Positions 1-64,000 of a stretch of 64,000 bases of DNA are shown piece by piece. Positions within the stretch are counted from its first letter, which is position 1; each line of letters opens with the position of its first letter. Origin of the DNA: Ornithinimicrobium cerasi (GTDB taxonomy: Bacteria > Actinomycetota > Actinomycetes > Actinomycetales > Dermatophilaceae); the NCBI RefSeq assembly GCF_003702705.1, contig NZ_QZMN01000002.1, positions 186,001 to 250,000 of the forward strand. Reading direction: 5' to 3'. Below the pieces are notes generated by a model that did no database searches, was not told the DNA's origin, and saw nothing but the letters and a program-made list of their open reading frames with translations. The translations under genes were made by a program, and so were the position numbers.

Positions 1-48
1 GCCCGCACCCGAGTTGCCCCCAGACATGTGAGATGAGGCGCCAGGCCC

Positions 49-3000
49 GTGGCCAACCCCCCGAGCGACGACAAGACCCTCGCTGATTTCGGAGCCAACG
101 AGTGGCTCGTGGAGGAGATGAGGGAGCGATTCGACGAGGACCCCGGCTCCGTCGAGCCGGCCTGGCGGACGTACTTCGAGGGCGGGTCGCAGAGCTCCAA
201 CGGGGCCGGCACCGGGTCCTCGACCACGCGTCCGGCCGCCCCGGTCAGGACGTCCGTCGCCGCTCCGGCCGACACCACCCCCGGGCGCCCCGTCAAGGGT
301 GTCGCCCCGGCGCCCCCGCGCCAGGCCTCCTCGGGCAACCAGGCCCCGGCGGAGACCTCCAAGGCGGCCGTGACGGCCCGGGCGGAGGAGGGGAAGGCTG
401 CTGCCAAGCCTGCGGAGAAGCCCGCCGAGAGGCCCGCGTCCACGCAGCCCGCGAAGCCGGCGTCCACGCAGCCCGAGAAGGCCGCGGAGGCACAGCCCGA
501 GAAGACGCCCGCCGAGGCCAAGCCCGCCGCCGCCAGCGGGAGGGCGACGTCCAAGGGAGCCAAGGAGACCCCCGTGACCAGGGACGCTCCCCCCGTCAAG
601 CGCTCGGCCCCGCAGACCGAGGTGACCACCACCCCGATGCGCGGCGCGGTGGCCCGCGTGGTCACCAACATGGAGGCCAGCCTCGAGGTCCCGACCGCCA
701 CCAGCGCGCGCAACCTCCCCGCCAAGCTCCTCATCGACAACCGCACGGTGATCAACAACCACCTCGCCCGCGCCCGCGGTGGCAAGGTGTCGTTCACCCA
801 CATCATCGGCTACGCGATGGTGCAGGCCGTCAAGGCGATGCCGGCGATGAACAACTCCTTCGAGCTGATCGATGGCAAGCCGGTCCTGGTCGAGCCCGCC
901 CACATCAACCTCGGCCTGGCCATCGACGTGCCCAAGTCCGACGGGACGCGGCAGCTTCTGGTGCCCTGCATCAAGAGCGCCGAGACGATGACGTTCTACG
1001 AGTTCTGGTCCGCCTACGAGACCATCGTGCGCAAAGCCCGTGACGGCAAGCTCACCGTCGAGGACTTCCAGGGCACCACGATCAGCCTCACCAACCCCGG
1101 CGGCATCGGCACCCTCCACTCGGTGCCGCGGCTGATGAAGGGTCAGGGCGCGATCATCGGCGTCGGCGCCCTCGACTACCCCGCCGAGTGGCAGGGTGCG
1201 GCGCTGGAGCGGATCGCCGCCAACGGCGTCAGCAAGATCCTCACGCTCACCTCCACCTACGACCACCGCATCATCCAGGGCGCGCAGTCCGGTGAGTTCC
1301 TCAAGGCCCTGCACCAGCTGCTCCTGGGCAAGGACGACTTCTTCGACACGATCTTCCACTCGCTGCGCATCCCCTACGAGCCCATCCGCTGGGCGCCGGA
1401 CGTCACCGCGAGCCACGACGACGACATCTCCAAGGCCAGCCGGATCCAGGAGCTCATCCACTCCTACCGCGTCCGCGGTCACCTCATGGCGGACATCGAC
1501 CCGCTCGAGTACCGCCAGCGCAACCACCCCGACCTCGTCATCGAGAACCACGGCCTGACCCTGTGGGACCTCGACCGTGACGTCGCGACCGGTGGTTTCG
1601 GCGGCAAGGCGCGGCTCACGCTGCGCAACATCCTCGGCATCCTGCGCGACTCCTACTGCCGCACCGTCGGCGTGGAGTACATGCACATCCAGGACCCGGT
1701 CGAGCGGAAGTGGATGCAGGACAAGATCGAGGTGCCGTTCGAGAAGCCGGCGCCCGCCGAGCAGCTGCGCATCCTGCGCCGCCTCAACGCGGCGGAGGCG
1801 TTCGAGACCTTCCTGCAGACCAAGTTCGTCGGTCAGAAGCGGTTCAGCCTCGAGGGCGGCGAGTCGGTCATCGCGCTCCTCGACAAGGTGCTCAGCCGCG
1901 CCGCCGAGGACGGCCTCGCCGAGGTCACGATCGGTATGCCGCACCGCGGCCGCCTCAACGTGCTCGCCAACCTCGCCGGCAAGTCCTACGGGCAGATCTT
2001 CCGCGAGTTCGAGGGCAAGCAGGCCCCGGGCTCGGTCCAGGGATCCGGTGACGTCAAGTACCACCTGGGGACCGAGGGTGAGTTCGTCAGCGAGCAGGGC
2101 CGGTCCACCCGGGTCTACCTCGCCGCCAACCCCAGTCACCTGGAGGCGGTCAACCCGGTCCTGGAGGGCATCACCCGGGCCAAGCAGGACCGGATCGTGC
2201 TCGAGGGTGGTGACCGCGAGGCATACCCGGTGATCCCGGTGCTCCTGCACGGTGACGCGGCGTTCGCCGGTCAGGGCGTGGTGCTGGAGACGCTGCAGAT
2301 GTCCCAGCTCAAGGGGTACAAGACCGGCGGCACCATCCACGTGGTCATCAACAACCAGGTCGGCTTCACGACCGCCCCGCACGACTCGCGCTCCTCCGTC
2401 TACTGCACGGACGTCGCGCGCACCGTGCAGGCACCGGTCTTCCACGTCAACGGGGACGACCCCGAGGCCGTGGTCCGGATCGCCGAGCTCGCCTACGACT
2501 ACCGGCAGGCGTTCAAGAAGGACGTCGTCATCGACCTCGTCTGCTACCGCCGGCGCGGCCACAACGAGGGCGACGACCCCTCGATGACCCAGCCGCTGAT
2601 GTACGACCTCATCGAGGCCAAGCGCTCGGTCCGCAAGCTCTACACCGAGTCCCTCATCGGTCGAGGCGACATCACGATCGAGGAGGCCGAGGAGGCGCTG
2701 CGCGACTACCAGCGACAGCTGGAGCAGGTCTTCACCGAGACCCGCAAGGCGCTGCGCGGCGAGGGTGACGGCACGAGCGGCCTCGAGCGTCCGCTGGCCC
2801 AGGACGAGGGCGACATGGCGACCCGGCAGCGCCCGACCGCGATCAGCAAGGAGCTGGTGCACCGCATCGGCGACGCCTACGGCGAGGTGCCCGACGGTTT
2901 CACCGTCCACCCCAAGCTGGCCAAGCTGATGACCAGCCGCCAGGAGATGACCCGGGAGGGTGGGATCGACTGGGCGATGGGCGAGCTGCTGGCCCTCGGC

Positions 3001-4005
3001 TCCCTCCTCGTCGACGGCACTCCCGTCCGGCTGGCCGGCCAGGACTCGCGACGGGGCACCTTCGTGCAGCGGCACGCCGTGCTGACCGACAACGACACGG
3101 CCGCGAACTGGACCCCGCTGCGCCACCTGTCCGAGGACCAGGCCAACTTCGAGGTGCACGACTCCCTGCTCTCCGAGTACGCCGCGATGGGCTTCGAGTA
3201 CGGCTACTCGGTGGAGCGGACCGACGCCCTCGTGCTCTGGGAGGCGCAGTTCGGCGACTTCGCCAACGGCGCCCAGACCGTGGTCGACGAGTTCATCTCC
3301 TCCTCGGAGCAGAAGTGGGACCAGCGCTCCAGCGTGGTGCTGCTCCTGCCGCACGGCTACGAGGGTCAGGGACCGGACCACTCCTCCGCCCGCATCGAGC
3401 GCTACCTGCAGCTGTGCGCCGAGGACAACATGGTCGTCGCCTACCCCTCCAGCCCGGCGTCCTACTTCCACCTGCTGCGTCGACACGCCATGGCCCGCCC
3501 GCGCAAGCCGCTCATCGTCTTCACGCCGAAGGCAATGCTCCGGCTCAAGGCGGCCGCCAGTGCCGTCGAGGACTTCACCACCGGCACCTTCGAGCCGGTC
3601 CTCGCGGACACCGCCGAGCTGGACAAGAGCGCCGTGGAACGGGTGCTGCTGGCCTCGAGCAAGCTGGTCTGGGACCTGGAGGAGGAGCGCCGCAAGCGTG
3701 AGGACGAGCGCACCGCCATCCTGCGGGTGGAGCAGCTCTACCCGTTGCCGGCCGCGCAGATCGCCGCGCTCACCGAGAAGTACCCGAACGCCGAGCTGCT
3801 CTGGGTGCAGAACGAGCCGCAGAACCAGGGTGCCTGGCCGTTCATGGCGCTGAACCTGCCCGAGGCGCTCGCCTTCCACGGGGAGGACCGTCCGCTGCGG
3901 GTCGTCTGCCGCCCCGCGTCCGCGTCGCCCTCCACGGGGTCGACGAAGGTCCACGCGGTCGAGCAGGAGGCCCTGCACGAGGAGGCGTTCGGCCGCCGGC
4001 GCTGA
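49..4005 (+). CDS. kgd: multifunctional 2-oxoglutarate decarboxylase/dehydrogenase E1 with acyltransferase domain (Kgd/OdhA)
   Basis: A 1318-residue cytoplasmic TCA-cycle enzyme that uses thiamine diphosphate to decarboxylate 2-oxoglutarate; it also carries the succinyltransferase domain, so it replaces SucA and part of SucB. Domain order: short E1 N-terminal helix (about 10-45), a long Ala/Pro/Lys-rich linker (50-190), 2-oxoacid dehydrogenase acyltransferase domain ending near DHRIIQG (about 405, the catalytic His region), then the E1 part with [11 protein letters not shown] (about 629), [10 protein letters not shown] (about 734) and NNQVGFTT (about 768) for ThDP/Mg binding, and the transketolase-like C-terminus. 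There is no lipoyl domain, as in actinobacterial Kgd. GTG at 49 gives the family's usual N-terminus. Actinobacterial homologues are controlled by a phosphorylated FHA protein (family knowledge). The product is recognised securely. Confidence 0.96.
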
Positions 4006-4034
4006 GGCACCGAGACACGTCAGGCCCTGAGTGC

Positions 4035-4056
4035 CCTCAGATCCTGGGGGCTGAGG
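4035..4056. terminator. possible weak bidirectional terminator
   Basis: CCTCAG and CTGAGG form a perfect six-base-pair stem with a ten-base loop in the short gap between two convergent genes. There is no T-run, which is usual for this GC content. The position supports the call more than the stem strength does. Confidence 0.3.
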
Positions 4057-4072
4057 TCCGGGGACGCGCGGC

Positions 4073-5194
4073 TCAGGCCGGCGTCGCGTCCATGACGACG
4101 ATCGCGCGGCCCTGGATCCTGCCGGCGTCGAGGAGCTCGTAGGCCAGGGGCGCGTCCTCGAGGGAGAAGCGCCGGGTCACCGCCCGGCGCACGTCGAAGG
4201 CACCCTCGGCGGCCAGCCGCACCACCTCCGGCAGGTCTCGTCGGGTGCGTGCCCCGAACGAGCCGGTGATCGTCATACCCCGTCGGACCAGGGCGGTGAT
4301 CGGGACGGCGGCCGTGGCGTCACCCGCCGCGATCCCGACCACCACCATCCGGCCGCCCTCGCGCAGGAGGGAGAAGCCGAGCTCGACGGTCGCGGGGCGG
4401 CCCAGGACCTCGAGCACGACCTCTGCACCGGCGCCGTCCGTGGCGTCGCGCACGGCCTGCCGCACGTCGGCCGTCACGGAGTTGACGGTGACGGTCGCGC
4501 CAAGGGCTCGGGCCGCCCCGAGCTTGTCGTCGTCGACGTCGACGGCGATGATCGGGTCCGCCCCCAGGTGCCGGGCGAACTGGATGATGCTGGACCCGAC
4601 CCCGCCGACGGCGACCACCGCGACCGAGCGACCGCGCAGGTCCGTCCCGGCGCGGGCGAGGGCTCCGTAGGCCGTGAACGCGGCGCACCCCAGGACCGCC
4701 GACTCCTCCAGCGGGAGCTGGTCCGGCAACGCTGCGAGCGCGGTCGCGGGGACGACGGCGTGCTCGGCCAGGCCCGCCATGGAGTACATGGACAGCCGCG
4801 ACCCGTCCGCACGGGTCAGGCGCGAGGTGCCGTCGAAGAGGTTGCCGCGCAGCCGGTTCTCGGCGAAGAACGGCTCGCACAGGTCATCCCGCCCGGCCTC
4901 GCACTGCCGACAGGTCCCGCACGGCATGACGAACGCCCCGACCACCCGCTCCCCCACGGCCAGGCCGTCGACGCCCGGCCCCAGCTCCTCGACGTGCCCC
5001 GACACCTCGTGCCCGAGCACCCCGGGTGCGGGGAAGGCCACCTCACCCTTGATCACGTGCAGGTCGGTGTGGCACACACCCGTGGCTGCCACCCGGACGA
5101 GCACCTCCCCCGGGCCCGGGCGCGGGGTCGGCACCTCCTCCACCGTCATCGGCAGACCGGGCCCGTCCCACACCACAGCTCTCATGGCGGTCAT
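4073..5194 (-). CDS. zinc-dependent alcohol dehydrogenase (MDR family)
   Basis: A medium-chain dehydrogenase/reductase of about 373 residues. The catalytic zinc site is visible as GVCHTDLH (Cys about 41) and GHE (about 63-65). The structural zinc cluster follows as CGTCRQCEAGRDDLC (about 97-111). The nucleotide-binding loop reads VAVGGVGSS, followed by an acidic IIAVDVDDDK that suggests NAD rather than NADP. The open frame runs to 5263, but homology begins at MRAVVWDG, so I place the start at ATG 5194 (ATG 5185 is the alternative). The substrate cannot be read from sequence; alcohols or aldehydes are expected for the family. It converges on kgd and diverges from the ERCC4 gene. Confidence 0.88.
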   Translation of the reverse strand: MTAMRAVVWDGPGLPMTVEEVPTPRPGPGEVLVRVAATGVCHTDLHVIKGEVAFPAPGVLGHEVSGHVEELGPGVDGLAVGERVVGAFVMPCGTCRQCEAGRDDLCEPFFAENRLRGNLFDGTSRLTRADGSRLSMYSMAGLAEHAVVPATALAALPDQLPLEESAVLGCAAFTAYGALARAGTDLRGRSVAVVAVGGVGSSIIQFARHLGADPIIAVDVDDDKLGAARALGATVTVNSVTADVRQAVRDATDGAGAEVVLEVLGRPATVELGFSLLREGGRMVVVGIAAGDATAAVPITALVRRGMTITGSFGARTRRDLPEVVRLAAEGAFDVRRAVTRRFSLEDAPLAYELLDAGRIQGRAIVVMDATPA

Positions 5195-5262
5195 CGTGGC
5201 ACGCCGCCCCAACCCCGGCCTCGGACCCGCGGCACGTCCCGCACGCGGTGAGGGGCGCGCCA

Positions 5263-5268
5263 TACCCT
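5263..5268 (+). promoter_or_regulatory. -10 element TACCCT, leaderless start
   Basis: TACCCT lies six bases before the GTG at 5275 and there is no ribosome-binding site between them. This spacing predicts an mRNA whose first base is at or next to the start codon. Confidence 0.5.
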
Positions 5269-5274
5269 GGGGCC

Positions 5275-6234
5275 GTGTCTGCGCACGAGGACTTCCTCAT
5301 CGCCCGCAACCCGGAGGAGGGCACCACGCTGCCCTACCTCCTGCGCCTCCCGCTCGGGCCGGACGGCGTGGTGCTCAAGGCCAAGGAGACCTGGCCGCGC
5401 ACGGGCAAGGTCTACTGCCACCGCGCCGTAGGGTGGCCCCTGGAGCCGGAGGTCGTGGAGCGCGTGCCCGTGCGCTCGTGCGTGCGACGCGGCGCCGCGA
5501 TCGACCTGGTGCTCGACCGGGGCCGGGAGAACCGCTCGCAGTTCGTGCTCACGAGGATCCGCGGCGGCCGGGAGGCGATCTTCTGGCAGACCGCGCGCAC
5601 GGCGAAGCAGGCCCGTCCGGCGGTCTCGGTCCCCACGGCCCGCGGGTCGGGGGTCAGGGGGCTGGAGATCGTCGTCGACAGCCACGAGCGCTACGCGTGG
5701 AAGTTCGAGCACCAGCAGGCGGGGACGGTCCGTGCGCCGCTGCCCGCCGGGGACTACGGGGTGCTCCTGGGGGAGAGGCTGGTGGCCGCGGTGGAGCGCA
5801 AGTCGCTGGCGGACCTGGTCAGCACGCTGACGACCGGGAGGATGCGCTACGTCCTGGCGGACCTCGCCACCCTCCCCGCAGCGGCCGTCGTGGTGGAGGA
5901 CCGCTACTCCGCGGTCTTCAAGGTCGAGCACGTCCGTCCCGCGGTGGTCGCGGACGCGCTGGGCGAGTGCCACGCGCGGTTCCCGACGGTGCCGGTCGTG
6001 TTCTGCGAGACCCGCGCCCTGGCGCAGGAGTGGACGTACCGCTTCCTCGCCGCCGCGCTCGTGCAGGCCGGTGAGTCCACGCACGCCGAGACGGAGGCGG
6101 CGCCGCTGCCGTCGGCCTCACCGCCCAGCACCGCGCACGTGCGCGCCTGGGCGCGAGAGCAGGGGTATGCCGTGCCGGACCGGGGACGGCTCAGCCGGGA
6201 GGTCCTCGACGCGTTCGCGCGACGGTCCGGGTGA
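5275..6234 (+). CDS. ERCC4-type nuclease domain protein with Lsr2-like C-terminal DNA-binding tail
   Basis: A 319-residue protein. Residues about 1-125 form an N-terminal region I do not recognise. An ERCC4/XPF-type nuclease domain follows: DSHE (about 136-139), GDYGV (about 159) and VERKSLADL (about 173-181) match the family's D...GDY...ERKxxxD catalytic pattern. The last 30 residues (RAWAREQGYAVPDRGRL, about 290-306) resemble the C-terminal DNA-binding domain of the nucleoid protein Lsr2, which reads AT-rich minor grooves. I infer a DNA-structure or AT-rich-targeted endonuclease; the biological role is unknown. The open frame extends to 5248, but GTG 5275 has a leaderless promoter and a more typical N-terminus. 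The next gene is 39 bases downstream in the same direction. Confidence 0.75.
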   Translation: MSAHEDFLIARNPEEGTTLPYLLRLPLGPDGVVLKAKETWPRTGKVYCHRAVGWPLEPEVVERVPVRSCVRRGAAIDLVLDRGRENRSQFVLTRIRGGREAIFWQTARTAKQARPAVSVPTARGSGVRGLEIVVDSHERYAWKFEHQQAGTVRAPLPAGDYGVLLGERLVAAVERKSLADLVSTLTTGRMRYVLADLATLPAAAVVVEDRYSAVFKVEHVRPAVVADALGECHARFPTVPVVFCETRALAQEWTYRFLAAALVQAGESTHAETEAAPLPSASPPSTAHVRAWAREQGYAVPDRGRLSREVLDAFARRSG

Positions 6235-6261
6235 GGGACCGGGCCTGTCGGTCGCTGCTGG

Positions 6262-6267
6262 CACACT
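6262..6267 (+). promoter_or_regulatory. possible -10 element CACACT, leaderless start
   Basis: CACACT is six bases before ATG 6274, the spacing seen at other leaderless starts in this window. It lacks the initial T of the consensus, so it is a weaker case. Confidence 0.3.
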
Positions 6268-6273
6268 GCTCGG

Positions 6274-7167
6274 ATGGCAGGCACGGACGACGGGCGCGGG
6301 CAGGGACCGCCCGAGGAGGCGCGGCCCAGCCTGGTGGAGCTGCGTCGCCGGGTGCTCGACGAGGGACCACGGATCGGCACCGGGTGGCCGGTCCTCGACG
6401 CGCTGAGCGGCGGGCTGGGTGCCGCCCGGACGACCCTCGTGCGGGCGCCGGCGGAGCTGCGCCTGCAGGTGGTGTCGAGGACGGTGGCGTGGGCGGCGGG
6501 CGAGGGTTACCCGGTGATGCTCGCCTCGAGGTCGCGCACCACCCCGGAGCTGTGGCTGGCCGTGGCCGCCGGGGCGCTCGGCCTGCCCCCCACCGCCCTG
6601 CTGGGCACCACGGCCCACGACGACTGGGTCGACGCCCGGCTGCGCGTGCTCGACGTGCGCGTGCACGGCGGGGACGACGCCCCGCAGGAGACCGCCGCGT
6701 CGCTGGCCGTCAGGCCGGCCTCCCTCCTCGTGCTCGACGACTACGAGAGCTGGACCGGTGACTGGGCCACCGCGCTGGACCCGCGCTTCGAGCGTCTCGA
6801 CCTGGAGCAGTGGCCGCGGAGCACCGGGTGCGCGCTGGTGCTGGGGATGACGGACATGAGCGGCTTCTCCGAGATGGTCCAGCTGGGGGTCCGCACCCTG
6901 CGGCTGGCACCGAGCGACGACGGGACCCGTGTCCAGCTCTCCTCGCACAGCTCCACCCGCAAGGACAAGCGCACCGTCCTGCTCCGCGACGGGTTCCTCG
7001 AGCCGCCGCCGCCCGGTGCCGCCTACGTGCGCCGGCCCGACGCCGCCAACCTGTGGGAGGACCGGTCCGAGCTGGACATCTCAGCCTTCGCGGCCGCCCT
7101 CGGCAGCGAACCGGTGTCGGTGGTGTGGGAGGCCGAGGACGAGGACCGTCAGGCGGGCACGACGTAG
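6274..7167 (+). CDS. degenerate RecA/DnaB-like P-loop-fold protein, function unknown
   Basis: A 297-residue protein that I cannot assign to a named family. Its start (RIGTGWPVLDALSGGLGAA, about 30-48) has the 'TG...LD..LGGG' lead-in of DnaB/RecA/KaiC ATPases. The stretch that should be the Walker A loop reads ARTTLVRAPAELRLQ and has no GxxxxGKT/S. A Walker B-like SLLVLDDYES (about 149-158) remains. It therefore looks like an ATPase fold that no longer binds ATP in the standard way. It sits just after the ERCC4-Lsr2 nuclease, which suggests a DNA-related role as a partner or paralogue. The last 19 bases overlap the convergent hemolysin III gene. Function is inference only. Confidence 0.55.
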   Translation: MAGTDDGRGQGPPEEARPSLVELRRRVLDEGPRIGTGWPVLDALSGGLGAARTTLVRAPAELRLQVVSRTVAWAAGEGYPVMLASRSRTTPELWLAVAAGALGLPPTALLGTTAHDDWVDARLRVLDVRVHGGDDAPQETAASLAVRPASLLVLDDYESWTGDWATALDPRFERLDLEQWPRSTGCALVLGMTDMSGFSEMVQLGVRTLRLAPSDDGTRVQLSSHSSTRKDKRTVLLRDGFLEPPPPGAAYVRRPDAANLWEDRSELDISAFAAALGSEPVSVVWEAEDEDRQAGTT

Positions 7168-7835
7168 AGGTGCATGAGGAGGTGATGCACGGCCGCGGCG
7201 ACGAGGACCATGAGGTGCCACAGCTCGTGGAAGCCGAACACACCGGGGCGCAGGTTGGGGCGTTCGAGGACGAAGACGACGAAGCCGGCGCTGTAGATCA
7301 GGCCGCCTCCGGCCATCAGGGCCAACGCGCCCAGCGGCAGCTCGGTCTGCGCGCCGAGGAGCGCGACGGGCATCCAGCCGAGCGCGATGTAGAGCGTGTT
7401 GGTGACGTACTTCGGCAGCTCCCGCCAGACGGAGCGCAGCACCACGCCGAACGCGGCGACGACCCAGACCGCGCCCAGCACCGCCCACCCGTAGGGGGTG
7501 CGGTAGAGCACGAGGACGAGGGGCGTGACCGTGCCGGCGATGAGGAGGAAGACCGAGGTGTAGTCGAGCGTGCGGAGCACGTCGTTGACGCGCGGGCTCC
7601 GGTCGAGCCCGTGGTGCAGGGTGCTGCAGACGAAGAGCGTGATCAGAGACACGCTGTAGATCGCGAGGCCGGTGATGGCCCAGGGGTCGCCGGCGACGGC
7701 TGCCCGGGTCATCAGGATGGCGCACCCCAGCACCGCCAGGCAGGCGCCCAGGAGGTGGCTCACGGTGTTGATGCGCTCGTCCGTGACGTGGACGCTGCCG
7801 TCCCGGCTCAGCTGTCGCGACTCGGCTTCGTGCAT
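7149..7835 (-). CDS. hemolysin III / PAQR-like (TrhA) family membrane protein
   Basis: A 228-residue integral membrane protein with about seven hydrophobic segments. Family marks include STLHHG near the second segment, GGLIYSAGFVVFVLERP, and the closing HELWHLMVLVAAAVHHLLMH histidine-rich pattern, which matches the metal-binding site of the PAQR/hemolysin III fold. Bacterial members affect membrane lipid homeostasis; 'hemolysin' is a historical name. The open frame continues to 8189, but ATG 7835 (MHEAESRQ) fits the family and has a -10 box eight bases upstream. It diverges from the DEAD-box helicase and overlaps the tail of the convergent RecA-like gene by 19 bases. Confidence 0.85.
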   Translation of the reverse strand: MHEAESRQLSRDGSVHVTDERINTVSHLLGACLAVLGCAILMTRAAVAGDPWAITGLAIYSVSLITLFVCSTLHHGLDRSPRVNDVLRTLDYTSVFLLIAGTVTPLVLVLYRTPYGWAVLGAVWVVAAFGVVLRSVWRELPKYVTNTLYIALGWMPVALLGAQTELPLGALALMAGGGLIYSAGFVVFVLERPNLRPGVFGFHELWHLMVLVAAAVHHLLMHLYVVPA

Positions 7836-7843
7836 GGTCGTCA

Positions 7844-7849
7844 ACGGTA
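7844..7849 (-). promoter_or_regulatory. -10 element TACCGT for the hemolysin III gene
   Basis: On the minus strand TACCGT is followed by eight bases and then ATG 7835, with no ribosome-binding site. This indicates a leaderless or nearly leaderless transcript. Confidence 0.45.
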
Positions 7850-7876
7850 CCTGCACGGACCTGGGCCTCCGTCCGC

Positions 7877-7882
7877 TAGACT
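7877..7882 (+). promoter_or_regulatory. -10 element TAGACT for the DEAD-box helicase
   Basis: TAGACT is a good actinobacterial -10 match. It would start transcription near 7889 and leave a leader of about 140 bases before the helicase GTG at 8032. Confidence 0.45.
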
Positions 7883-7890
7883 TGTCCTCA

Positions 7891-7919
7891 GCGCCCCGCA
7901 CCGTCTCGCCTCGGGGCGC
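7891..7919 (+). promoter_or_regulatory. 5'-leader hairpin of the RNA helicase mRNA
   Basis: GCGCCCCG and CGGGGCGC pair perfectly over eight bases around a 13-base loop, at the very start of the predicted leader. RNA helicase genes often control their own mRNA through 5'-leader structure. No further identity can be given. Confidence 0.35.
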
Positions 7920-8031
7920 ACGATCATGAGAGCCCGCGTACGGCATACCCTGCGCTGCTCGACAGGTCGCGCCGCCCGTTCCGGGCCTGCGCGCCGGGCG
8001 GGACACGACATTCGTCCCGAAGGATCCATAC

Positions 8032-9534
8032 GTGACCTCCAGCTTCGCCGACCTCGGCGTGCCCTCCATCCTGTCCGCCCCGCTTGCGGAACGCGGCATC
8101 ACCGTGCCGACCCCGATCCAGGCCGCGACCCTGCCGGACTCCCTGGCCGGCCGCGACGTGCTCGGCCGCGGCCGCACCGGCTCGGGCAAGACCTACGCGT
8201 TCCTGCTCCCGCTCGTGGTCCGGCTCACCGCCGGTGGCCGCGCGGTGCAGCGCGGGCGTGCCCCCCGTGCCCTGATCCTGGCCCCCACCCGTGAGCTGGC
8301 CCGCCAGATCGAGGAGTCGTTGTCCCCGCTGGCCTCCGTCGCGGGGCTGAGCACGCTGACCATCTTCGGCGGTGTCGGTCAGAACCCCCAGGTCCGCGCC
8401 CTCCAGGCAGGCCTCGACGTCCTCGTCGCCACCCCGGGGCGGCTCGAGGACCTCATCGGCCAGGGCTACGCCGACCTGCGCTCCGTGCAGGTCACCGTGC
8501 TCGACGAGGCGGACCACATGTCCGACCTCGGCTTCCTGCCCGCCGTGAAGCGGTTGCTCGACCGCACGCCGCGCGAGGGCCAGCGACTGCTCTTCTCCGC
8601 GACGCTCGACGGCGGCGTGGACGTCATCGCCAAGCGCTACCTGCGCAACCCGGTCACCCACCACGCCGACTCGGCGCAGTCGCCGATCTCGTCCATGGAC
8701 CACCACGTGCTTCACATCTCGCACGACGACCGGCTCCCGGTCCTGGCCGACCTCGGCTCGGCACCCGGGCGCACCGTCATGTTCACCCGGACGAAGCACG
8801 GCGCCAAGAAGCTGGCCAAGCAGCTGAACGCCGCCGGGGTCACGGCCGTCGAGCTGCACGGCAACCTCGGGCAGAACGCCCGGGTGCGCAACCTCGAGTC
8901 CTTCCAGTCCGGCTCGGCGTCCACCCTCGTGGCCACCGACATCGCGGCCCGCGGCATCCACGTCGACGACGTCGCCCTCGTGATCCACGCGGACCCGCCG
9001 GTCGAGCACAAGGCGTACCTGCACCGCTCGGGCCGCACCGCCCGCGCCGGCGCCTCGGGCACCGTGGTCACCCTGATGACCGACGACCAGGTCCGCGACG
9101 TCCGCGCGCTGACCCGGGCCGCGGGCGTCAAGCCGACCGTGACCCGCGCCCACCCCCAGCACCCGGTGCTGAACGAGCTGGCTCCGGGCGACCGGGTCCT
9201 CGTGGCCGGTGGGCTTCAGACCGCCGCGCCGGTCGAGCAGCAGGGTCGCGGCTCCTCCGGTGGCGGTCGCCGTCGCGGGGCTTCCGCGTCCTCGGGTTCG
9301 GGTCGTTCGCAGGGTGGCTCCGGCCGCTCGCAGGGTGGCGGCGCAGGCCGCGGCCAGGGTGGTGGCTCCGGCCGTGCGCAGGGTGGCGGCGCGGGTCGCT
9401 CCCAGGGTGGCGGCTCCGGTCGTGGGCAGTCCACCGGTTCAGGTCGGGGTGCGGGTGCCCGCTCTGGGGCACGCCAGGGCGGCAGCGTCGTGGCGTTCTC
9501 GAGCTCGTCCGGTGGGCGCTCCAGCGGTCGCTGA
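8032..9534 (+). CDS. DEAD-box ATP-dependent RNA helicase
   Basis: A 500-residue cytoplasmic RNA-unwinding enzyme. Visible motifs: Q motif TPIQ (about 24), Walker A GRGRTGSGKT (about 45), PTRELARQI (about 85), DEAD (about 158), SAT (about 187), and HRSGRTARAG (about 331) in the second RecA domain. Residues about 405-480 are a low-complexity tail built from repeats of GRSQGG, GRGQGG and GRAQGG, a likely flexible RNA-binding arm like that of cold-shock helicases. GTG 8032 is preceded by GAAGGA with seven bases of spacing. The long structured leader suggests post-transcriptional control, as for CsdA-type helicases; that comparison is inference. Ribosome assembly or RNA decay would be the usual role. 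Confidence 0.93.
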   Translation: MTSSFADLGVPSILSAPLAERGITVPTPIQAATLPDSLAGRDVLGRGRTGSGKTYAFLLPLVVRLTAGGRAVQRGRAPRALILAPTRELARQIEESLSPLASVAGLSTLTIFGGVGQNPQVRALQAGLDVLVATPGRLEDLIGQGYADLRSVQVTVLDEADHMSDLGFLPAVKRLLDRTPREGQRLLFSATLDGGVDVIAKRYLRNPVTHHADSAQSPISSMDHHVLHISHDDRLPVLADLGSAPGRTVMFTRTKHGAKKLAKQLNAAGVTAVELHGNLGQNARVRNLESFQSGSASTLVATDIAARGIHVDDVALVIHADPPVEHKAYLHRSGRTARAGASGTVVTLMTDDQVRDVRALTRAAGVKPTVTRAHPQHPVLNELAPGDRVLVAGGLQTAAPVEQQGRGSSGGGRRRGASASSGSGRSQGGSGRSQGGGAGRGQGGGSGRAQGGGAGRSQGGGSGRGQSTGSGRGAGARSGARQGGSVVAFSSSSGGRSSGR

Positions 9535-9637
9535 CCCCGTCAGTCGCCTTTCGGGGCGGACCCAGTCAGTCGCCTTTCGGGGCGGACCCAGTCAGTCGCC
9601 TTTCGGGGCTGACCCCGTCAGTCGCCTTTCGGCACCG
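9534..9637. repeat. 26-bp tandem repeat, four copies
   Basis: The unit ACCCAGTCAGTCGCCTTTCG plus GGGCGG is repeated four times with few changes, starting at the helicase stop codon; the last copy diverges at its end. Each unit can fold GTCGCC against GGCGGAC imperfectly. It lies between the convergent helicase and HNH genes, where a terminator is needed. Confidence 0.75.
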
Positions 9638-9744
9638 GCCCCGTCGCCTCCCGGCCCGACGCCCCGCGACGACGCTCCCGGCCCGCCGGGCGCACGGACG
9701 GCATGCTCTCGCCCCGGCCTCTCGGGGGCCGGGGCGGGGCGGGG

Positions 9745-11082
9745 TCATCGCCGGAAGATCCAGATCACCCCGAGGGCGGTGACGGTGGCGCCGAACCCGT
9801 GCTCGTGGACCCAGGTGTGGTGGCGTGGGCAGAGCAGGGCGTAGTTGGACAGGTCGGAGCGTCCGCCCTGGGCCCAGGGCACGACGTGGTGGGCCTCGCA
9901 CCAGGTCGCGGGCACCGTGCAGCCCGGGATCGTGCACCCCTTGTCCCTGGCCGCCAGCCTGATCCGCTGTCCGGGCGTGACCAGACGCCGTCGTCTCCCC
10001 TGGTCCACGACCTCGCTCGGTCCACCGAGGACCACCGGGATGATGTCCGCCTCGCACGCCAGGACCCGGATCGTCGACGCGCTGACCGATGCACCGGCCA
10101 GGGTCGACCCGCACCCGGGACGCCCGTCCCCCGCCTCGCCGAGCTCTCGCCGCAGGGTCTGCAGGTCCATCGTCACCACCAGCGTCGCCTTCGGCGTCGT
10201 CGGCTGACCCTGGGTGCCCGCCACCCCCCGCCGCAGCACCGTCATCAGGGCGTCGTAGCGGCGCTGACCCGGGGTCCGCCTCTCCTCCACCCCGGTGACC
10301 TCCTGCTCCTCCTTCGAGGCCGGTGCGGCCAACGGCGAGGTGAGGATCGCCCGCACCGCCTCGTGGTCCGCGTCGTCGCCGAAAGTCATGACGATCCGGC
10401 GCACCGACCCGTCCGCGAGGTTCGACTCGTGCACGTCCCGCAGACCCTGCTGCGCCTTCCTCCGCTCCTCGTGATCCTTCTCGGGCAGGCACGCCCGAAG
10501 CAACGCGCCGATGATCCGGCCGATGTCGGCGTCGTCGAACACCGGGTCGCACCCCGCCCCGACCAGCAGGGCCACCGCCCGCTCGTAGTCCTCCGGCTTC
10601 ACCGCCCGCCGGATCCGGACCAGCGCCCGGTGCATCCTCGCCGCCCGGGCGATCGACATCCACCCCTCCAGCGCTGCCCGCACCAACGGCTCGTGGACCG
10701 GCTCACCGGAGGCGACCGCCAGCCTGGCGACGTCCCGCACCGCCTCCGGGGTCAGGTCCGGTGCCCGCTGCGCGAGCCAGTCGACCAGCGTGAACCCGCT
10801 GCCGACGTGCAGCCCACGCCCCGCCACGTCGCAGGCCACCCGCAGACGCACCCGCGCCGCCGAGGCGCACAGCTGGCTCAGCCCGGTTAGGGAGCCCTCC
10901 AGCTGCCGGTCCTGGAGCAGGACACTGTGCCGCGCCCCCACCTCGGCCAGCAGGACCTCACGGCCGGCCTCCCGCAGCCCCCGCTCCACGACCTCACCGA
11001 CGGGTCGGGCAGCAGGCAACCCCACCGCGACCAGCTCCTCCCAGCCCACCCGGATCACGTCACCACCCCAACCCCCATCCAT
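9745..11082 (-). CDS. DUF222 / HNH endonuclease protein, 13E12 repeat family (copy 1)
   Basis: A 445-residue protein with an N-terminal DUF222 region (about 20-300) and a C-terminal HNH nuclease motif: CTIPGCTVPATWCEAHHVVPW, then LSNYALLCPRHHTWVHE (about 370-425). The zinc-holding cysteines and the HH...N...HH residues are present. The family corresponds to the REP13E12 repeats of mycobacteria, which occur in many copies and act as phage integration sites there (established knowledge). Its role is unproven. A second copy at 47679-49013 is nearly identical over the central and C-terminal parts, while the first 140 or so residues differ. A TAGTGT -10 element sits six bases before ATG 11082. Confidence 0.85.
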   Translation of the reverse strand: MDGGWGGDVIRVGWEELVAVGLPAARPVGEVVERGLREAGREVLLAEVGARHSVLLQDRQLEGSLTGLSQLCASAARVRLRVACDVAGRGLHVGSGFTLVDWLAQRAPDLTPEAVRDVARLAVASGEPVHEPLVRAALEGWMSIARAARMHRALVRIRRAVKPEDYERAVALLVGAGCDPVFDDADIGRIIGALLRACLPEKDHEERRKAQQGLRDVHESNLADGSVRRIVMTFGDDADHEAVRAILTSPLAAPASKEEQEVTGVEERRTPGQRRYDALMTVLRRGVAGTQGQPTTPKATLVVTMDLQTLRRELGEAGDGRPGCGSTLAGASVSASTIRVLACEADIIPVVLGGPSEVVDQGRRRRLVTPGQRIRLAARDKGCTIPGCTVPATWCEAHHVVPWAQGGRSDLSNYALLCPRHHTWVHEHGFGATVTALGVIWIFRR

Positions 11083-11088
11083 ACGACG

Positions 11089-11094
11089 ACACTA
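11089..11094 (-). promoter_or_regulatory. -10 element TAGTGT for HNH copy 1
   Basis: TAGTGT lies six bases before ATG 11082 on the minus strand. The second HNH copy has TACACT at the same distance, so the leaderless layout is conserved although the sequence is not. Confidence 0.45.
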
Positions 11095-11134
11095 GGCGCG
11101 ACCACCGACAGACCCGTCCCGCACAGACCGCCGG

Positions 11135-12019
11135 TCAGGCGTCGAGCTCGGCCAGCACCTGGGGGATCTTCTGCGACAGCTCACGAGCCAGGAACCCGGT
11201 CGCGCCCAACTCGGCGGTGAGCCGGTCCCCCGCGCTGCCGTGCAGGTGCGACCCCCAGACCGCGGCCTGCGCGGGCTCGGCGCCCCGACCGAGCAGCCCC
11301 GCGACGACCCCGGCCTTGACGTCGCCCGACCCCGCGGTGCCCAGACCGGGCCCGCCGACGGAGCCGCGCCACGAGCGGCCGTCCGGGTGCGCCGTCCAGG
11401 TCACCGCACCACCGCCCGAGACGCACACCCCCGTGCGGGCGGCCAGGCGCAGGGCCGCCTCGCGCGGGTCGGCGACCACCTTCGCGCTCTCCCAGCCGAG
11501 GGTCAGCGCGAGCTCCCCCACGTTGGGCGTCAGGAGAGCCCTGCCGCCGAGGTGCGACAGGCACGCGGGGTCCTCGGTCACCGCGGCCAGCCCGAGCGCG
11601 TCGAGCACGACCGGGACGTCGATCCGGGCGAGCATCGCCGCCACCAGCGCGCGAGCGCTCTCGGGGTCACCCATCCCCGGCCCGAGCAGCACGGCCTCGC
11701 ACTCCGGCGCCAGCCGGGCCACGACGTCGACCGCCTCTGAGGTCAGCTCACCGTCCTCCCCCTCGGCCACCCCGCGGACCATCGCCTCGGGCATCGCGAC
11801 CGCGAGCGCGGTCGCGGCCGACCGGACGGTGACGACCTGCACCTTCCCCGCCCCCACGCGCAGCGCGGCCTCCACGGCCAGGCGGACCGCGCCGGGGGTG
11901 TCCCTGCTGCCCCCCACGACGAGCACCCGTCCCCGGGACTCCTTGTCCGCCTGCAGGTCGGGCAGCGGCCACTCCCGCAGCAGGTGCGGGGTGACCACCT
12001 CCGGTGCGGGCCGGCTCAC
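11135..12019 (-). CDS. nnrD: ADP-dependent NAD(P)H-hydrate dehydratase
   Basis: A 294-residue repair enzyme that dehydrates the damaged S-form of NADHX/NADPHX using ADP. It belongs to the ribokinase-like CARKD fold. Marks: VLVVGGSRDTPGAVRLA (about 31-47), GPGMGD (about 118), LTPNVGELALTLG (about 162), and the active-site GTAGSGDVKAGVVAGLLGRG near 228-247, whose Asp in GSGD is catalytic. The NnrE epimerase domain, fused in many bacteria, is absent here and would have to be elsewhere. ATG 12019 overlaps the stop of the upstream phosphatase gene by four bases (ATGA), so the two are probably translated together. Confidence 0.92.
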   Translation of the reverse strand: MSRPAPEVVTPHLLREWPLPDLQADKESRGRVLVVGGSRDTPGAVRLAVEAALRVGAGKVQVVTVRSAATALAVAMPEAMVRGVAEGEDGELTSEAVDVVARLAPECEAVLLGPGMGDPESARALVAAMLARIDVPVVLDALGLAAVTEDPACLSHLGGRALLTPNVGELALTLGWESAKVVADPREAALRLAARTGVCVSGGGAVTWTAHPDGRSWRGSVGGPGLGTAGSGDVKAGVVAGLLGRGAEPAQAAVWGSHLHGSAGDRLTAELGATGFLARELSQKIPQVLAELDA

Positions 12020-12789
12020 CCGGCCCGCTCCTCGTCACCCCGGGACGGCTCGTGCGTCACGTGCTCGCCGGCCCGGTCGACGGCCGAGGTGTCCCCGTAG
12101 GCCACCAGCTCCAGACCGCTCTCACCGGGCTCGTAGACCGTCATCGAGCAGTTCGCCAGCGGCGTGCTCTTGTCCGCGTCGAGGACCTCGCCCTCCTCCA
12201 GGCCCTCGATCGCCACCCGGAAGGCCATGATCGTGGCCTGGTGCGAGAACACGCAGAGCCGCTCCCCGGCATACCTCTCCTGCAGCTCGAGGTGCACCTG
12301 GCGCACGCGCAGCGCGACGTCGGCCCAGCTCTCCCCGCCCGGGGGGCGGTAGTAGAACTTGCCGACGCGCGCGCGACGCTCGGACTCGTGCGGGTACTCC
12401 TGCTGGATGCCGATCCAGGTGAGCCCGTCGAAGGCTCCCAGGTCCCGCTCGCGCAGGCGCTCGTCCACCACGAGCGGCACGCCCAGGCCCTCGACCGCGA
12501 TCTCGGCGGTCTGGCGGGCCCGACGGTATGGCGAGCTCGCAACCGCGGTCGGCCGCTGGTCCTCGGGGAGGGAGCGCAGGTGGTCGCGGACGGCCCGCGC
12601 CTGCTGGCGCCCGGTCTCGGACAGCGGGACGTCGGCGTCGCGCAGGTCGAGGTCGAGACGCGGCTCGTTCGCCTCCAGGGCGGCGCGGTCGGCGAGGTTG
12701 CCCTCGCTCTCGCCGTGCCGGACCAGTGTCAGGGAGGCGACTCCGCGCTTGTCGGAGACGGTGTCGAGGGACTCGTTCTCGGGGCTCAC
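12016..12789 (-). CDS. histidine phosphatase family protein (phosphoglycerate mutase-like)
   Basis: A 257-residue cytoplasmic phosphatase. The phosphohistidine motif LVRHGESEGN is at about residues 21-30. The second basic cluster SSPYRRARQTAE and the late FSHQATIMAFR supply the rest of the active site. The substrate is not predictable from the fold. The open frame extends to 12966, but that stretch shows no family homology; I choose GTG 12789, which begins MSPENESLDTV and ends 71 bases from the divergent leader ORF. It overlaps nnrD by four bases. Confidence 0.85.
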   Translation of the reverse strand: MSPENESLDTVSDKRGVASLTLVRHGESEGNLADRAALEANEPRLDLDLRDADVPLSETGRQQARAVRDHLRSLPEDQRPTAVASSPYRRARQTAEIAVEGLGVPLVVDERLRERDLGAFDGLTWIGIQQEYPHESERRARVGKFYYRPPGGESWADVALRVRQVHLELQERYAGERLCVFSHQATIMAFRVAIEGLEEGEVLDADKSTPLANCSMTVYEPGESGLELVAYGDTSAVDRAGEHVTHEPSRGDEERAG

Positions 12790-12860
12790 GCTCCGATCGT
12801 GCCAAGGATCGGACGGGTGCGCCCGTCGGCGCGGACTTGGGAACGTCCAGACGTGTCGGA

Positions 12861-12866
12861 TACCGT
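12861..12866 (+). promoter_or_regulatory. -10 element TACCGT before a ten-codon leader ORF
   Basis: TACCGT is followed by six bases and ATG 12873, the start of a mini-ORF. A second possible -10, TACCCT, is at 12886-12891, ten bases before the CNNM gene itself. Confidence 0.4.
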
Positions 12867-12872
12867 CACGCC

Positions 12873-12905
12873 ATGCCGCCACTCTTACCCTGGACCCGGC
12901 GATGA
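12873..12905 (+). CDS. ten-residue leader ORF coupled to the CNNM/CBS gene
   Basis: ATG 12873 opens a ten-codon frame (MPPLLPWTRR) that ends in TGA at 12903-12905 and overlaps the ATG of the next gene as ATGA. It starts six bases after a TACCGT -10 element, so it would be read from a leaderless mRNA. The downstream gene has no ribosome-binding site of its own, and coupling through this peptide would explain its translation. The coding status is inferred from this arrangement alone. Confidence 0.4.
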   Translation: MPPLLPWTRR

Positions 12906-14302
12906 CGGGGACCGTGCTCCTCCTCCTCGCCGGGATCCTCGTCATCCTCGTCATCATCGCGGTCAACGGCTACTTCGTGGCGCAGGAGTTCGCGTACATG
13001 TCGGTGGACCGCAACCGGCTGGCGGCCCGGGCCCGCGAGGGGGACGCGGCGGCGGAGCGGGCGCTGAAGGTGACACGGCGCACCTCGTTCATGCTCTCGG
13101 GCGCGCAGCTGGGGATCACCGTCACCGGCCTGCTCGTGGGGTTCGTCGCCGAGCCCATGGTCGGCAGCGCGCTGGGCGACCTCCTCGGCGGGGCGGGCGT
13201 CCCGGCCGCGCTGAGCATCACGATCGGCACGGTCGCCACCCTCGCCGTGGCCACCGTCGTGCAGATGCTCTTCGGCGAGCTGTACCCCAAGAACCTCGCC
13301 ATCGCCAACGCCGACCCCATGGCACGCGGCCTGGCCCGGTCGACGCTCCTCTACCTCGCGGTCTTCGGGTGGCTGATCGCCTTCTTCGACCGCTCCGCGA
13401 ACCTGCTGCTGCGCCTGGTGCGGATCGAGCCGATCCACGACCTCGACACCACCGCCACGGCCGAGGACCTGGAGCGCATCGTCGCCGACTCCCGGGAGAG
13501 CGGCGACCTCCCGCACGAGCTGTCGATGCTCCTCGACCGCATCCTCGACTTCCCCGACCGGGACGTCGAGCACGCCATGATCCCGCGGTCCCGGGTCGAC
13601 GTCGTCGAGCCCGGCACGACGCTGGCGCAGGTGCGTGCCCTGATGGCCGGCGCCCACACCCGCTACCCGGTCATCGACGAGGACGACGCCCCGCTCGGGG
13701 TCGTGCACCTCGGCGACGTGCTGAGCACCACCGCCTCCCGCGACACCGCGGTCACCGCCGTGATGCGACCGGCCGTCGTCGTCCCCACCGTGATGACGCT
13801 GCCGGCCGCCGCCGAGGAGCTGGTCTTCGCGGAGGAGCAGCTCGCGTGCGTCATCGACGAGTACGGCGGGTTCGCGGGCATCCTGACGATCGAGGACCTG
13901 GCCGAGGAGCTCGTCGGGGAGATCACCGACGAGCACGACGCGGACGTCCCCGAGTCCATCGTCGGCGGCGCCGACGGCGAGTGGCGGATGGACGGCGACG
14001 TCCACCTCGACGAGGTCGAGCGGGCTGTCGGCCACCGCCTGCCCGAGGGTGACGTCGAGACGGTCGCCGGCCTCGTCATCGCCCAGCTCGGCGAGCTGCC
14101 CGAGGAGGGTCGGGTGGTGGTCGTCGACCTGCCCGAGGACCCGTCCGAGGTGCTCGCGGACGAGCCGGTGAACCGGTGGCTGGAGATCGAGGTCCTCGAG
14201 GTCACCAGGCACGTGCCGAGCGAGGTGCGGGTCCGCCTGGTGACCTCCAGCGGTGCACCCCCCACGACCGCTGCGTCCGCAGACCCGGAGGAGGACCGGT
14301 GA
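12902..14302 (+). CDS. CNNM/CorC-type hemolysin family membrane protein with CBS domains
   Basis: A 466-residue membrane protein. Residues 1-190 form a DUF21/CNNM transmembrane domain (first helix LLLLAGILVILVIIAVNGYF, then VAQEFAYMSVDRNR). A CBS pair follows, with MIPRSRVDVV (about 222) and DEYGGFAGILTIEDL (about 320), and a CorC_HlyC domain closes the protein. Homologues are linked to magnesium/cobalt transport or magnesium efflux. The frame is open far upstream, but homology begins at MTGTVLLL. Its stop overlaps the GTG of the next CNNM gene by four bases, so the two form an operon and may assemble as a heteromer. Confidence 0.9.
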   Translation: MTGTVLLLLAGILVILVIIAVNGYFVAQEFAYMSVDRNRLAARAREGDAAAERALKVTRRTSFMLSGAQLGITVTGLLVGFVAEPMVGSALGDLLGGAGVPAALSITIGTVATLAVATVVQMLFGELYPKNLAIANADPMARGLARSTLLYLAVFGWLIAFFDRSANLLLRLVRIEPIHDLDTTATAEDLERIVADSRESGDLPHELSMLLDRILDFPDRDVEHAMIPRSRVDVVEPGTTLAQVRALMAGAHTRYPVIDEDDAPLGVVHLGDVLSTTASRDTAVTAVMRPAVVVPTVMTLPAAAEELVFAEEQLACVIDEYGGFAGILTIEDLAEELVGEITDEHDADVPESIVGGADGEWRMDGDVHLDEVERAVGHRLPEGDVETVAGLVIAQLGELPEEGRVVVVDLPEDPSEVLADEPVNRWLEIEVLEVTRHVPSEVRVRLVTSSGAPPTTAASADPEEDR

Positions 14303-15345
14303 ACGACCCCCTCGTCGTCACGGCGGTCACCATCGCCCTGATCGTGCTGAGCGCGTTCTTCGTCATCATCGAGTTCGCGCTGCTGGGTGCGCGACGGCAC
14401 CGGCTCGAGCTCGAGGCACCCACCTCGCGCTCCGCCCGCGCCGCCCTGCGCGGCATGAACGAGCTGACCCTCATGCTGGCGGGGGCCCAGCTCGGCATCA
14501 CCGCGTGCACCTTCGCGCTGGGTGCCGTGACCAAGCCCGCCCTGGACTACTGGCTCGCCCCCCAGCTGGTGTCGCTGGGGGTGCCGGCCTGGGTCGCGGG
14601 CGGCTCGTCCTTCGCGGTGTCGCTGTTCCTCGTCACCTTCCTCCACCTCGTGGTCGGGGAGATGGCGCCGAAGTCGTGGGCGATCGCCCACCCCGAGACC
14701 GCGGCCAAGCTGGTCTCGCCCGCGGGGCGGGCCTTCATCTGGGTGGTCCGTCCGCTGCTGGTCGGCATCAACTCGCTGGCCAACCGTCTCGTCGCGGCGA
14801 GCGGGGTGACCCCGGTGGACCGGGCCGCCGTCGGAGGCCAGGACGCCGAGACCATCCGTCAGCTGGTCGAGCACTCCGCGGCGAGCGGCGCCCTCGACGC
14901 CGACTTCCGGGCGCAGATCGACGACGTGCTCGAGCTGGAGCGGCTGACCGTCACCGACCTGGTCCCCCAGCACCAGCAGCTGGTGACCGTGCCGGTCGAC
15001 GCGACGGTCGCGCAGGCGCAGCAGGCTGCCGTCAGCAGCGGGCACCTGCGGGTGCTGCTGGGCTCACCGGCCGACGGGCTGCCCGGGGTGGTGCACGTCA
15101 GGGACACCCTGACCGCCGCCGACGGTGACCCGGTCCGCACCCTCGCGCGCCCCGCGTTCGAGGTGGCCACGGGGACGCCGGTCTACGAAGCGCTCGGCCG
15201 GATGCGGGAGCAGGCCGAGCAGCTGGCCGTGGTCACGCAGGACGGCCGCCCGGTCGGCGTGGTCAGCATGGCCGACATCCTGCGCAGGGTCCTCCCGCGC
15301 CCGGAGCACACCGACCCGGCGGCTGACGCGACCCCCACCGGCTGA
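14299..15345 (+). CDS. CNNM/CBS membrane protein, second of a pair
   Basis: A 348-residue paralogue of the preceding gene. It has the DUF21 transmembrane domain (VTAVTIALIVLSAFFVIIEF at the start, then ALLGARRHRLE) and two CBS motifs ending DGRPVGVVSMADILRRV, but it lacks the CorC_HlyC domain. This two-gene arrangement of one long and one short CNNM protein is common in Actinobacteria. GTG 14299 lies inside the previous gene's stop (GTGA), which decides the start. Magnesium or cobalt handling is the family expectation. Confidence 0.88.
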   Translation: MNDPLVVTAVTIALIVLSAFFVIIEFALLGARRHRLELEAPTSRSARAALRGMNELTLMLAGAQLGITACTFALGAVTKPALDYWLAPQLVSLGVPAWVAGGSSFAVSLFLVTFLHLVVGEMAPKSWAIAHPETAAKLVSPAGRAFIWVVRPLLVGINSLANRLVAASGVTPVDRAAVGGQDAETIRQLVEHSAASGALDADFRAQIDDVLELERLTVTDLVPQHQQLVTVPVDATVAQAQQAAVSSGHLRVLLGSPADGLPGVVHVRDTLTAADGDPVRTLARPAFEVATGTPVYEALGRMREQAEQLAVVTQDGRPVGVVSMADILRRVLPRPEHTDPAADATPTG

Positions 15346-15461
15346 CGCGACGGGACCGGTCCACGCGACCCGACCGGTCCACGCGACCCGACCGGTTCAG
15401 GCGACCAGGCCGGTTCACCCGACAGCGGTCGGTTCACGCGACAACGGTCGGTCACCCCCAC
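15337..15461. repeat. degenerate 17-18 bp tandem repeats
   Basis: About six loose copies of GACCGGTCCACGCGACCC follow the CNNM stop codon, drifting from near-identical to GGTCGGTTCACGCGACAA. They fill the gap between two convergent genes. No protein reading is convincing. Confidence 0.65.
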
Positions 15462-15473
15462 CGGTCGGCCACC

Positions 15474-15770
15474 TCAGCGGTCGAGCCCGTCCAGCTGCTC
15501 GAGGGCATCCTCCCAGCGACGACGCCGCTCGTCCTCGTCCTGCTCCCACCACGGCGTGCCCCGCTCCCCCAGACCGTGCTTGGCGAGGTCCACCCGGCGC
15601 CGGGCGGGGGCAGGGTCCTCGTCGGCCCGCCGCGCGGTGCGCACCCCGGACCGCCCGCGACCCAGGTGCGAGAGCAGCCGCTCGGCCACGTCCGCCGGCA
15701 GGGACGGGTCCTGCCGGCGCCACCGGCGCCCGTCGACGACGAGCCACCGCTCGTCGTCGCCGTCAGCCAC
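15474..15770 (-). CDS. small conserved actinobacterial protein, function unknown
   Basis: A 98-residue, charged, probably cytoplasmic protein. It begins with a WLVVDGRRWRRQDPSLP segment and has a conserved-looking KHGLGERGTPWWEQDEDER near residues 63-81. I recall similar small proteins labelled 'biopolymer transporter Tol' in databases, but nothing in the sequence supports transport. GTG 15770 overlaps the end of the lycopene cyclase gene by eight bases, so the two are co-transcribed. Confidence 0.65.
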   Translation of the reverse strand: MADGDDERWLVVDGRRWRRQDPSLPADVAERLLSHLGRGRSGVRTARRADEDPAPARRRVDLAKHGLGERGTPWWEQDEDERRRRWEDALEQLDGLDR

Positions 15771-16929
15771 GGCCCGAGCTCGGCGAGGTCGAGCCGAGGG
15801 TGGCCCGGACGAGCTCGGCCCGGGCGGCCCACGGCATACCGGAGAACATCCCCCACATGGCGCGCGCCAGCCCGCCCGCCCCCGAGTCGCGCGACATGAA
15901 GTCGCGCTGCCGCTGCTGCGGGAGCTGCCCGAACGCCTCGAAGAGGGCCAGCGTGCCCGCCGTGTCCAGGCGCAGCAGCGCCCGCAGACCCGCCTCGCGG
16001 AAGAGGTCCGCGGGACCGGTGGGGTCCCCGTGCTCCGGCCGGCCCCCCTCGGCCAGCGTCCGGGCGAGGCTCTCGGCCCGGGCGAGGGAGTGCGCCACCG
16101 AGTAGCCGGTCACGAGGTGCCCGCCCCGCCCGGCGGTCCCGACCGCGAGGGTGCCGGCCGGCGGTGGGCGGTCGCGGCCGCGCATCGGGATCCGGACGAC
16201 CTCCCGGCCCAGCGGGTGGTCCACGACGGCGGGGTCGACCCCCCTGGCCACCAGCCGGCGGCGCAGGCGCTGCTTGAGCTCCTCGACCGGGACCCCCGGC
16301 GCGGCCGCGAGGCAGGTCTCCTCCAGCAGCACCTCGCCGAGCCCGAGCGGGATCGCGTAGAGGAAGGTCGGCGTGGCCGTGGGCCGCGGGTCGGGGGACC
16401 AGTCGGTGCGCCAGTCCATGAGCAGCGCCTCGGCGCCCTGGAGGGCGGGCGCGGCCGCCTCCGCGGGGACGACGATCCCGTATGCCGTCTGCGCGGGCGC
16501 GGGGTCGTCCGGCGCCGGTCCCCCGGGGCGGGCGCCGCGGGCGTCGACGACCACCCGGGCCTCGGAGCGCAGCGCCGCCACCTCCTCGTCGTCCAGCCGC
16601 GCCCGCCGGACCTCCACCCCGTCCAGCGGCAGCGCAGCCTGCAGGGCGACGTTGTCGAGGACGACGTAGGGCCGGCGCAACGGGTGCACCCCGTGCACCC
16701 GGATCTGGGGGTCAGCCACCCGCCAGCGCACGACCGAGGAGGGCAGCCCGCCCAGCTCGTCCTCCCAGACGCCGTAGGTGGGCGACCACACGGCGTCTGG
16801 GCGCGGGTCGACGGCGAGGACGGACATGCCCCGGGCGGCGCACCGTGAGGCGAGCGCGCGGCCCGCCGGCCCCAGCCCGACGACCGCGACGTCGTGGGCG
16901 GGCGTGGGCGGGCTGTCGGTCACCGGCAC
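15763..16929 (-). CDS. lycopene cyclase family protein
   Basis: A 388-residue FAD-dependent protein. The dinucleotide-binding fold is at the N-terminus (VVGLGPAGRALASRCAARG, about 16-34), followed by YGVWEDEL (about 53), AYGIVV (about 150), an MDWRT segment, LYAIPLGLGEVLLEETCLA, and GTAGRGGHLVTGYSVAHSL (about 270-288). This order matches plant/cyanobacterial-type (CrtL) lycopene cyclases, which close the ends of lycopene to make carotenes. No other carotenoid genes are in the window, so the rest of the pathway must be elsewhere. It starts at GTG 16929. Beta- versus epsilon-type cannot be decided. Confidence 0.85.
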   Translation of the reverse strand: MPVTDSPPTPAHDVAVVGLGPAGRALASRCAARGMSVLAVDPRPDAVWSPTYGVWEDELGGLPSSVVRWRVADPQIRVHGVHPLRRPYVVLDNVALQAALPLDGVEVRRARLDDEEVAALRSEARVVVDARGARPGGPAPDDPAPAQTAYGIVVPAEAAAPALQGAEALLMDWRTDWSPDPRPTATPTFLYAIPLGLGEVLLEETCLAAAPGVPVEELKQRLRRRLVARGVDPAVVDHPLGREVVRIPMRGRDRPPPAGTLAVGTAGRGGHLVTGYSVAHSLARAESLARTLAEGGRPEHGDPTGPADLFREAGLRALLRLDTAGTLALFEAFGQLPQQRQRDFMSRDSGAGGLARAMWGMFSGMPWAARAELVRATLGSTSPSSGRG

Positions 16930-16954
16930 ATCGTCGCAGGTCAGGTCGGCGCCC

Positions 16955-17737
16955 TCAGCGGGCGCCCGGCAACCAGTCGGCGAGCACCTCCGCCACCTCC
17001 AGGGGCGACTCGGCAGGTGCGAGGTGGGCGGCGTCCTCGAGGATGACCAGCCGGGCGCCCGGGACGGCGGCGGCGAGCGCCTGCTGCTGCTCCGGGGTGC
17101 AGACGGGGTCGTGGCGGCCGCCCATCACCAGGACCGGCACCGCGATGTCGGCCACGGCGTCCCGGTAGTCGGCCGTCCCCAGCGCCTCGCAGACGCGCGC
17201 GTAGGACGCCGCGTCGGCGTGCTCGAGGGTGGTGAGCAGGCCGCCGGCCACCCGCGCCTCGCGCTCGAGGAACCCCGGCGCGAACCACCGCTGGGCCGAG
17301 CCCTCGACCATGACGGACGTGCCGGAGCGGCGGACGAGGTCGGCCCGCTCCTGCCAGCCCTGGGTCGTGCCCACCCGCGCGTCGGAGCAGATGACCGCCA
17401 CCCCGAGCACCTGTCCGGAGGTCGCCAGGGCGAGGCTGGTGACGCCGGCGACACTCACGCCGGCGTGGACGAAGCGGGCTCCCGGTCGCTCACGGTCGAC
17501 GAGGTCCACCACCCCCGCCGCCAGCTCGTCCAGGGTGAACGGCGCGTCGACCGGGTCGCCCTCACCGTGGCCGGGCAGGTCCCAGCCGAGGACGTCCACC
17601 TCCGCGGACCCTGCCAGCGCCTCGACGCAGCGACCCCACAGCGCGACCACCCCCGTGCCGAGCGAGGGACCGACGACGAGCAGGTCCTGCCCACGGTCGG
17701 GGGTGAACCAGTGGCCGTGGAGCGTGGGCGTCGTCAT
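16955..17737 (-). CDS. alpha/beta hydrolase (enol-lactonase-like)
   Basis: A 260-residue serine hydrolase. The nucleophile elbow GVSVAG places Ser at about 95; the acid is in GGRHDPV (about 210) and the histidine in AHLAP (about 238). GPSLGTG near residue 23 is the oxyanion loop typical of 3-oxoadipate enol-lactonase (PcaD) relatives. No protocatechuate genes are nearby, so the substrate remains open. A TACCCT -10 element lies seven bases before ATG 17737. Confidence 0.85.
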   Translation of the reverse strand: MTTPTLHGHWFTPDRGQDLLVVGPSLGTGVVALWGRCVEALAGSAEVDVLGWDLPGHGEGDPVDAPFTLDELAAGVVDLVDRERPGARFVHAGVSVAGVTSLALATSGQVLGVAVICSDARVGTTQGWQERADLVRRSGTSVMVEGSAQRWFAPGFLEREARVAGGLLTTLEHADAASYARVCEALGTADYRDAVADIAVPVLVMGGRHDPVCTPEQQQALAAAVPGARLVILEDAAHLAPAESPLEVAEVLADWLPGAR

Positions 17738-17744
17738 GGTGGGC

Positions 17745-17750
17745 AGGGTA
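17745..17750 (-). promoter_or_regulatory. -10 element TACCCT, leaderless start of the hydrolase
   Basis: On the minus strand TACCCT is followed by seven bases and ATG 17737, with no Shine-Dalgarno sequence. Confidence 0.5.
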
Positions 17751-17769
17751 GCCGCGCCGGGCGCCGCCC

Positions 17770-18465
17770 TCAGGTGCGGGGCGCGAGGGCGGTGAAGCGC
17801 TCGACGTCGTGGATCCGCCCGGACAGGACGAGCTCGTCACCGGGGTGGACGACGGTCTCGGGCACGGCGTAGGTGAACGCCTGGCCCGGGCGCTTGACCC
17901 CGACGACGGTGATGGTGTGGCGGGTGCGGACGGCCGACTCCGACAACGGCCGTCCCCACGTCTCCTCGGGGGCCGAGCAGCGGGCGATCGCGAACTCGTC
18001 CTCGAACTCGAGGTAGTCCGAGAGGCCGCCCGTGACCATGTGCGCCACGCGCTGACCCATGATGAACTCGGGGTAGATGACGTGCGTGGCGCCGATGCTC
18101 GTGAGGATCTTGCCGTGCTTGCGGGTGATCGCCTTGGCGTAGATCGTCCGTACGCCCGCCTCGCTCAGCGTGATCACGGTGAGGACGCTGGACTCGATGT
18201 CGGAGCCGATGGCCACGACGGCCCGGGTGAGGTCCTGGACCCCGAGCTGCCGCATCGCCTCCCCGTCGGTCCCGTCGGCGCGCACCGTGTGGGTGAGCTC
18301 GTCGGCATACTTCTGCACCCGGCCCTCGTCGGTGTCGACCGCGAGGACCTCCACCCCCTGCCGGACCAGCGACTCGCAGACGGCGCTGCCGAAACGGCCC
18401 AGCCCGACGACGAGCACCGGGTCGGCACCCTCCCGGCGGGGTGCGCGGTTCTTCCTAGCCAACAA
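17770..18465 (-). CDS. ktrA: potassium uptake regulatory subunit, TrkA/KtrA (RCK) family
   Basis: A 231-residue cytoplasmic gating subunit. The RCK-N Rossmann fold is visible as LVVGLGRFGSAV (about 18-29) with an acidic VDTDEGR at the end of strand 2, which binds NAD(H) or ADP/ATP. A TrkA-C domain follows (about 145-225). It would form an octameric ring on the KtrB channel encoded just upstream. The likely start is TTG 18465, which overlaps the ktrB stop by 11 bases; this is unusual and implies translational coupling. Confidence 0.88.
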   Translation of the reverse strand: MLARKNRAPRREGADPVLVVGLGRFGSAVCESLVRQGVEVLAVDTDEGRVQKYADELTHTVRADGTDGEAMRQLGVQDLTRAVVAIGSDIESSVLTVITLSEAGVRTIYAKAITRKHGKILTSIGATHVIYPEFIMGQRVAHMVTGGLSDYLEFEDEFAIARCSAPEETWGRPLSESAVRTRHTITVVGVKRPGQAFTYAVPETVVHPGDELVLSGRIHDVERFTALAPRT

Positions 18466-19783
18466 TGGGTCTCTCCTCGGGGAGTCGGTAGTGACGGTGG
18501 CGGGTGTTGACGGCGATCGCGCTGGCGACCGTGATCGGGCCGAGCCGGCCCAGGAACATCAGGACCATGAGGATGAGCTGGCCCGCCGGCGGCAGCTGGG
18601 CCGTGATCCCGGTCGAGAGCCCGACGGTCGCGAACGCGGAGACCACCTCGAAGCCCAGATCGAGGGAGGGCAGGTCGGTGAGCATCATCAGCAGGATCGT
18701 GGAGAGGATGACGAGGCCGACGGCGAGGAGCGCCACGGTCAGCGCCTGGCGCTGCACGGCGCCGCCGATGCGCCGGTGGCCGATGACGACGTCGGGCTCG
18801 CCGCGGACCTCGGCCCAGATGACCGCGGCGAGGAGCAGGAAGGTCGTGACCTTGATGCCGCCCGCGGTGCCGGCGCTGCCCCCGCCGATGAACATCAGCA
18901 CCATGGTGATCGCCTCGGTCTCCTCCGTGACCTGGGCGTAGTCGACGGCGTTGAACCCGGCGGTGCGCGGGAAGACTCCCCCGCCGATCGCCCCGACGAG
19001 CTGCTTGTGCGGCGGCAGCGCGGCCAGCGTTCCCCGGGAACCCGTCTCGAAGAGCCCGAACAGCACCACCCCGAGCAGGAGGAGGACGGCCGACCCGCCC
19101 AGCGTGAGCCGGGTGTGCACGCTCCACCTCGAGAGCCTCTTGCGCAGCAGGAGCTCGCGCAGGACGGGGAAGCCCAGCCCCCCGAGGACGAGGGCCACGC
19201 ACACCGGGCCGATGAACCAGATGTCACCGACGAAGCCGATGAGGTTGTCGGAGTAGAGCGCGAAGCCTGCGTTGTTGAAGGCCGACACGGCGTGGAAGAC
19301 GCCGTGCCAGGCGGCGCGGGGCCACCCCATCCCGTGACCGAGCGCCAGACGCAGGGTCAGGAGCACGGCGACGACGCCCTCGATCGCGAGCGCGAGCACG
19401 ACGATCCGGCCGGCCACCTGGCGCACCTGGCCCAGACCGGAGGAGTGGGTGTCCATCTGCGCGGCCAGCGAGCTGCGCAGCCCCAGCCGGCCCCGCACCG
19501 CCAGCGCGAGGAGGGTCGCCAGCGTCATCACCCCGATGCCGCCGACCTGGATGAGGAGCATGATCACGACCTGCCCGAAGGGTGACCAGTAGGTCGCCGT
19601 GTCCACGGTGATCAGCCCGGTCACGCACAGCGCGGAGACGGTGGTGAACGAGGCGACCATGAGGTCCGCGGGGGAACCCTCCGCCCGTGAGGCGGGGAGC
19701 AGCAGCAGCGCCGTCCCGATCACGAAGACCACGAGGAAGGCGGCCGTCACCGCCCGGGCCGGGTGGGCCCAGAGAACACGCAC
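18455..19783 (-). CDS. ktrB: potassium uptake transmembrane subunit, TrkH/KtrB family
   Basis: A 442-residue membrane protein made of four M1-P-M2 repeats. The four filter regions are visible: SALCVTGL (about 54), SAFNNAGF (about 180), RTAGFNAVD (about 275) and SAFATVGLSTG (about 392), each with the central Gly that lines the K+ filter. It transports K+ together with Na+ in characterised KtrB systems. The open frame reaches 19810; GTG 19783 (MRVLWAHP) is my choice because the first membrane segment follows directly. ktrA overlaps its end. Confidence 0.88.
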   Translation of the reverse strand: MRVLWAHPARAVTAAFLVVFVIGTALLLLPASRAEGSPADLMVASFTTVSALCVTGLITVDTATYWSPFGQVVIMLLIQVGGIGVMTLATLLALAVRGRLGLRSSLAAQMDTHSSGLGQVRQVAGRIVVLALAIEGVVAVLLTLRLALGHGMGWPRAAWHGVFHAVSAFNNAGFALYSDNLIGFVGDIWFIGPVCVALVLGGLGFPVLRELLLRKRLSRWSVHTRLTLGGSAVLLLLGVVLFGLFETGSRGTLAALPPHKQLVGAIGGGVFPRTAGFNAVDYAQVTEETEAITMVLMFIGGGSAGTAGGIKVTTFLLLAAVIWAEVRGEPDVVIGHRRIGGAVQRQALTVALLAVGLVILSTILLMMLTDLPSLDLGFEVVSAFATVGLSTGITAQLPPAGQLILMVLMFLGRLGPITVASAIAVNTRHRHYRLPEERPIVG

Positions 19784-19863
19784 GAGCCGACATCGTCCTC
19801 CTCGGGGCACCCCGCCGCAAGTCGCCCACGGGAGGACCGCGGGCGCCCGGTGCCGACACCGGC

Positions 19864-20781
19864 TCAGCGGGGCACGCGGAGCGTCCAGGCGTCGGGGGCG
19901 TGCCGCCAGGTCCTGCTGCGGGTGGGCTCGGCGGACACCTCGCCGTCGGCGTTCACCCGGAAGGCGTCCTGGGCCGTCAGCGCCTCCACGAGGACCTCCC
20001 GACCGCTGGCGACCGTGACGTCGGCCCGGCGGGTGTGCCGCCCGCGGCGCACGTCACGGGCGAAGCCGAGCCGCGCCGCGGGCGAGGTCCCCCTGGCCAG
20101 GACCACGTCCACGACGTCATCGTCCGGCACCGCCTGGGGCGCGATGGGGGTGCCGCCCCCCACCGACGGGCCGACGGCCGCGCTCACCATCAGCACCCGC
20201 GCCGACCCGTCGGCGACGACCCGCCCGTCGAGCACGACCCGCAGGTGCCAGCCGGTGGAGGTCAGGCCGGCACGCAGCGCCCCCACGGCGTAGGCCGCCC
20301 GGCCCAGGAGTCCTTTGACGTCGGCCGCCGGGGCGGTGGCCTCGGCGGCCACGCCGCAGTGCACCGCGTTGACCACCACGCCCCCGTCCCCGTCGACCAG
20401 CAGGCCCCGGGACGCCGGCCGCCCGGTCAGCGCCACGACGACGGCACGGTCCCGCTCCAGCGGCAGGCCGGCACCGCGCGCCAGGTCGTTGCCGGTGCCC
20501 ATCGGCACGACGCCGACCGGGCCGCACCGTCCGAGGAGGTCCTGGTCGTGCAGCTCCTGCAGGAGGCGGTGGACCGACCCGTCGCCGCCCACCACGATCA
20601 CGTCCCGGCCGTCGGCGGTGGCGACCACCTCGGCATACTCCTCGTCGGTGGCGAGGTCCCGGACCTCGGTGCCCGAGGGGCTGCGCGAGGTGAGCAGCCG
20701 GCACACCTGACCGACCTGCTCCTCCTGCGCGGACCCGGCCCGGACGTTGACCAGGACGAGCACGGGGCGTGCGCTCGTCAC
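19864..20781 (-). CDS. diacylglycerol/lipid kinase family protein
   Basis: A 305-residue protein with the DAGK catalytic fold. VVGGDGSVHRLLQEL (about 62-76) is the nucleotide-binding GGDGT-type motif and GTGNDLARG (about 95) follows it; the C-terminal half is the beta-rich lipid-kinase domain. Family members phosphorylate diacylglycerol, ceramide or related lipids. GTG 20781 has AGGAGG four bases upstream, which decides the start over the longer frame to 20850. Confidence 0.85.
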   Translation of the reverse strand: MTSARPVLVLVNVRAGSAQEEQVGQVCRLLTSRSPSGTEVRDLATDEEYAEVVATADGRDVIVVGGDGSVHRLLQELHDQDLLGRCGPVGVVPMGTGNDLARGAGLPLERDRAVVVALTGRPASRGLLVDGDGGVVVNAVHCGVAAEATAPAADVKGLLGRAAYAVGALRAGLTSTGWHLRVVLDGRVVADGSARVLMVSAAVGPSVGGGTPIAPQAVPDDDVVDVVLARGTSPAARLGFARDVRRGRHTRRADVTVASGREVLVEALTAQDAFRVNADGEVSAEPTRSRTWRHAPDAWTLRVPR

Positions 20782-20851
20782 GATGCCTCCTGGGGACGCG
20801 GACAGCTCCTGCCCGGGCAGACTATGCCCGGGGAGCGTCGGGGTGCACACC

Positions 20852-20857
20852 TACACT
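20852..20857 (+). promoter_or_regulatory. -10 element TACACT, leaderless start of the DoxX-like gene
   Basis: TACACT is six bases before ATG 20864 and no ribosome-binding site lies between them. Confidence 0.5.
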
Positions 20858-20863
20858 CCGGAC

Positions 20864-21268
20864 ATGTCGTTCCTGCGCACCGCCGCCCGACTCGTCCTGG
20901 GAGCCGCGATGGTCGGTGCCGGCGTGACGCACCTGACCACGCAGCGCGAGGAGTTCCGGGCGCAGGTGCCGGGGTGGTTCCCGCTCGACGAGGACCTGAC
21001 GGTCGTGGGTTCGGGCGTGGTCGAGATCGCCCTCGGTGCCGCGTTCGTCGTGCTGCCCCGCCGCCGGCGGCTGGTCGGTGGGCTGCTCGCGGCGTTCTTC
21101 GTGGTGATCTTCCCGGGCAACGTGGCGCAGTACGTCGAGGGCGTCGACGCCTTCGGTCTCGACACCGACCGCAAGCGGCTGGTCCGGCTGTTCTTCCAAC
21201 CGGTGCTGGTGCTGTGGGCGCTCTACGGCGGCGGGTGGTTCCGCCGTCGCGAGACCCCCGGCGGCTGA
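20864..21268 (+). CDS. DoxX-like small membrane protein
   Basis: A 134-residue protein with four hydrophobic segments (LVLGAAMVGAGVTHL, VVEIALGAAFVVL, LVGGLLAAFFVVIFPGN, LFFQPVLVLWALY). The layout resembles the DoxX/DUF417-type membrane family. The Asn of FPGNVAQY is a common feature of these proteins. It is flanked by minus-strand genes and transcribed alone. The start is set by the leaderless promoter. Function unknown. Confidence 0.7.
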   Translation: MSFLRTAARLVLGAAMVGAGVTHLTTQREEFRAQVPGWFPLDEDLTVVGSGVVEIALGAAFVVLPRRRRLVGGLLAAFFVVIFPGNVAQYVEGVDAFGLDTDRKRLVRLFFQPVLVLWALYGGGWFRRRETPGG

Positions 21269-21271
21269 GCC

Positions 21272-22141
21272 TCAGGCGGCGGAGCGGTCGACCCCGGCCA
21301 TCGCCCAGCGCACCGTGCCCGTGCTGGCCCGCCCGATCGGGGCCAGGAACCGGCGGGCGAGCAGGTCGGAGCGGGGCAGGTCGAGCAGGTCGCGCGCCCA
21401 CGGCTCGAGCAGCGAGACGCCACCGGCCGCGATCGCCCAGTACCCGATCCGGGCGCCGGCCGGCAGCGGCGGCTCCACGAGCAGGAACCGAGCGGCGTCC
21501 CGGGCCGCGACGGTCGTCTCCAGCTCGGGCCGGTATGCCGCCAGCGTCGCCTCGAGCTCGGCCACCGACCGCGGCGGGTCGAGCACCCCGAGGTGGGCGG
21601 CGGGGACGCCCGCCTGCGCGACGTACCGGTCCGCCTCGTCGGGGCTGAGCGGGGAGCCGGAGTAGGCCTGGTAGGCGCGCAGGAACGAGGCCACCTCCGC
21701 GATGTGCACCCACAGGAGCAGGTGCGGGTCGTCGGCGCGGTAGGGGCGGCCGAAGGCGTCCTTGCCCCGGACCCGGGCGTGGATGGAGCGGACGTGCCCG
21801 ATCGTCGTCATCGCGTGGTCGACGGTGCCGAAGGTGGTGGCGGCCAGGTAGGTGCTGGTGCGCTGCAGCCGTCCCCACGGGTCGCCGCGGTAGCCGGAGT
21901 GGCCGGCGACGCCGGCCATCGCCATCGGGTGCAGCATCTGCAGGAGCAGCGCCGCGACGCCGCCGGTGAACATCGACGCATCCGCGTGGACCTTCCACAC
22001 CGGGTCCTCGGGGGTGAACCACCGCTCCCCCGGGGTGTCCCAGATGAGGGCCGCCCGGTCGGCGGCGTCCTTGCCGGCGACGCGGCTGCGCAGGGACTCG
22101 CCCACGGCGCGCTGCAGCCTGCGGGTGGGTGAACGAAGCAT
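21272..22141 (-). CDS. MpaB/latex-clearing-like oxygenase domain protein (DUF2236)
   Basis: A 289-residue protein of the DUF2236 family, whose studied members include rubber oxygenase Lcp and the fungal MpaB. LLLQMLHPMAMAGVAGHSGY (about 68-87) and the TFGTVDHAMTTIGHVRSIH segment contain histidines that would be haem or metal ligands; LLLWVHIAEVASFLRAYQ (about 140) is the typical middle motif. It ends two codons from the convergent DoxX-like gene. ATG 22141 is placed by TAAACT six bases upstream. Substrate unknown. Confidence 0.82.
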   Translation of the reverse strand: MLRSPTRRLQRAVGESLRSRVAGKDAADRAALIWDTPGERWFTPEDPVWKVHADASMFTGGVAALLLQMLHPMAMAGVAGHSGYRGDPWGRLQRTSTYLAATTFGTVDHAMTTIGHVRSIHARVRGKDAFGRPYRADDPHLLLWVHIAEVASFLRAYQAYSGSPLSPDEADRYVAQAGVPAAHLGVLDPPRSVAELEATLAAYRPELETTVAARDAARFLLVEPPLPAGARIGYWAIAAGGVSLLEPWARDLLDLPRSDLLARRFLAPIGRASTGTVRWAMAGVDRSAA

Positions 22142-22147
22142 GGACAA

Positions 22148-22153
22148 AGTTTA
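22148..22153 (-). promoter_or_regulatory. -10 element TAAACT, leaderless start of the MpaB-like gene
   Basis: The minus strand reads TATAAACTTTGTCC before ATG 22141, an unusually AT-rich promoter for this window. TAAACT ends six bases from the start codon. Confidence 0.5.
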
Positions 22154-22164
22154 TACGACTGCTG

Positions 22165-23763
22165 CTAGGGCACCGGCACGTCCCGGCGCCGGAACCCGAC
22201 GAAGCCCGTGACCGTGAGCACCAGGCCGACGGAGAGCAGGACGAGGGTGCCGGGCGTCGACGCGCCGTCCGCCAGCACGTCCTGGCCCACCGCGATGAAC
22301 GGCGAGGCGTCGAGCAGCACGTCCGGCAGGTCGAACCCGGGGCCGAGGTAGGCCAGGAGCGCGCCGACCGCCAGGACCCCCCAGGCGAGGAGGTGCCCGC
22401 GGGGCCACCACCCGAGGAGCGCGACGGCCAGACCGACGAAGACCAGGACGGCGGGCACCTGCACCAGCGCCCCGGAGAGCACGTCGCCCACCCAGTCCCG
22501 CTCGCCCAGCGCGGCCGACGTGCTGCCGCCCAGGGCCAGCGCACCGACCAGGCCGACGACCAGGGCGCCGGCGGTCACGACGAGCACGTGCACCCCCAGC
22601 CAGGAGTGGCGCGAGCGCTGTGCCGACAGGTCGACCTCCAGCCGGCCCGCCCGCTCCTCCTCGCGCAACGACCCGATCCCGGCCACGACGAAGGCGGCCA
22701 CCAGCATCGCCAGCATCATCACGAAGGTCGACATGACCGTCCGGAGGAGGTCCTCGGCGAGCCCCTCCGCATCGGCGCCGAGGAACCCGCCGAGGGCGGG
22801 GTTGTCCAGGATGACGTCGATGATCTCCTGCGCCAGCGACCCGTAGACCCCCATGAGCGCCGCTGCCACCACGGCCCAGCCGAGCACCGCCCCGCGGTGC
22901 TGGCGGACGGCCAGCCCCAGCGGCGTCCGCAGCGCTGCGGACGCCCGCGGCACCGACCGGCGCGGTCGGAGGAGGGCGCTGCCCACGTCCCGCCGGTCCA
23001 GGAACCAGAACGCCAGCGCCACGAGCGCCAGACCGACCCCGAGAGCGAGCATCAGCGGCCAGACCCGGGGCTCGCCGAAGGCCCGGACCTCGTCGACCCA
23101 CCCGTGCGGGGAGAGCCAGAGCAGGGCGTTCCGCTCGAGCGCGCCCAGCCCGCGCAGCAGGTAGAGGAGGGCGGTCAGCGCGATCCCGACCACCCAGACC
23201 TGCCGGTTGTGCTCGACGACCTGCGCGGCCACGGCGGTCACGCCGACGAAGACGAAGCCGAGCGCGGCGATGCCGAGGCCGTAGAGCAGCGACCCCGCGG
23301 CGTCGGCGCCGAAGGCCGCCATCACGGCTCCGCAGCCCAGGCCGGTGAGCAGCACCGCACCGGAGGAGACGAGCACCGCGGCCAGCAGCGGTGCGCGGCG
23401 CCCGATCCGCGCCGCGAGCAGCAGCTCCAGCCGCCCCGCCTCCTCGTCGCGCCGGGTCGCCCGGGACGTCAGCGCGACGGCCATGAGCGGCATACCGAAG
23501 GAGAGCACGAAGCCGAACTCGTTGGCGAGGACACCACCCAGGGTGTCCAACCCCGCCACCCGGCCGTTGAGCACGGCCATCGCGTCGCCGCCCAGCGACG
23601 CGGCATACCCGCGGATCTTCTCCGGCGTGTCGTAGAGCGCGCCGATGGAGGACCCCGTCACCGCCATCACCCCGACCATGGCCAGCACCCACGTGACCAG
23701 AACCTTCCACCCGGTGCGCAGCGCGATGCCCGTCATCGTGCCGACGCCGTGGGTGCCCGTCAC
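22165..23763 (-). CDS. ABC-2 type exporter permease (polyketide antibiotic transporter-like)
   Basis: A 532-residue membrane protein with about twelve hydrophobic segments in two halves. Each half carries an EEAGRLELLLAA or EERAGRLEVDLSA segment, which is the repeated coupling motif of this duplicated permease type. Together with the ATPase gene just upstream it forms a complete drug or natural-product exporter. GTG 23763 overlaps the ATPase stop as GTGA; ATG 23736 is the other possible start. No biosynthetic genes are nearby, so self-protection or detoxification is a guess. Confidence 0.83.
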   Translation of the reverse strand: MTGTHGVGTMTGIALRTGWKVLVTWVLAMVGVMAVTGSSIGALYDTPEKIRGYAASLGGDAMAVLNGRVAGLDTLGGVLANEFGFVLSFGMPLMAVALTSRATRRDEEAGRLELLLAARIGRRAPLLAAVLVSSGAVLLTGLGCGAVMAAFGADAAGSLLYGLGIAALGFVFVGVTAVAAQVVEHNRQVWVVGIALTALLYLLRGLGALERNALLWLSPHGWVDEVRAFGEPRVWPLMLALGVGLALVALAFWFLDRRDVGSALLRPRRSVPRASAALRTPLGLAVRQHRGAVLGWAVVAAALMGVYGSLAQEIIDVILDNPALGGFLGADAEGLAEDLLRTVMSTFVMMLAMLVAAFVVAGIGSLREEERAGRLEVDLSAQRSRHSWLGVHVLVVTAGALVVGLVGALALGGSTSAALGERDWVGDVLSGALVQVPAVLVFVGLAVALLGWWPRGHLLAWGVLAVGALLAYLGPGFDLPDVLLDASPFIAVGQDVLADGASTPGTLVLLSVGLVLTVTGFVGFRRRDVPVP

Positions 23764-24665
23764 CGGTCCGGTCCCGCGTAGGCCTCGAGGAACAGGTCGT
23801 CCAGGCTCGGCGGGGTCACCGTCAGGGTGTGGATGCCGGCGTCGTGCAGCGCGCCGACGAGGGCGCCGACCGCGTCGGGCTCGCAGCTGGCGTGCACGTC
23901 GGTGCGACCCTCGTCGTCCGTGCCCGTGCGCACGTCCTGGATCCCGGCGACGCGGTCGAGGTCGGGGGGCCGGACCGTCACGGCCCGCACGGCGCTGCGG
24001 GTATGCCGTCGCAGCTCGGTCAGCGTGCCGGTCGTCACCGTGCGGCCGGAGCGGATGATCGAGACCCGGTCGGCCAGCGCCTCCACCTCGCCGAGGAGGT
24101 GGCTGGAGAGCAGCACCGTGGTTCCCTCGGCGCGCCGCTCGTGCACGACCTGCTGGAACACCTCCTCCATGAGGGGGTCCAGCCCCGCGGTCGGCTCGTC
24201 CAGGACGAGGAGCTCGACGTCGGTGGCGAGGGCCGCGACGAGCGAGACCTTCTGCCGGTTGCCCTTGGAGTAGTCGCGGGAGCGCCTCGTGGGGTCGAGG
24301 TCGAAGCGGTCCACCAGGTCGGCCCGGCGCCGCTCGTCGACGCGGCCGTGCGCCCTCGCCAGGACGTCGATGCACTGGCCCCCGGTCAGGCCGGGCCACA
24401 GCGTCACGTCGCCCGGGACGTAGGCGAGGGAGCCGTGCAGCTCGACAGCGTCCTTCCAGGGGTCCCCGCCGAAGAGCCGGACGACACCCCCGTCGGCGCG
24501 CGTGAGCCCGAGCAGGATCCGCAGGGTGGTGGACTTGCCCGAGCCGTTGGGGCCGAGGAAGCCGTGCACCTCCCCGCGTCCGACGCTCAGGTCCAGCCCG
24601 TCCAGCGCCTGGACCCTGCCGAAGCGCTTGCGCAGGCCCGTGATCTCGACCAGCTGCTCGGTCAT
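23760..24665 (-). CDS. ABC transporter ATP-binding protein
   Basis: A 301-residue ATPase that powers the adjacent permease. Walker A GPNGSGKST (about 38-46), a signature-position sequence YSKGNRQKV (about 134), Walker B LLVLDEPTAGLDPL (about 153) and the switch His in LLSSHLL (about 190) are all present. The C-terminal 90 residues are the accessory domain common to drug-resistance ABC2 ATPases. The signature starts YSKG rather than LSGG, which is normal for the DrrA-like subfamily. GGGAGG stands before ATG 24665. Confidence 0.9.
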   Translation of the reverse strand: MTEQLVEITGLRKRFGRVQALDGLDLSVGRGEVHGFLGPNGSGKSTTLRILLGLTRADGGVVRLFGGDPWKDAVELHGSLAYVPGDVTLWPGLTGGQCIDVLARAHGRVDERRRADLVDRFDLDPTRRSRDYSKGNRQKVSLVAALATDVELLVLDEPTAGLDPLMEEVFQQVVHERRAEGTTVLLSSHLLGEVEALADRVSIIRSGRTVTTGTLTELRRHTRSAVRAVTVRPPDLDRVAGIQDVRTGTDDEGRTDVHASCEPDAVGALVGALHDAGIHTLTVTPPSLDDLFLEAYAGPDR

Positions 24666-24842
24666 GCGGCTCCCTCCCCGGTCAGACGTGAACCGCGGGG
24701 ACCGGCGGCCCCGCGTCGGGCGTCCCGGCGACCGGTTTCACGGGCAGCGTATCCACCGGGCGGGTGCGGACAGGGGGGAGCCGACGCGACCGCCAGCACA
24801 GCCCCGCGCCGTGACCTCACCGCGCGCCCCGCACGGGCGCGC

Positions 24843-24848
24843 CATACA
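24843..24848 (+). promoter_or_regulatory. -10 element TACAGT for the SQR-like gene
   Basis: TACAGT predicts transcription from about 24855 and a leader of some 30 bases that contains GGAG seven bases before GTG 24887. The 24666-24886 gap also holds a CGCGGGG/CCCCGCG hairpin near 24692-24714 of unknown meaning. Confidence 0.35.
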
Positions 24849-24886
24849 GTCGAGGCACCCCCGCCCGCCCCCGAACGGAGCACCTC

Positions 24887-26065
24887 GTGGCACGTCATGA
24901 CGTCGTCGTCGTCGGCGGCGGCAACGCCGGCATCTCGCTGGCGGCACGCCTGCGCCTTCTCGGCTGCCGGGACGTCGCGGTGGTCGCCCCGCGGCCGGAG
25001 CACCGTTACCGCCCGCTGCTGAACTACGTGGCCGGCGGGCAGGCGGAGATGCGCGAGCTGACCCGCCCGATGCGCTCGGTCGTCCCCGACGGCTGCACCT
25101 GGCTGCCGCACCGCGCGGTCGCGGTGCACGCCGCCGGGCGCGAGGTCGAGCTCGACACCGGCGAGCGGGTCGGTTACAACGACCTCGCCCTGGCACCCGG
25201 CCTCGAGCCGGACCCCGACGGCATACCGGGTCTGGCCCCGGCGATGACCGCGGGGTGGTCCACGACTGCGCACCTGGACGCCTCCGCGGAAGCGACCTGG
25301 CAGGCGGTCCGCGGTATGACGCGTGGCCGGGTGGTCTTCACGATCCCTCCCGAGCCCTCGCCGTGCGGCGGGACCGCGCTCAAGCCGCTCTTCCTCGCCT
25401 GCGACCACTGGCGTGAGCAGGGGGTCCTGGGGCAGATGGACGTGCACCTCGTGACGCCCTACTCCTCGGTGCTCGACCTGCCCTTCGCGGACCGGCGGCT
25501 GGAGCCGCACCTTCGGCGGTTCGGCGTCACCGTCCACCACGGCGCGACCGTGGGTGGCCTCGACCAGGTCGCACGGACCGTCACCCTGAGGACCGGCGCG
25601 GGCGAGGAGACCCTGGACGACGTCGCGCACGCGTTCGTCGTGCCGCACTACCGCCCCCCCGGCTGGCTCGAGGCGGTGGCGGGCGAGGGCACGGGCGGGC
25701 TCGTCGACGTCGACCCGACGACGCTGGCCCACCGCGCGCTGCCCCGCGTGTGGGGGCTCGGCGACGCGGCGGCCGTCGCGACCCGGCCGTCCGGCGGTGC
25801 GCTGCGTCGCCAGGTGGACGTGCTCGCCGACAACATCCGCCGGCACCGGCTCGGCGAGGAGCTGCGCACCTACGACGGCTACACGATCATCCCGGTCACC
25901 GTCGACCGGCGACGGCTGATGCTGGTCGAGTTCGACCGCGACGGCGTCCCGCAGCCGACGGTCAGCTGGATGGACCTGACGGTGCCCCGCCGCTCGCTGT
26001 GGGCGTTCGACCGCTACCTCGAGCCGGTGGTCTACTTCCGGGCGCTCCTCAAGGGCCGCGTCTGA
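24887..26065 (+). CDS. FAD-dependent oxidoreductase, sulfide:quinone reductase-like
   Basis: A 392-residue flavoprotein. The FAD-binding motif VVVVGGGNAGISLAARL is at about 6-22 and the second FAD contact GLGDAAAVATRPSGGAL at about 290. The segment PEPSPCGGTALKPLF (Cys about 162) matches the CGGAPxK motif of sulfide:quinone oxidoreductases. The third catalytic Cys of typical SQR is not evident in the GDAAAV region, so it may be a different NDH-2/SQR-type dehydrogenase. A membrane-anchoring C-terminal region rich in Trp/Tyr is consistent with quinone use. Single-gene unit. Confidence 0.82.
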   Translation: MARHDVVVVGGGNAGISLAARLRLLGCRDVAVVAPRPEHRYRPLLNYVAGGQAEMRELTRPMRSVVPDGCTWLPHRAVAVHAAGREVELDTGERVGYNDLALAPGLEPDPDGIPGLAPAMTAGWSTTAHLDASAEATWQAVRGMTRGRVVFTIPPEPSPCGGTALKPLFLACDHWREQGVLGQMDVHLVTPYSSVLDLPFADRRLEPHLRRFGVTVHHGATVGGLDQVARTVTLRTGAGEETLDDVAHAFVVPHYRPPGWLEAVAGEGTGGLVDVDPTTLAHRALPRVWGLGDAAAVATRPSGGALRRQVDVLADNIRRHRLGEELRTYDGYTIIPVTVDRRRLMLVEFDRDGVPQPTVSWMDLTVPRRSLWAFDRYLEPVVYFRALLKGRV

Positions 26066-26111
26066 GGCCGGACGGTCGGCGCCGGAGCCAGGGGTGCTGC
26101 CTCCGGCCGGG

Positions 26112-26480
26112 TCACTCGCTGGCCTGCGCCACGTCCTGGCCGACCCGCAGCACCGTGGCCATCGGCCGCCCCCTGGCCAGCTCGTCGACGAGCTTGTCCA
26201 GGTAGCGGATCTGCCGCATCAACGGGTCCTGGACCTCCTGCACCTTGACCCCGCACACGCTGCCGGTGATGAGGGTGGCGTGCGGGTTGAGGCGCGCCGC
26301 GGCGAAGAGGTCCTCGAACGTCGTCCCCGCCTCCAGGTGGCCGGCGAGCTCCTCCTCGTCGAGACCGGTCAGCCACCCGATGACCTCGTGCAGCTCGGCG
26401 ACCGTCCGCCCCTTGCGCTCCAGCTTGGTCACGTAGTGCGGGTAGACGGAGGCGAAGCTCGTCGTGAAGATCCGGCTCAT
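26112..26480 (-). CDS. DUF2200 family protein
   Basis: A 122-residue protein. The N-terminal MSRIFTTSFASVYPHYVTK, the central EVIGWLTG and the GSVCGVKVQEVQDPLMRQIR segment are the recognisable DUF2200 pattern. The family has no established function. The last segment with DKLVDEL is helical and may mediate dimerisation. It has its own leaderless promoter and stands alone between a convergent flavoprotein and the end of a response-regulator operon. Confidence 0.85.
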   Translation of the reverse strand: MSRIFTTSFASVYPHYVTKLERKGRTVAELHEVIGWLTGLDEEELAGHLEAGTTFEDLFAAARLNPHATLITGSVCGVKVQEVQDPLMRQIRYLDKLVDELARGRPMATVLRVGQDVAQASE

Positions 26481-26487
26481 CCTGAGG

Positions 26488-26493
26488 ACGATA
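26488..26493 (-). promoter_or_regulatory. -10 element TATCGT, leaderless start of the DUF2200 gene
   Basis: TATCGT on the minus strand is seven bases before ATG 26480 with no ribosome-binding site. Confidence 0.45.
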
Positions 26494-26535
26494 GCCGGGG
26501 CGGGACGTCGGCGAGGATCTGCGCCGGTCGCGACC

Positions 26536-27147
26536 TCACAGGCCGCGCACCCGGAGCGCCGCCTGCGTGCGGTCCTGGACCTGCAGCTTGGTGAGCACCC
26601 TGGCCACGTGGTTCTGCACCGTCTTCAGGCTGATCCCGAGCTCGCGGGCGATCTGGGCGTTGCTGCGACCCTGCCCCAGCGCCGCGAGCACCTCGGCCTC
26701 CCGGGGGGTCAGGTCGTGCACCGCCCAGCGGCCCGCCCCACCGGCGAGCAGGTGCTGCGCCACCCCGGTGCCCAGGACCGCGCCGCCCGAGGACACCGTG
26801 CGGAGAGCGGCGAGCACCTCCTCCTGCGCCGCTCCCTTGAGGAGGTAGCCGCGGGCCCCGAGCCGGAGCGCCGCGACCACGGTGTCGTCGTCGTCGACCA
26901 TCGTCAGCACGAGGACGGCGACCGGCGGCGCCGACGCGGCGATCTGTCTGGTCGCCTCCAGCCCGCTCGTGCCCGGCAGGTTGAGGTCCATGAGGACGAC
27001 GTCGGGCCGCAGCCGCAGGGCCGCCGCGACGGCGGCGGCACCGCCGCCGACCGCACCCACGACCTCGACGTCCTCGACGGTCCGCAGCAGCGACTGCAGG
27101 CCGTCGCGGAACAGCGGGTGGTCGTCGACGACCAGGACCCGGATCAT
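26536..27147 (-). CDS. NarL/LuxR-type response regulator
   Basis: A 203-residue DNA-binding regulator. The receiver domain shows DD (about 8-9), the phospho-accepting Asp in LMDLNLPG (Asp about 54) and the late Lys in LLKGA. The C-terminal LuxR helix-turn-helix reads LTPREAEVLAALGQGRSNAQ then LKTVQNHVARVL. It is the partner of the sensor kinase just upstream: ATG 27147 overlaps the kinase stop by four bases (ATGA). Target genes are unknown; the membrane protein gene at 29153 is a candidate because it begins the same gene run. Confidence 0.92.
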   Translation of the reverse strand: MIRVLVVDDHPLFRDGLQSLLRTVEDVEVVGAVGGGAAAVAAALRLRPDVVLMDLNLPGTSGLEATRQIAASAPPVAVLVLTMVDDDDTVVAALRLGARGYLLKGAAQEEVLAALRTVSSGGAVLGTGVAQHLLAGGAGRWAVHDLTPREAEVLAALGQGRSNAQIARELGISLKTVQNHVARVLTKLQVQDRTQAALRVRGL

Positions 27148-29138
27148 CCGGCACCACCTGCCAGGGGCGACCCCTGCGGGGCGGCCGCCCCGAGCGGCAG
27201 CTCGAGCCGCACCCGGGTGCCTCGCCCGGGCGAGCTCGCCACCGCCAGCCGCCCGCCGAGCTCCTCGGCCCGCTCGCGCATGCTGCCCAGGCCGACACCG
27301 CCCGGACGGGGGGCGGCCGTGCCGTCGCCGTCGTCCAGCACCTCGACCAGGAGCTCGCCGGTCACGACCCGCAGCACCACCCGGACCGTCGTCGCGTGCG
27401 CGTGGCGCAGCGCGTTGGACAACGCCTCCTGGACCACCCGGTAGGCGGCCACCTCCACCGCGGCGGGCAGCTCCGGCAGCTCCTCGACGTCGAGGTCCAC
27501 CCGGGTGTCGCGGGACCGGGCGGTGAGCTGCTCGAGCGCCCCCGCCAGCCCCAGGTCGCTCAGCGGGGCCGGGCGCAGCCCCTCGACGATCCGACGCACG
27601 TCGACGACCGCGGCCTGCACGGCGCCCCGCAGCCGGAGCAGCTCCGCGTCGGGGTCCTCCAGCCCGGGCCACCGGTTGCGCAGCTCGTCCACGTTGAGGG
27701 TGAGGCTGGCCAGGGAGGGACCGAGACCGTCGTGCAGGTCGCGGCGCAGCCGTCGGCGCTCCTCCTCACGGGCCAGGACGAGCCGGTGCTGCGCCCCCCG
27801 CAACCCCTCCACCAGGCCCGCCGCATGGACGACCCCGCCCAGCTGGCTCTCGACGTCGTCGAGCAGCCGGCGGTCCGCGTCCCGCAGCCCGCTGCTGCGG
27901 CGGGCCCACAGCAGGGACCCCACCGGCCGGCCGTAGGCCGTGAGCGGGTCCTCCTGAAGGTCGGCCCCCTCGCGCCCGGCGGCGGCGAGCACGGCCCCGC
28001 CAGCGTCGCGGATCTCCACGCGGTCCAGCCGCAGCGTGGTGGCCAGCTCGTCCGCGAGCGTCCCCAGGAGCGCCGGCACGTCGGCCGCGTCGCCCAGCCT
28101 GCGGGCGGTCGCCCCGAGCACCTCCCCCGGCTCGGCCCACTGCCCGTAGGTCAGCCGGGACACCCCGCGCTGCAGCGCGTCACGCAGCGGGGCGAAGGTG
28201 ACCGCCACGACCCCGGCCGCGAGCCAGGGCAGCCAGTCGGCGCCCCGCTCGTCGAGCACCGCGCCCGCCCCGGCGACGGTGGCGGCATACAGGAGCGCGA
28301 CGACCGCCGACAGGGCGAGGTAGGTGAGCGTCCGGGAGACCGCGAGCTGCACGTCGTAGAGCCTGCGCTGCAGGACCGCCACCGCGACCGCGACGGGCAC
28401 CGGGACGCTCACCAGCGCGAACAGCCAGGGCCGGGCGAGGTCGGTGGCGAGGAGAGGCAGGAGGAGGACCGGGGGGACGAAGGCCAGCGCGAGCCAGAGC
28501 AGCTGCTGCTGGCGGAGGGTGTCGCCGGTGCGCCAGCGGTGGACCAGCCCGGCGATGGCGACCACGAGCGCGGCGACGCAGGCCGCCAGCCCCGCCAGGG
28601 CCACCGTGTCGGCGACCGGGCGGAGCGCCTCGGGCAGCCCGGTGGGGTTCCGCACCCCGCTCGCCCGCCGGTCGAGGGGCACCGGCGCCAGCAGGGTGGC
28701 CAGCGTGAACAGCGCGACCGCACCCCCCACGACCGCTCCGGGAAGCCGACGCCCCGGCCAGGGCGCGCGCCCGTCCGGGAGGACGAAGGGCACCACGATC
28801 ACCAGGGTCAGCCAGCCCAGGGCCCGGCTCGCCGTGCCGAGCGTCACCGCCCAGGCCGCCGCGTCCCCGGCACCGAGGTGCAGGCCGAGCGCGAGCGACC
28901 CCTCGCCCAGGCCCCATGCCGCGGAGCCGGTGGCGAGCAGCCTTCCCACGAGGTGACGGGGTCGCGCGGCGGCCACGAGCACGGACACCGCGCCGTAGGC
29001 CAGGACCACGACGGCCACGCACACCTCGTCGACGGGGACCCGGTCGGGCTCCTGCACCCTCGCGAGCGCGACGTTGACGACGGCCCCCGCGGCCCCCGCG
29101 AGCGCGAGCAGCACCGCGGGGAGCAGCGGCAGCCTCAT
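27144..29138 (-). CDS. membrane sensor histidine kinase (NarX/LiaS-type, HisKA_3)
   Basis: A 664-residue kinase. About seven or eight hydrophobic segments fill residues 1-330 (no obvious extracellular domain), then a GAF-like region (about 360-440), the HisKA_3 dimerisation helix with the phospho-His in RRDLHDGLGPSL (about 468), and an HATPase domain with EALSNALRHAHA and the G box GLGSMRERAEELGG. The start is ATG 29138, preceded by GAGGTG. The many membrane segments suggest an intramembrane-sensing kinase that responds to the envelope. It is coupled to the response regulator by a four-base overlap. Confidence 0.9.
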   Translation of the reverse strand: MRLPLLPAVLLALAGAAGAVVNVALARVQEPDRVPVDEVCVAVVVLAYGAVSVLVAAARPRHLVGRLLATGSAAWGLGEGSLALGLHLGAGDAAAWAVTLGTASRALGWLTLVIVVPFVLPDGRAPWPGRRLPGAVVGGAVALFTLATLLAPVPLDRRASGVRNPTGLPEALRPVADTVALAGLAACVAALVVAIAGLVHRWRTGDTLRQQQLLWLALAFVPPVLLLPLLATDLARPWLFALVSVPVPVAVAVAVLQRRLYDVQLAVSRTLTYLALSAVVALLYAATVAGAGAVLDERGADWLPWLAAGVVAVTFAPLRDALQRGVSRLTYGQWAEPGEVLGATARRLGDAADVPALLGTLADELATTLRLDRVEIRDAGGAVLAAAGREGADLQEDPLTAYGRPVGSLLWARRSSGLRDADRRLLDDVESQLGGVVHAAGLVEGLRGAQHRLVLAREEERRRLRRDLHDGLGPSLASLTLNVDELRNRWPGLEDPDAELLRLRGAVQAAVVDVRRIVEGLRPAPLSDLGLAGALEQLTARSRDTRVDLDVEELPELPAAVEVAAYRVVQEALSNALRHAHATTVRVVLRVVTGELLVEVLDDGDGTAAPRPGGVGLGSMRERAEELGGRLAVASSPGRGTRVRLELPLGAAAPQGSPLAGGAG

Positions 29139-29152
29139 GTCATCACCTCGTC

Positions 29153-29854
29153 TCAAGTGTGCCGGACCCCGACCGCCGACGGGAGGGTGCTGACCGCGGC
29201 CGGCACGGGGCGGCGCAGCAGCGAGACGCCGACGCCCGTCCACCACAGCAGCCACAGCGGCATCGCGTAGGTGATGCCCACGGCGGCGGCCGGCAGGGCG
29301 AGCAGCGTCAGCCCGCCCACCGTGACACCGCCCCACCCGGTCCACCGGGTCAGCGAGCGGTCGGTCAGCGCGGCCACGCCCAGGCCGAGCGCCGTGACGC
29401 CCATGAGCGGCAGCACCGCCAGGTAGGCGAAGTTGCGGACGTTGTTGACCAGCAGCACGGTCTCCAGGGCCATGCCTCCGTCGGACGCCCACGCGGCGGC
29501 GGCACCGGCCGGGAAGGCGGCGCCGACCAGCACCACGACGTAGCCCAGCCCGGCGCCCCAGCCGGTCTGCGCCGCCAGCGCACCGACGGCGGAGCGGCGG
29601 CCGAGCGACTGCGCGAGGTAGGTCACCGCGAGCAGGAGGACGACGAGCCCGGCCGTGACCACGGCCAGACCGGTGAGCGCGGCGGCGAGGCCGCGGCCGG
29701 ACAGCGAGTGCTCGAGCCCCTCCTGGCCGACGTGGACGACCGGTGGCCCGCTCACGAGCATCGACACGACGGACGCGGCGACGAAGAGCAGGGCCGCGAC
29801 GCCGGCGCTGCGGCGCAGCGGTCCGTCCTCGAGGGTCGTCGGGAGATGGTGCAT
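29153..29854 (-). CDS. six-segment membrane protein of unknown function
   Basis: A 233-residue protein with about six hydrophobic helices and a short hydrophilic N-terminus (MHHLPTTLEDGPLRR). The overall layout recalls DUF4386-like membrane proteins, but I cannot confirm a family. AGGAGG stands before ATG 29854. It ends 14 bases before the sensor kinase start, so it is probably the first gene of a three-gene operon and may be an accessory or sensed component. Confidence 0.65.
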   Translation of the reverse strand: MHHLPTTLEDGPLRRSAGVAALLFVAASVVSMLVSGPPVVHVGQEGLEHSLSGRGLAAALTGLAVVTAGLVVLLLAVTYLAQSLGRRSAVGALAAQTGWGAGLGYVVVLVGAAFPAGAAAAWASDGGMALETVLLVNNVRNFAYLAVLPLMGVTALGLGVAALTDRSLTRWTGWGGVTVGGLTLLALPAAAVGITYAMPLWLLWWTGVGVSLLRRPVPAAVSTLPSAVGVRHT

Positions 29855-29960
29855 GGTGGGCCTCCTCGGCAGAGCTACGGTGTGGTCCCACCACCGTCCC
29901 GCCCCGGGGTATGCCGTCGCGAGAGCACTCTTCCCGGGTGACCCGGGAACTTCTCCCGGG

Positions 29961-31610
29961 TCACCCCCCGGCCGGCCGGTCCCGCTCGGGGGGCGACCCG
30001 GGCAGCTCGACCACGAACTCGGTCCGGCCCGGGACCGAGGTCGCCGTGACCCGGCCGCCGTGCGCCTGGACGACGGCGGCGACGATGGCCAGCCCGAGCC
30101 CGCTGCTGCCGGACCCCCGGGAGCGTGAGGTGTCGCCCCGGCGGAAGCGCTCGAAGACGTGCGGCAGGAGCTCGGCCGGGATGCCCGGCCCGTCGTCGCT
30201 CACGCTGAGCCGCACCCCGGTCCGGCCCTGCTCCTCGACGGCCCCCAGCGCGGTGGTGACCGTCGTGCCGGGCGGCGTGTGCACCCGCGCGTTGGACAGG
30301 AGGTTGACCACGACCTGGTGGAGGCGGTCGTGGTCACCCGGGACGGTGAGCGGTTCGGCCGGCAGCACGAGCTCCCACCGGTGGTCCGGCCCGGAGGCGC
30401 GGGCGTCACCGACGGCGTCCACGAGCAGGACGGACAGGTCGACCGGGTCCCGGTGCGGCCCGACGCCCCCGCCGCCCCCGTCCTCGTCCCCGTCCCCGGC
30501 CTCGGCCCCGGCCCCGGCCCTGTCCTCGCCCCCGGCCCCGCCCCTGCCCGGGCCGGAGTCGAGCCGGGCGAGCAGCAGCAGGTCCTCGACGAGCGCGGAC
30601 ATCCGCACCGCCTCCGACTCCACACGCTGCAGGGCGTGCGCGACGTCGGGCGGGACCGGCTCCGGGACGCGGCGGACGAGCTCGGCATACCCCCGGATCG
30701 CGGTGAGCGGCGTGCGCAGCTCGTGGCTCGCGTCCGCCACGAACTGGCGCACCTGGCGCTCGCTCGTCTCCCGGGCCGTCAGCGCTGCGGCGACGTGGCC
30801 GAGGAGACGGTTGAGGGCGGCCCCGACCTGGCCGACCTCGGTGCGCGGGTCGGTGTCGGCCTCGGGCACCCGGTGCGGCAGGACCACCTCGCCGGTGTCC
30901 AGGGGCAGCTCGGCCACCCGGGAGGCGGTCGCGGCGACCCGGTCCAGCGGACGGAGGGCCCGCCGCAGGAGTGCGGCGCCGACGACGGCAGCCAGCAGGA
31001 GGCCGGCGGCGGCGACGAGGGCGATCGTCCCCGCCAGGCGCGCGACCGTGTCCTGGACCCCGGCGAGCGAGAGCCCGGTGACGACGACCGACCCGTCGGG
31101 CCCCGGGAGCGCCGCCACGCGGTAGTCCCCCAGGTCCGGGCCGAGGTCGACGGTCGTCGGCGCGCCGTCGGTGGGGACCCGCCCCAGCGCGGCGACGTCG
31201 GTGCCCTCGACCGGCTGGCCGGTGCCGGTGCGGTCGAGCACCGCGACGCGCTGGACCTCGCCGTCGACGACGGCGGCGGCGAGGGTGTCCTCGGGCTGCC
31301 CGGGGATCTCGAGGAAGCCGGGGACCATGTCGTGCCTGCCGGGGCCCATGTGGCCCTGACCCATCGGCCCCTGCCCCTGCCCCGGCCCGCCGGTGCCGTC
31401 CTCCCCGGTCGGCACCCGGCCGGCGGCGCGCCCGGCCCGCTCGACCGCGGTCGCGAGCTGGGCGTCCAGGCGGTCGGTGAGCACCCGGTCGACCGCCACG
31501 ACGCTGAGCACGGTGATGGTGGCGGCGACGACGGCCAGGAGCGCCAGGACGGCGACGAGGACGCGCCGGCGCAGGGTCCAGCGCGACGGGCGCAGGCCCG
31601 CCGTGCTCAC
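29961..31610 (-). CDS. HAMP-domain sensor histidine kinase
   Basis: A 549-residue kinase with classical layout: first membrane helix (about 17-40), an extracellular sensor region (about 41-165), second helix (about 168-190), HAMP, HisKA with phospho-His in DASHELRTPLTAIRGYAE (His about 297) and HATPase with NLLSNARVH and DDGPGIP. The sensor loop carries a Gly/Met/His-rich stretch GQGPMGQGHMGPGRHDM (about 70-86), which could bind a metal. The insert of mostly Gly/Ala/Glu before the ATP domain is low complexity. GTG 31610 overlaps the regulator stop as GTGA. The layout resembles mycobacterial TrcS. Confidence 0.9.
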   Translation of the reverse strand: MSTAGLRPSRWTLRRRVLVAVLALLAVVAATITVLSVVAVDRVLTDRLDAQLATAVERAGRAAGRVPTGEDGTGGPGQGQGPMGQGHMGPGRHDMVPGFLEIPGQPEDTLAAAVVDGEVQRVAVLDRTGTGQPVEGTDVAALGRVPTDGAPTTVDLGPDLGDYRVAALPGPDGSVVVTGLSLAGVQDTVARLAGTIALVAAAGLLLAAVVGAALLRRALRPLDRVAATASRVAELPLDTGEVVLPHRVPEADTDPRTEVGQVGAALNRLLGHVAAALTARETSERQVRQFVADASHELRTPLTAIRGYAELVRRVPEPVPPDVAHALQRVESEAVRMSALVEDLLLLARLDSGPGRGGAGGEDRAGAGAEAGDGDEDGGGGGVGPHRDPVDLSVLLVDAVGDARASGPDHRWELVLPAEPLTVPGDHDRLHQVVVNLLSNARVHTPPGTTVTTALGAVEEQGRTGVRLSVSDDGPGIPAELLPHVFERFRRGDTSRSRGSGSSGLGLAIVAAVVQAHGGRVTATSVPGRTEFVVELPGSPPERDRPAGG

Positions 31611-32350
31611 GGCGCCGGCTTCAGCAGGTAGCCGGCGCCACGGAGGGTGTGGATCATGGGGGTCCGCCCGGCGTCGATCTTCTTGCGCAGGTAGGAGATG
31701 TAGAGCTCGACGATGTTGGCCTGGCCGCCGAAGTCGTAGTTCCACACCCGGTCGAGGATCTGGGCCTTGCTCAGCACCCGGCGGGGGTTGCGCATGAGGT
31801 AGCGCAGGAGCTCGAACTCGGTGGCGGTGAGCTCGACGGGGTCACCGGCACGCCATACCTCGTGGCTGTCCTCGTCGAGGACGAGGTCGCCGACGACCAG
31901 CTGCGGGTCCGGCGTGACGGCCACGACCGCGTGGTTGCGGCGCACCAGCCCGCGCAGCCGCGCGACGACCTCCTCGAGGCTGAACGGCTTGGTGACGTAG
32001 TCGTCGCCCCCGGCGGTCAGCCCGGCGACCCGGTCCTCCACCGCGTCACGGGCGGTGAGGAAGAGGACGGGCACGTCGTCGTCGCGGGCGCGCAGCCGGT
32101 GCAGGACGCTGAGTCCGTCGAGGTCGGGGAGCATGACGTCGAGCACCACCACGTCCGGTCCGAACTCGCGGACCTCGCGGAGCGCGGCGTGCCCGGTGGC
32201 CGCGGTCCGCACGTCCCACCCCTCGTAGCGCAGCGCCATGCGCAGCAGGTCGGTGAGCATCGGCTCGTCGTCGACGACCAGGACCCGCACCGGCGAGCCG
32301 TCGGTCCGGGTCAGCTGCGGCGGCGGGGGGGACGCAGCGGCCGGGGTCAT
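31607..32350 (-). CDS. OmpR/PhoB-type response regulator (TrcR-like)
   Basis: A 247-residue regulator. The receiver has VVDDEP (about 26-30), the phospho-acceptor in VVLDVMLPDLDG (Asp about 71) and the switch Lys in YVTKPF. The C-terminal winged helix shows LTATEFELLRYLMRNPRRVL and ELYISYLRKKID, then the RGAGYLL hairpin. ATG 32350 is chosen because AGGAGG lies six bases upstream; GTG 32356 would be too close to it. Together with the kinase at 29961 it forms a complete two-component system placed next to a metal-related permease, though no regulatory link is shown. Confidence 0.92.
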   Translation of the reverse strand: MTPAAASPPPPQLTRTDGSPVRVLVVDDEPMLTDLLRMALRYEGWDVRTAATGHAALREVREFGPDVVVLDVMLPDLDGLSVLHRLRARDDDVPVLFLTARDAVEDRVAGLTAGGDDYVTKPFSLEEVVARLRGLVRRNHAVVAVTPDPQLVVGDLVLDEDSHEVWRAGDPVELTATEFELLRYLMRNPRRVLSKAQILDRVWNYDFGGQANIVELYISYLRKKIDAGRTPMIHTLRGAGYLLKPAP

Positions 32351-32437
32351 GCTCACCCTCCTACCGTGCGGGGGCGCGCTGTGCGCCGTCTGTGCACGTC
32401 CTGTGAGGAGCGTATGCCGTGACGCCCGGCCCGGGCG

Positions 32438-33445
32438 TCAGGGCAGCCAGAGGGGCGCGAGCCACCCGGTCAGGCAGGCCGACACGAGCAGGGTGCCGAC
32501 GACGAGGGCGACCACCCGCCAGCGCGCGACGACGAGCATGCCGCTGACCGCACCCACGCTCGTCCCCGCCCCGGTGACGAGGAACGCCAGGGCCGGCCCG
32601 GCACCCATACCCCCGTCCATGAGGGAGGCCACGAGGGGAAGCGAGCCGTCGGTGTTGAGGTAGACCGGGATGCCGAGGAGGGCCGCGAGCGGGACGGCGG
32701 TGAGGGCGTTGCCGTCGCCGAGGTGCTGCTCGAAGAAGGACCCGGGGACGAGCTCGATGAGCAGGTAGCCGAGGGAAGCGAACGCCAGGAAGAAGACCGC
32801 CAGCCTGCGTCCGTTGGCGACGACGGCGACGAGGAAGTCGCGGTGGCGGGAGGCGTGGACGCGCTCACGGTCCGGCCGATCCGTCGGGTATGCCGCGCCG
32901 CTCGCCCGGGTCGGGGGTGCCGTGGAGGTGCCGGAGGCCGCGGCCACGAGCTCCCGCTCCGGCGCCGCGGCCTGGACCGTCGTCGCGGCCACCCGGGACT
33001 GCCCCGCCAGCCAGCCGTGACGCTCGAGCACCCAGGCGGCAGTCCCTCCGAGCAGCCCGACACCCACGGCGGCGAGGACGAAGGTCGTGGCGAAGGCGGG
33101 ACCGAAGAGGCCGACCGACAGGGCGTACTCCCCCGGGCTGGTCAGGGGTGAGGACGCGAGGAAGGCCACGACCGGGGCCCACGGCACGGACGCGGCGAGC
33201 GAGCCGAGCACGACCGCCATCGTGCCGCAGGAGCAGAAGGGGGTGAGCGCCCCGAGGGCGACCGCCCCGAGGACCGCGACCGGCGTGCTGCGCCGCAGCC
33301 ACGCGCCGAGCCGGTCGGTGCCGACGTAGACCTGGATCGCCGAGGCGAGCACGATGCTCAGCACGAGGTAGGGCCAGGTGGCGCTCAGCGTGGCGAGCAC
33401 CTGGGTGAGGACGCGGAGGGCAAGATCGGTGGACCAGGACAGCAT
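32438..33445 (-). CDS. permease of the DUF318/UPF0718 family (ArsP-like)
   Basis: A 335-residue membrane protein of about eight helices in two halves joined by a cytoplasmic linker (about 155-200). The conserved LTPFCSCGTMAVV (about 68-80) carries the Cys-x-Cys pair, and SSPLTSPGEY follows. The second half has VYLNTDGSLPLV. The family includes ArsP, which exports trivalent organoarsenicals, and YraQ. The divergent ArsR-type regulator with a Cys-Cys pair supports metalloid efflux. AAAGGAG is well spaced before ATG 33445. Calling it ArsP rather than a general permease is inference. Confidence 0.8.
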   Translation of the reverse strand: MLSWSTDLALRVLTQVLATLSATWPYLVLSIVLASAIQVYVGTDRLGAWLRRSTPVAVLGAVALGALTPFCSCGTMAVVLGSLAASVPWAPVVAFLASSPLTSPGEYALSVGLFGPAFATTFVLAAVGVGLLGGTAAWVLERHGWLAGQSRVAATTVQAAAPERELVAAASGTSTAPPTRASGAAYPTDRPDRERVHASRHRDFLVAVVANGRRLAVFFLAFASLGYLLIELVPGSFFEQHLGDGNALTAVPLAALLGIPVYLNTDGSLPLVASLMDGGMGAGPALAFLVTGAGTSVGAVSGMLVVARWRVVALVVGTLLVSACLTGWLAPLWLP

Positions 33446-33458
33446 GGACGCTCCTTTG

Positions 33459-33495
33459 CATAGATGACTGTCTAATGATTAGATGACTATCTATG
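33459..33495. promoter_or_regulatory. double ArsR-type operator
   Basis: Two near-identical 14-bp palindromes, TAGATGACTGTCTA (33461-33474) and TAGATGACTATCTA (33480-33493), each TAGA-N6-TCTA, are separated by five bases. The outer CATAGAT/ATCTATG (33459-33465, 33489-33495) forms a further inverted repeat. The right copy overlaps the arsR start codon and the left copy lies just before the permease ribosome-binding site, so one regulator could close both divergent genes. The block is AT-rich against its surroundings. Confidence 0.7.
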
Positions 33496-33879
33496 AATGC
33501 TTCGCCGCTGTCAACAGATTCCCCGAGTGCCACCGCGCGCCTGGCCGAGCTGTGCTGCGCACCGCTGCTGGCCGAGGAGCTGGGGGCCGGGGACGCCGAC
33601 CTGCTGGCCCGGGCGCTCCGGACGCTGGCCGACCCCGTGCGCCTGCGGATCGTGAGCCGCATCCGGACGAGCGAGGACGGCCGCTCGACCACGACCGCCC
33701 TGGCCGCCCACCTCGGCCTGACCCAGCCGACCGTCTCCCACCACCTCGGGACGCTGCACGACGCCGGCTTCCTCGTCCGCGAACGGGCGGGGCGCCAGAC
33801 CTGGTACTCCGTGGAGCCGGACGCGTTCGAGGCGATGCAGCAGCTCCTCGACCCGGCCCCGGGACGCCCGTCCGCCTGA
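33493..33879 (+). CDS. ArsR-family metalloid-sensing repressor
   Basis: A 128-residue winged-helix regulator. LADPVRLRIVSRI (about 47-59) is the ArsR dimer/helix signature, TQPTVSHHLGTLHDAGFL (about 78-95) is the recognition helix, and RQTWYSV the wing. A vicinal Cys pair in LAELCCAPLL (about 21-22) is placed as in Corynebacterium-type ArsR proteins that bind As(III) through an N-terminal CC. The start codon lies within the operator, so binding would block its own transcription. It is divergent from the ArsP-like permease, its likely target. Confidence 0.9.
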   Translation: MNASPLSTDSPSATARLAELCCAPLLAEELGAGDADLLARALRTLADPVRLRIVSRIRTSEDGRSTTTALAAHLGLTQPTVSHHLGTLHDAGFLVRERAGRQTWYSVEPDAFEAMQQLLDPAPGRPSA

Positions 33880-33915
33880 GCCGGGGGGCGGTGCGCCCGG
33901 AGTCACGGGCGGTGG

Positions 33916-33994
33916 CGTTCCGCCCGACGGGCACATTGGATCAGATCGGCGCAACGCCGCAGGAAGCCGTCGAATGTGCCCGTCCGGCGGAACG
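33916..33994. repeat. 79-bp inverted-repeat element, copy 1
   Basis: Arms CGTTCCGCCCGACGGGCACATT-like at 33916-33937 and 33973-33994 pair at 21 of 22 positions around a 35-base loop. A related element of almost the same length lies at 35583-35663, on the other side of the photolyase gene. It could be a REP/MITE-type element, an RNA hairpin terminator or a protein site. Confidence 0.75.
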
Positions 33995-34058
33995 GTGGCC
34001 GGGGCGCAGGTCTACGACACCGTCGCGGGCCGAGCGCCGAGCAGTGCCCCTATCGTCG

Positions 34059-35540
34059 TCAGCGACCCAGCCAGGGCGCCGCCGCGGCCCGGTGCGCCGC
34101 CCGCTTCCCCGGGTCCATCCCGTCCAGCGTCCGCACCGCGAACCCGGCCCTCGGGTTGGCCTCGAACGCCTCGCGGTGGTCCTCGACGAAGCTCCAGTAG
34201 AGCCCGTCCCACGCCTCGCACCACGGGCCCTTCGGCAGGTCGGACATCGTGCGCAGGTAGTTGCTGCCCGACACGTAGGGCTTCGTCGTGATCGCCTCCC
34301 CCGCGGCGAACTGGCTCATCGCGTAGACGTTGGGCACCATCACCCAGTCGTAGGCATCGACGAACATCACCATGAACCAGCGCCACACCTCCCCGGGGTC
34401 GACCCGCTGCAGGCACAGCGCGTTGCCGAGGATCATCAGTCGCTCGATGTGGTGGGCCCACCCGCGCTCGAGCACCCGGCGGATCACCAGGTCCACCGGG
34501 TCGAGCCCGGTCGTGCCGTCCCACCAGCCCTCCGGCAGGGGGCGGGCATGCCGCAGCACGTTGCTCGTGCGCATCCGCCGGCCCCCCAGCCGGTAGGTGC
34601 CGCGCATGTACTCCCGCCACCCGATGAGCTGCCGCACGAACCCCTCGAGACTGGCGAGCTCGACCTCCTGCTCCTCCCCCGCGGTGAGCACCCGGTCGAG
34701 GACCTGGCCGGGGTCGATCAGCCCGCAGTTGAGGGCGGGGCTGAGGGCGGAGTGGAAGAGGACCTCGTGCTCCGCGCTGATCGCGTCCTCGAACGGCCCG
34801 AACTGCGCCAGTCGCTCCTCGAGGAACCGCCGCAGCGCCGCGTCGGCCTCCCCCGGTGACGTCGCCCAGGCGAAGGTCCCCGGGTCGCCGGGGGCGTCGG
34901 GGAAGTGCTCGGCCACCCAGTCGACCGCCTCCGCGACCCGGGTATGCCGTCGCGCCGGTCCCAGGGAGGGGTCCGGCACCGGGTGATTCTTGGGCAGGCG
35001 CCTGCGGTTCTCGGTGTCGAAGGACCAGCGCCCGCCGACGGGTCGGTCGCCGTCCATGAGGACGCCGAGCCGACGCCGCTGCCAGGCGTAGAAGTGCTGC
35101 ATCCGCGGGCTGCCACCGCCGCCGAGCTGCTCGGCGACCTGCGCCCGGGTGGTGAGGAAGGCCGGCGTGTCGAGCACGTCCTCACGTCGCAGCTCGTAGC
35201 CGCCCTCGCGGAGCTGGTCGCGGCAGTCGCGACCCAGCCAGTCGTCCACGACGTCCAGCACCGTGACCCGCTCCGGACGCAGCTTCCCGACCAGCTCGAC
35301 GAGCCCCGCGCCCGACGTCCGGTCGGGCCGTGACTCCACCACGTCGACGTCGAGACCGGACTCCCGCGCCCGGTCGACGAAGCGGCATACCGAGGCGCGG
35401 TGCAGGACGAGCTTGTGCGCGTGGAAGGGGAGCTGGCGGTAGAGGAGGTCGTCCTCGACCACGGCCAGGCGCGTCCCTGGATCGACCTGCAGCTGGGCGG
35501 CGTGCAGCTGGTGCGGGTAGACCAGCCGGACCTCCCTCAT
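34059..35540 (-). CDS. cryptochrome/photolyase family protein (FeS-BCP/PhrB type) lacking typical cluster ligands
   Basis: A 493-residue protein of the deoxyribodipyrimidine photolyase-related family whose model is the (6-4) photolyase PhrB. Supporting segments: the N-terminal Rossmann-like half (VTVLDVVDDWL), MQHFYAWQRRRLG, GGRWSFDTENRR, GWREYMRGTYR (about 314-324), HHIERLMILGNALCL (about 378) and DAYDWVMVPNVYAM, which lines the FAD. Typical members end with paired cysteines after MSD and a CPF before LYW for a [4Fe-4S] cluster. Here that region is NYLRTMSDLPKGPWCEAWD then GLYW, so at least two ligands and some dozen residues are missing. The FAD site looks intact. A leaderless TACAGT promoter precedes it. 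Confidence 0.88.
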   Translation of the reverse strand: MREVRLVYPHQLHAAQLQVDPGTRLAVVEDDLLYRQLPFHAHKLVLHRASVCRFVDRARESGLDVDVVESRPDRTSGAGLVELVGKLRPERVTVLDVVDDWLGRDCRDQLREGGYELRREDVLDTPAFLTTRAQVAEQLGGGGSPRMQHFYAWQRRRLGVLMDGDRPVGGRWSFDTENRRRLPKNHPVPDPSLGPARRHTRVAEAVDWVAEHFPDAPGDPGTFAWATSPGEADAALRRFLEERLAQFGPFEDAISAEHEVLFHSALSPALNCGLIDPGQVLDRVLTAGEEQEVELASLEGFVRQLIGWREYMRGTYRLGGRRMRTSNVLRHARPLPEGWWDGTTGLDPVDLVIRRVLERGWAHHIERLMILGNALCLQRVDPGEVWRWFMVMFVDAYDWVMVPNVYAMSQFAAGEAITTKPYVSGSNYLRTMSDLPKGPWCEAWDGLYWSFVEDHREAFEANPRAGFAVRTLDGMDPGKRAAHRAAAAPWLGR

Positions 35541-35548
35541 GGCGCCTC

Positions 35549-35554
35549 ACTGTA
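35549..35554 (-). promoter_or_regulatory. -10 element TACAGT for the photolyase-family gene
   Basis: TACAGT on the minus strand is eight bases before ATG 35540 with no ribosome-binding site. Confidence 0.45.
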
Positions 35555-35582
35555 GCCACGGCCCCGCACAGCGCGACCGGAG

Positions 35583-35663
35583 CCGTTCCACCGGACGGGC
35601 ACATCGACCGAAACGGTCCCGAACTGCCTGGACAGCGGCAGATGTGCCCGTTCCGCGGAACGG
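35583..35663. repeat. 81-bp inverted-repeat element, copy 2
   Basis: Arms at 35583-35605 and 35641-35663 (both reading GGGCACATC inward) pair at 20 of 23 positions. The right arm itself contains the perfect palindrome CCGTTCCGCGGAACGG. Arms and spacing resemble copy 1, while the loops have diverged. Confidence 0.7.
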
Positions 35664-35675
35664 GCGGGAGGCCTT

Positions 35676-35763
35676 GCCCGGTGCCCGTGGTGGGAGCAGC
35701 ATGGACGTCGCAGAGCTGCGCCCGGTGCCCGTGGTGGGAGCAGCATGGATGTCGCAGAGCTGC
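35676..35763. repeat. 44-bp direct tandem repeat, two copies
   Basis: Positions 35676-35719 and 35720-35763 are identical except for one base (GGACGTCG versus GGATGTCG). The unit contains GTGGTGGGAGCAGCATGG, so each copy has an apparent ribosome-binding-like GGAG and an ATG. The repeat ends 22 bases before the next gene. Confidence 0.8.
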
Positions 35764-35785
35764 GCGCGCTACCGAGGGAGAGACC

Positions 35786-36211
35786 ATGGCCGACCCGATG
35801 CTCGCCGCCCCGGCCGCGCTCTTCGTCGCCGTCTCCGCGTATGCCGCGGCGGTGGCCGTCCAGGAGCCGGTCATTCCCGGCGAGCCGCTGGGGATCCACG
35901 TGCCCGGCACGGTGCGCACCCACCTGCTCCTGGGTCTGGGTTCGGGCGTCTCTGCCCCGTGGCCGATGCCCGTGGCTGCGGCGTGGGCGTCCCTGCGGGG
36001 TGATCCGGGGTCGCCCGCTGCCGCCCGCACGGTGGCCGGCATCGGCGCCGCGCTGATCCTCGGCACCCTCGTCGAGCCGGTCACCTGGGGGCGAAGGCCC
36101 GCCTCTCGCCGGGCGGCAGCCACCGTCCCGCTCCACCTGCTCACGGGCGTGGCGATGGTGTCGGCTGGCACGCACCGCCTGCGTCAGCTCGGGCACCCCG
36201 GCCGAGGGTGA
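35786..36211 (+). CDS. small membrane protein, function unknown
   Basis: A 141-residue protein with about four hydrophobic segments (LFVAVSAYAAAVAV, HLLLGLGSGV, IGAALILGTLVEPV, LLTGVAMVSAG). I do not recognise a family. GAGGGAG five bases before ATG 35786 supports the start. It follows the 44-bp tandem repeat and stands alone between oppositely directed genes. Confidence 0.6.
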   Translation: MADPMLAAPAALFVAVSAYAAAVAVQEPVIPGEPLGIHVPGTVRTHLLLGLGSGVSAPWPMPVAAAWASLRGDPGSPAAARTVAGIGAALILGTLVEPVTWGRRPASRRAAATVPLHLLTGVAMVSAGTHRLRQLGHPGRG

Positions 36212-36305
36212 GAGTCAGCCGGTGACCAGTTCCCGCGCTCGGCGCCCAGGCCAGCTCGGGCCCGGTGAGCCCGGCCGCAGCGCGGGGCTGCCTACCGCCG
36301 GCGGG

Positions 36306-36695
36306 TCAGGCCTTGACCGCCAGCACCGGTGCGTCGGCGTCGAGCAGGATCTGCTGGGCCGTGCTCCCGAAGATGAGCTTGCCGGTCGGGCTGCGGCGCC
36401 GCAGGCCGATGACGATGACGCTGGCGTCGTGCTTGGTGGCCAGCGCGACCACGTCCGCCGCGGGGTTCGGGCCGTTCCCTCTCGTCTCCAGCGTGAAGGG
36501 CACGCCCGACTCTCCCAGCATGGCCTCGAGCTCGTCGAGGTCCTCCTGGGTCGCGAATCGGGGGTCGACAGGGGCGTCGCCCCGCGTGGTGTTGAGCACG
36601 ACGAGGTCCTCGCCCCGCCGGCTTGCCTCGTCCAGCGCCGCGCGCACCGCGGCGCGGCCCTCCGCCGTCGGCACGAAACCGCAGACCACGGTCAT
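36306..36695 (-). CDS. universal stress protein
   Basis: A 129-residue UspA-fold protein. It starts directly with strand 1 (MTVVCGFVPTAEGRAA) and closes with the ATP-binding loop GLRRRSPTGKLIFGSTAQ (about 97-114), matching the G-2x-G-9x-G-S/T pattern. Members of this type bind ATP and are induced by stress or starvation. The distance to the divergent thioesterase gene is 144 bases. Confidence 0.9.
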   Translation of the reverse strand: MTVVCGFVPTAEGRAAVRAALDEASRRGEDLVVLNTTRGDAPVDPRFATQEDLDELEAMLGESGVPFTLETRGNGPNPAADVVALATKHDASVIVIGLRRRSPTGKLIFGSTAQQILLDADAPVLAVKA

Positions 36696-36827
36696 GGCTT
36701 TTCCTCTCGTTGACGACGAACAGCACCACGAGCAGCGTATAGACCACCGCCGGCGAACAGGGTGGGACCGCTCGGCGGCGATGCAGGGTCAGGACCGAGG
36801 TCCCCCTCAGGGGGCGGGTCTGCGGCA

Positions 36828-36833
36828 TACCCT
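36828..36833 (+). promoter_or_regulatory. -10 element TACCCT, leaderless start of the thioesterase
   Basis: TACCCT is six bases before GTG 36840. The box is embedded in a GGCATACC copy of the heptamer that recurs through the window. Confidence 0.5.
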
Positions 36834-36839
36834 GAGCCC

Positions 36840-37769
36840 GTGGCCGACCCCGAGATCACGTTGCGCTTCCTGGCCGCCCCGACCGACGCCGGCCAGTCCG
36901 GCAGCGTGAGCGCCGGGCGGGTGCTGGAGTGGATCGACAAGGCCGGGTATGCCGCGGCCGCCCGGTGGAGCGGGGGGTACACGGTCACCGCCTACGTCGG
37001 CAACGTGCGGTTCAGCCGGCCGGTCGAGGTGGGGGACCTCGTGGAGGCGCGGGCGCGGGTCGTCCAGACGGGCCGCTCCAGCATGCACGTCACGGTCCAG
37101 GTCAGCTCCGGGCCGCCGACCACCGGCGGGCTCGAGCCGGCGACGCAGTGCCTGATGATCTTCGTGGCGGTGGACGGCGAGGGGCGGTCGACACCGGTGC
37201 CGACGCTCGAGCCGCGGTCGATGGAGGAGCGGCTGCTGGCGCAGTGGGCGCAGCGCCGCACCGAGCTGCGGGAGCAGGTGCAGGCCGCGATGGAACGGCA
37301 GACGTACAGCGGGGAGGGGACCGCGCCCCGGGAGGTGCTGCGCTTCCTCGCCGCCCCGACGGACGTCAACTGGGGCGGCAAGGTGCACGGCGGCATCGTC
37401 ATGCGGTGGATCGACGAGGCGGCCCACGTCCTCGTGACGCAGTGGACGCACGACCCGCGCAACGTGGCGATCTTCACCGGCGGCGTGCGTTTCTACCGGC
37501 CGCTGCGCATCGGCGACCTCGTCGAGGTCGAGGCGCGGCTGCTGCACACCGGCGACCACGCCGTCCACGTCGGCGTGCACGTGCGCTCCGGGGACCCGGC
37601 GACCGGTGAGCTGGCCCTGACGACCTTCTGCCGGACGGTCTTCGTCGTGCTCGACGAGGAGCGACGGGCGGCGACGGTGCCGCGCTGGGAGCCGGTCAGC
37701 GACGAGGACAAGGCGCTGGACGCGCACGCGGTCGAGCTGGTGACGCTGCGGGAGCGGTTCGGCGACTGA
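36840..37769 (+). CDS. double-hotdog acyl-CoA thioesterase
   Basis: A 309-residue protein with two hotdog domains (about 1-125 and 165-290). Both begin with the same phrase, LRFLAAPTDAG or LRFLAAPTDVN, which shows an internal duplication. The second domain has the family's VHGGIVMRWIDEAA motif. In the first the same position reads SVSAGRVLEWIDKAG, so the conserved HGG is lost and this half is probably structural. The enzyme would release free acids from acyl-CoA. GTG 36840 is set by the leaderless -10 box and follows no closer gene. Confidence 0.87.
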   Translation: MADPEITLRFLAAPTDAGQSGSVSAGRVLEWIDKAGYAAAARWSGGYTVTAYVGNVRFSRPVEVGDLVEARARVVQTGRSSMHVTVQVSSGPPTTGGLEPATQCLMIFVAVDGEGRSTPVPTLEPRSMEERLLAQWAQRRTELREQVQAAMERQTYSGEGTAPREVLRFLAAPTDVNWGGKVHGGIVMRWIDEAAHVLVTQWTHDPRNVAIFTGGVRFYRPLRIGDLVEVEARLLHTGDHAVHVGVHVRSGDPATGELALTTFCRTVFVVLDEERRAATVPRWEPVSDEDKALDAHAVELVTLRERFGD

Positions 37770-37814
37770 GGGGTGGCGGGCGGGGGAGTGGCGGGCGGAC
37801 GGGGTCAGGACCGG

Positions 37815-37834
37815 ATATCGCGGATCGTCGATCA
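37815..37834. repeat. dispersed 20-bp repeat, copy 1
   Basis: ATATCGCGGATCGTCGATCA occurs here and, in the same orientation, at 42803-42822. Both copies lie just beyond the 3' end of a minus-strand gene. The motif is partly dyad-symmetric (ATCG...CGAT). Confidence 0.7.
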
Positions 37835-37866
37835 GCCGGGGCGGGCAGGGGCTGGTCCCCCGGCGG

Positions 37867-39105
37867 TCAGGAGCCCAGGCTTGCCAGCCGCTCCTCCAGG
37901 TGCGCCCGCTCGGACGCGTTGCGGCACAAGGCGAGCGCCTCGGCATACGCCTCCCGCGCACCGCGCGCCTCCCCCGCCCGGGCCAGCAGCTCGGCCCGCA
38001 CCGCAGCGACCCGGTGGCTGCCGGGCAGCTCCACCCCCTCCAGCGCGAGCAGACCCTCCCGCGGACCGCGGCTCTCGGCGACGGCGACCGCCCGACCGAG
38101 CCGCGCGGCGGCACCGGGCTCGATCTCGAGCAGCTGGTCGTAGTGCGCCACCACCCGGTCCCACCGGGTCCGCTCCGCGCTGGGGGCGGTCGCGTGCTGG
38201 GCCGCGATCCGCGCCTGCACGAGGTATGACGCAGCCCGGGCCGGGAGCGGACCGGCCAGTCTGGAGGACCCGAGCAGCGCGACCGCCTCGGCGATCTCGT
38301 CGTGGCGCCAGCGGCTGCGGTCCTGGTCCGGCAGAAGCACGAGCCGCCCGTCGTGGCCGGTGCGCGCGTCCCGCCGGGAGTGCTGCAGCAGGACGAGGGC
38401 GAGCAGCGCGGTGAGCACCGGCTCCCCCGGCCGGAGGTCGAGAACCACCCGGACGAGCCGCACCGCCTCCCCGGCGAGCTCGGCACGGAGCAGGTCGGGA
38501 CCGCTGCCGGGGGCGTAGCCCGCGGTGAACGCGAGGTAGGCGGTCTGTGCGACGACCTCGAGCCGCGAGGGCAGCTGGTCGGCCCCGGGCACGGCGAACG
38601 GGATGCCCGCGGTGACGATCTTGCGCTTGGCGCGGGTCAGCCGGGCCGCCATCGTCGGCTCGGGCACGAGGAAGAGCCGCGCGATGTCGGGCGTGCTGAC
38701 GCCCAGGACGAGACGGAGGGCCAGCGCGCTCGCGGCCTCGGGCGCGAGGGCGGGGTGGGTGCACATCAGCACGAGGCGCAGCAGGTCGTCCTCGACGAGG
38801 TCGCCCGGGTCGGCCATCGGGCCCGGGCCGTGGCGATGCGCGTCGGGGACGAGAAGCGGCGCCTTCCGCTGCGCCACCGCCTCGACGCGCAACCGGTCCA
38901 CGAGCCGGCGGCGGGCGACGGTGACCAACCACCCGCGCGGGTTGGACGGCATACCCTCCGCGTCCCACTGCCGTGCGGCGGCCTCGACCGCGTCGCCCAG
39001 CGCGTCCTCGACGAGGTCGAGGCGGCCGGAGCGCGCGAGGAGCAGGGACACCAGGCGCCCCCACTCCTCGCGCACCACCCGGGCGAGCTCCTGCGACGCC
39101 TCCAC
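37867..39105 (-). CDS. ECF42-type RNA polymerase sigma factor
   Basis: A 412-residue sigma factor. Sigma-70 region 2 (about 10-75, LVEDALGDAVEAAARQW, then NPRGWLVTVARRRLVDRLR) and region 4 (about 105-165, TPDIARLFLVPEPTMAARLTRAKRKI) are followed by a long C-terminal extension of about 230 residues with helical TPR-like repeats. This, with the DGPF/YCII-like protein next door, is the ECF42 arrangement. In that group the C-terminal extension replaces an anti-sigma factor as the control element (established knowledge). It starts at GTG 39105, six bases after the YciI-like stop. Confidence 0.9.
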   Translation of the reverse strand: MEASQELARVVREEWGRLVSLLLARSGRLDLVEDALGDAVEAAARQWDAEGMPSNPRGWLVTVARRRLVDRLRVEAVAQRKAPLLVPDAHRHGPGPMADPGDLVEDDLLRLVLMCTHPALAPEAASALALRLVLGVSTPDIARLFLVPEPTMAARLTRAKRKIVTAGIPFAVPGADQLPSRLEVVAQTAYLAFTAGYAPGSGPDLLRAELAGEAVRLVRVVLDLRPGEPVLTALLALVLLQHSRRDARTGHDGRLVLLPDQDRSRWRHDEIAEAVALLGSSRLAGPLPARAASYLVQARIAAQHATAPSAERTRWDRVVAHYDQLLEIEPGAAARLGRAVAVAESRGPREGLLALEGVELPGSHRVAAVRAELLARAGEARGAREAYAEALALCRNASERAHLEERLASLGS

Positions 39106-39110
39106 GGCCC

Positions 39111-39464
39111 TCAGTAGGGGTCGACGACGGGGCTGACCTGGATGTCGTACGGCGGCAGCAGCTGCAGCAGGTCGATCACGACGTCGAGGTCGGGTGCGTC
39201 GAGGAGGTAGAAGCCGCCGAGCTGCTCCACGGCCTCCGCGAACGGGCCGTCGGTGAGCGTGCGCACCCCGCCGCGGGTGCGGACGACGGTCGCGGTGTCA
39301 CCGGGCCCCAACGCCTCGCCGGCGAGGATCTGCACCCCCTCCCGCGCGGCGCAGGCGGCGCCGAACTCCTCGAACTGCCGGATGACGTCCGCCTGCTGCT
39401 CCTCGGTGTGGTCGGCCCAGGCGGGCAGCTCGCCGTCGGCCATGAGCAGGACGAGGTACTTCAT
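39111..39464 (-). CDS. DGPF/YCII-related protein, ECF42 partner
   Basis: A 117-residue protein with the DGPF motif (TDGPFAEAVEQLGGFYLLDA, about 71-90) that names the family, in a ferredoxin-like fold. Genes of this kind are found next to ECF42 sigma factors and are often their targets; the biochemical function is unsettled. ATG 39464 overlaps the stop of a ten-codon leader ORF as ATGA. It lies upstream of the sigma gene in the same operon. Confidence 0.88.
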   Translation of the reverse strand: MKYLVLLMADGELPAWADHTEEQQADVIRQFEEFGAACAAREGVQILAGEALGPGDTATVVRTRGGVRTLTDGPFAEAVEQLGGFYLLDAPDLDVVIDLLQLLPPYDIQVSPVVDPY

Positions 39465-39493
39465 GCCCGCCTCCCGGTCGTGAGGTCCGTCAT
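39461..39493 (-). CDS. ten-residue leader ORF coupled to the DGPF gene
   Basis: ATG 39493 has GGAGGAG a few bases upstream, codes for MTDLTTGRRA and ends in TGA overlapping ATG 39464 (ATGA). It repeats the layout of the 12873 mini-ORF: ten codons, four-base overlap. Whether the peptide matters or only the coupling does cannot be seen. Confidence 0.35.
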   Translation of the reverse strand: MTDLTTGRRA

Positions 39494-39717
39494 CGGTCTC
39501 TCCTCCTGCCTGGCCGCGCCGGTTGCGACCTCATGAGCATGTCGGACGGGAGCACCCCGGATCGACAGGGCACGCGTGGGAGTTTCCGGGCGAAGCCGCT
39601 GGGCGCGGAGGTCGGCCCCGGGGGTGGGCGCGGGGTGGGCGTGTATCCAGCCCTCCCCGCCGACCTCTATCCCACCAGACTCCGGCAGGGGGCCGGAGCA
39701 GGGAGAAGGGGCATGAC

Positions 39718-40188
39718 ATGTGGACTCCAGAGTCCTTCCCCGGCGCTGACAAGGTGCCGTGGCAGCTGCTGATCAGGGCGCGCTACGTGCGCGAGGTGGA
39801 CGCGTTCGTCGCGAGCACGATCGTGGGCCAGGTGGCGCACGTCGCCTCGCTCGACGACGCCGCCCGCGTGGCCACGGCCGCGGCGGAGGCGATGCGGGCG
39901 ATGCCCGCCGAGCGGCTCAGCCGCACCGCGCGCGGCGACGCGCTCCTCGCCGTGGCCGACTTCATCGACATCTGCCCGCCGTGGCCGTGGCCCTGGCCGT
40001 GGCCGTGGCCGGGCCCCTGGCCGGGTCCGTGGCCGTGGTTCGAGGGCCGGGAGAACCCGTTCGAGAAGATCGGGTCCCCCTACCAGGGCATCGTGCTCGA
40101 GGGGGCGCTCGACCTCCTCGGCCGTGCGGGCAGCCCGCAGCTGCAGGAGCAGCTGGGCGGAGTGCTCAAGGAGCTCGGCCAGCTCTGA
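39718..40188 (+). CDS. hypothetical protein with a Pro-Trp repeat
   Basis: A 156-residue soluble protein of unknown function. Residues about 1-85 and 110-156 look like normal helical sequence (WQLLIRARYVREVDAFVAST; LEGALDLLGRAGSPQLQEQL). Between them (about 87-107) lies an alternating Pro-Trp tract, (PW)5-PG-PW-PG-PWPW, encoded by repeated CCGTGG/CCCTGG. There is no signal peptide. GGGAGAAGGGG stands before ATG 39718. A 14-bp hairpin at 40205 ends the unit. I know of no family with this tract. Confidence 0.7.
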   Translation: MWTPESFPGADKVPWQLLIRARYVREVDAFVASTIVGQVAHVASLDDAARVATAAAEAMRAMPAERLSRTARGDALLAVADFIDICPPWPWPWPWPWPGPWPGPWPWFEGRENPFEKIGSPYQGIVLEGALDLLGRAGSPQLQEQLGGVLKELGQL

Positions 40189-40204
40189 ACGACGCTCCGG
40201 TATG

Positions 40205-40237
40205 CGGTGCGGGCACCCTCGGGGGGTGCCCGCACCG
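40205..40237 (+). terminator. strong hairpin terminator
   Basis: CGGTGCGGGCACCC and GGGTGCCCGCACCG pair perfectly over 14 bases with a five-base loop, 17 bases after the Pro-Trp gene stop. No T-tract follows. Confidence 0.7.
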
Positions 40238-40249
40238 TCCGCGTCGGCG

Positions 40250-40345
40250 GGGGCGGGCGTCGAGCTGCGGGGGCGGGGGCCGAGCTGCGGGGCGGGCGGC
40301 GAGCTGCGGGCGGCGGGCGCCGCCGACGAAGGTCTCCCGACGGCG
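40250..40345. repeat. GC-rich direct repeats
   Basis: Three copies of a GGGCG-N-CGAGCTGCGGG unit follow one another, between the hairpin terminator and the next promoter. Nothing else is seen in this gap. Confidence 0.45.
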
Positions 40346-40357
40346 GGCTGCTGGTCG

Positions 40358-40363
40358 TAGGCT
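40358..40363 (+). promoter_or_regulatory. -10 element TAGGCT, leaderless start of the DUF1761 gene
   Basis: TAGGCT is six bases before GTG 40370. Confidence 0.45.
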
Positions 40364-40369
40364 GCGCGC

Positions 40370-40798
40370 GTGACCGTTCCCGAGATCAACTACCTCGCCG
40401 TCGTCGGCGCCGTCGTCGCCTCCATGGTCGTGGGCTTCGTCTACTACCACCCAAAGGTGATGGGCAGCCGCTGGATGCGCGCCATCGGTCACGACGAGGA
40501 GTCGATGAGCGGCGGGGCCGGCAGCTGGGTCTACGGCGTGGTGCTCGTCTCCAGCTTCGTCACCGCCTGGGTGCTCGCCGGCGCCGCGTGGCTGGCGCAG
40601 CAGTTCTACGGCGGGTCGTTCCTCGTCAACTCGCTCGTCACCGGGCTCATCCTGTGGCTGGGGTTCACCGCTGCCCGGGTCGTGGTGCACGACGGCTTCG
40701 ACCCGCGCGGCTTCCGGGTGACGCCCTACACGCTGCTCAACGGGTTCGTCACCGTGCTGGCGATGGCGCTCGTCATCGGGCTGCTGCCCCCCGGCTGA
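40370..40798 (+). CDS. DUF1761 family membrane protein
   Basis: A 142-residue protein with four hydrophobic helices. INYLAVVGAVVASMVVGFVYY and KVMGSRWM at the start are the DUF1761 hallmark, and the closing NGFVTVLAMALVIGLL is the last helix. The function of the family is unknown. It is a single gene with its own leaderless promoter and ends in a repeat-rich terminator region shared with convergent rnj. Confidence 0.85.
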   Translation: MTVPEINYLAVVGAVVASMVVGFVYYHPKVMGSRWMRAIGHDEESMSGGAGSWVYGVVLVSSFVTAWVLAGAAWLAQQFYGGSFLVNSLVTGLILWLGFTAARVVVHDGFDPRGFRVTPYTLLNGFVTVLAMALVIGLLPPG

Positions 40799-40814
40799 CC
40801 CCGCGCCGGCGTCC

Positions 40815-40920
40815 GTGCGTGGCTGTCGTGTCCGCTCGCGGCTGCGGCGATGCCTGTGCGTGGCTGTCGTGTCCGCTCGCGGCTGCGGCGAAGCCTGTGC
40901 GCGGCTGTCGTGTCACGCTC
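40815..40920. repeat. 41-bp tandem repeat, 2.6 copies
   Basis: Units 40815-40855 and 40856-40896 differ by one base; a partial third copy runs to 40920. Each contains GTGGCTGTCGTGTCCGCTCG. The third copy supplies the left arm of the hairpin that follows. Confidence 0.8.
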
Positions 40921-40958
40921 GTCGCCCTGGCGTTGCTCGTGACACGACAGCCCCGCAC
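40897..40958. terminator. bidirectional hairpin between DUF1761 and rnj
   Basis: GTGCGCGGCTGTCGTGTCAC (40897-40916) and GTGACACGACAGCCCCGCAC (40939-40958) pair at 19 of 20 positions around a 22-base loop. The stem sits between convergent genes and can work in both directions. Confidence 0.65.
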
Positions 40959-41009
40959 AGCGATGTGTTCGCGGCGCTGCGCCGGACCACGGGGGTCAGG
41001 CGCGGGCGG

Positions 41010-42695
41010 TCAGGCCTCGATGACCACCGGGACCACCAGCGGGTTGCGGCGGTGCTTGCGGAAGGCCCACTGCGAGATGGCCCGGGCGATGCGTTGCTCG
41101 AGCTCGTGCGGGTCGCCGATGCCCTGCGACGCCGCCTCGGCCAGCGCCTTCTCGATCGCCGGGACCGCGGCCTCGAACATCTTCTCGTCCGTGCCCAGAC
41201 CGCGGGCCAGGAAGTCCGGCGGCTCGGTCAGCTTGCCGGTGTCCGCGTCGACCAGGGCGACCACGGTGACGGTGCCCTGCTGGCTGAGGGTCAGCCGGTC
41301 GCGCAGCTCGTCCTCGGTCACGTCACCGACCGCGCCGGCCGAGACATAGACGTAGCCCGCACGGACCTTCCCGGTGACCTTGACCCGGCCGTCGACCAGG
41401 TCCACGACCACGCCGTCGTCCACGACGACCACCCGGTCGGGGTCCATGCCGGTGCGGATCGCCAGGTCGGCGTTGGCGCGCAGGTGGCGCCACTCGCCGT
41501 GGACCGGCATGACGTTGCGCGGCTTGATGATGTTGTAGCAGTAGACGAGCTCGCCGGCGCTGGCGTGGCCCGAGACGTGCACCTTGGCGTTGCCCTGGTG
41601 CACGACCTTGGCGCCCCAGCGGGTAAGGCCGTTGATGATGCGCGAGACGGCGTTCTCGTTGCCGGGGATGAGCGAGCTGGCCAGCAGCACCGTGTCCCCC
41701 TCGCCGATGCGGATCTGGTGGTCGCGGTTGGCCATCCGCGACAGCGCCGCCATCGGCTCGCCCTGGGACCCCGTGCACACCAGCGTCACCTCGGTCGGCG
41801 GCAGGTCGTCGAGCTGCTTGGCGTCGACGATGAGCCCGCGGGGCGCGGTGAGGTAGCCCAGGTCCTGGGCGATCTTCATGTTGCGGACCATCGAGCGCCC
41901 GACGAACGCCACCTTGCGCCCGTGCGCCGAGGCGGCGTCGATGACCTGCTGGATGCGGTGCACGTGGCTGGCAAAGCTGGACACCACGATCCGCCCCGGC
42001 GCCGTCCGGAAGACGGTGTCGATGGCGGGCGCGAGGTCCTTCTCCGCGGTGGTGAACCCGGGCACCTCGGCGTTGGTGGAGTCGACCATGAACAGGTCCA
42101 CGCCCTCCTCGCCGAACCGGGCGAAGGCACGCAGGTCGGTGATCCTGTCGTCCAGGGGGAACTGGTCCATCTTGAAGTCGCCGGTGTGCAGCACCGAGCC
42201 CGCCGGGGTGCGCACCATCACCGCGAGCCCGTCGGGGATGGAGTGGTTGACCGCGACGAACTCGCAGTCGAAGGGCCCCAGCGTGAGCCGCTCGCCCTCG
42301 GCGACCTGGGTGGTCCGGGGCTTGATCCGGTGCTCCTTGAGCTTGGCGTTGATGAACGCCAGCGTCAGGCGGGAACCGACGACGGGGATGTCGCCACGCT
42401 CCTTGAGCAGGTACGGCACCCCGCCGATGTGGTCCTCGTGCCCGTGGGTCAGGACCACGCCCACCACGTCCTGCCACCGCCCGCGCAGGAAGGAGAAGTC
42501 CGGCAGGATGACGTCGACGCCGGGCTGGTGCTCCTCGGGGAAGAGCACGCCGCAGTCGATGATCAGCAGCTTGCCGCGGTGCTCGAACACCGCCATGTTG
42601 CGGCCGACCTCTCCCAGACCGCCCAGCGCCACCACCCTCAGTCCGTTGCGGGGCAGGGCGGGCGGGGCGCCCAGGTCGGGGTGCGGGTGGCTCAT
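41010..42695 (-). CDS. rnj: ribonuclease J
   Basis: A 561-residue metallo-beta-lactamase/beta-CASP ribonuclease that trims and degrades RNA from the 5' end and also cuts internally. Marks: ALGGLGEVGRNM, the zinc motif LTHGHEDHIGG (about 83-93), VLHTGDFKMD (about 169), the beta-CASP segment with FASHVHRIQQVIDAA and VCTGSQGEP, PVHGEWRH, and a C-terminal RNase J domain. In most Actinobacteria rnj follows dapA; here it does not. GACGAGG precedes ATG 42695. Confidence 0.95.
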   Translation of the reverse strand: MSHPHPDLGAPPALPRNGLRVVALGGLGEVGRNMAVFEHRGKLLIIDCGVLFPEEHQPGVDVILPDFSFLRGRWQDVVGVVLTHGHEDHIGGVPYLLKERGDIPVVGSRLTLAFINAKLKEHRIKPRTTQVAEGERLTLGPFDCEFVAVNHSIPDGLAVMVRTPAGSVLHTGDFKMDQFPLDDRITDLRAFARFGEEGVDLFMVDSTNAEVPGFTTAEKDLAPAIDTVFRTAPGRIVVSSFASHVHRIQQVIDAASAHGRKVAFVGRSMVRNMKIAQDLGYLTAPRGLIVDAKQLDDLPPTEVTLVCTGSQGEPMAALSRMANRDHQIRIGEGDTVLLASSLIPGNENAVSRIINGLTRWGAKVVHQGNAKVHVSGHASAGELVYCYNIIKPRNVMPVHGEWRHLRANADLAIRTGMDPDRVVVVDDGVVVDLVDGRVKVTGKVRAGYVYVSAGAVGDVTEDELRDRLTLSQQGTVTVVALVDADTGKLTEPPDFLARGLGTDEKMFEAAVPAIEKALAEAASQGIGDPHELEQRIARAISQWAFRKHRRNPLVVPVVIEA

Positions 42696-42802
42696 GAAAC
42701 CTCGTCGATCAGGGGGTTGGGGTCGGCCGGCACGCGCCAGCAGTCGGGGTCGAGCCTACTCGCTCGCCGGGGGGTCGACGGCGGGCAAGGGGGTGACGAC
42801 GA

Positions 42803-42822
42803 ATATCGCGGATCGTCGATCA
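42803..42822. repeat. dispersed 20-bp repeat, copy 2
   Basis: ATATCGCGGATCGTCGATCA, identical to 37815-37834 and in the same orientation, directly beyond the end of the broken oxidoreductase gene. Confidence 0.7.
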
Positions 42823-42833
42823 CCCGGCCGCGC

Positions 42834-44472
42834 TCAGGCATACCTCGCCCAGAAGCTGTTCCGGAACCGCTCCTCCGGGTCGAACCGCCGCTTGGTCGCG
42901 ACGAACTCCGCCAGCCGCGGGTAGGCCCGCGCCACCTGATCCCGGGTGTAGTGCTGCTGGTAGGGCAGGTAGAACGTGCCGCCGAGGTTCAGCGAGGACG
43001 CGACCAGCGAGCGTGTCAGGGAGGCCATGTCCGTGCTCCCGGCGTCGCTGACCTCCTGGCTCAGGTAGAGCACCACGGAGAACCGCTCCCCCTGCGCGTA
43101 GTCGAGCACGACGTCCTCCCGGTGCACCGACCGGATCGAGGCGCTGAGCAGCCGCGCGTCGTGCTCCCCCAGCTGCGCGCGCAGCTCGTCCAGGAACGGC
43201 ACGACCCGCTCGTGCGGCAGGAAGTACTCGTGCAGCACGTCGGTGTACTGCGGCAGCCGGTTCTGCAGGAAGCCCAGGCTCTCGTACATCGCCTGGTTGC
43301 GCGCCACCATGCACGCCTCCATCTCGCGCAGCGCCTCGTTGCGCGACTGCACGCACCCGCGCACGCGTGGCAGCACGTGCTTCTGGGCCCCCCACTTCAG
43401 GCGCTGGCCCACGTCGCCGGTCCGGGCCAGGTTGAAGACCAGCCGGCTCGTCCGGTCCGAGGCCCGCTCCCTCAGCGGTGGCACCGGCTCGTCCGTACCG
43501 GTCCGCTCGTAGGTGTAGACGATCGCCTCCTGCAGCAGGCTGCCCGGCGCCGTGGACAGGTGCGTGTAGGTCAGCCGCACGGCGTCGTCCCCAGCCACCT
43601 GCGCGGCGAAGACCTCCGGGAAGTCGCGGTGCTCGACCACCTGGCTGCGCAGGCGGTACATCTCGCTGTCCACCAGCTCCAGCTCGACGTCCAGCACCAC
43701 CCCGAGGAGCCCGTAGCCGCCCACCACGGCCTCGAACAGCTCCGGCTCCCGGTCCGGACCCACCCGGTGCACCTCGCCGTCGGCCGTCATCACCCGCACC
43801 GACCGGATCGTCGACGACAGGCTCCCCCGCGCGGAAGTCCAGCCCGTGCGCGTTGACCGACACCGTGCCGCCGACGCTGAGCACGTCGACGCTGGGCATG
43901 GTGGCGACCGACAACCCCGCCGGGTGCACCGCCTCGAGCACCTGGTGCCACGTCGCCCCGGCCTGCACCACCGCCGTCCGGGCCTCCACGTCCACCGTGA
44001 TCGCGTCCAGGCCGCGCATGTCGACGACGAGCCCGCCCGGGTGCGACGCCTGCCCGCCCAGCGCGTGCTGCGTGCCACCCACCGACACGGCGAGGTCGTG
44101 CTCGGCGGCGTAGGCGAGCGCCGTCCGGACCCCGGACTCGTCGACCGGCCGCACGACCCCGAACACGGGGGTGCGGGTCAGGCAGCTCGCGTCCGTCACC
44201 GTGCCGCCCTGCTGGGACAACCCACCCGGGTATGCCGCCGCGTCCGCCGGCGCGGGCGCGCGGCTCTGCTCGACGACGGGCAGGGGCGGCACCGGGCTGA
44301 CGACTTAGTCCTTGGCCGCCACCGGCTCCCCCGACCACAACGCGTACTGCGGCCCGCCCACCACCAGGACCACCAGCAGCGCGACGACCACCACGGTCCA
44401 CCGCACCACCCTCCGGCGTCGCGGCCGGTGCGCTCCGGCAGGACGCCGCGCCGAGGGGCGGGGCGAGGACAT
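42834..44472 (-). pseudogene. FAD-binding oxidoreductase, interrupted by a stop codon and a frameshift
   Basis: A membrane-anchored FAD-linked oxidase of the PCMH/vanillyl-alcohol oxidase type. Reading from ATG 44472: a basic start and one membrane helix (VVVVALLVVLVVG), then VAAKD and a TAA stop at 44305-44307. The same frame continues without change into VTDASCLTRTP, VGGTQHALGGQASHPGG and VGGTVSVNAHGLDFRAG (the FAD domain). At the C5 run 43823-43827 the frame must shift by one base for the match to go on as SLSSTIRSVRVMTADGEVHR and on to the C-terminal FNPEERF-like FDPEERFRNSFW. Removing one base and the stop would restore one long protein. TAA is rare here; TAC (Tyr) is one change away. 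Either two genuine lesions or one plus a sequencing error. Confidence 0.75.
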
Positions 44473-44571
44473 GGTCGGCCGGTCAGCTCGCCGTCACGGT
44501 GGTCATGGCCCATTGAACACCCCACAAGCCCGCGGCACGGCGGTAGGCAACGGCGGTGCGCCGCAGACCCG

Positions 44572-46020
44572 TCAGGGCTCGTCCGGGTCAGGCGGGGGCC
44601 GCCGCCGGAGGCCCTTCCCCTGCCATCGCACCTCGACCCCGCGCTCGCGGGCCAGCTGCTCGAGGAGGTGGGCCGTCTCCAGGTTCGCGTACCGGTCGTG
44701 TGAGCTGCTCACCTCGGTCCGCCGCCCGAGGAGTGCGTCGCCCTCGTCCAGCAGCAGCGCCTCCCCCGACCGCTCGGCCTCGTCGAGGATCCGGTTGAGG
44801 TTCTTCTCCGTCTCGCCGATGTAGCTCGACACCACCTGGCTCAGGTCGACCCGGTGCACCGCGGTCCGCGCCGCCCCGGCCGGCGTGGACGGCTTCACCC
44901 GCCGCACCCTGCGGACCGGGCCGGGTGAGGGCGACGGCATACCTGCCTGCAGACGGAGCGTGTGGGCGTCGAACTCGGCAGGCTTGACCGGCGCCAGCCA
45001 CATCGTGAGCACGAGGTGACCCGCGAGCACGTCGACCTCGGTCATCGTCTCCCCCAGACCGCACCGCACCCCGAAGGCGTGCTCGGCCTTCGTGCCCTGC
45101 AGCGCGCCCTGCAGCCACAGCCGGTGCAGGAAGTCCTCCGTGAGCTGCCGCACCCGGGCCCACAGCGCCGCGTCGTCGGCCTCGCTCGCGACGAAGCTCA
45201 GCCCGGCGGTCAGGGAGCTGAGGACATGGTCGGTGAGCCGCCGTACGTTGAGGTAGCGCGAGGCGGGTTCGACGGACTCCGCCCCGGCCAGCGTGCGCGC
45301 CCCCCAGACCAGCCTCCCCCGGCCGGGGAACTCGCGCAGCGCGTTGACCCCGGCCTGTACGTGGCGGTCGTTCTCCCGGTCGTCGAGGGCCTCCGCGAGA
45401 CCGTCCACCCCGCTCAGCGCGACGCCGGCGGACGCCTTCCACACCCCCCGCTCGGCGTCGGTGCGCGCGATCACCCCGGCGACCGGCCCCGACGGCGGCA
45501 CCGTCACGCCGCCGGCGACGACCCAGGGGTGGTATGCCGCAGCGCGCTCCCGGTGCTCGGTCACCTCCCGCAGCAGGGCCTCGGTCCCGGGTCCCCAGGG
45601 GTCCGGCGGCAGGTCCAGGAGATGGACCGCGCGGTATGCCGCGCACCGCCCGAGCGCGACCCGCACCTGGTCGGGGGAGGCCGCGGTGAGGCCGGGCAAG
45701 GCCAGCACGGTCACGCCGGAGCCGTCGAGAGCGTGGACGCCCCCCGGCCCCTCGGGCGGGGCCAGCTGCCCGGGCGCGGGACCACCCGCTCGGACGACCA
45801 CGGCGCTCCGGCCGCCGTTGGCGAAGAACAGGTCGACCGCGTGGCCGAGCGGACGGTCCGCGTCGAGGCTGGGCCCGAAGGTGGCGTGGTAGTCCGCCGC
45901 GCTGGTGACGGTGACCGGGGTGTCGACGGGTCCGGCGTCCGCGGCGCCGACGAAGCCGGTGACGGAGGTGGGCAGGGGCTCGACGGGGGCGCCGGCGGTG
46001 CTGGGTGCGGTGGGCGGCAT
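44572..46020 (-). CDS. orphan contractile-injection sheath protein fused to an eCIS AAA+ ATPase fragment
   Basis: A 482-residue chimera. Residues 1 to about 370 are a contractile tail-sheath protein of the extracellular injection system (Afp/PVC-like) type: TSVTGFVGAADAGPVDTPV near the start, PLGHAVDLFFANGGRSAVVV, PSGPVAGVIARTDAERGVWK in the middle, and at the end RQLTEDFLHRLWLQGALQG, AFGVRCGLGETMTEVD and LVLTMWLAPVKPAEF. A basic linker follows. From about 389 the sequence becomes the middle of the eCIS AAA+ ATPase: VDLSQVVSSYIGETEKNL, Walker B-like LLLDEGDALLGRR, and SSHDRYANLETAHLLEQL. Walker A, sensor and arginine-finger regions are missing. No tube, baseplate, spike or other eCIS gene is in the window. 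It is likely a deletion fusion; it may or may not be expressed. Confidence 0.8.
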   Translation of the reverse strand: MPPTAPSTAGAPVEPLPTSVTGFVGAADAGPVDTPVTVTSAADYHATFGPSLDADRPLGHAVDLFFANGGRSAVVVRAGGPAPGQLAPPEGPGGVHALDGSGVTVLALPGLTAASPDQVRVALGRCAAYRAVHLLDLPPDPWGPGTEALLREVTEHRERAAAYHPWVVAGGVTVPPSGPVAGVIARTDAERGVWKASAGVALSGVDGLAEALDDRENDRHVQAGVNALREFPGRGRLVWGARTLAGAESVEPASRYLNVRRLTDHVLSSLTAGLSFVASEADDAALWARVRQLTEDFLHRLWLQGALQGTKAEHAFGVRCGLGETMTEVDVLAGHLVLTMWLAPVKPAEFDAHTLRLQAGMPSPSPGPVRRVRRVKPSTPAGAARTAVHRVDLSQVVSSYIGETEKNLNRILDEAERSGEALLLDEGDALLGRRTEVSSSHDRYANLETAHLLEQLARERGVEVRWQGKGLRRRPPPDPDEP

Positions 46021-46043
46021 ACGCCATTGAACCGCCCCCCGGG

Positions 46044-46060
46044 GGTCCCGCGCAGGGACC
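46044..46060 (-). terminator. small hairpin after the alanine-dehydrogenase-like gene
   Basis: GGTCCC and GGGACC pair around a five-base loop (GCGCA), next to a CCCCC/GGGGG stretch, just before the sheath gene. A terminator or a pause site are equally possible. Confidence 0.35.
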
Positions 46061-46074
46061 TGACCTGCCTGGAC

Positions 46075-47229
46075 CTACTCGCTCGCGGTGTCGGCCAGGC
46101 GCGGGTGCGGGTACTCCTCGGCGCGGCCCTGGAAGGCCAGGATGGCCGGGTTGCGGACCTGCCCGTCCTGGATCTCGACGGCGCGGCCGATCGTCGGCTC
46201 GGCCTGCCACGCGTCCGGACCCGACAGGACGGTGCGCAGGTGCGGCAGCAGCGCCGCGCTGATCTCCCACGTCGCCGAGTTCCACAGGTAGGACGGGGTG
46301 TGGTCGACGGCGTAGTAGGTGATGTTGTCGCCCACGACGAAGGTCGGGTCCTCGAACGTCGTCGGCCGGGCCCAGCTGAAGCCCATGCCCTCGTCGCACG
46401 AGACGTCGACGACGAGGCTCCCCGGTCGGAACAGCGCCAGGTCCTCCTCGGTGAGGAAGGTCCAGGGCGCGGCGGTGTCCTGCAGCACGCAGTTGACGAC
46501 GACGTCGTTCCCGGCGAGGTAGGGGGCGAGGGGGACGTGGCCGTCGTTGGTCACGACGGTCGTCAGCGACGGGTCCTCGTCCTGGTCGAGGTGGACGATG
46601 TCGACGGAGTGGATCGGCGAGGCGACGGCGGCGACCTTGCGATGGGTGAGCACCCGGACGTCGGTGATGCCGAGGGCGCTCAGTGCGGTCACGGCACCCC
46701 GGGCCGTGGCACCGAACCCGATGACGACGGCGCTCCGCTTCGGGCCGTAGCTGCCGGTGGAGCCGATCAGGGTGAGCGCGTGCAGCACGGAGCAGTAGCC
46801 GGCCAGCTCGTTGTTGAGGTGGAAGACGTGGAGCAGGAAGTTGCCGCTGCGGGACCAGTGGTTCATCGCCTCGAACGCGATGAGGGTCTGGCGGCGGTCG
46901 ATGGCCTGCTGAGTGAGCCCGGCGTCCTGGACGCAGTGCGGCCACCCCCAGACGATCTGCCCGTCCCGCAGGTCGGCGAGGTCCTCGGCCTGGACCTTGG
47001 GCAGGAGGATGACGTCGCACTCCGCGATGAGCTCGGCGCGGGAGCGGACGCCGCCGACCAGGCCGGCGAGCGTCTCGTCGGGCATCCCGAACGGCAGGCC
47101 GTACCCGTGCTCGAGGAAGATCCGCGACCGCAGGTCGTCGTCGATCCGGGACAGGTGCTCCGGGTGGATCGGCAGCCGGTGCTCGTTCTCCTTGCGGGAG
47201 TGGGCCATCACGCCCACGGAGAGGAGCAC
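46075..47229 (-). CDS. alanine dehydrogenase/transhydrogenase-family oxidoreductase
   Basis: A 384-residue NAD(P)-dependent enzyme. The N-terminal SRKENEHRLPIHPEHL (about 10-25) and ILLPKVQAEDL (Lys about 77) correspond to the substrate-binding Arg and Lys of alanine dehydrogenase. The dinucleotide fold shows VVIGFGATARGAV (about 168-180). The middle segment NHWSRSGNFLLHVFHLNNELAGY is not part of plain alanine dehydrogenase and recalls N5-(carboxyethyl)ornithine synthase-type relatives, so the substrate is uncertain. I use GTG 47229 because it gives the family N-terminus; the frame itself is open to 47376 across another gene. Confidence 0.75.
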   Translation of the reverse strand: MLLSVGVMAHSRKENEHRLPIHPEHLSRIDDDLRSRIFLEHGYGLPFGMPDETLAGLVGGVRSRAELIAECDVILLPKVQAEDLADLRDGQIVWGWPHCVQDAGLTQQAIDRRQTLIAFEAMNHWSRSGNFLLHVFHLNNELAGYCSVLHALTLIGSTGSYGPKRSAVVIGFGATARGAVTALSALGITDVRVLTHRKVAAVASPIHSVDIVHLDQDEDPSLTTVVTNDGHVPLAPYLAGNDVVVNCVLQDTAAPWTFLTEEDLALFRPGSLVVDVSCDEGMGFSWARPTTFEDPTFVVGDNITYYAVDHTPSYLWNSATWEISAALLPHLRTVLSGPDAWQAEPTIGRAVEIQDGQVRNPAILAFQGRAEEYPHPRLADTASE

Positions 47230-47233
47230 CGAG

Positions 47234-47368
47234 TCAGCGCTTCTTGGGGTGCAGGGTCGACTCGACCGCGGAGGACTTGTCGTCCTTGGCCCGCTTGTCG
47301 GCCCGCTTCTCCTTGATGGACTTGCCGGAATTCTTGGAGAGGGAGTGGCGCGGGGACTTGTCGGACAT
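47234..47368 (-). CDS. 44-residue basic protein
   Basis: A very small Lys/Ser/Arg-rich protein: MSDKSPRHSLSKNSGKS, then IKEKRADKRAKDDKSSAVES and a HPKKR end. Similar short basic proteins of unknown function are widespread in Actinobacteria. AAAGGTG six bases before ATG 47368 and the ordered sequence support it as a real gene, though it is too short for routine ORF calling. It is four bases from the next gene's start, so both are probably one transcript. A nucleic-acid-binding role would suit its charge. Confidence 0.7.
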   Translation of the reverse strand: MSDKSPRHSLSKNSGKSIKEKRADKRAKDDKSSAVESTLHPKKR

Positions 47369-47454
47369 GGCGTCACCTTTGAGAGGAAGACCTGATCGGT
47401 CTCGCTGCTCCCGAGCCTACGCCCTGGCCTCCGACCGGTGCCCGGGGCGAGCGG

Positions 47455-47577
47455 TCAGTGGTCCCCGTGCCGGCGCCGGGCCTGGTCGACGGCCCGGCGG
47501 GTGGCCAGCCAGCGGAGCAGGAGGAACACCGGGATCGCCGCGGCGACCATCAGCACGATCGTCCAGATGTTGTCCAC
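47455..47577 (-). CDS. 40-residue single-helix membrane protein
   Basis: A small protein, MDNIWTIVLMVAAAIPVFL, then LLRWLATRR and a charged tail RRRHGDH. It has one membrane helix with a basic cytoplasmic side. GAGGAG stands eight bases before GTG 47577 (GTG 47583 would be too close). No family is known to me. It is flanked by the HNH repeat and the small basic protein. Confidence 0.5.
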   Translation of the reverse strand: MDNIWTIVLMVAAAIPVFLLLRWLATRRAVDQARRRHGDH

Positions 47578-47678
47578 GCTCACCGCTCCTCGGGTCGGGG
47601 CACCAGCCTACGGACCGGTTTCCGGACGCACAGAAGACATGCCGTTGACCCGGCCGCCCGGCCGGGTCCGGGGCGGGG

Positions 47679-49013
47679 TCATCGCCGGAAGATCCAGACC
47701 ACCCCGAGGGTCGTGACCCGGGCCGTCAGGCCCACCTCGTGGACCCAGGTGTGGTGGCGTGGACAGAGCAAGGCGTAGTTAGACAGGTCGGAGCGTCCAC
47801 CCTGCGCCCAGGGCACGACATGGTGGGCGTCGCACCAGGTCGCAGGCACCGTGCAGCCCGGGATGGTGCATCCCTTGTCCCTGGCCGCCAGCCTGATGCG
47901 CTGGCCGGGGGTGACCAGTCGCCGGCGGCGTCCCTGGTCCACGACCTCGCTCGGTCCACCGAGGACCACCGGGATGATGTCGGCCTCGCACGCCAGCTGC
48001 CGGATCGTCGACGCGCTGACCGACGCACCGGTCAGGGTCGACCCGCACCCGGGTCGCTCCCCCGCCTCCACCAGGCCGCGGCGCAGCGTCTCCAGGTCCA
48101 TCGTCACCACCAGCGTCGCCTTCGGCGTGGTGGGCTGGCCCTTGGTGCCCGCCACCCCCCGCCGCAGCACCGTCATCAGGGCGTCGTAGCGGCGCTGACC
48201 CGGGGTCCGCCTCTCCTCCACCCCGGTGACCTCCTGCTCCTCCTTCGAGGCCGGTGCGGCCAACGGCGAGGTGAAGATCGCCCGCACGGCCTCGTAGTCC
48301 GCGTCGTCGCCGAAGGTCATGACGATCCGGCGCACCGACCCGTCCGCGAGGTTGGACTCGTGCACGTCCCGCAGACCCTGCTGTGCCTTCCTCCGCTCCT
48401 CGTGCTTCTTCTCGGGCAGGCACGCGCGCAGCAGCGCGTCGATGATCCGGCCGATGTCGGCGTCGTCGAACAGCGGGTCGCACCCCGCCCCGACCAGCAG
48501 GGCCACCGCCCGCTCGTAGTCCTCCGGCGAGACCGCCGACCGGATCCGCCCCAGCGCCCGGTGCATCGCCGCCGCCCGGGCCAGCGCCATCGCACCGCTC
48601 TGCACCGCGTCGACCAGCTCCCGGTGGACGGGCTCGCGGCTCGCGCCCGCGAGCCTGGCGAGGTCGCGCACCACCGCGGGCGCCAGCTCCGGACTGCGTT
48701 GCTGCAACCAGTCCGCCAGCGTGAACCCGCTGCCGAGGTGCAGCCCGCGCTCGGCCACGTCGCAGGCCAGGCGCAGGCGGGTGCGCACCAGCACCGTGGA
48801 GAGCCGCCCGATCTCCTCCAGGTGAGTCGCGAGCTCGCAGTCCTGGAGCAGGACCGACTGCCGGGAGGCGAGCTCGGCCAGGGCCAGCTCCCGGTGAGCC
48901 TCCCGCAGACTCGCCGTCACGACCTCCCCAGGGGTCCGGGCCGCAGGCAGACCGTCCCGCACCAGCTCCTGAAAGCTGATACGGATCACGTCACCGCCCC
49001 ATCCCACCGACAT
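47679..49013 (-). CDS. DUF222 / HNH endonuclease protein, 13E12 repeat family (copy 2)
   Basis: A 444-residue copy of the gene at 9745-11082, with the same DUF222 and C-terminal HNH (CTIPGCTVPATWCDAHHVVPW, LCPRHHTWVHE) domains. The stretch from about residue 140 to the end is almost unchanged between the copies at both protein and DNA level. The first 140 residues are clearly diverged, and there is a small length difference around the DLETLRRGLVEAGERPG region. This mosaic suggests gene conversion. The downstream edge, CCGGGGCGGGGTCATCGCCG and on, is also shared. A TACACT -10 element is six bases before ATG 49013. Confidence 0.85.
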   Translation of the reverse strand: MSVGWGGDVIRISFQELVRDGLPAARTPGEVVTASLREAHRELALAELASRQSVLLQDCELATHLEEIGRLSTVLVRTRLRLACDVAERGLHLGSGFTLADWLQQRSPELAPAVVRDLARLAGASREPVHRELVDAVQSGAMALARAAAMHRALGRIRSAVSPEDYERAVALLVGAGCDPLFDDADIGRIIDALLRACLPEKKHEERRKAQQGLRDVHESNLADGSVRRIVMTFGDDADYEAVRAIFTSPLAAPASKEEQEVTGVEERRTPGQRRYDALMTVLRRGVAGTKGQPTTPKATLVVTMDLETLRRGLVEAGERPGCGSTLTGASVSASTIRQLACEADIIPVVLGGPSEVVDQGRRRRLVTPGQRIRLAARDKGCTIPGCTVPATWCDAHHVVPWAQGGRSDLSNYALLCPRHHTWVHEVGLTARVTTLGVVWIFRR

Positions 49014-49019
49014 GCGACA

Positions 49020-49025
49020 AGTGTA
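49020..49025 (-). promoter_or_regulatory. -10 element TACACT for HNH copy 2
   Basis: TACACT is six bases before ATG 49013 on the minus strand, in the same position as TAGTGT at copy 1. Confidence 0.5.
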
Positions 49026-49083
49026 CGAACCCCCGCCGACAGACCTCAGTTACGCAGCCACCCCGGCCACCGCGAGCGCCCGA

Positions 49084-49683
49084 TCACGACCCCCGCGCGC
49101 GGTGCGCCCACAGGTCGCGCAGCAGCGCGACCTCGGCGAGGTGGTGGATCGTCTCCCGGTTGATGTGCAGCACGAGGTCGATCATCGGCGCCTCGGCCCA
49201 CGGACCCTCCGCCGGACCGACCGGCCTGGCGAGCAGCGCGGGCGTGAGGGACCGCACGCCGGCCGACCACGCGGCATACGCCTCGTCCAGCTGGAGCAGC
49301 GCCTCCGGCGCGGTGCCCGCGTAGGTCCATCCGTCGTAGCTCGCCGGGCGGCCGCCGAAGTGCGATGCCGCCCGCGCCCCCAGCACGCCGACCACGACGT
49401 GGGCGAGCCGCCACGCGATCGAGGTGACCGGGGCGGGCTCAGGCTCGGGGATGCCGATGTCGATCAGCCACCCGCCCGCGCCGGCGCGGCGGGTCACGGT
49501 GCCGGGCGCCGGATCCTCCCTCCTACGCACGTTCCAGGTGCCGGGCGCCGGTTCCCACAGGTACTCCTCGTCGGTGAGGCCGTCCAGCCGCGGCCGCGCC
49601 TGGGCCTGCCAGTGCCAGTCGAGCTGGTCGTGCAACCGGGTGACGACATCGAGGTCGAGGGTGGGGTCGGGTCGGTCGCTCAT
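49084..49683 (-). CDS. DinB-family protein
   Basis: A 199-residue four-helix-bundle protein of the DinB/mycothiol-transferase fold. The metal-binding histidines are placed as usual: DQLDWHWQAQ near residue 20, WRLAHVVVGV in the middle and INRETIHHLAEVALLRDLW (about 172-190). A Trp/Tyr-rich region YLWEPAPGTWNVR precedes the core. Family members in Actinobacteria are often thiol-dependent transferases; this one is not further assigned. ATG 49683 is preceded by GTGAGG. Confidence 0.8.
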   Translation of the reverse strand: MSDRPDPTLDLDVVTRLHDQLDWHWQAQARPRLDGLTDEEYLWEPAPGTWNVRRREDPAPGTVTRRAGAGGWLIDIGIPEPEPAPVTSIAWRLAHVVVGVLGARAASHFGGRPASYDGWTYAGTAPEALLQLDEAYAAWSAGVRSLTPALLARPVGPAEGPWAEAPMIDLVLHINRETIHHLAEVALLRDLWAHRARGS

Positions 49684-49725
49684 GACCTCACCCCACCACA
49701 CCCCACGGACAGGAACGGTCCGCGG

Positions 49726-51600
49726 TCAGTCCGGGAGGGTCGGTCCGCGATCCCTGGCTGCCTCCAGCGCCCGGGCCAGGGTCTGGCTGTCCCAGGGCCC
49801 GGTATGCCGGTGCTCGCCGACGTAGAACGTGGGGGTCCCCCGGGCCCCGCTGGCCTCGGCGCTGGCCACGTCGTCCCGCACCCGCTGCGCGACCTCCGGG
49901 TCGTCGAGGTCGAGCATGAACCGGTCGACGTCCATCCCGAGGTCCTGGGCGTGGCCGACGAGCTCCACGCGCTCCAGCGCGTCCTGGCGGCCGAACAGCA
50001 CGTCGTGCATCTGCCAGAAGAACCCCTGGCGCGCGGCCGCCTCAGCCGCCCGCGCCGCCAGCTCGGCGCGGGGGTGGACGTCGGGCAGGGGCAGGTGACG
50101 GAAGACGTAGCGCAGCTCCTCCCCGAACCGCGCGCGGAGCTCGGCGCCGACCCCCGTCGCCTCCGCGCAGAACGGGCACTCGAAGTCGGCGTACTCGACG
50201 AGGGTCAGCGGCGCGTCGTGGGGACCGAGCACGTGGTCGCCCCGCCCCGGGTCGACCGGTCGGTCGAGGACGCGCGGGAGGTCGGCGTCACCTTCCCCCC
50301 GCAGCACCGCGGCCGCGCGGAAGAGGGCCCACCCCAGCAGCGTCGCGAGCACCGCGGCGAGGAGGACGCCGACGGTGGCCTGCGCCCGCAGCTGCTCGTC
50401 GTCGAAGGCCAGCCCGACGACGAGCAGCGACACGGTGAAGCCGATGCCGGAGAGCGCCGACCCGCCGAGGACGTGACCGGGGCCCACGCCCGAGGGGAGC
50501 CCGCCCAGGCGCAGCCGCAGCGCCAGGAAGCAGGTCAGCCCGATGCCCAGCGTCTTGCCGACCACCAGCCCGACGACGACCGCCCAGGTGAGGCGCGAGG
50601 TGAGGGCGTCCGCCAGCACCCCGTCGCGCAGGTCGATCCCGGCGTTGGTGAGCGCGAACACGGGCACCACGACGTAGCTGGACCACGGGTGCAGCGACGC
50701 CTGCAGCCGATCGTTCACCGAGACAGCCCGGGCCAGACCCTCGCTGGCGCGGCGGCCGACGTCGACGTGCGGGGACTGCCGGAACGCCCGGAACCGCTCG
50801 ACGGCACCGTCGACGACCTCGCGCCGGGGCTCGGCGGCCCCGACGAGCAGGCCGGCCAGCATCCCGGCGATGGAGGCGTGCAGCCCGGCCTCCAGCGTGA
50901 CGAGCCAGAGCACCAGGCCCAGCACCGCGTAGGGAGCCACCCGCCACACGCCCGCGCGCGACATCGCCGCGATCAGCGCACCCAGGACGAGCATGCCCAG
51001 CAGCGGCAGCACCCGGACGTCGTCGGAGTAGACGAGGCCGATGACGCTCACGGCGACGATGTCGTCGACGACGGTCAGCGTGAGGAGGAAGATCCGCAGC
51101 TGCGTGGAGAAGACCGGACCGACGACCGCGAGCGCGCCCAGCAGGAACGCCGTGTCCGTGCCGATGACGGCGGCCCACCCGCGGGCGGCCTCGCCACCGG
51201 GCGCGATGAGCAGGTAGAGCGCCGTGGGCAGGACCATCCCGCCGAGGCCGGCGAGGAGGGGGATCGTGGCCCGGCGGGGGTCGCGCAGCTCGCCGACGGA
51301 CACTTCGCGCCGCACCTCGAGCCCCAGGACGAAGAAGAAGAGAGCCATCAGCCCGTCGTCGACCCAGTGCTCGAGGTCCATGACGAGCTCGAGACCCCCC
51401 ACCACCACCCCGGCCTCGGTGTGCCGCAGCGCCTCGTAGGAGGCGGACCAGGGCGAGTTGGCCCAGCCGAGCGCGACCACCGCGGCGAGCAGCAGGAGCG
51501 TGGCTCCGCCGGCCTCGGTCGACAGGAACGAGCGCACCGGCTCGGAGAGCTGCCCGACCAGGGCGCGCCGCCGTGCGCGGGAGGCCCCCCGCGGGGTCAT
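49726..51600 (-). CDS. nhaA: Na+/H+ antiporter NhaA with C-terminal DsbA-like domain
   Basis: A 624-residue two-domain protein. Residues about 20-430 are NhaA, with [11 protein letters not shown] (about 146) and the paired aspartates in [14 protein letters not shown] that bind Na+. Residues about 450-620 are a DsbA/thioredoxin-like domain, with the CPFC redox motif in [14 protein letters not shown] (about 471-484) and a cis-Pro loop GTPTFYVG. NhaA exchanges Na+ for H+ across the membrane; the attached redox domain should be cytoplasmic. Such fusions occur in other Actinobacteria. It overlaps the upstream ABC exporter stop by four bases (ATGA). Confidence 0.9.
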
Positions 51601-53462
51601 CGGCTGAACTGGGTGTCGTGGAGGGACCGGTAGAGGCCACCCGCGGCGAGCAGCTCCTCGTGCGTGCCGCGCTGCACGACCCGGCCCCGGTCGAGGACGA
51701 GGATGAGGTCCGCGTCCCGGACGGTGGACAGCCGGTGGGCGATGACGAGCGAGGTGCGACCGCTCAGCGCCCGGTCCAACGCGCGCTGGACGGCGACCTC
51801 CGACTCGCTGTCAAGGTGCGCGGTGGCCTCGTCGAGCACGACGACCGAGGGTGACTTCAGCAGCAGCCGGGCGATCGCCAGCCGTTGCTTCTCCCCGCCG
51901 GAGAGGCGGTGCCCGCGGTCACCCACCACGGTGTCGAGCTGGTCGGGCAGCCGGCGCACCAGCTCCTCGATCTGGGCACCGCGCAGCGCCTCCCAGATCT
52001 CCTCGTCCGTGGCGTCCGGGCGGGCGTACCGCAGGTTGGCGCCGACCGTGTCGTTGAACATGTGCGCCTCCTGGGTCACCACCCCGACGGTGGAGCGCAG
52101 CGACTCCAGCGACGCCTCGCGCAGGTCGACGCCCCCGATGCGCACGCTCCCGGACGTCGGGTCGTAGAGGCGCGCGACCAGCGAGGTGAGGGTGGTCTTC
52201 CCGGCCCCGGAGGGCCCGACCAGGGCCGCCATCGTCCCCGCGGGTATGTCGACGCTCACCTCGGAGAGCACCCGGTGCCCGTCGAGGGTCTCCGCCTCCG
52301 GCCGTTGCTCGAGCGAGGCGATGGAGACCTCGTCGGCGGCCGGGTAGGCGAAGGAGACGCCCTCGAGCCTCACGCCCACCGGCCCGTCAGGGATCGCCTG
52401 CGGGTCCTCGGCCTCGCGCACGAGCGGCTGCAGGTCGAGCACCTCGAAGATCCGCTCGAAGCTGACGAGCGCGGTCATGATGTCCACCCTGACGTTGGAC
52501 AGGGCGGTGAGCGGTGCGTACAGCCGGGACAGCAGGGCCGCCATCGCCACGAGGGTGCCCACCGTGAGCTCGCCCGCGACCGCCATCAGACCGCCCATCC
52601 CGTAGACGAGGGCGGTCGCCAGCGAGGCGACCAGGCCGAGGCCGGCCATGAAGACGACCCGGTTGACAGCGATCGACACGCCGGCGTCGCGCACCCCCCG
52701 GGCGCGCACGGCATACCCGGAGTCCTCCTCGACGGGCCGGCCGAAGAGTCGCACCAGCAGGGCTCCCCCGACGTTGAACCGCTCCGTCATCCGGGTGTGC
52801 ATGTCGGCGTTGAGGTCCATCTGTCGGCGTGTCAGCGTCGAGAGGCGCGCACCCATCAGCCGGGCCGGCACGAGGAAGATCGGCAGGAGGAGGAGGGCGA
52901 GGACGGTGATCTGCCAGCTCATCGTGAGCAGCGCCCCGAGGACCAGGACCAGCAGGACCAAGTTGCTCACCAGACCGGACAGGACCGAGGTGAAGGCCGC
53001 CTGAGCGCCGATGACGTCGCTGTTGAGGCGGCTGACGAGGGCACCGGTCTGCGAGCGGGTGAAGAACGCCACCGGCTGGCGCAGCACGTGCGAGAAGACC
53101 TCCCGGCGCAGGTCGTAGATGAGTCCCTCACCGATCCGCGAGCCGAGCCAGCGGTTGACCACGGTGACGACCGTCTCGACGACCGCGAGCACCGCGACGA
53201 GGACGCCCAGTCCGATGACGAGGTCACGGTCCCCCAGCTCCACACCGTCGTCGAGGAGACGCCGGATGAGGAGCGGCACGGCGGTCACCAGCGCCCCGGC
53301 CGCGATGGCCAGGAGGAGGTAGACGACGATCTCGCCCAGGAAGGGGCGCCCGTAGGAGGCCACCCGCCGGGCCGTGTCGCGGCCCACCCGGTGGCCCCGC
53401 ACGCTCGGGTCCTTGGCGAAGCTGCGGAACGACCCGGGTCGGGCCATCGTCTGCATCGACAT
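51597..53462 (-). CDS. ABC transporter, fused permease/ATPase (multidrug or lipid exporter)
   Basis: A 621-residue half-transporter that works as a dimer. Six membrane helices (about 45-320) are followed by an ATPase domain with Walker [10 protein letters not shown] (about 425), signature LSGGEKQRL (about 530), Walker [13 protein letters not shown] (about 550) and the switch His in IAHRLST. A 20-residue insertion before Walker A ([17 protein letters not shown]) is a variable loop. It is co-transcribed with the NhaA fusion by a four-base overlap. AAGGAG stands before ATG 53462. Substrate unknown. Confidence 0.92.
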
Positions 53463-53488
53463 CCGGTCAGCTCCTTCGGCAACCCCGG

Positions 53489-55087
53489 TCAGGCCAGGGA
53501 GATGAGGTCCTCGTAGTCGCGGCCCCAGAGGTCCTCGACCCCGTCGGGGAGCAGGAGCACCCGCTCCGGCTCGAGGGCCCGGACCGCCCCCTCGTCGTGG
53601 CTGACGAGGACGACCGCTCCCTCGTACGAGCGCAGGGCGGCCAGGATCTCTTCCCGCGACGCCGGGTCGAGGTTGTTCGTCGGCTCGTCCAGCAGCAGCA
53701 CGTTGGCCGCCGACACGACCAGGGTGGCGAGCGCGAGGCGCGTCTTCTCGCCTCCTGAGAGCACCGCGGCGGGCTTGTCCACGTCGTCGCCGGAGAAGAG
53801 GAAGGAGCCCAGGACCTTGCGGGTCTGCGTCTCGTCGAGCTCCGGGGCGGCGGTCTTCATGTTCTCCAGGACCGTCCGCCCCACGTCAAGCGTCTCGTGC
53901 TCCTGCGCGTAGTAACCGAGCTTGAGGCCGTGCCCCGCGATGACCTCGCCGGTGTCCGGCCGGTCGATCCCGGACAGCAGCCGCAGCAGCGTCGTCTTGC
54001 CGGCCCCGTTGAGGCCGAGCACGACGACCCTGGAGCCGCGGTCGATCGAGAGGTCCACGTCGGTGAAGATCTCCAGGCTGCCGTAGGAGCGGGACAGGCC
54101 CTCCGCCTGCAGGGGGGTCTTGCCGCAGGCGGCGGGGGTGGGGAACCTCAGCCGGGCCACCTTGTCGCTCTGCCGCTCCCCCTCCAGGCCGGCCAGCATC
54201 CGCTCGGCGCGCCGGGCCATGTTCTGGGCGGCGACCGCCTTGGTCGCCTTCGCCCGCATCTTGTCCGCCTGGGCCATCAGGGCGGCGGCCTTCTTCTCGG
54301 TGTTCGCCCGCTCGCGGTGCCGGCGCCGCTCGTCAGCCTCGCGCTGGGCGAGGTAGGCCTTCCAGCCCATGTTGTAGACGTCCATCGTCTGGCGGTTGGC
54401 GTCCAGGTAGAACACCTTGTTGACGACCGTCTCGATGAGGTCGACGTCGTGGGAGATGATGAGGAGACCGCCGGAGTATGCCCGCAGGTGGTCGCGCAGC
54501 CAGACGACCGAGTCGGCGTCCAGGTGGTTTGTCGGCTCGTCGAGCAGCAGGGTCTCAGCGCCGGAGAAGAGGATGCGCGCCAGCTCGATGCGACGGCGCT
54601 GCCCGCCGGAGAGCGTGCGCAGCTCCTGCTCCAGCACCCGGTCGGGCAGGCCCAGCGAGCTCGCGATCGAGGCAGCCTCCGCCTCCGCGGCGTAGCCGCC
54701 CTTCGCGGTGAACTCCGCCTCGAGGCGGGAGTAGCGGCGCATCGCCCGGTCGCGCTCCTCCACGTCGCCGCTCGCCATCGTGACCTCCGCTGCCCGCATG
54801 CCGCGGATCACCGCGTCCAGCCCGCGCGCGGAGAGGATCCGGTCGCGGCCGAGCACGTCCAGGTCGCCCGTCCGGGGGTCCTGCGGCAGGTAACCGACCT
54901 CCCCGGTGCGCGTGATAGCGCCGCCCGACGGGTCGCCATACCCGGCGAGGATCGTGGTCAGGGTCGTCTTGCCGGCGCCGTTGCGCCCGACCAGGCCGAC
55001 CCGGTCGCCCGGGCCGACCCGGAAGGTGACGTCGTCCATGAGGAGGCGGGGGCCCACGCGGATCTCGACGCCGGAGGCGGTGATCAT
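53489..55087 (-). CDS. ABC-F family ribosome-associated ATPase
   Basis: A 532-residue soluble protein with two ABC domains and no membrane part. Domain 1 has GRNGAGKTT (about 36), LSGGQRRRIELARIL (about 157) and LLLDEPTNHLDADS; domain 2 has GLNGAGKTT (about 350), LSGGEKTRLALATL and LLLDEPTNNLD. Between them is the basic P-site-interaction linker (RREADERRRHRERANTEKK-like). ABC-F proteins act on the ribosome in translation or antibiotic protection. The frame opens as far as 55171 but AAGGAG seven bases before ATG 55087 fixes the start. A TAGACT -10 at 55189-55194 implies a leader of about 95 bases. Confidence 0.92.
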   Translation of the reverse strand: MITASGVEIRVGPRLLMDDVTFRVGPGDRVGLVGRNGAGKTTLTTILAGYGDPSGGAITRTGEVGYLPQDPRTGDLDVLGRDRILSARGLDAVIRGMRAAEVTMASGDVEERDRAMRRYSRLEAEFTAKGGYAAEAEAASIASSLGLPDRVLEQELRTLSGGQRRRIELARILFSGAETLLLDEPTNHLDADSVVWLRDHLRAYSGGLLIISHDVDLIETVVNKVFYLDANRQTMDVYNMGWKAYLAQREADERRRHRERANTEKKAAALMAQADKMRAKATKAVAAQNMARRAERMLAGLEGERQSDKVARLRFPTPAACGKTPLQAEGLSRSYGSLEIFTDVDLSIDRGSRVVVLGLNGAGKTTLLRLLSGIDRPDTGEVIAGHGLKLGYYAQEHETLDVGRTVLENMKTAAPELDETQTRKVLGSFLFSGDDVDKPAAVLSGGEKTRLALATLVVSAANVLLLDEPTNNLDPASREEILAALRSYEGAVVLVSHDEGAVRALEPERVLLLPDGVEDLWGRDYEDLISLA

Positions 55088-55188
55088 GCGAGGGCTCCTT
55101 GCTGGGGCAGCACGACGTGGGTGGCTGCGGGACGGGGGGTATGACGTGGGGGTCGCCGCTGGTGCGCTCACCAGGGCCGGATGGTTAG

Positions 55189-55194
55189 TCTACC
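55189..55194 (-). promoter_or_regulatory. -10 element TAGACT for the ABC-F gene
   Basis: TAGACT on the minus strand predicts transcription from about 55182. The 95-base leader contains a GTG that is in frame with the gene, so a longer protein or a leader-type control is possible. Confidence 0.4.
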
Positions 55195-55249
55195 GGCTAG
55201 GTGCGCGTCGGCGGACCTGCACAGATCGAGGCGAAGGCAAGGTGTCCGG

Positions 55250-56113
55250 ATGACCTTTCGGGAGAACGCGAACATCGGGGCGGGCCGGGCCAGCCGGCGT
55301 GGTGGCGGCGGCGGCGGGATGGCCGTCGGCGGCGGCCTCGGTGCGCTCCTCCTCGCCCTGGTCGTGATGCTCTTCGGCGGGGACCCGGGGGCGATCCTCG
55401 GCGGCGGTCAGCAGACGCCCTCGAGCGCGGAGAACGTCGACCTGGCCGAGTGCACCTCGGGCGCGGACGCCAACGAGAACCGCGACTGCCGGGTCAAGGG
55501 CGCGATGCTCTCCCTGGAGCAGTACTGGACCCAGACCTACGAGCGCGCGCAGCCGACCCAGGCGATCATCTTCAGCGGCGCGGTGGACACCCAGTGCGGT
55601 CAGGCCTCGAGCCAGGTGGGCCCGTTCTACTGCCCCGTCGACGAGACGATCTATCTCGACACCGGCTTCTTCGACCAGCTGGAGGGCCAGCTCGGCGCCG
55701 ACGGCGGCACGCTCGGGGAGATGTACGTCATCGCTCACGAGTACGGCCACCACATCCAGAACTACACCGGGGCGCTGCGCGCCTCGCAGCAGGGCGAGCA
55801 GGGTCCCGAGTCCGGTGCCGTGCGGGTCGAGCTGCAGGCCGACTGCTTCGCCGGCGCGTGGGTGGCGAACGCCAGCACGACGGGGGACCAGCTCCTCGTG
55901 GCGCCCACCCAGGACGAGATCCGCTCCGCCCTGTCCGCCGCCGCGGCCGTCGGGGACGACTCGATCCAGGAACGGATGCAGGGCCAGGTCACCCCGCACA
56001 CGTGGACGCACGGCTCCTCGGAGCAGCGGATGGGATGGTTCATGCGCGGCTACGAGTCCGGCGAGGCCAACCAGTGCGACGTCCTCAACGCGGCGAGCGT
56101 GGACGACTACTGA
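55250..56113 (+). CDS. neutral zinc metallopeptidase (YpfJ family)
   Basis: A 287-residue membrane-anchored protein. After a Gly/Arg-rich cytoplasmic start there is one helix (about 26-42: VGGGLGALLLALVVMLFGG), so the bulk faces outward. The zinc motif HEYGHH (about 163-168) and the third ligand region ELQADCFAGAW (about 197) fit the family. The four cysteines placed before and after suggest disulfides. AAGGTG precedes ATG 55250. Substrates of this family are not known. It is divergent from the ABC-F gene. Confidence 0.87.
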   Translation: MTFRENANIGAGRASRRGGGGGGMAVGGGLGALLLALVVMLFGGDPGAILGGGQQTPSSAENVDLAECTSGADANENRDCRVKGAMLSLEQYWTQTYERAQPTQAIIFSGAVDTQCGQASSQVGPFYCPVDETIYLDTGFFDQLEGQLGADGGTLGEMYVIAHEYGHHIQNYTGALRASQQGEQGPESGAVRVELQADCFAGAWVANASTTGDQLLVAPTQDEIRSALSAAAAVGDDSIQERMQGQVTPHTWTHGSSEQRMGWFMRGYESGEANQCDVLNAASVDDY

Positions 56114-56241
56114 GCCGACCCGACGCCTCACCCCGTGTGACCTACCTCATGCCGGTCCCGGGAAGCGGGAGGGATAACGCGGCGTTGCCGACCTGGTGAC
56201 CCCGCGTCATACCTCCTGATCCCGTCCGGAAAGGCACCTCC

Positions 56242-57600
56242 GTGCTCTCTCGTCTACCCCGGGTGTCCTTCGGCACCCAGGTCCTCCTCGGCCTCGTCCT
56301 GGGCGTCGTGCTCGGTCTGGTGGCCCGCTCGACCGGGGCCTCCGCCGACAACCCCACCTGGCTCTCCGAGACCCTGGCCATCATCGGGTCCTCCTTCGTC
56401 ACCCTGCTGCGCGCCATCGTGCCGCCGCTGGTGTTCCTCGCCATCGTCTCCTCGATCGCCAACCTGCGTGAGGTCACCGGGGCGGCCCGGCTGGCCTGGA
56501 ACACCCTGCTGTGGTTCGCGATCACCGCCCTGGCGTCCGTCTCCATCGGGATGGTCGTCGGCTGGGTGGTCGACCCGGCGCGCGGCGCCGGCGTGACCGC
56601 GGCCGACGCGGCCGAGCCGAGCCGGACCGGCTCCTGGCTCGACTTCCTCACCGGCATCATCCCCGCCAACGTGCTGGGCCTGGCGGCCCGCGGCGGTGAG
56701 GATGGCGAGGTCTCGCTGTCCTTCAACGTCCTGCAGATCCTGGTCCTGGCGATCGCCGTCGGCGTCGCCGTCCTCAAGGTCGGCAAGGAGGCCGAGCCCT
56801 TCCTCGCCTTCACCCGGTCCGCCCTGACGGTGGTGCAGAAGGTGCTGTGGTGGGTCATCCTGCTCGCGCCGCTGGCCACGGTCGGGCTCCTCGGCAACGC
56901 CGTCGTCTCCTACGGCTGGGAGACCATCGGCTCCCTGGGCCGGTTCACCCTCGCCGTCTACGTCGGCCTGGTGCTGGTGCTCGCCGTGCTCTACCCGGTC
57001 CTGCTGCGGGTCCACGGCCTCTCGGTCCGCCAGTTCTTCACCGGCGCCTGGCCGGCCATCCAGCTCGCCTTCGTGTCCCGGTCCTCCATCGGCACCCTGC
57101 CGGTGACCCAGGCCGTCACCGAGCGCAACCTGGGCGTGCCGCGGGCCTACACCGCCTTCGCGGTGCCGCTGGGCGCCACCACCAAGATGGACGGCTGCGC
57201 CGCCATCTACCCCGCCATCGCGGCCATCTTCGTCGCCCAGTTCTTCGGCGTGAGCCTCGGCGTCACCGACTACCTGCTCATCGCCTTCGTCTCCGTCATC
57301 GGCTCGGCGGCGACGGCGGGCGTGACCGGGGCGACGGTCATGCTGACGCTGACCCTGTCGACGCTGGGCCTGCCGCTGGAGGGCGTCGGTCTGCTGCTGG
57401 CCGTCGACCCGATCCTCGACATGGGCCGGACGGCGACCAACGTCGCGGGCCAGGCGCTGATCCCCGCGATCGTCGCCAAGCGGCAGGGCATCCTCGACGA
57501 GGACGCCTACAACGCCCCGCGCCGCGGCGAGCCGTGGCGCGAGGAGCGCGAGGAGCGCACGCAGGACGTCGCCCGCGACGCCGTGCCGACCCCCGCCTGA
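56242..57600 (+). CDS. cation:dicarboxylate (glutamate/C4) symporter
   Basis: A 452-residue membrane transporter of the DAACS fold with about eight helices and two re-entrant loops. Marks: FGTQVLLGLVLGVVLGLV at the start, SRSSIGTLPVT (first hairpin), GATTKMDGCAAIYP (about 314-327), and LLLAVDPILDMGRTATNVAG (about 392-411), where Asp and Arg/Asn positions bind substrate and Na+/H+. It imports dicarboxylates or acidic amino acids. A 20-residue-plus charged C-terminus (EEREERTQDV) is cytoplasmic. It starts at GTG 56242 and ends in two strong hairpins. Confidence 0.93.
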   Translation: MLSRLPRVSFGTQVLLGLVLGVVLGLVARSTGASADNPTWLSETLAIIGSSFVTLLRAIVPPLVFLAIVSSIANLREVTGAARLAWNTLLWFAITALASVSIGMVVGWVVDPARGAGVTAADAAEPSRTGSWLDFLTGIIPANVLGLAARGGEDGEVSLSFNVLQILVLAIAVGVAVLKVGKEAEPFLAFTRSALTVVQKVLWWVILLAPLATVGLLGNAVVSYGWETIGSLGRFTLAVYVGLVLVLAVLYPVLLRVHGLSVRQFFTGAWPAIQLAFVSRSSIGTLPVTQAVTERNLGVPRAYTAFAVPLGATTKMDGCAAIYPAIAAIFVAQFFGVSLGVTDYLLIAFVSVIGSAATAGVTGATVMLTLTLSTLGLPLEGVGLLLAVDPILDMGRTATNVAGQALIPAIVAKRQGILDEDAYNAPRRGEPWREEREERTQDVARDAVPTPA

Positions 57601-57605
57601 GCGCC

Positions 57606-57628
57606 GGCGCCCACCTCCGGTGGGCGCC
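57606..57628. terminator. terminator hairpin, first of two
   Basis: GGCGCCCACC and GGTGGGCGCC pair perfectly (10 bp) with a three-base loop, six bases after the symporter stop. Confidence 0.75.
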
Positions 57629-57630
57629 AG

Positions 57631-57664
57631 GAGGGGCCGTCGACCTGCTGGTCGACGGCCCCTC
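57631..57664. terminator. terminator hairpin, second of two
   Basis: GAGGGGCCGTCGAC and GTCGACGGCCCCTC pair perfectly over 14 bases with a six-base loop. It can serve the convergent HAAS gene from the other side. Confidence 0.75.
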
Positions 57665-57671
57665 GTGCCGT

Positions 57672-58646
57672 TCAGGACGGACCTGCCCACCTGCTCCGTC
57701 GCGCCTTGAGCACCGAGTCCACGGCGTCCCAGGCCGCGATCAGCACCACGACGGCGGCCGTCACCGCGGTGGACACCCCCCAGTCGACGGTGGCGCCGAA
57801 GCGCTCGGAGAGCACCTGCGGCAGGTCCGCGAGGAGCTGCTCGCTCGTCAGCAGCCAGACGATCAGCGCCGCCGCCGCGACGTTGCTCGCGACGTTGACG
57901 GCCGCAGCCGAGGGCGTCCACCGGCCCGCCCGCCACACCCCGAGAGCCAGGACGGCGTCCAGGGCGAGCAGCGCGACCAGGGTGACCTTCCAGACGACGT
58001 CGACCTGGGGGTTCAGCACCTGGATCGCGGGCGCCTCCACGCCGGCGAACTGCCAGGCGACCAGTGCGGCGAGGGCGAGGGAGAACGCGACCGACCACAC
58101 TGTCTCGCCCAGCCCCACACTGCGGGCGGGGGTCTCCTCCGGGAGCTGGTCGGGGTCCCAGGTCGTCAGCGACCGCCCCCGTTCCTCCTCCGGCCTCGAA
58201 CGCTCGATGACGACGAAGGTCACGGTCACCCAGAAGGTCAGCTGGACCCCGACGTTGAAGAGGAGGGAGGCGGTGCCGCCGAGGATCGCCAGCCACCCGT
58301 CGTCGGTGGCCAGGACGCGCGCCACCAGGTGGGCGACGAGCACGATCGGCAGGACGACGGCCAGCAGCAGCCGCAGCAGCCGGACGTAGTCCGTGTAGAG
58401 GCCGGGGCCCACCAGGTGGCCGGGTCGACCGCCGTACCGGCGGGCCAGCACGGCAGGGTCCCCCAGGTCGGTGAGCGCCTTCCGCTCCGCCCGGGCGGGG
58501 TCCTCCCCGCCGGCCACCAGGTCGTCGACGGTGTCGAGGATCGTGGCCCGCAGCTCGCGGGCGACGTCGGTCGCCGTCTCCGCCGGCAGGTGTTGGGTGA
58601 CGGTCCACACGTAGCGGTCGGTCAGGGTGGTGGTCTGCCTGGTCAT
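57672..58646 (-). CDS. HAAS-domain membrane protein, PadR partner
   Basis: A 324-residue protein. Residues about 10-80 have the HAAS signalling-domain look (WTVTQHLPAETATDVARELR, ILDTVDDLV, LGDPAVLARRY), which is typical of membrane proteins controlled by adjacent PadR regulators. Seven or so hydrophobic segments follow, with a charged loop (ERSRPEEERGRSLTTWDPD) between. ATG 58646 overlaps the PadR stop by four bases, so the two are co-translated. The membrane part belongs to no named transporter I can recognise. Function probably concerns envelope stress or a signalling relay. Confidence 0.8.
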   Translation of the reverse strand: MTRQTTTLTDRYVWTVTQHLPAETATDVARELRATILDTVDDLVAGGEDPARAERKALTDLGDPAVLARRYGGRPGHLVGPGLYTDYVRLLRLLLAVVLPIVLVAHLVARVLATDDGWLAILGGTASLLFNVGVQLTFWVTVTFVVIERSRPEEERGRSLTTWDPDQLPEETPARSVGLGETVWSVAFSLALAALVAWQFAGVEAPAIQVLNPQVDVVWKVTLVALLALDAVLALGVWRAGRWTPSAAAVNVASNVAAAALIVWLLTSEQLLADLPQVLSERFGATVDWGVSTAVTAAVVVLIAAWDAVDSVLKARRSRWAGPS

Positions 58647-58981
58647 CGGTCGTTCCCCTTGTCGAGCGAGGTGATGGCTGCGTCGAGCGATCGCCACTCG
58701 GCGCGGAGCTGGTCCAGCAGGAGGTGCCCGTCGTCGCTGGTCCGGTAGAACTTGCGGGGCCGGGACTCGTCGGTGTTCCACTCGCTGGTGAGCAGGCCCT
58801 GCTTCTCCAGCCGTCTCAGCAGCGGGTAGAGGGTGTTGCCGTCGACCGGGAAGCCCGAGCCCGACAGCGTCTCCATCAGCGCGTAGCCGTAGTGCGGGCG
58901 CTCCAGGGTCTCCAGGCAGGCCAGCACCACGGTGCCCCGGCGCAGCTCCTGGAGATGACCACCGATCAGAGACTCATCCAT
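58643..58981 (-). CDS. PadR-family transcriptional regulator
   Basis: A 112-residue winged-helix repressor. HYGYALMETLSGSGFPVDGNT, followed by LYPLLRRLEKQGLL, is the PadR recognition region (about 31-68), and RKFYRTSDDGHLLLDQLR leads into the dimer helix. ATG 58981 is chosen over the ORF start at 59005 because promoter elements end just before it. The operator lies between -35 and -10, which points to autoregulation. The HAAS membrane protein downstream is the obvious target. Confidence 0.92.
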   Translation of the reverse strand: MDESLIGGHLQELRRGTVVLACLETLERPHYGYALMETLSGSGFPVDGNTLYPLLRRLEKQGLLTSEWNTDESRPRKFYRTSDDGHLLLDQLRAEWRSLDAAITSLDKGNDR

Positions 58982-58988
58982 ACTCCAC

Positions 58989-59018
58989 ACGATACTGTGC
59001 GTCACACACTATCGTCAA
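58989..59018 (-). promoter_or_regulatory. padR promoter with embedded palindromic operator
   Basis: TTGACG (-35, 59013-59018) and TATCGT (-10, 58989-58994) are 18 bases apart. Between them ATACTGTG-N5-CACACTAT (58992-59012, 15 of 16 arm bases matching) forms a near-perfect palindrome. ATG 58981 is seven bases from the -10, so the mRNA is leaderless or nearly so. Confidence 0.65.
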
Positions 59019-59040
59019 CGGCACACCGTTGTGCGGTCCG

Positions 59041-59721
59041 TCACGCGTTCGAGACCGTGACGCGCACCGCCCGCCCCCGGCGGACCGCCTCGTCCAGCAC
59101 GGCACGGCGCGGGTCCGGCAGGTCGGGCAGCTCCCTGCGGGGTATGGCGTGCAGCCGGGACCGAGGACCGCTCGCCACCGCGTCGAGCACCTCGGCGGAC
59201 AGTGCCCGGTCACCGCCGAGGACCAGTCCGCCCACCTCCCCGAGGACGGCCCGCCCCTCCTCCAGCACCCGCGAGGCGTGGCCGACGACAGCCTCCACGA
59301 GGGCGTCCGCCTGGTTGGCCCGGCGGCGGGCGAAACGCTGCTGCGACCAGCCGCCGGCCGCCGTCCGCGACTGCACATGACGGGTGCCGACCTTGTGGGC
59401 GACGAGCTCACCCGCGGGCGAGGCGACGCCCACGGCATACCCGCCGCGCCGCACGAGCACGAGGAGGAGGGCGGGCGGCGCCGCCCACTCCCCCAGCGCC
59501 TCGCCCTGCCCGCCCTGGCCGCCCGGTCCGGCCGGCACGTCCTCGGGGTCGCGCCAGGTCGACAGCCGGGCCCAGGAGCCGTCGGCCGCGGCGGCCAGCC
59601 ACGACGACGGGGACGTCTCCCGGTCCACGGACCAGGAGACGTCCCCGTGCGCGGACGCGAACCTCCCCAGCCACCCGGCGAGCCGCTCGGGGGCGACCTC
59701 GACCCGGGAGGGGGTGCTCAC
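59041..59721 (-). CDS. acVLRF1-type peptidyl-tRNA hydrolase (Vms1/release-factor-like)
   Basis: A 226-residue protein of the actinobacterial VLRF1 family, related to eukaryotic Vms1/ANKZF1, which release nascent chains from stalled ribosomes. The sequence HVQSRTAAGGWSQQRFARRR (about 115-134) holds the GxxQ-type catalytic Gln (GWSQ, about 124-127) and a basic patch. A preceding VGVASPAGELVAHKVG strand and later VLGGDRALSAEVL match the RNase H-like core. Its neighbour is the suf operon, ending only seven bases upstream. The assignment rests on the motif and overall pattern. Confidence 0.75.
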   Translation of the reverse strand: MSTPSRVEVAPERLAGWLGRFASAHGDVSWSVDRETSPSSWLAAAADGSWARLSTWRDPEDVPAGPGGQGGQGEALGEWAAPPALLLVLVRRGGYAVGVASPAGELVAHKVGTRHVQSRTAAGGWSQQRFARRRANQADALVEAVVGHASRVLEEGRAVLGEVGGLVLGGDRALSAEVLDAVASGPRSRLHAIPRRELPDLPDPRRAVLDEAVRRGRAVRVTVSNA

Positions 59722-59728
59722 CGAACGG

Positions 59729-60052
59729 TCAGACGTTGAAGCCGAGGGCGCGCAGCTGCTCGCGGCCGTCCTCGGTGATCTTGTCCGGGCCCCACGGCGG
59801 CATCCAGACCCAGTTGATCCGGTGGCTGGGGACCATGCCCTCCAGGCTCTGCGCGACCTGGTCCTCGATGACGTCGGTGAGGGGGCAGGCCGCGCTGGTG
59901 AGGGTCATGTCGATGACGGTGTGCGAGGCGGCGTCGACGGTCACGCCGTAGACCAGACCCAGGTCGACGACGTTGATGCCGAGCTCGGGGTCGACGACGT
60001 CGCGCAGGGCCTCCTCGACGTCCGCGACGTTGGGCGGGGTGGGCTGGGTCAC
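59729..60052 (-). CDS. sufT: Fe-S assembly factor SufT (DUF59/MIP18 family)
   Basis: A 107-residue protein with the DUF59 core: VVDPELGINVVDLGLVYGV (about 18-36) and LTSAACPLTDVIEDQV, whose Cys is the conserved metal/cluster-related residue. It ends in PDKITEDGREQLRALGF, as in SufT-like actinobacterial proteins. It promotes maturation of Fe-S proteins at the end of the suf operon. GTG 60052 overlaps the sufU stop (GTGA), which sets the start; the frame itself is open to 60172. Confidence 0.9.
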   Translation of the reverse strand: MTQPTPPNVADVEEALRDVVDPELGINVVDLGLVYGVTVDAASHTVIDMTLTSAACPLTDVIEDQVAQSLEGMVPSHRINWVWMPPWGPDKITEDGREQLRALGFNV

Positions 60053-60543
60053 GATTCCTCCAGGGTGGTGCGTGCGGTGGTGGTCGGTGCGGCGCCGCTG
60101 CTGGCGGCGGCGATGTCGACGCCGGCGCGGGCGAGGGCGTCGAGGTAGGCGGTCCAGGGCAGCAGGGCGCACTTGACGCGGGCGGGGTAGCGGGAGACGC
60201 CGGCGAAGGCCACGCCGTCGCCGAGCTGCTCCGGGTCACCGGGGTCCTGCCCCCGGCTGGTGAGCATGGCGCGCAGGTGCTGGTAGGTCTCGAGGGTGTC
60301 GGGGACCGGCCGTCCCAGGGACTCCTCGGCGAGCACCGAGGCCGAGGCCACCGAGATCGAGCACCCGAGGGCGTCGTAGGAGAGGTCCGACAGCACCCCG
60401 CCCTCCCCGAGGTGCACGCGCAGGCTGATCTCGTCGCCGCAGGTGGGGTTGACGTGGTGCACCTCGGCCTCGAACGGGGCCCGCAGCCCGGCGTGGCGGG
60501 GCCGTCTCGCGTGCTCGAGGATGAGCTCGGCGTACAGGTCCAC
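60049..60543 (-). CDS. sufU: zinc-dependent sulfur transfer protein SufU
   Basis: A 164-residue NifU/IscU-like protein that takes sulfur from SufS. The three zinc/sulfur cysteines are in NPTCGDE (about 35), YDALGCSIS (about 61) and RVKCALLPW (about 125), and the Asp of CGDE is the fourth ligand. The SufU-specific insertion between Cys2 and Cys3 is present (LAEESLGRPVPDTLETYQHL). GTG 60543 has a GGAGG box shortly upstream. Neighbours sufS and sufT confirm the assignment. Confidence 0.93.
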   Translation of the reverse strand: MDLYAELILEHARRPRHAGLRAPFEAEVHHVNPTCGDEISLRVHLGEGGVLSDLSYDALGCSISVASASVLAEESLGRPVPDTLETYQHLRAMLTSRGQDPGDPEQLGDGVAFAGVSRYPARVKCALLPWTAYLDALARAGVDIAAASSGAAPTTTARTTLEES

Positions 60544-60559
60544 TAGCGGTCCACCTCCC

Positions 60560-62685
<2,126 letters not shown>

Positions 62686-62733
62686 GCTGCTCCTTCGGAA
62701 GCTGAGCGGGTATGTCGTGAAGGTGGGGGGAGG

Positions 62734-63075
62734 TCAGTCGGAGAGGGTGACGTAGACGTCATCCCCGTCGACGGTGACCGTGTGGACCGCGATGGGCGAG
62801 GTGGCGGGGAGCTGCTTGGGCTCGCCGGTGCGCATGTCGAACTGCGAGCCGTGCAGCCAGCACTCGATGAGCTCGCCCTCCAGCTCGCCCTCGGCGAGGC
62901 TGACGTTGGCGTGCGAGCAGGTGTCGTCGAAGGCGTGCACGTGGCCCGCCGAGTCGCGCGCGATGGTCACCCGCCGCCCGCCGAGGTCGGCGAGGACCGC
63001 GCCGACCTCGGGCAGCTCGGCGATGCTGCAGACCCGGACCGGGTCGGTCGTGGTGGCACCTGCCGGAGAGCTCAT
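62734..63075 (-). CDS. Rieske-type [2Fe-2S] ferredoxin in the suf operon
   Basis: A 113-residue Rieske ferredoxin. The cluster ligands are visible as CSHANVSL (Cys-x-His, about 52) and CWLHGSQFD (Cys-x-x-His, about 72). It resembles the ferredoxin components of non-haem oxygenases and commonly stands between sufD and sufC in Actinobacteria. It may deliver electrons for cluster assembly. ATG 63075 overlaps the sufD stop by four bases. Confidence 0.92.
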   Translation of the reverse strand: MSSPAGATTTDPVRVCSIAELPEVGAVLADLGGRRVTIARDSAGHVHAFDDTCSHANVSLAEGELEGELIECWLHGSQFDMRTGEPKQLPATSPIAVHTVTVDGDDVYVTLSD

Positions 63076-64000
63076 CCCTCGGTCTCCGTGGGCTGGCTGA
63101 CCATGGTCAGCTGCAGCTCGGCGTCGATCGCCTCCATGAGCCGGTCGACGACCTCGGGCACCCCGATCTTGGCGATGATGTCCGCGAAGAAGCCGCGGAC
63201 CACGAGGCGGCGGGCGTTCGCCTCGTCGATGCCCCGGGACATCAGGTAGAACAGCTGCTCGTCGTCGAACCGGCCGGTCGAGCTGGCGTGACCGGCGCCG
63301 GCGATGTCGCCGGTCTCGATCTCCAGGTTGGGCACGGAGTCGGCGCGGGCGCCGTCGGTGAGGACGAGGTTGCGGTTCAGCTCGTAGGTCTCGATGCCCT
63401 GCGCCTCCTGGCGGATCAGGACGTCACCGACCCAGACGGTGCGGGCGGTCTGGCCCTGGAGCGCACCCTTGTAGGTCACCAGCGAGGTGCAGCGCGGCGC
63501 GTTGTGGTCCACGAACGACCGGTGCTCCAGGTGCTGTCCCGCGTCAGCGAAGTAGACGCCGAGCAGGGTCGCGTCGCCGCCGGGGCCGGCGTAGCGGACG
63601 TTGGAGTTCATCCGCACGATCGAGCCGCCCAGGCTGACGGCGATGTGCTTGTAGGTCGCGTCGCGGCCGACGAGGGCCTCGTGCTGCGCGAGGTGCACCG
63701 CACCGTCGTCCCAGCGCTGGAGCGAGACGACGGTCAGCTCGGCACCGTCACCGACGATCACCTCGAGGTTGCCGGTGTGGTCGGCGGCGCCGGTGTGGTC
63801 GAGGACGACGAGCGCGCGGCTGTGCCGACCCGCCTCGAGCACGTAGTGGGCGTTGCTGCGCCGGCCAGCGCCGCGGCCCTCGACCTGCACGCGCACCGGT
63901 TCGGCGAGCTCGAGGTCGGCCGGGACGCTCAGGTGCAGCGCCTCGGTCGTGTTCCGGCTGGCCACGGCGGCGCCGCGGTCCTCCGGCACCAGGACGGTGC
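63072..64000 (-). CDS. sufD: Fe-S assembly scaffold SufD, cut by the window end
   Basis: The C-terminal 309 or so residues of SufD. The beta-helix core with HYVLEAGRHSRALVVLDHTG, AELTVVSLQRWDDGAVHLAQ and DHNAPRCTSLVTYKGALQGQ, and the C-terminal DEQLFYLMSRGIDEANARRL, are characteristic. The frame is open through base 64000, so the start lies outside; the GTG at 63989 is internal. A full-length SufD would be about 390-400 residues. Its partner SufB should lie just to the right. Confidence 0.93.
   Translation of the reverse strand, partial: TVLVPEDRGAAVASRNTTEALHLSVPADLELAEPVRVQVEGRGAGRRSNAHYVLEAGRHSRALVVLDHTGAADHTGNLEVIVGDGAELTVVSLQRWDDGAVHLAQHEALVGRDATYKHIAVSLGGSIVRMNSNVRYAGPGGDATLLGVYFADAGQHLEHRSFVDHNAPRCTSLVTYKGALQGQTARTVWVGDVLIRQEAQGIETYELNRNLVLTDGARADSVPNLEIETGDIAGAGHASSTGRFDDEQLFYLMSRGIDEANARRLVVRGFFADIIAKIGVPEVVDRLMEAIDAELQLTMVSQPTETEG

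Follow-up and report, generated by a model that had tools for sequence, protein, structure and literature searches.

The N-terminal arm of a contractile sheath protein meshes neighbouring subunits. The described systems closest to the gene reported here are the sheaths Cis2 (PDB 8BKY/8BL4) and Afp2/Pvc2, and the AAA+ proteins of the Pvc15/Afp15 type. Cis2 is the CIS sheath of S. coelicolor, where, as described in the available part of the source, insertions in the linker behind the N-terminal arm result in a non-contractile CIS (PMC10066040). Cargo is unfolded by Pvc15, an AAA protein from a related eCIS, and this activity was not abolished when Walker A and Walker B were mutated, again according to the part of the paper that was available (PMC11495950). 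No report of orphan sheaths or of sheath-AAA fusions was found in the literature searched, which comprised mostly titles and abstracts and few subscription journals.

The window, i.e., the whole stretch of 64,000 nucleotides of Ornithinimicrobium cerasi DNA that was analysed, contains a minus-strand open reading frame (46020-44572) in which a short contractile sheath and an eCIS-type AAA+ fragment are joined in one frame of 482 amino acids. Genes were called with a simple codon-usage script instead of a standard gene finder. The start at 46020 is backed by four relatives (L106, L107, L113, and L118), which have a stop one codon upstream, as well as by a start motif common to relatives. The features are the following:

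44572 to 46020, minus strand: whole fusion gene, 482 amino acids, with an ATG start at 46020
44935 to 46020, minus strand: sheath part, residues 1 to about 362, lacking both the N-terminal PGVY arm and the middle part of Cis2
44872 to 44934, minus strand: variable basic linker, residues about 363 to 383
44617 to 44871, minus strand: AAA+ fragment, residues about 384 to 468, starting behind Walker A and stopping before sensor 1
44800 to 44823, minus strand: pore-loop-1 segment YIGETEKN, its role taken from the available part of the Pvc15 paper and from alignment to VCP/Rix7-type ATPases
44737 to 44748, minus strand: Walker-B-like sequence DEGD, which is DEAD in most relatives
46018 to 46031, minus strand: putative start-site element TTCAATGGCGTATG, resembling a leaderless promoter, whose ATG serves as the start codon of the fusion gene
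44504 to 44517, minus strand: second and last copy of the element in the genome, lying upstream of the FAD oxidase gene

A first-pass annotation, made from the letters alone, had read this gene as a sheath fused to a piece of the eCIS AAA+ ATPase, and this is confirmed by Pfam matches above cut-off (PF04984 and PF00004) and by the matches to 8bky and 8bl4. Phage_sheath_1 (PF04984) matches residues 162-244 (E 5.9e-10; 39.7 bits against a cut-off of 31.4), and the closest solved structures are the sheath chains 8bky (E 6.3e-49) and 8bl4 (E 4.8e-48), with sheath homology to Cis2 and Afp2/Pvc2 extending over residues 9-353. The matches of Gp18_domIII_N and Phage_sheath_1C lie below their cut-offs. 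For the C-terminal sheath domain PF17482 the score is 17.6 bits against a cut-off of 26.9; the region is nevertheless aligned to Cis2 by phmmer, and the cut-off is passed by the relatives L026, L027, and L028. The description of the first 370 residues as a complete sheath was too strong. The protein starts MPPTAPSTAGAPVEPLP, with about 12 residues before the linker that lack PGVY, and in this region the equivalent of the linker alone aligns to Cis2, judged by eye and by alignment. In addition, Cis2 residues of about 153-239 are without counterpart. Besides the missing arm and middle part, the protein differs from Cis2-type sheaths in being encoded by a solo gene in a genome without a tube match, and in carrying a foreign C-terminal domain.

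The AAA family PF00004 matches residues 384-459 above its cut-off (7e-7), which is slightly before residue 389 (position 44856), where the start of the AAA piece had rightly been placed. The piece matches VCP/Rix7-type ATPases over pore loop 1 and the Walker B region. Compared by eye with the eCIS AAA genes of the genus, it comprises some 85 residues that begin immediately after Walker A and run to the strand preceding sensor 1. It is 57% identical to L127, an eCIS AAA protein of the same genus, over 75 residues that include pore loop 1 and the Walker B region, whereas L127 counts 635 residues, and the fusion lacks the Walker A, sensor 1, arginine finger, lid, and N-terminal domains of this type of protein. 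The Pfam match sets in at position 22 of the 131 in the profile and the sequence holds no GKT or GKS, so that Walker A is absent; the match stops at profile position 95 and the frame ends shortly after, without sensor 1 and arginine finger. At the Walker B position, L120-L122 have LEEAD or LQEAD.

The sheath was also said to be an orphan, which agrees with the searches for tube and sheath genes: the genome of the window (G000, 99.99% complete) contains no tail-tube match (PF06841), and its single match to PF04984 is the fusion gene itself. A second relative, L123 on contig C63, is a protein of approximately 200 amino acids consisting of the C-terminal part of the sheath and a degenerate AAA-like tail, and is not recognised by Pfam.

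Fused homologues are present across the genus, which sets the gene apart from a single-genome oddity. Chance or an assembly error was considered and rejected, as fused frames recur in 14 genomes. A search of the genus gave a match in 22 of 32 genomes, three of which (G010, G026, and G028) have eCIS-type sheaths only. By hand tally, the family occurs in 19 of the 32 species and is absent in 13: 14 have a sheath with AAA piece, three a sheath with cupin, one (G014) a frameshifted copy, and one (G031) a half-sheath form of 200 amino acids. The C-terminal domain of the family is thus exchanged: the cupin is seen by eye in G002, G005, and G024, and is confirmed by Pfam for G002, Ornithinimicrobium cavernae. 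The AAA piece itself has shrunk in some lineages, to approximately 44 residues in L119 and to an end soon after Walker B in L109-L112, and is degenerate in L120-L124. Most AAA-bearing relatives lack the N-terminal arm; by eye, L114, L117, and L119 still have it. The fusion sits in several gene neighbourhoods, which are partly common within subclades.

The long open reading frames of the family, 17 in number, form one clade (SH-aLRT 99) in a tree of 76 sheaths, where they adjoin a solo sheath of another genus (SH-aLRT 95). This was a quick LG+G4 tree with a composition warning for 17 rows, several of them family members. L118, the frameshifted copy, and L125 were left out of the trees, and the 76-sheath tree additionally leaves out L123 and L124 (200 amino acids) and 24 near-duplicate eCIS rows. 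The cupin clade is nested within the AAA-bearing members (SH-aLRT 88), so the cupin probably took the place of the AAA piece; the branching order conflicts with that of FastTree, in which the cupin clade is sister to the remaining family (0.57). Eleven of the 12 solo rows (five from Achromobacter), all 17 fusions and eight other rows, i.e., six eCIS, one archaeal sheath and the Bathyarchaeum fusion discussed below, make up one part of the 76-sheath tree (support 87; 0.61 in FastTree). Within the genus, two sheath genes lack recognised CIS neighbours as well as an AAA match in the stretch fetched, namely L133 8489-10066 (525 amino acids; G022, a genome without tube match) and L131 7833-9716 (627 amino acids; G018). 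L148, L149, L150, L151, and L155, from other genera of the bacterial family, are likewise sheath genes with no AAA match in the surrounding sequence retrieved.

A near-unique element, TTSAATGNNNNATG (TT[C/G]AATG-N4-ATG, the ATG being the start codon), is present at 11 of 20 family starts: those of the window gene, L106, L107, L113, L114, L116, L117, L118, L119, L121, and L122. L120 has a variant with a spacer one base longer; the element is missing at L108-L112, L115, L123, and L124. In 612 kb of sequence from the genus, 13 sites were found, 11 of them family starts and two upstream of the FAD oxidase adjoining the fusion, in two genomes. The whole 3.83-Mb genome G000 has two sites, at the fusion and at the FAD oxidase, and G009 has the same two; G001 has one, the fusion, and G002 has four, one of which is the fusion. 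The reversed element, used as control, gave 0 to 1 site per genome, and none was found in shuffled window sequences. We read it as a putative dedicated, leaderless promoter-like element. It also lies upstream of the FAD oxidase in the window (44504-44517) and in L106 (at about 12070), and the order of the two genes differs between these genomes, which hints at shared control of fusion and FAD oxidase. The FAD oxidase gene of the window (42834-44470, minus strand) lies downstream of the fusion and is divided among frames: FAD_binding_4 matches in one, and ALO matches weakly, under its cut-off, in another. In L106 (10238-11875) it is a single open reading frame of 545 amino acids, and the split in the window may be a sequencing error.

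With regard to its origin, the annotation had proposed that a deletion within an eCIS operon joined its two ends, and we consider a deletion very probable, by analogy. In the eCIS-type loci of G004 and G028, the sheath, tube, and AAA genes run in the same direction with approximately 3.5 kb between sheath and AAA gene, which is the gene order that a deletion origin would need. As to the site itself, in none of the relatives looked at was an eCIS found there, for instance flanked by the alanine-dehydrogenase-like gene and the FAD oxidase, an arrangement that, according to the annotation, would prove the deletion. The alanine-dehydrogenase-like neighbour was identified for the window and L118. 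An eCIS remnant at the fusion site was rejected, as ten eCIS or solo-sheath regions of the genus, together with further regions, have no neighbour in common with the fusion loci (>60% identity, 60% length). Because no eCIS occupies the site in these relatives and the fusion is found in several neighbourhoods, the event would be old and not local to the strain.

A collapse of this kind can be followed at one site in Achromobacter. Among 268 genomes of the family to which Achromobacter insolitus belongs, 18 carry a relative of the A. insolitus sheath, and the loci of 13 of these were examined. Seven copies consist of a sheath of 389-392 amino acids whose stop overlaps an AAA-like open reading frame without Walker A. 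The loci of G221 and G213 are eCIS with a tube gene and an AAA gene that bears Walker A. When collapsed and eCIS loci are aligned as nucleotides, four collinear blocks emerge: one holds the upstream flank with the sheath N-terminus, one the sheath C-terminus, and two belong to the AAA gene. The collapsed loci lack the inner portion of the long sheath, the intervening operon, and the Walker A region. The eCIS thus collapsed to a sheath and an AAA fragment at the same site, alignable base by base, and together with the gene order in G004 and G028 this supports, by analogy, a deletion origin in Ornithinimicrobium. In Achromobacter, dN/dS is 0.13-0.32 for the sheath and 0.25-0.50 for the AAA frame in five of six pairs, the sixth giving 1.23 and including a copy with a stop, against 0.05 (sheath) and 0.08 (AAA) for the comparison eCIS. 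Among the seven copies, L184 has a stop in the AAA frame and L188 is out of the common frame after residue 141. A further species of the Achromobacter family (L189) has the sheath alone. Two Achromobacter relatives carry a deletion scar in which the first ~25 tube residues are joined to the AAA piece (L190 9020-9349 and L191 8895-9194). The A. insolitus genome, the sole one checked among the seven, has no tube match.

In the archaeon Candidatus Bathyarchaeum bin115 (L028), a sheath is fused in frame to a complete AAA domain with Walker A (GPSGTGKT), flanked, by eye, by asparagine synthase-like and adenylosuccinate lyase-like open reading frames; its 1.6-Mb genome, of unstated completeness, gave no tube match. 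The similar leftovers of Achromobacter and Bathyarchaeum arose separately from the fusion of the genus. The Achromobacter loci (L182-L191) have in common with the fusion a short sheath, an AAA fragment without Walker A, and purifying selection, but in seven of ten these are two overlapping frames. Bathyarchaeum shares the in-frame join of a short sheath with an eCIS-type AAA and the lack of a tube match, but its AAA domain is complete. In both groups the sheaths keep the N-terminal arm.

Beyond these, the matches listed for two sets of genomes were checked, 155 from the remaining genera of the family (at most eight candidates per genome) and 393 from elsewhere in the class (at most four per genome); G070 aside, none of the listed matches runs uninterrupted over both parts. 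The G070 match (residues 169-464) was rejected as a fusion, as it falls in a 699-amino-acid AAA gene without a sheath match. In a contig search, only L028 among the best 80 of 257 relatives has sheath and AAA in one open frame, and none of the 130 matching plasmid records or 103 matching phage records reaches 80% coverage of the fusion protein. A different fusion, of an alpha/beta hydrolase with an eCIS-type AAA piece without recognisable Walker A, was seen in L156 (7456-8742); no other match listed in 187 genomes of the family covers both of its parts.

Selection on the fusion gene was estimated as dN/dS by a simple Nei-Gojobori count on chosen pairs, five of them independent for the family. 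The sheath part gives 0.35 (bootstrap 0.31-0.40) and the AAA core, from residue 389 to GRRT, 0.38 (0.27-0.55); the tail stands at 0.45 (0.28-0.69) and the linker, taken to residue 388, at 0.78 (0.48-1.29). The eCIS sheaths of the genus give 0.10 and 0.11 in two pairs, approximately three times lower than the family sheath. The sheath and AAA parts are under purifying selection, with a moderate constraint that is looser than in the injection machine; comparison with the eCIS sheaths indicates that both parts are kept, less strictly than there. In the closest pair, dS of the fusion gene (0.198) resembles that of neighbouring genes (0.17-0.43), so the gene was inherited along with its neighbours. 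As the AAA piece is reduced, interrupted or missing in several lineages of both the genus and Achromobacter, its role may be minor.

These values bear on a rival reading, in which the gene is a slowly decaying relic without function, its frame open by chance in high-G+C DNA. The raised dN/dS relative to eCIS sheaths, the frameshifted copy in G014, the shortened copies L123 and L124 (in G000 and G031), and the 103-codon open stretch with an AAA remnant but no sheath in G022 (L125 9387-9698) would all fit decay; G022 has a full fusion elsewhere. Nevertheless, dN/dS stays far under 1 with the linker serving as an internal control, the frame is open in 18 of the 19 host genomes (in G031 merely as the 200-amino-acid form), the long members are 47-73% identical to the window protein, and the start element is conserved despite different neighbourhoods. 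A relic is rather unlikely, and the earlier suggestion that the product is kept rather than merely decaying agrees with the maintained frame and the purifying selection.

Another option is that the armless sheath subunit acts as a cap or poison on sheaths belonging to contractile-tailed phages or to foreign injection systems, which would make it a defence or exclusion gene. This could account for the loss of the arm where the C-terminal strand (PAEFDVHTLRLQA-like) is kept, by eye, in most AAA-fused members, for the faster evolution compared to eCIS sheaths, and for the patchy presence and repeated origin; moreover, Streptomyces phage sheaths are 31-34% identical to the protein over residues of about 155-350. 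Yet the arm is kept in Achromobacter, Bathyarchaeum and the three armed members of the genus, no defence gene was recognised by eye in the neighbourhoods, and PADLOC gave no match on two window neighbours. Its matches on the fusion are to the AAA relative IetA over approximately 42 residues, and eCIS AAA proteins match IetA much better. For these reasons, and as the two neighbours scanned for an IetS partner gave no match, the IetAS defence system was rejected. A decoy for tail assembly is, on balance, improbable.

That the product is an accessory of a resident eCIS, e.g., a special sheath ring or a loading adaptor, is very doubtful: sheath and AAA are both eCIS parts and a PF06841 tube gene lies elsewhere in five of the 19 host genomes (G004, G005, G018, G021, and G024), but the other 14, G000 among these, have no tube match, presence of the family is not associated with the tube gene (5 and 14 against 3 and 10 genus genomes; Fisher p = 1), and no eCIS gene was recognised by eye within 4-19 kb around the homologues, which also speaks against the sheath of this lineage normally carrying its tail beside a complete eCIS.

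The reading that we prefer, with chances that we judge to be about even, is that of a domesticated solo sheath serving as a platform that neither contracts nor acts as an ATPase and that carries an exchangeable binding tail. An eCIS operon with codirectional sheath, tube, and AAA genes would have lost the intervening genes early in the history of the genus, leaving one open frame in which the sheath was joined to the AAA. The gene would then have acquired or retained its own start-site element, and would have been inherited and rearranged independently of any injection system. As the N-terminal arm is gone, the product probably makes no contractile sheath any more; with neither P-loop nor sensor 1 nor arginine finger left, the AAA piece probably does not act as an ATPase. 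Given that unfolding by Pvc15 survives Walker A and B mutations, a piece without P-loop could still bind peptides. The sheath core would most likely provide a folded platform that perhaps forms rings, with the C-terminal piece as an exchangeable binding appendage, i.e., the pore-loop-1/Walker-B segment in most species and the cupin in one clade. Altogether, retention under selection in species that mostly have no tube gene, together with the separate leftovers in other microbes, suggests a new function, which may be a scaffold or binding role.

For practical purposes, a lone sheath or AAA match is no proof of an eCIS in a genome. The Achromobacter set offers before-and-after loci for eCIS collapse, and the genus of the window offers 17 species with long open copies that can be used for functional tests. 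More broadly, and tentatively, solo sheaths, whether bare or equipped with non-catalytic AAA or other C-terminal modules, may be an unrecognised recurrent product of one eCIS sub-lineage, spread over Actinomycetota, Betaproteobacteria, and Archaea, with a cytoplasmic role outside injection, e.g., in blocking contractile-tail assembly or as a ring-shaped scaffold. Phage tails became injection systems; if this proposal is true, a further step would follow, in which one part of the machine outlives the machine as a single gene with exchangeable tails.
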